From positions 1 to 10,975 of the forward strand of contig LGFB01000024.1 of NCBI GenBank assembly GCA_001508835.1: a stretch of DNA of 10,975 nucleotides. The letters are read 5' to 3'. The notes beneath the pieces are model-generated. The model did not search any database and had not been told where the DNA came from. It saw only the letters and a list, made by a program, of their open reading frames with translations. Positions 1-10,975 of the stretch are shown in pieces. Every line of letters begins with the position of its first letter. Position 1 is the stretch's first letter. The position numbers and the translations under genes are program-made. This stretch comes from a bacterium 42_11 (GTDB lineage: Bacteria; Synergistota; GBS-1).

Positions 1-855
1 CCTTCTGATTAATTTCTTGCCCCGCAGGGAAAATTTCCTCTCCCTCTGCATTAACCAGCGGCTGCGCAAGAATCTTTCCGTAAATTTCATCTGTTAGTAT
101 ATTCATCTTCATTTCCACAAGGTCTATCAACTTCCCATCAATCTCAATAGCTACAGGATTAGCATCTATTATAGAAACTAGCGCCTCAGGAGTATCTATC
201 CTATAGCCCTTCTCAAATAATATATTTTCACCATCTATTACAGGAGACGTAAGCGTTCCTCCCAATGCATCCGTCAGGAGTCTCTCTCTGAGCCTTTCCT
301 TCAATGATACCCTTTCAACCCTTCTCCAAACCTTGATTTCTTTAATCCTTCTATTACGGATAAGCTCTATATGTTCATCAGTTATAAGCAAATTGGATGG
401 CAATACTTCAACTCCCGTGTCAGGGTCAACAACAGGCTCAGCAGTTATTTCGCCAAGTATTTCCTTAAATACACTCTCGTCCTTTATGGAAATCTGCCTG
501 ACGCCACTGTCTATTATCTTATTCAACAAACTGCGCGTCAAAACTTCTCCTTCATCTGCTAATAAGTTACCCTCAAGGTCAAAGACAGGCTCAGCAAGAG
601 ATTTATTCAGAACTTTTTGATAAAACTCTAACTCACCAAATATCATACGCACATGTGAACCATCTTCTTCTTCCACCACAACCTCCTTAATCGAGCAGTC
701 TGAAGAGCTTAAGAAAGCTACAGTGTCTTCATCCAATACATCGCCTTTGTGAAGTGCAAATCCACCATCATCCTTTTCTCTAACTGTTTCTCCTACCCTT
801 TTACCGACAAGCAATGCCATGTTATCTTCTAATATCTTTCTGTTTTCCACATCTA
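1..855 (-). repeat. Repeat-rich C-terminal insertion in RpoC (partial)
   Basis: From about residue 1255 RpoC holds successive segments of a common pattern: [20 protein letters not shown] (AEP at 1341), [17 protein letters not shown] (AEP at 1392), [16 protein letters not shown] (SP at 1457) and [19 protein letters not shown] (QP at 1518), preceded by a more diverged one with [14 protein letters not shown]. Several are followed by an [13 protein letters not shown] helix and an IKEIKVW-like strand. The pattern matches the canonical RpoC element [14 protein letters not shown] (about 993-1006) and the RpoB element [15 protein letters not shown]. Spacing is about 50-65 residues. The end lies outside the window. 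Confidence 0.7.
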
Positions 856-3800
856 TAAATTTCTCTATAGCCTCAAGGTCTTCGGTATAAATTATCTCCC
901 CTGGCAGAAGATGCGTATCTCCCTCGCTAACAACCCTAACCTTATTGGGAGGCACAATTTTCCTTATTATGGTTTCTATATGCTTATCATTTATGCTAAC
1001 TCCCTGAGATCTGTAAACCATTTGAATTTGATCAACCAGGTACCTTTGAACAGCATTTACCCCCTGAACGGAAAGGATCTCTTGAGGATCAAGATCCCCT
1101 TCGGTTAAAAGCTCTCCCTTTTTAACCTCATCCCCCTCATCAACGAGAAGAGGTAAAGTTGCTGGTATACTGTATATCTTTTTAGTTCCATCCTCTCCTT
1201 CTAAGGTAAGTTTGTATCTTCCATCTTGTTGCTTTATCTCAGTCACAACTCCATCAAACTCAGCTATAAAAGCAGCTTTCTTCGGCCTTCTTACTTCAAA
1301 TAGCTGTTCTGCTCTTGGTAAACCTTGAGTAATATCTTCTGCAGTTCTTATACCCCCTGTATGGAACGTTCTCATCGTAAGCTGAGTCCCAGGTTCTCCT
1401 ATAGATTGAGCAGCTACTACTCCAACAGCTTCACCTATATCAACTTTTTTCATCATAGCAAGGTTTCTACCATAACACTTGGCACATACTCCGTAACGAA
1501 GAGCACAGGTCAACGGAGACCTAACCTTAACTTTCTTTATACCCCTCTCCACAATGATACTAGCTTTATCTTCTGTTATTTCCTCATCCTTCTTAACTAT
1601 AATTTCACCTGTGGTAGGATCAACAACATCTTCAGCAGCATACCTGCCTATAATTCTTTCTTCAAGGGGTATTATCACCTTTCCCCCTCTTACAAGAGCA
1701 CTAACTTCTATCCCACTATCTGTGCCACAATCCTCTGCATTAACTATTATGTCATGAGCTACATCTACTAACCTTCTTGTGAGATAACCGGATTTAGCTG
1801 TTCTTAACGCAGTATCCGCTAATCCCTTTCGTGCCCCATGGGTGGATATGAAATATTCCAAAACACTTAGCCCTTCCCTAAAGTTAGACCTTATCGGAAA
1901 TTCTATAACTCTACCAGATGGGTCCATCATCAACCCTCTTATTCCAGCCATCTGCCCAAGCTGGGTACGGCTTCCCCTTGCTCCCGATGATACCATCATA
2001 CCAAAAGGATTCAGCGGGCCCATTTCTTCCAAAGCCATATCGGTCAATTCACTGACGACTTTACTCCAAATTCTTTCCTTTTCTTGTATTCTTTCTTCCT
2101 CAGTTATTACCCCTTTCTTAAACCTCTCGTCCACTATCTCACTCTTTCTCTCTGCTTCTTCTATTATCTCTTTCTTTTTCGTTGGGATATGAACATCGAC
2201 TATGGAAACAGAGAGCCCTATCCTGGTAGCCATATGAAAGCCTACCTCTTTTATCTTATCTAAGAGCTCCACAGTTACTCTTTGACCGCATTCCCTATAA
2301 CAGAGATCAACTATCGAGGCAAGCTTCTTTTTATCCACCAGCTCATTAACAAAACGTAATTCCCTCGGCAAAAGACTATTAAAGTATATTCTCCCCACAG
2401 TAGTCTTAAACCATCCATCTTCAACAGGCTCAACCTTTACCTTTCCATCTTCAAAGATAACGTAACCATCCTTCGCTCTCAAATAGACAGGAGCATGAAT
2501 ATGAACAACCTTATGCTCATATGCCATAAGAGCCTCCTCAGCCGTCATAAACCTTCTTCCTTCGCCCTTAACACCGCTTCTTTCGATTGTCATGTAGTAA
2601 CAACCTATAACCATATCCTGTGTAGGAGTAACAATAGGTTTCCCACTGGCTGGTGAAAGAAGGTTATTAGCAGAAAGCATGATAATCCTACTTTCAGCCT
2701 GGGCTTCATAAGACAAGGGAACATGAACAGCCATCTGGTCCCCATCGAAATCAGCATTATAGGCGGTGCAAACAAGTGGATGTATTCTAATAGCCTTCCC
2801 ATCCATAAGAACAGGTTCAAACGCCTGAATACTCAATCTATGCAACGTAGGTGCCCTATTTAAAAGCACAGGGTGCTCTTTAACTACCTCTTCAAGAACA
2901 TCCCAAGCTTCCGGCCTTCCACGCTCGATCATCTTTCGAGCGCTCTTTATATTAGGAGCTATTCCTTTCTCAACAAGTCTTCTTTTAACAAATGGTTTGA
3001 AAAGCTCCATAGCCATCTGCCGTGGCAGGCCACACTGATAAAGCTTAAGCTCAGGACCTATAACGATAACAGACCTACCAGAATAATCAACACGCTTGCC
3101 AAGAAGGTTTTGACGAAATCTACCCTTTTTGCCTCGCAACATATCAGTTAAAGACTTAAGAGGTCTGTTACCAGGACCCACCACAGGCCTTGCTCTCCTA
3201 CCATTATCAAGAAGAGCATCTACCGCCTCTTGAAGCATTCTCTTCTCATTTCTAACTATTATCTCAGGTGCCTTAAGAGCTAAGAGTTTTTTCAAACGAT
3301 TGTTCCTATTTATAACCCTCCTGTAAAGGTCATTCAAATCGGATGTAGCAAATCTTCCCCCATCTAACTGAACCATGGGTCTGAGCTCTGGTGGAATCAC
3401 CGGTAAAACATCTAAAACCATCCACTCAGGCTTGTTCCCAGAGTATCTAAAAGCCTCCACAACTTCAAGCCTCTTTATAAGCTTGCTTCTCTTCTGACCA
3501 GTGGACTCTTTTATTTGAAGTCTTAGCTCTTCTGCCAAGTGATCTAAGTCAAGATTTTGAAGAAGCTTCTTTATCGCCTCAGCACCCACGCCAGCCTCAA
3601 AGGATGAATCGTACCGTTTGCAAAGTTCATACTCGCTCTCTATTATGATATCTCCCTGTTTGAACGGAGAACTCCCCGGATTAATAACTATGTAACAGCT
3701 TTCCTCTAAATTAGCTGTTTCTAAACGAACCTTAAATTTCTCACCATATCTCTTTCTATAAAGCTCGTATTCAGAAGCTCCAAGAAAATCCCCTTTTCCA

Positions 3801-4615
3801 AAAGGCATTTTCAAAATTTTAGTTATAATATAAGTTTCCTCGCCCTTGATTAAAAAAGGTTCTGCCTTAATTTTTTCTGCCCCATATTCAGACCTAATGG
3901 CCTCAAGCTCGGATAGAGAAATAAGGTCCCCTGCCTTATAGGTAACCCCTGCGATGCTGGCATCTATATCTACTATCTCAAAACATGGTTCACCATCAAC
4001 CATATCAGCAAATTCCGACTTAAGACGCTCAAGCTGTTTAGCAGTTATAACTTCACCCTTTTCTAAAGGAATCTCCGTCAAATCAACTACTCTATAAGCC
4101 TCTTCAGCTTTAAACTGCTTATCGAAATGAGAGTGTATCCTATATTGGGAAGCAGTTATAATATCTCCTCTTTTGCAAACGCCCCTGCTCTCATTCATAA
4201 CCTTGTAGAGCTGTTCTCTTCTGCGCAAGGAAGCAAAATAGACTACCTTTTCTAAATCTTTGGAAGGAATTCCCAAAAGCAGGCTTAGTTTACTTGGAAT
4301 ACCTTTAAGATACCATATATGAACAACGGGAACAGCTAATTCTATGTGCCCCATTCTTTCCCTTCTGACCCTTGATTCAGTTACCTCAACGCCACACCTT
4401 TCACATACCATACCTTTATATTTAATATGCTTATATTTGCCACAGTAACACTCGTAATCACGCGTAGGACCAAAAATTCTTTCACAGAAAAGCCCGTCCC
4501 TCTCAGGTTTGAGTGTCCTATAATTTATGGTTTCGGGCTTTCTAACCTCTCCTCTCGACCACTTTCTTATCTGCTCTGGGGAAGCTAATCTTATCTTTAT
4601 AGCCCTAATCTCCAT
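1..4615 (-). CDS. rpoC: DNA-directed RNA polymerase subunit beta' (3' end beyond window)
   Basis: Beta' subunit, which forms the clamp and catalytic centre of RNA polymerase. The frame is open from ATG 4615 to the window edge (1538 codons, no stop), so the C-terminus is missing. Motifs seen: N-terminal zinc ribbon Cys56, 58, 71, 74; catalytic NADFDGDQM with the Mg-binding Asp622, 624, 626; second zinc site Cys963, 1037, 1044, 1047 (same 74/7/3 spacing as E. coli); trigger loop [14 protein letters not shown] around Met1081-His1085 with no SI3-type insertion. DFDGD lies about 160 residues later than in E. coli because of an N-terminal insertion (about 147-345). After LPGE (1237-1240) a second, repeat-rich insertion begins, and the conserved LGITKASL..SFLSAASFQETT block is not reached in the window. 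The start lies inside the end of rpoB (11-nt overlap), with GGAGG at 4627-4631, 11 nt upstream. Already longer than the usual ~1200-1400 residues. Confidence 0.98.
3560..4180 (-). repeat. Tandem protein modules in RpoC N-terminal insertion
   Basis: Protein-level repeats, not DNA repeats. Five related segments follow each other in Rpo[11 protein letters not shown] (about 149-158), [10 protein letters not shown] (186-195), [10 protein letters not shown] (228-237), [10 protein letters not shown] (274-283) and [10 protein letters not shown] (320-329). They are spaced 37, 42, 46 and 46 residues apart, each followed by a basic/aromatic stretch such as RSEYG or RKRYGEKF. The last runs into the conserved GAEAIKKLL. 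From memory, Bacillus RpoC has one such element before GAEAI, so this looks like amplification of a single element. Thermus beta' has a larger insertion at the same place, built of barrel-sandwich hybrid folds; whether these copies fold that way is inference. Confidence 0.7.
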
Positions 4616-7600
4616 CGTTGGTTACCCCTCCCTTTTCCTCCTCTTCTGCCTCCCCTTCCTCTCCTTCAAGCTCTACCTCTACATCTAAACACAATCCTTG
4701 TAGTTCCTTAACCAGGACTTTAAAGGATTCAGGTAAGCCCGCTTCGGTTATGTCTTCCCCTTTTACAATAGCCTCGTAAGTTTTCATTCTCCCAGGGATA
4801 TCATCAGACTTTATGGTTAACATTTCCTGAAGAGTATAAGCGGCGCCGTATCCCTCAAGAGCCCACACTTCCATTTCTCCAAATCTCTGTCCACCAAACT
4901 GAGCTTTTCCTCCAAGGGGCTGTTGGGTTATGAGAGAATAAGGACCTGTAGAACGAGCATGGATTTTGTCGTCTACCATATGAATTAACTTCATCATATA
5001 CATGTATCCAACCGTAACCTCTTGATCGAATGGTTCTCCAGTTCTTCCATCGTAAAGGATAGTTTTGCCCGTTGGCTTAAACCAGGGTTTAATCTCTGAG
5101 ACCTTTTTAAGTCCCTCTAAGACATCTTCTTCCTTAGCACCTTCAAAAACGGGAGTGGCTACTTTAAAACCAAACTCCTTAGCTACCAAGCCCAAGTGAG
5201 TCTCAAGGACCTGCCCTAAATTCATTCTCGATGGAACTCCAAGAGGGTTAAGGACTATATCTACTGGCGTACCATCGGGTAGATAAGGCATATCTTCCAC
5301 AGGCAAAATTACGGAAATTACACCTTTATTTCCATGCCTACCCGCCATTTTATCCCCAACAGAAATCTTTCTTATCTGAGCAACATAAACACGCACAAGC
5401 TTATTTACACCGGGAGGAAGTTCATCATTGTTTTCTCGAGAAAAGATCTTAACATCAACCACCTTACCGCCTTCGCCGTGTGGAACCCTTAAAGAAGTAT
5501 CTCTTACTTCCCTTGCTTTTTCCCCGAAAATAGCTCTTAACAACCTCTCTTCCGGAGTTAAATCCGTTTCCCCTTTAGGCGTCACCTTCCCAACAAGTAT
5601 ATCGCCCGCCTTAACTTCAGCTCCTACCCTGACTATACCGTTCTCGTCAAGGTTTTTCAGCTGGTCTTCTCCTACATTTGGAATGTCCCGGGTTATCTCT
5701 TCGGGACCGAGCTTTGTCTCTCTGGCCTCTATCTCATACTCCTCAATATGTATGGAGGTATAAACATCTTCCTTAACTAATCGTTCACTTATTACAATAG
5801 CATCTTCAAAGTTATAGCCCTCCCACGGCATAAAAGCAACTAAAACATTATTACCAAGAGCAAGTTCTCCATTATCGGTAGACATCCCATCAGCTATGAC
5901 ATCGCCGGCCTCGACTTTATCTCCCTTTCTTACTATGGGTCTTTGATTTATACAAGTTCCTTGATTGGATCTCTTAAACTTAAGTAGCTTATAAACATCT
6001 CTTTCACCGGATGGAGTTCTTATCACTATCTCATCTGCCCATACCTTCTCAACGATACCCCCCCTTTTCGCAACAACAACGGCATTAGAATCCAAAGCAA
6101 CTTTTCTCTCTATCCCAGTTCCCACAAGTGGGGCCTCGGGTTTAACAAGAGGAACAGCCTGACGTTGCATGTTAGATCCCATGAGGGCTCTATTGGCATC
6201 ATCATGTTCAAGGAAAGGAATTAAGGAAGTAGAAACACTAAAAACCTGCTTTGGGGATATATCCATAAAATTAACCATTTTAGGGTCAACCCACACTATG
6301 TCTCTACGATGACGAGCTATCACCTTATCTCCGATTAAATTCCCATCCTCATCAACGGGGGTATTGGCCTGTGCTATATAGTATCTATCTTCTTCATCTG
6401 CCGTGAGATACACAACCTCATTGGTTACTTTTCCATTAATGACTTTTCTGTAAGGCGTTTCTATAAATCCAAATTCATTTACCCGAGCATAAGTGCTCAA
6501 AGATGTAACGAGACCAATGTTTGGACCTTCTGGAGTCTCTATAGGACAAATCCTTCCGTAATGGGTGTAGTGAACATCTCTAACCTCAAATCCCGCTCTT
6601 TCCCTCGTTAAACCGCCAGGGCCTAACGCACTAAGCCTTCTCCTATGAGTTAACTCAGCTAGCGGGTTAGTCTGGTCCATAAATTGAGATAACTGGTTTG
6701 AGCCAAAAAATTCTCTAACTATGGCCACGATTGGCCTCACATTCATCAAAACTTGAGGAGTTGCGTTAGGATAAAGTGTCATTCTATCCCTTACCATTCT
6801 CTCAACTCTCAAAAGCCCTATCCTGAACTGGTTCTGTAAAAGCTCTCCTACTCCTCTTACCCTTCTATTTCCAAGATGATCTATATCATCTATTTCTCCT
6901 TTACCATCTCTTAACTGTAAAAGATAATCAACAACACCACAGATATCCTCTTTTTGTAGAGTCACCACCTCGAGAGGAATTTCGAGCCCCAATTTTTTGT
7001 TAAGCTTAAACCTTCCCACTCTTCCCAAATTGTACCTTCGAGGGTCTCCAAAGAGGGCATGAGCAAGCTCCTTTGCCCCTTCAAGCCTCGCAGGCTCGCT
7101 GGGCCTCAGCCTTCTAAAGAGGTCTATAAGAGCATCCTCCATTGTAAGGGTCGGGTCTCTCTCTAAGGTATTAGCTATAGCAGCGTCAACCTTATACAAA
7201 GTAACAGTAGAAATTCCCCGCTCTATCAGAAACTCTATATCCTCCTTCGTCAACCTATCTCCCTTTCTCATTAAAACCTCGCCAGTTTCCGGGTCCAAAA
7301 CAGGCTCAGCGAGTATCTTACCTTTAACGAGTTCCTCTATGATTTCTGCATCATAAACCCCTTCCGAAAAGTACTCAAGTATCTCTTGGTTGTCTTTAAA
7401 GCCAAGGACTTTCAAAAGCAAGGTAACGGGAACCTTCTTTCTACGGTCAACCTTCGCAGATATTACTTCTCCTGGAGTAAGCTCAAATTCCAACCAGGCC
7501 CCTCTATCGGGTATAAGACGTGCCGTAAAAATTTCTCTTCCCTGGGTTCCAATTTCCTTGTCAAAGTAAACACCTGGCGATCTTATAAGCTGGTTAACAA

Positions 7601-7991
7601 TTACTCGTTCGGTGCCGTTAACGATAAATGTTCCTCGCTCCGTCATAAGAGGAAGGTCTCCCATATACACATCTTCCTCTTTAACTTCACCGGACAAGCG
7701 ATTTATCAATCTTAGCTTTGCAAAGAGTGGAGCCTGATAAGACAAATCCTTCTCTTTGGCCTCATACTCGCTGCACTTAACTTCTCCCAAGTAATAATCA
7801 ACAAACTCTAAAACCATATCACCTTTATAGCTTTCGATAGGGAAAATCTCATTAAAAACTTCACGAAGTCCACTCTCTAAGAACCACCTAAAGGAATTCT
7901 TCTGAACCTCAATGAGGTCTGGCAGAGGAAGAAATTCCGTGGAATTACCATAAAAAACCCTTTCCCTTCCCACCTTATTAAAATTTTCCAT
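4605..7991 (-). CDS. rpoB: DNA-directed RNA polymerase subunit beta
   Basis: Beta subunit, 1128 residues from ATG 7991, similar in length to Thermus beta and shorter than E. coli. The start is chosen because GAGGTG (8001-8006) lies 9 nt upstream and [15 protein letters not shown] fits the family N-terminus; the in-frame TTG at 8033 would add 14 residues without support. Seen: lobe element [15 protein letters not shown] (about 226-240); rifampicin pocket [18 protein letters not shown] with Asp439, His449 and Ser454 in the places of E. coli D516, H526 and S531; active-site lysines Lys881 ([12 protein letters not shown]) and Lys889; C-terminal [20 protein letters not shown] clamp segment. The tail is strongly acidic ([13 protein letters not shown]). 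It overlaps rpoC by 11 nt, which suggests coupled translation. The pocket residues predict a rifampicin-sensitive enzyme, by inference only. Confidence 0.99.
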
Positions 7992-8000
7992 GCAAAAAAT

Positions 8001-8006
8001 CACCTC
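8001..8006 (-). promoter_or_regulatory. Ribosome binding site of rpoB
   Basis: GAGGTG read on the minus strand, 9 nt before ATG 7991. It decides the rpoB start in favour of MENFNK over the upstream TTG. It overlaps the stop codon of a possible 42-codon ORF in the rpoB leader. Confidence 0.85.
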
Positions 8007-8133
8007 ACAAGGTAACAGGCTTGGGAGGGGCAATCAGATGACAAGTTATGATATTACCGGAGGAGAAAGCAAAAAAACAAACACCATCTTTCCCCTTTCT
8101 GAGGGTTTTAGCGGGGTTTAGGAAGGTTTTCAT
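8005..8133 (-). CDS. Possible small ORF in the rpoB leader
   Basis: An ATG at 8133 opens 42 codons ([14 protein letters not shown]..., with VCFFAF in the middle) ending at TGA 8007-8005, which overlaps the rpoB ribosome binding site. AAGGA lies about 8 nt upstream of the ATG. I recognise no family. It lies between tRNA-Arg and rpoB and would be on the same transcript. The placement resembles a leader peptide that could couple translation into rpoB, but no strong terminator or run of one amino acid is present, so chance is quite possible. Confidence 0.25.
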
Positions 8134-8191
8134 CCTCTTTTTCCTTAAATACTCACACTTTCTTTTAAAATCTTCCTCAATCTCCTTTCAC

Positions 8192-8267
8192 TGGCGTGCC
8201 TGGCGGGATTTGAACCCGCGACCTTTGGATCCGGAGTCCAACGCTCTATCCCCTGAGCTACAGGCAC
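8192..8267 (-). tRNA. tRNA-Arg (anticodon CCG)
   Basis: A 76-nt cloverleaf with encoded CCA. Acceptor GTGCCTG pairs perfectly with CAGGCAC, followed by discriminator G and CCA (8194-8192). U8 A9 and a GCTC/GAGC D stem follow. The anticodon stem TTGGA/TCCAA encloses loop CTCCGGA, giving anticodon CCG, which reads Arg CGG. The T arm is GCGGG TTCAAAT CCCGC. The gene starts about 8 nt after the predicted transcription start and lies 200 nt upstream of rpoB on the same strand with no clear terminator between, so tRNA and rpoBC may share a transcript that is then processed. Confidence 0.97.
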
Positions 8268-8281
8268 GCCTCCCAAGATAA

Positions 8282-8310
8282 AGGATACTCTAAAAATATC
8301 AATATGTCAA
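8282..8310 (-). promoter_or_regulatory. Promoter for tRNA-Arg (and probably rpoBC)
   Basis: On the minus strand a perfect -35 TTGACA (8310-8305) is followed by a 17-nt spacer and -10 TATCCT (8287-8282, 4 of 6). The predicted start near 8275 is only about 8 nt before the tRNA 5' end. I see no stronger promoter between the tRNA and rpoB, so this may drive rpoBC too. Confidence 0.7.
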
Positions 8311-8317
8311 GTCAGGG

Positions 8318-8347
8318 TTGACAACATGCCGTTGGATGTGGTATAAG
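8318..8347 (+). promoter_or_regulatory. Promoter of the leader peptide-TRAP operon
   Basis: A perfect -35 TTGACA (8318-8323), an 18-nt spacer and -10 TATAAG (8342-8347, 5 of 6) with an extended -10 TG at 8339-8340. The predicted start is near 8354, giving a very short untranslated stretch before the leader ribosome binding site. Its -35 lies 7 nt from the -35 of the oppositely directed tRNA promoter. Confidence 0.75.
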
Positions 8348-8368
8348 TTTTAAAGAGGAGTGATAGCG

Positions 8369-8479
8369 ATGCTGATGGTAACGAGCGCAGCCAGTGAGAA
8401 AGTTTATTATTACGCTTATTATTATTTCTACTATTACAGCCCACCAGAAGGTGGGAAAGGCTGGCTGCGCAAAGGCTGA
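8369..8479 (+). CDS. Tyrosine-rich leader peptide
   Basis: A 36-codon ORF (ATG 8369, TGA 8477-8479) preceded by GAGGAG (8355-8360) with 8-nt spacing. Its centre reads YYYAYYYFYYY (8405-8437): nine tyrosines and one phenylalanine in eleven codons, six TAT and three TAC. The ends are MLMVTSAASEKV and SPPEGGKGWLRKG. The composition, the position between a promoter and an intrinsic terminator, and the overlap of its codons with strands 1 and 2 of the attenuator mark it as a sensor peptide for charged tRNA-Tyr rather than a functional protein. A single in-frame Phe makes tyrosine the main cue. It sits 91 nt upstream of dctP. Confidence 0.88.
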   Translation: MLMVTSAASEKVYYYAYYYFYYYSPPEGGKGWLRKG

Positions 8480-8506
8480 GGTAAAGTCAACCTCGGCAAG
8501 CTTGGC

Positions 8507-8545
8507 AAAAAGCCGCCACCTTTCCCAGGTGGCGGCTTTTTATTT
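8507..8545 (+). terminator. Intrinsic terminator (attenuator strand 3:4)
   Basis: AGCCGCCACCT (8511-8521) and AGGTGGCGGCT (8527-8537) form a perfect 11-bp GC-rich stem with a 5-nt loop TTCCC. A-tract 8507-8510 can extend it against T 8538-8541. A TTTTTATTTT tract follows. It lies after the leader stop and only 25-30 nt before dctP, so it should control transport gene expression rather than end an upstream gene. Confidence 0.93.
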
Positions 8546-8555
8546 TAACCTTAAA

Positions 8556-8562
8556 AGGAGGT
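8556..8562 (+). promoter_or_regulatory. Ribosome binding site of dctP
   Basis: AGGAGGT, 8 nt before ATG 8571. It lies after the terminator stem, so it stays free in both attenuator states. This supports control at transcription rather than at translation initiation, and it fixes the dctP start. Confidence 0.9.
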
Positions 8563-8570
8563 ACCCAAAC

Positions 8571-9587
8571 ATGAAAAAGGTATCAGTAATAACCATTATC
8601 AGTGGCCTAATATTAAGTATGGTAGGGTTTTCCTTTGCCTCAGAAAAAGTCATAAAACTGTCCTACGCAAACTTTTTCCCACCATCCCACATTCAGTCCA
8701 TTTTAGCTGAAGAATGGATAAAGGAAATTCAGAAAAAAACAAATGGAAAGGTCGAAATCTCCTACTTCCCTGGAGGTTCTCTCCTGCAAGGGCCAAATGT
8801 TTTTGAAGGAGTAGTAAATGGGATAGCGGATATAGGAATGTCATGCTTTGCCTATACAAGTGGGAGATTTCCTATCATGGAGGCTATAGACCTCCCCTTA
8901 GGATATCCCGATGGAATTACAGCAACAAGAGTAATAAACAAATACTTCAAGGCCATGAACCCCAAAGAATTATCGAATGTTAAAGTTTTATACTTACACG
9001 CCCATGGCCCTGGAATCCTTCACTCTAAAATAAAAATAGAGAAATTAGAAGATATAAAAGGTGTTAAGATAAGAACTACAGGCTTCAGTGCAAGAGTTGC
9101 AAAAGCACTGGGGGGCGTACCTGTGGCAATGAGTCAAGGAATGGCATACGAAGCATTACAAAAAGGAATAGTAGAAGCAACTTTTACCCCAATGGAAACC
9201 CTGAAAGGATGGAAACAAGCAGAAGTAATAAAATACACTATAATGTGCACCAAAATAGGTTATACAACAGGAATGTACGTCATTATGAACAAAGCAAAAT
9301 GGGAGAACTTACCAGCAGAAATTAAAAAGGTATTTGAAGAAGCAAGTCATTATTGGATAGAAAAACACGGAAAAGCTTGGGATCAAAGCGACTTAGAAGG
9401 AAAAGAATTTACCCTAAGCTTAGGGAATGAAATTATAATTCTTCCTGACGAAGAGCATGAAAGATGGAGAAAAGCTGTTGAACCTGTAATAGACGAATAT
9501 ATCAACGAGATAGAAAAGAAAGGGGTATCTGGCAAAGAAGCTATAGAGAAACTTAGGCAAATCATAAAGGAGGAAATCGCCAATTGA
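8571..9587 (+). CDS. dctP: TRAP transporter substrate-binding protein (DctP family)
   Basis: Periplasmic solute-binding subunit of a tripartite ATP-independent periplasmic transporter, 338 residues. It captures an organic acid and delivers it to the DctQM membrane unit. Signal peptide MKKVSVITIISGLILSMVGF with a likely cut after SFA (residue 23). The mature start VIKLSYANFFPPSHIQS fits the family. KIR(T) carries Arg168, the place of the conserved carboxylate-binding arginine, followed by ALGGVPVAMSQGMAYEALQKG and VEATFTPMETLKGW (about 201-214). The segment MSQGMAYEALQ departs from the common M..EVY.ALQ, so the ligand may not be a C4-dicarboxylate. The start is set by the ribosome binding site and signal peptide; an in-frame open stretch upstream to 8394 runs through the terminator and is not coding. 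First gene after the attenuator. The symbol denotes the family, not the substrate. Confidence 0.95.
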   Translation: MKKVSVITIISGLILSMVGFSFASEKVIKLSYANFFPPSHIQSILAEEWIKEIQKKTNGKVEISYFPGGSLLQGPNVFEGVVNGIADIGMSCFAYTSGRFPIMEAIDLPLGYPDGITATRVINKYFKAMNPKELSNVKVLYLHAHGPGILHSKIKIEKLEDIKGVKIRTTGFSARVAKALGGVPVAMSQGMAYEALQKGIVEATFTPMETLKGWKQAEVIKYTIMCTKIGYTTGMYVIMNKAKWENLPAEIKKVFEEASHYWIEKHGKAWDQSDLEGKEFTLSLGNEIIILPDEEHERWRKAVEPVIDEYINEIEKKGVSGKEAIEKLRQIIKEEIAN

Positions 9588-10090
9588 AAAAAACGGGTGA
9601 AAGATTAAATACTCTTTCCGCTTACATATTAGGCATACTAACCTTGCTAATATGTGCAGATGTTATTTTAAGAGCCTTTAGACATCCCATACCAGGAAGC
9701 TATGATATAACAGGTTTTTTGACTTCAATAATGCTTTCCTTGGCCATGGTAAGAAGCTTTCAAGCTAAAAATCACATAACTATAGACCTCATCGACAAAT
9801 TCGTTTCGAAAACGAAGGCAAATATTGTTAACCTCATTTCTAAGGCAATAACAAGCGTATTCTTGGGCATTCTTTTCCTAAGCATGATTTCCTCCGGCTT
9901 TAGCTCAAAATCTGCTGGAGAGGTATCAATGACATTGGGAATACCCTTGTATCTTAGCTATATAGCAATTGGAATATGCGCAGGACTTGCCTTTACAAGC
10001 GAAATACTCCCCGTTTTTACCAAAATAAGATTTAGCAAAGAAATAGAAATAGACAAAGAAATAAAAGAATTAGGGGGGGAAAGAGTTTGA
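9584..10090 (+). CDS. dctQ: TRAP transporter small membrane subunit (DctQ family)
   Basis: Small integral membrane subunit, 168 residues, which pairs with DctM and is needed for docking of the binding protein. Four hydrophobic segments at about 12-32, 43-60, 86-108 and 118-142, the standard number. Family-like stretches include PIPGSYDITGFL after helix 1, a FQAKNHITIDLI loop after helix 2, and LGIPLYLSYIAIG in helix 4. The start is a TTG at 9584 that overlaps the dctP stop (TTGA), with AAAGGAGG (9566-9573) 10 nt upstream; the first ATG lies far inside the second helix region. The C-terminus ends in a charged cytoplasmic tail (KEIEIDKEIKELGGE). The overlap implies translational coupling within one operon. 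Confidence 0.93.
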   Translation: MKKTGERLNTLSAYILGILTLLICADVILRAFRHPIPGSYDITGFLTSIMLSLAMVRSFQAKNHITIDLIDKFVSKTKANIVNLISKAITSVFLGILFLSMISSGFSSKSAGEVSMTLGIPLYLSYIAIGICAGLAFTSEILPVFTKIRFSKEIEIDKEIKELGGERV

Positions 10091-10975
10091 TTCCTCCCCT
10101 TTCTGGAATTGCTGGAATAGCTTTCCTTCTTCTTTTATTCTTCCTAAAAGTGCCAGTAGGTAGAGCTATGGCCCTTGTTGGATTCCTTGGATTCGGGATG
10201 TTGGTTTCCTTTCCAGCAGCAATCAAACTCTTAGCAGTGGATTTCTTTTCCTCTTTTAATTCCTATACATTAGGAGTAATACCTCTTTTTGTGCTAATGG
10301 GGCAATTGGCCTACCATTCGGGAATGAGTAGGAGACTATATGAAGCTTCCAACAATCTGGTAGGACACCTACCGGGTGGACTGGCCATAGCTACTATATG
10401 GGCAAGCGCAGGATTCGCAGCTATATGTGGTTCGACCAATGCATCGACCGCAACAATGGCAATGGTAGCATTACCAGAAATGAAGCGATACGGATACCCC
10501 GAATCACTAGCAGCAGGAAGTGTAGCCGCAGGCGGAAGTTTGGGAATAATGATACCTCCCAGCGTTATATTCGTCATATATGGGATTTTAACCCAACAAT
10601 CGATAGGAAAGCTCTTTATGGCGGGGATTATCCCAGGTTTAATGCTTTCGGCCCTTTTCTCCATAGCCATCTACATATGGACTAAGATAGATTCCAACAT
10701 TGCTCCCAAGAGCGAAAAGAAACCATGGAAGGAAAGAATATCCTCAATCTTGAGCTCTTTAGAAGTCCTCTTAACATTTCTGCTTGTAGTCGTCGGTTTA
10801 TTAAAAGGTATCTTCACTCCCGTCGAGGCAGGTGCTGTAGGAACCGGATTAGTGGGTTTAACCTCTTTAATAAGAGGGACCCTTTCCTGGAATGGAATTA
10901 AACAATCTCTTGAAGAAAGCGTTAGAATATCATGCATGATAATAGTAGTAGTGGCAGGTGCAACGGTCTTCGGAC
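10087..10975 (+). CDS. dctM: TRAP transporter large membrane subunit (DctM family, 3' end beyond window)
   Basis: Large membrane subunit, the ion-coupled transport channel of the TRAP system. 296 codons are visible with no stop; about 425 residues would be usual. The start is read as TTG 10087, overlapping the dctQ stop by 4 nt (TTGA) as at the dctP/dctQ junction, with a G-rich stretch about 7 nt upstream. Motifs seen: IPLFVLMGQLAYHSG (about 69-83), CGSTNASTATMA (114-125), GGSLGIMIPPSVIFVIYG (149-166), QQSIGKLFMAGIIPG and TPVEAGAVG (244-252), all typical of the family. Multiple hydrophobic helices throughout. Completes a P-Q-M gene order under the attenuator. Confidence 0.95.
   Translation, partial: MIPPLSGIAGIAFLLLLFFLKVPVGRAMALVGFLGFGMLVSFPAAIKLLAVDFFSSFNSYTLGVIPLFVLMGQLAYHSGMSRRLYEASNNLVGHLPGGLAIATIWASAGFAAICGSTNASTATMAMVALPEMKRYGYPESLAAGSVAAGGSLGIMIPPSVIFVIYGILTQQSIGKLFMAGIIPGLMLSALFSIAIYIWTKIDSNIAPKSEKKPWKERISSILSSLEVLLTFLLVVVGLLKGIFTPVEAGAVGTGLVGLTSLIRGTLSWNGIKQSLEESVRISCMIIVVVAGATVFG

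Follow-up and report, generated by a model that had tools for sequence, protein, structure and literature searches.

The leader and the operon at the dctPQM locus

The stretch of DNA analysed here (10,975 nt, hereafter the window) is contig C196 of genome G000, an assembly of 1.41 Mb that is 78% complete. At its 3' end, the DctP, DctQ and DctM subunits are encoded in one gene run, as is characteristic of a DctPQM TRAP transporter. This run is preceded by a short ORF rich in tyrosine codons and by several complementary RNA arms, 5' of which lie a divergent tRNA-Arg and rpoB. The host phylum is probably Synergistota rather than Firmicutes, since a protein 81% identical to the DctP of the window is labelled Synergistetes by its source. 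The features of the locus, named by their predicted roles, are the following:

8318-8323 and 8342-8347, + strand: promoter read from the sequence, with -35 TTGACA, an 18-nt spacer and -10 TATAAG
8355-8360, + strand: Shine-Dalgarno GAGGAG of the leader ORF (upstream bases read for each leader)
8369-8479, + strand: leader ORF MLMVTSAASEKVYYYAYYYFYYYSPPEGGKGWLRKG, 36 codons, ATG start, stop TGA at 8477-8479
8385-8394, + strand: 5' arm of protector helix P1, GCGCAGCCAG, exact inverted repeat with 8461-8470
8405-8437, + strand: control codons YYYAYYYFYYY (9 Tyr, 1 Phe, 1 Ala)
8440-8455, + strand: small hairpin P2, CCCACC-AGAA-GGTGGG (CCCGC/GCGGG in relatives)
8452-8468, + strand: antiterminator 5' arm, TGGGAAAGG-(C)-TGGC-(T)-GC, pairing with the terminator 5' arm and loop
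8461-8470, + strand: 3' arm of protector helix P1, CTGGCTGCGC, overlapping the antiterminator arm
8475-8497, + strand: hairpin P3 (GCTGAGGT...ACCTCGGC) surrounding the leader stop codon, from folding and alignment
8507-8541, + strand: intrinsic terminator between the leader ORF and dctP, exact arms 8507-8521 and 8527-8541
8512-8527, + strand: antiterminator 3' arm, made of the terminator 5' arm and loop
8555-8561, + strand: Shine-Dalgarno AAGGAGG of dctP
8571-9587, + strand: dctP, TRAP solute-binding protein (PF03480, 7.9e-51)
9584-10090, + strand: dctQ, TRAP small membrane subunit (PF04290, 2.7e-16)
10087-10975, + strand: dctM, TRAP large membrane subunit, cut by the contig end (PF06808, 9.3e-62)

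The gap between GAGGAG and the start of the leader ORF is 8 nt. The core of the antiterminator consists of TGGGAAAGG (8452-8460) and its exact complement CCTTTCCCA (8519-8527), and the pairing extends past this core as TGGC:GCCA and then as GC:GC with a bulged C. A first-pass annotation had described a promoter, a ribosome binding site, a 36-codon ORF with YYYAYYYFYYY and a TRAP operon, all of which are present in the window. It had also proposed that protector, antiterminator and terminator pairings exclude one another, and we did find exact complementary arms for them, the antiterminator being incompatible with both the protector and the terminator. The sequence thus holds what a leader-peptide attenuator would need, that is a Shine-Dalgarno and a short ORF with clustered control codons, followed by a putative terminator 5' of the first structural gene.

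The minimum free energy of 8354-8560 was -80.5 kcal/mol compared to a shuffled mean of -56.9 (sd 4.6), which corresponds to a z of -5.2, and none of 200 shuffles was as low. A consensus scan listed neither the leader promoter, because its -10 ends in G, nor the leader terminator, because the first five U's sit inside the stem.

The predicted structure of DctP (pLDDT 92.9) bears on the solute. Upon structural alignment of this model, 11 of the best 14 rows were titled aromatic acid or TarP, these 11 rows representing 4 distinct proteins. The overall fold is close to that of TarP-type aromatic-acid TRAP binding proteins (PDB 7nqg, 7nrr, 7nsw and 7nr2), whose identity to the DctP of the window is only 25-28%. 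TarPQM is presented as an aromatic-acid TRAP system in PMC3610893. Based on the model, the transporter likely takes up some aromatic acid, and we infer tyrosine, an arylpyruvate, or an arylacetate convertible to tyrosine as candidates.

Conservation of the leader before dctP

By searching 61 genomes (including G000 itself) at the DNA level, we found the element in four, all belonging to family f1 and being the only f1 genomes in the set. It precedes a dctP ortholog in each of them, namely G000, G001, G002 and G003 (bacterium GBS-1, which NCBI leaves unclassified). One genome of this leader-bearing group is that of a hot-spring bacterium. At the protein level, a DctP search at E <= 1e-80 over 185 genomes of the phylum returned the ortholog in exactly these four, all with the leader; among these 185 genomes, the dctP-type leader is confined to the four related ones.

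The gene found 5' of the leader-dctP unit is rpoB in G000 and G001, a gene for an NMT1_3-family binding protein in G002, and one for a PaaK-like CoA ligase in GBS-1. The latter, a PaaK-like phenylacetate-CoA ligase (locus L013, 2278-3594), is divergent to leader-dctPQM and scores below the curated NCBIfam cut-off.

The four dctP leaders carry 6-9 Tyr, 0-1 Phe and 0-1 Trp codons, and out of 33 Tyr-Tyr codon comparisons between them, TAT/TAC differs in 13. The C-terminus of the window's leader peptide (8440-8479, PPEGGKGWLRKG) is in a different frame from the PA[RK]-RERL of its relatives. Despite this frame difference, P2 and the arm of the antiterminator have been preserved, and RNA constraint at 8440-8479 seems to outlive the peptide sequence.

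A paralogous leader before aroE-aroD

A second copy of the leader lies before aroE-aroD in three of the four f1 genomes (G000:C221, G001:C1 and G003:C15). In G001 and G003, aroE-aroD are followed in the same gene run by tctC-tctB-tctA and iclR, and the tripartite tricarboxylate transporter encoded by the tct genes may share the control of the aro leader. In G002, aroE is present and a script found no leader beside it. Nine loci were scanned by script for aromatic short ORFs with a terminator behind them: the known leader was recovered in 6/6 loci containing one, and the other three, aroB-aroC in G001 and in G003 and pheA-tyrA in G001, gave none.

The aromatic codons of the aro leaders (4-5 Tyr, 3-4 Phe and 2 Trp) follow the order W-F, then Y/F, then T-W. 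As far as sequence can tell, the scaffold is common to the dctP and aro leaders and the codon set varies with the operon.

The genes of aromatic biosynthesis differ between these genomes. Relatives G000-G002 have both prephenate dehydrogenase (PDH) and prephenate dehydratase (PDT), and two family searches and one DNA search gave no PDH or PDT match in the 98%-complete assembly of GBS-1, which has aroB and aroC and keeps both the dctP and the aro switch. Given that pheA and tyrA adjoin in G001, a single assembly gap in GBS-1 could hide both; unless this is the case, GBS-1 is predicted to be a Tyr/Phe auxotroph. In the 78%-complete assembly of G000, there was no match to aroB or aroC.

Structure across seven aligned leaders

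Alignment A3 comprises seven sequences, that is the four dctP leaders (G000-G003) and the three aro leaders (G000, G001 and G003), across which the -35 and -10 columns are largely kept. For the nested structure, 91.0% of the cells were paired compared to a shuffled mean of 87.0, and 9 of 38 pairs were changed on both sides compared to a shuffled mean of 3.5; none of 500 shuffles reached either value, with the caveat that related sequences can beat shuffles without any structure. Further pair types, one of five structure measures, were not above the shuffles (17 versus 14.9, reached by 78/500). When partners were slid as a control, pairing fell to 39-52%, a control that favours a structure derived from one aligned sequence, as done here.

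The protector P1 was paired in 70/70 cells (7/7 sequences), and in 5 of its 10 pairs both partners have changed. Elsewhere, such changes were found for one pair of P2, two of P3 and one of the terminator; at one P2 pair, the window has A-U where the six remaining sequences have G-C. The terminator was paired in 98% of its cells and P3 in 71% (MAFFT alignment). The antiterminator was paired in 97% of its cells and is nearly invariant, with no covariation of its own in the seven sequences (416/500 shuffles match). Thus, the prior expectation that Tyr codons and stems would be conserved with compensatory changes held for the codons, the stems and the protector, and fell short for the antiterminator, which lacks covariation.

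Wider distribution in the phylum

A covariance model built from the seven leaders (R1) was run over the 185 genomes. At E <= 0.001 it matched nine of them: the four f1 genomes, at seven sites (E 1e-37 to 8e-31), two f7 genomes (G019, 1.2e-5; G055, 5.8e-4) and three judged to be chance. The f7 leaders, MAATRFFALDYYYYLYFTPHRTDSGEVGYFVKAG and MATSQAFVFNYYYYLYFTPHRTDSGEVGCCMKAG, share the design of the f1 leaders and have Phe/Tyr codons in aromatic runs ending YYYYLYF, and they are followed by a small ORF and then by a 483-aa symporter ORF. Pfam assigns the G019 symporter to SSF (sodium:solute symporter), and the G055 protein is near-identical by eye. In G019, the folded protector takes in the leader start codon.

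Several matches were discarded. Those of G068, G129 and G133 are terminator-like hairpins with no aromatic leader seen by eye and were attributed to chance. Minus-strand matches on the window and G001 fall on the terminator palindrome, and a match on G001:C3 (L070) is a hairpin after a tRNA-like stretch.

A second model, built from nine sequences (R2), matched 7/185 genomes and added G181 (E 7e-4). At this site (G181:C115, L066 1484-1650), a short ORF with three Pro codons, MRNTFIRISRSNPCVPPCTGKNCRRKGLVVS, lies before proC, with a similar terminator-loop pairing. This is a weak single case from a single 73%-complete genome, and an alignment including it misplaces its protector; it is a possible proline-codon attenuator.

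The dctP switch does not appear to be a lone oddity, since the phylum has a few attenuators of similar design. More speculatively, the phylum might use a modular attenuator chassis, made of a protector, an antiterminator that reads the terminator loop and a terminator, and retarget it by swapping codon run and operon: Tyr with an aromatic-acid TRAP transporter, Trp/Phe/Tyr with aroE-aroD-tctCBA, Phe/Tyr with a sodium:solute symporter and Pro with proC. tRNA charging would thereby be coupled to the scavenging of aromatic precursors, on which GBS-1 would depend after loss of pheA and tyrA. We hold this broader proposal only tentatively. The T-box of Firmicutes is retargeted likewise.

Proposed mechanism and folding of the leader

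Taken as a whole, the element very probably works by ribosome-mediated leader-peptide attenuation of transcription. It would sense the charging of tRNA-Tyr and govern a TRAP transporter whose solute is most likely an aromatic acid. Within this reading, four points are inferred: that the leader is translated, that ribosomes stall at its Tyr codons, that the ribosome holds the P1 arms apart, and which solute is taken up.

Transcription would start a few bases past the -10 (8347), with a ribosome trailing the RNA polymerase on the leader ORF. When tyrosine is ample, the ribosome would pass the Tyr codons up to the stop at 8477 and cover about 8460-8490. At this position it would hide the latter half of the antiterminator arm and leave the core uncovered, and the terminator (8507-8541) would end transcription. 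When charged tRNA-Tyr is scarce, the ribosome would stall in 8405-8437 and keep the upstream arm of the protector away, a stall at the last control codons also melting P2. This would free the arm 8452-8468 to pair with 8512-8527 ahead of completion of the terminator, and dctPQM would be transcribed. If the leader is not translated, P1, P2 and the terminator would form. According to this scheme, the importer would be made only when tyrosine is scarce, the leader being a tyrosine gauge.

We calculated the folding of the leaders in these different states. First, in the finished RNA, the probability of the terminator was at least 0.96 in 7/7 leaders, with the ribosome either absent or at the stop. 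Second, with the ribosome at the stop and the transcript ending at the terminator loop, the antiterminator was at most 0.004 in 6/7 leaders, the exception being the dctP leader of G001 (0.70 until the terminator is complete). Third, two calculations were made for the stalled ribosome, both on transcripts ending at the terminator loop. When only the RNA downstream of the ribosome was allowed to fold, the antiterminator core reached 0.72-1.0 at the aromatic codons of the window's run. The corresponding values were 0.43-1.0 (G003), 0.97-1.0 (G002) and 0.86-1.0 (G001) for the other dctP leaders, and 0.91-1.0 (G003) and 0.87-1.0 (G001) for the aro leaders, the values approaching 1 towards the end of the run, where the ribosome melts P2. 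The G000 aro leader failed in this calculation, its antiterminator being at most 0.11. Since the codons preceding the run gave values similar to those of the run in most leaders, folding of the downstream RNA alone shows permission and not codon specificity.

When pairing across the ribosome was allowed, the protector won and the antiterminator was near 0 at most stalls. In the window, we obtained 0.41 and 0.34 at Y13-Y14, 0 from Y15 to F20, and 0.18-0.62 at Y21-Y23. At the first aromatic codons, the antiterminator was at 0.97 in G002, 0.73 in the dctP leader of G001, 0.48 in the aro leader of G003 and 1.0 in that of G001; at the last codons of G002 it was at 0.22, and in the dctP leader of G003 it was 0 throughout. 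Because the 5' arm of the protector lies 5' of the Tyr codons, stalling helps only if the ribosome keeps the two arms apart. That a stalled or trailing ribosome keeps the upstream arm away in the seconds available is plausible, and the mechanism assumes it. The placement of the protector upstream of the control codons makes such separation of flanking RNA arms by a stalled ribosome a testable point.

The Tyr-rich run could also act as a peptide. In such a case, free tyrosine or some other aromatic ligand would cause the nascent chain to arrest the ribosome, the sensor being the peptide in the exit tunnel, as for the arrest peptide TnaC. Such an arrest would suit the long run (6-9 Tyr in the dctP leaders) and the distance from its last aromatic codon to the antiterminator core, 16-22 nt in 7/7 leaders (for the window, the calculation itself took W32; by coordinates, Y23 is 18 nt from the core). 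However, the run is longer in some leaders than in others and its interruptions (A, F, R, CV or L) differ between them, and the aro and SSF leaders carry other aromatic codons on the same scaffold, which fits codon counting better and makes a peptide sensor improbable.

The position of the protector arm upstream of the run also has the consequence that only stalls at the first codons mask this arm, and ribosomes held before the run would permit the antiterminator as well. Both points would be expected if the run were merely a slow stretch that senses general translation or starvation instead of tyrosine. Against this, codon choice tracks the operon, with Tyr at the transporter and Trp/Phe/Tyr at aroE, and we consider a general sensor quite unlikely. 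Finally, an ordinary constitutive terminator after a chance ORF, with no regulation, would account for an antiterminator without covariation but hardly for the folding z of -5.2 or for an ORF, a run, a compensated protector and an invariant terminator-loop complement kept in seven sequences and two kinds of operon, and we give it very little credence.

The reading of the locus as a tyrosine leader-peptide attenuator, already put forward in the first-pass annotation, is supported by the anatomy of the leader, its presence at 4/4 dctP orthologs, the compensation in the protector and the Trp/Phe/Tyr paralogue at shikimate genes. If correct, the leader names what the cell is short of when the transporter is switched on. 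It would thereby yield a substrate prediction, an aromatic acid feeding tyrosine, for a TRAP transporter known here from assemblies alone.

Comparison with known systems

The classical trp, his, leu and pheA attenuators and the leader described here have the same elements before the operon: control codons inside a leader ORF, then protector, antiterminator and terminator. In contrast to these attenuators, the window has Tyr as control amino acid and a TRAP transporter as target. The two also differ in layout: the 5' arm of the protector precedes the control codons in the window, whereas textbook attenuators have these codons inside the protector arm, and the putative antiterminator uses the terminator loop together with the 5' arm. 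None of the amino-acid leader families of Rfam reached its cut-off (Thr_leader 27.4/55 bits, Phe_leader 17.3/55), the 28 Rfam matches that 8300-8600 gave at E up to 10 included no T-box, and the whole window gave only a tRNA at gathering score.

The first-pass annotation knew of no described tyrosine-coding leader attenuating a TRAP transporter. In the literature covered, mostly open-access text, we found no tyrosine leader, no attenuator with a TRAP target and none described in this phylum, which supports novelty provisionally for these points. A transporter target is not new in itself, since the bmrCD operon of Bacillus subtilis is reported to be under ribosome-mediated transcriptional attenuation (PMC4191407). 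There, the operon encodes a multidrug ABC transporter answering antibiotics and not an amino acid.

The aro leaders have a counterpart in the uORFC-13-1 motif found before aroF in Acholeplasma, a candidate uORF attenuator with a possible promoter, RBS and terminator (PMC8632094). It has a shikimate-pathway target as well, and it differs by a U run coding at least one Phe, by its phylum and by the absence of a transporter. For leader peptides beyond Proteobacteria and Actinobacteria, those of Firmicutes his genes were a new report in 2010 (PMC2965389), and PMC9413887 predicts more. The His leaders in these two sources are located before hisS/hisZ paralogues and his genes. Like the leaders described here, they are non-Proteobacterial and one is common to paralogous genes, and they differ by their amino acid, histidine, and by their phylum.

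The literature covered places leader-peptide attenuation chiefly at amino-acid genes of Proteobacteria and Actinobacteria and adds cases from Firmicutes and Acholeplasma. A tyrosine-codon version governing uptake in this phylum suggests that the mechanism recurs, and that it can be duplicated and re-tuned by its codons.
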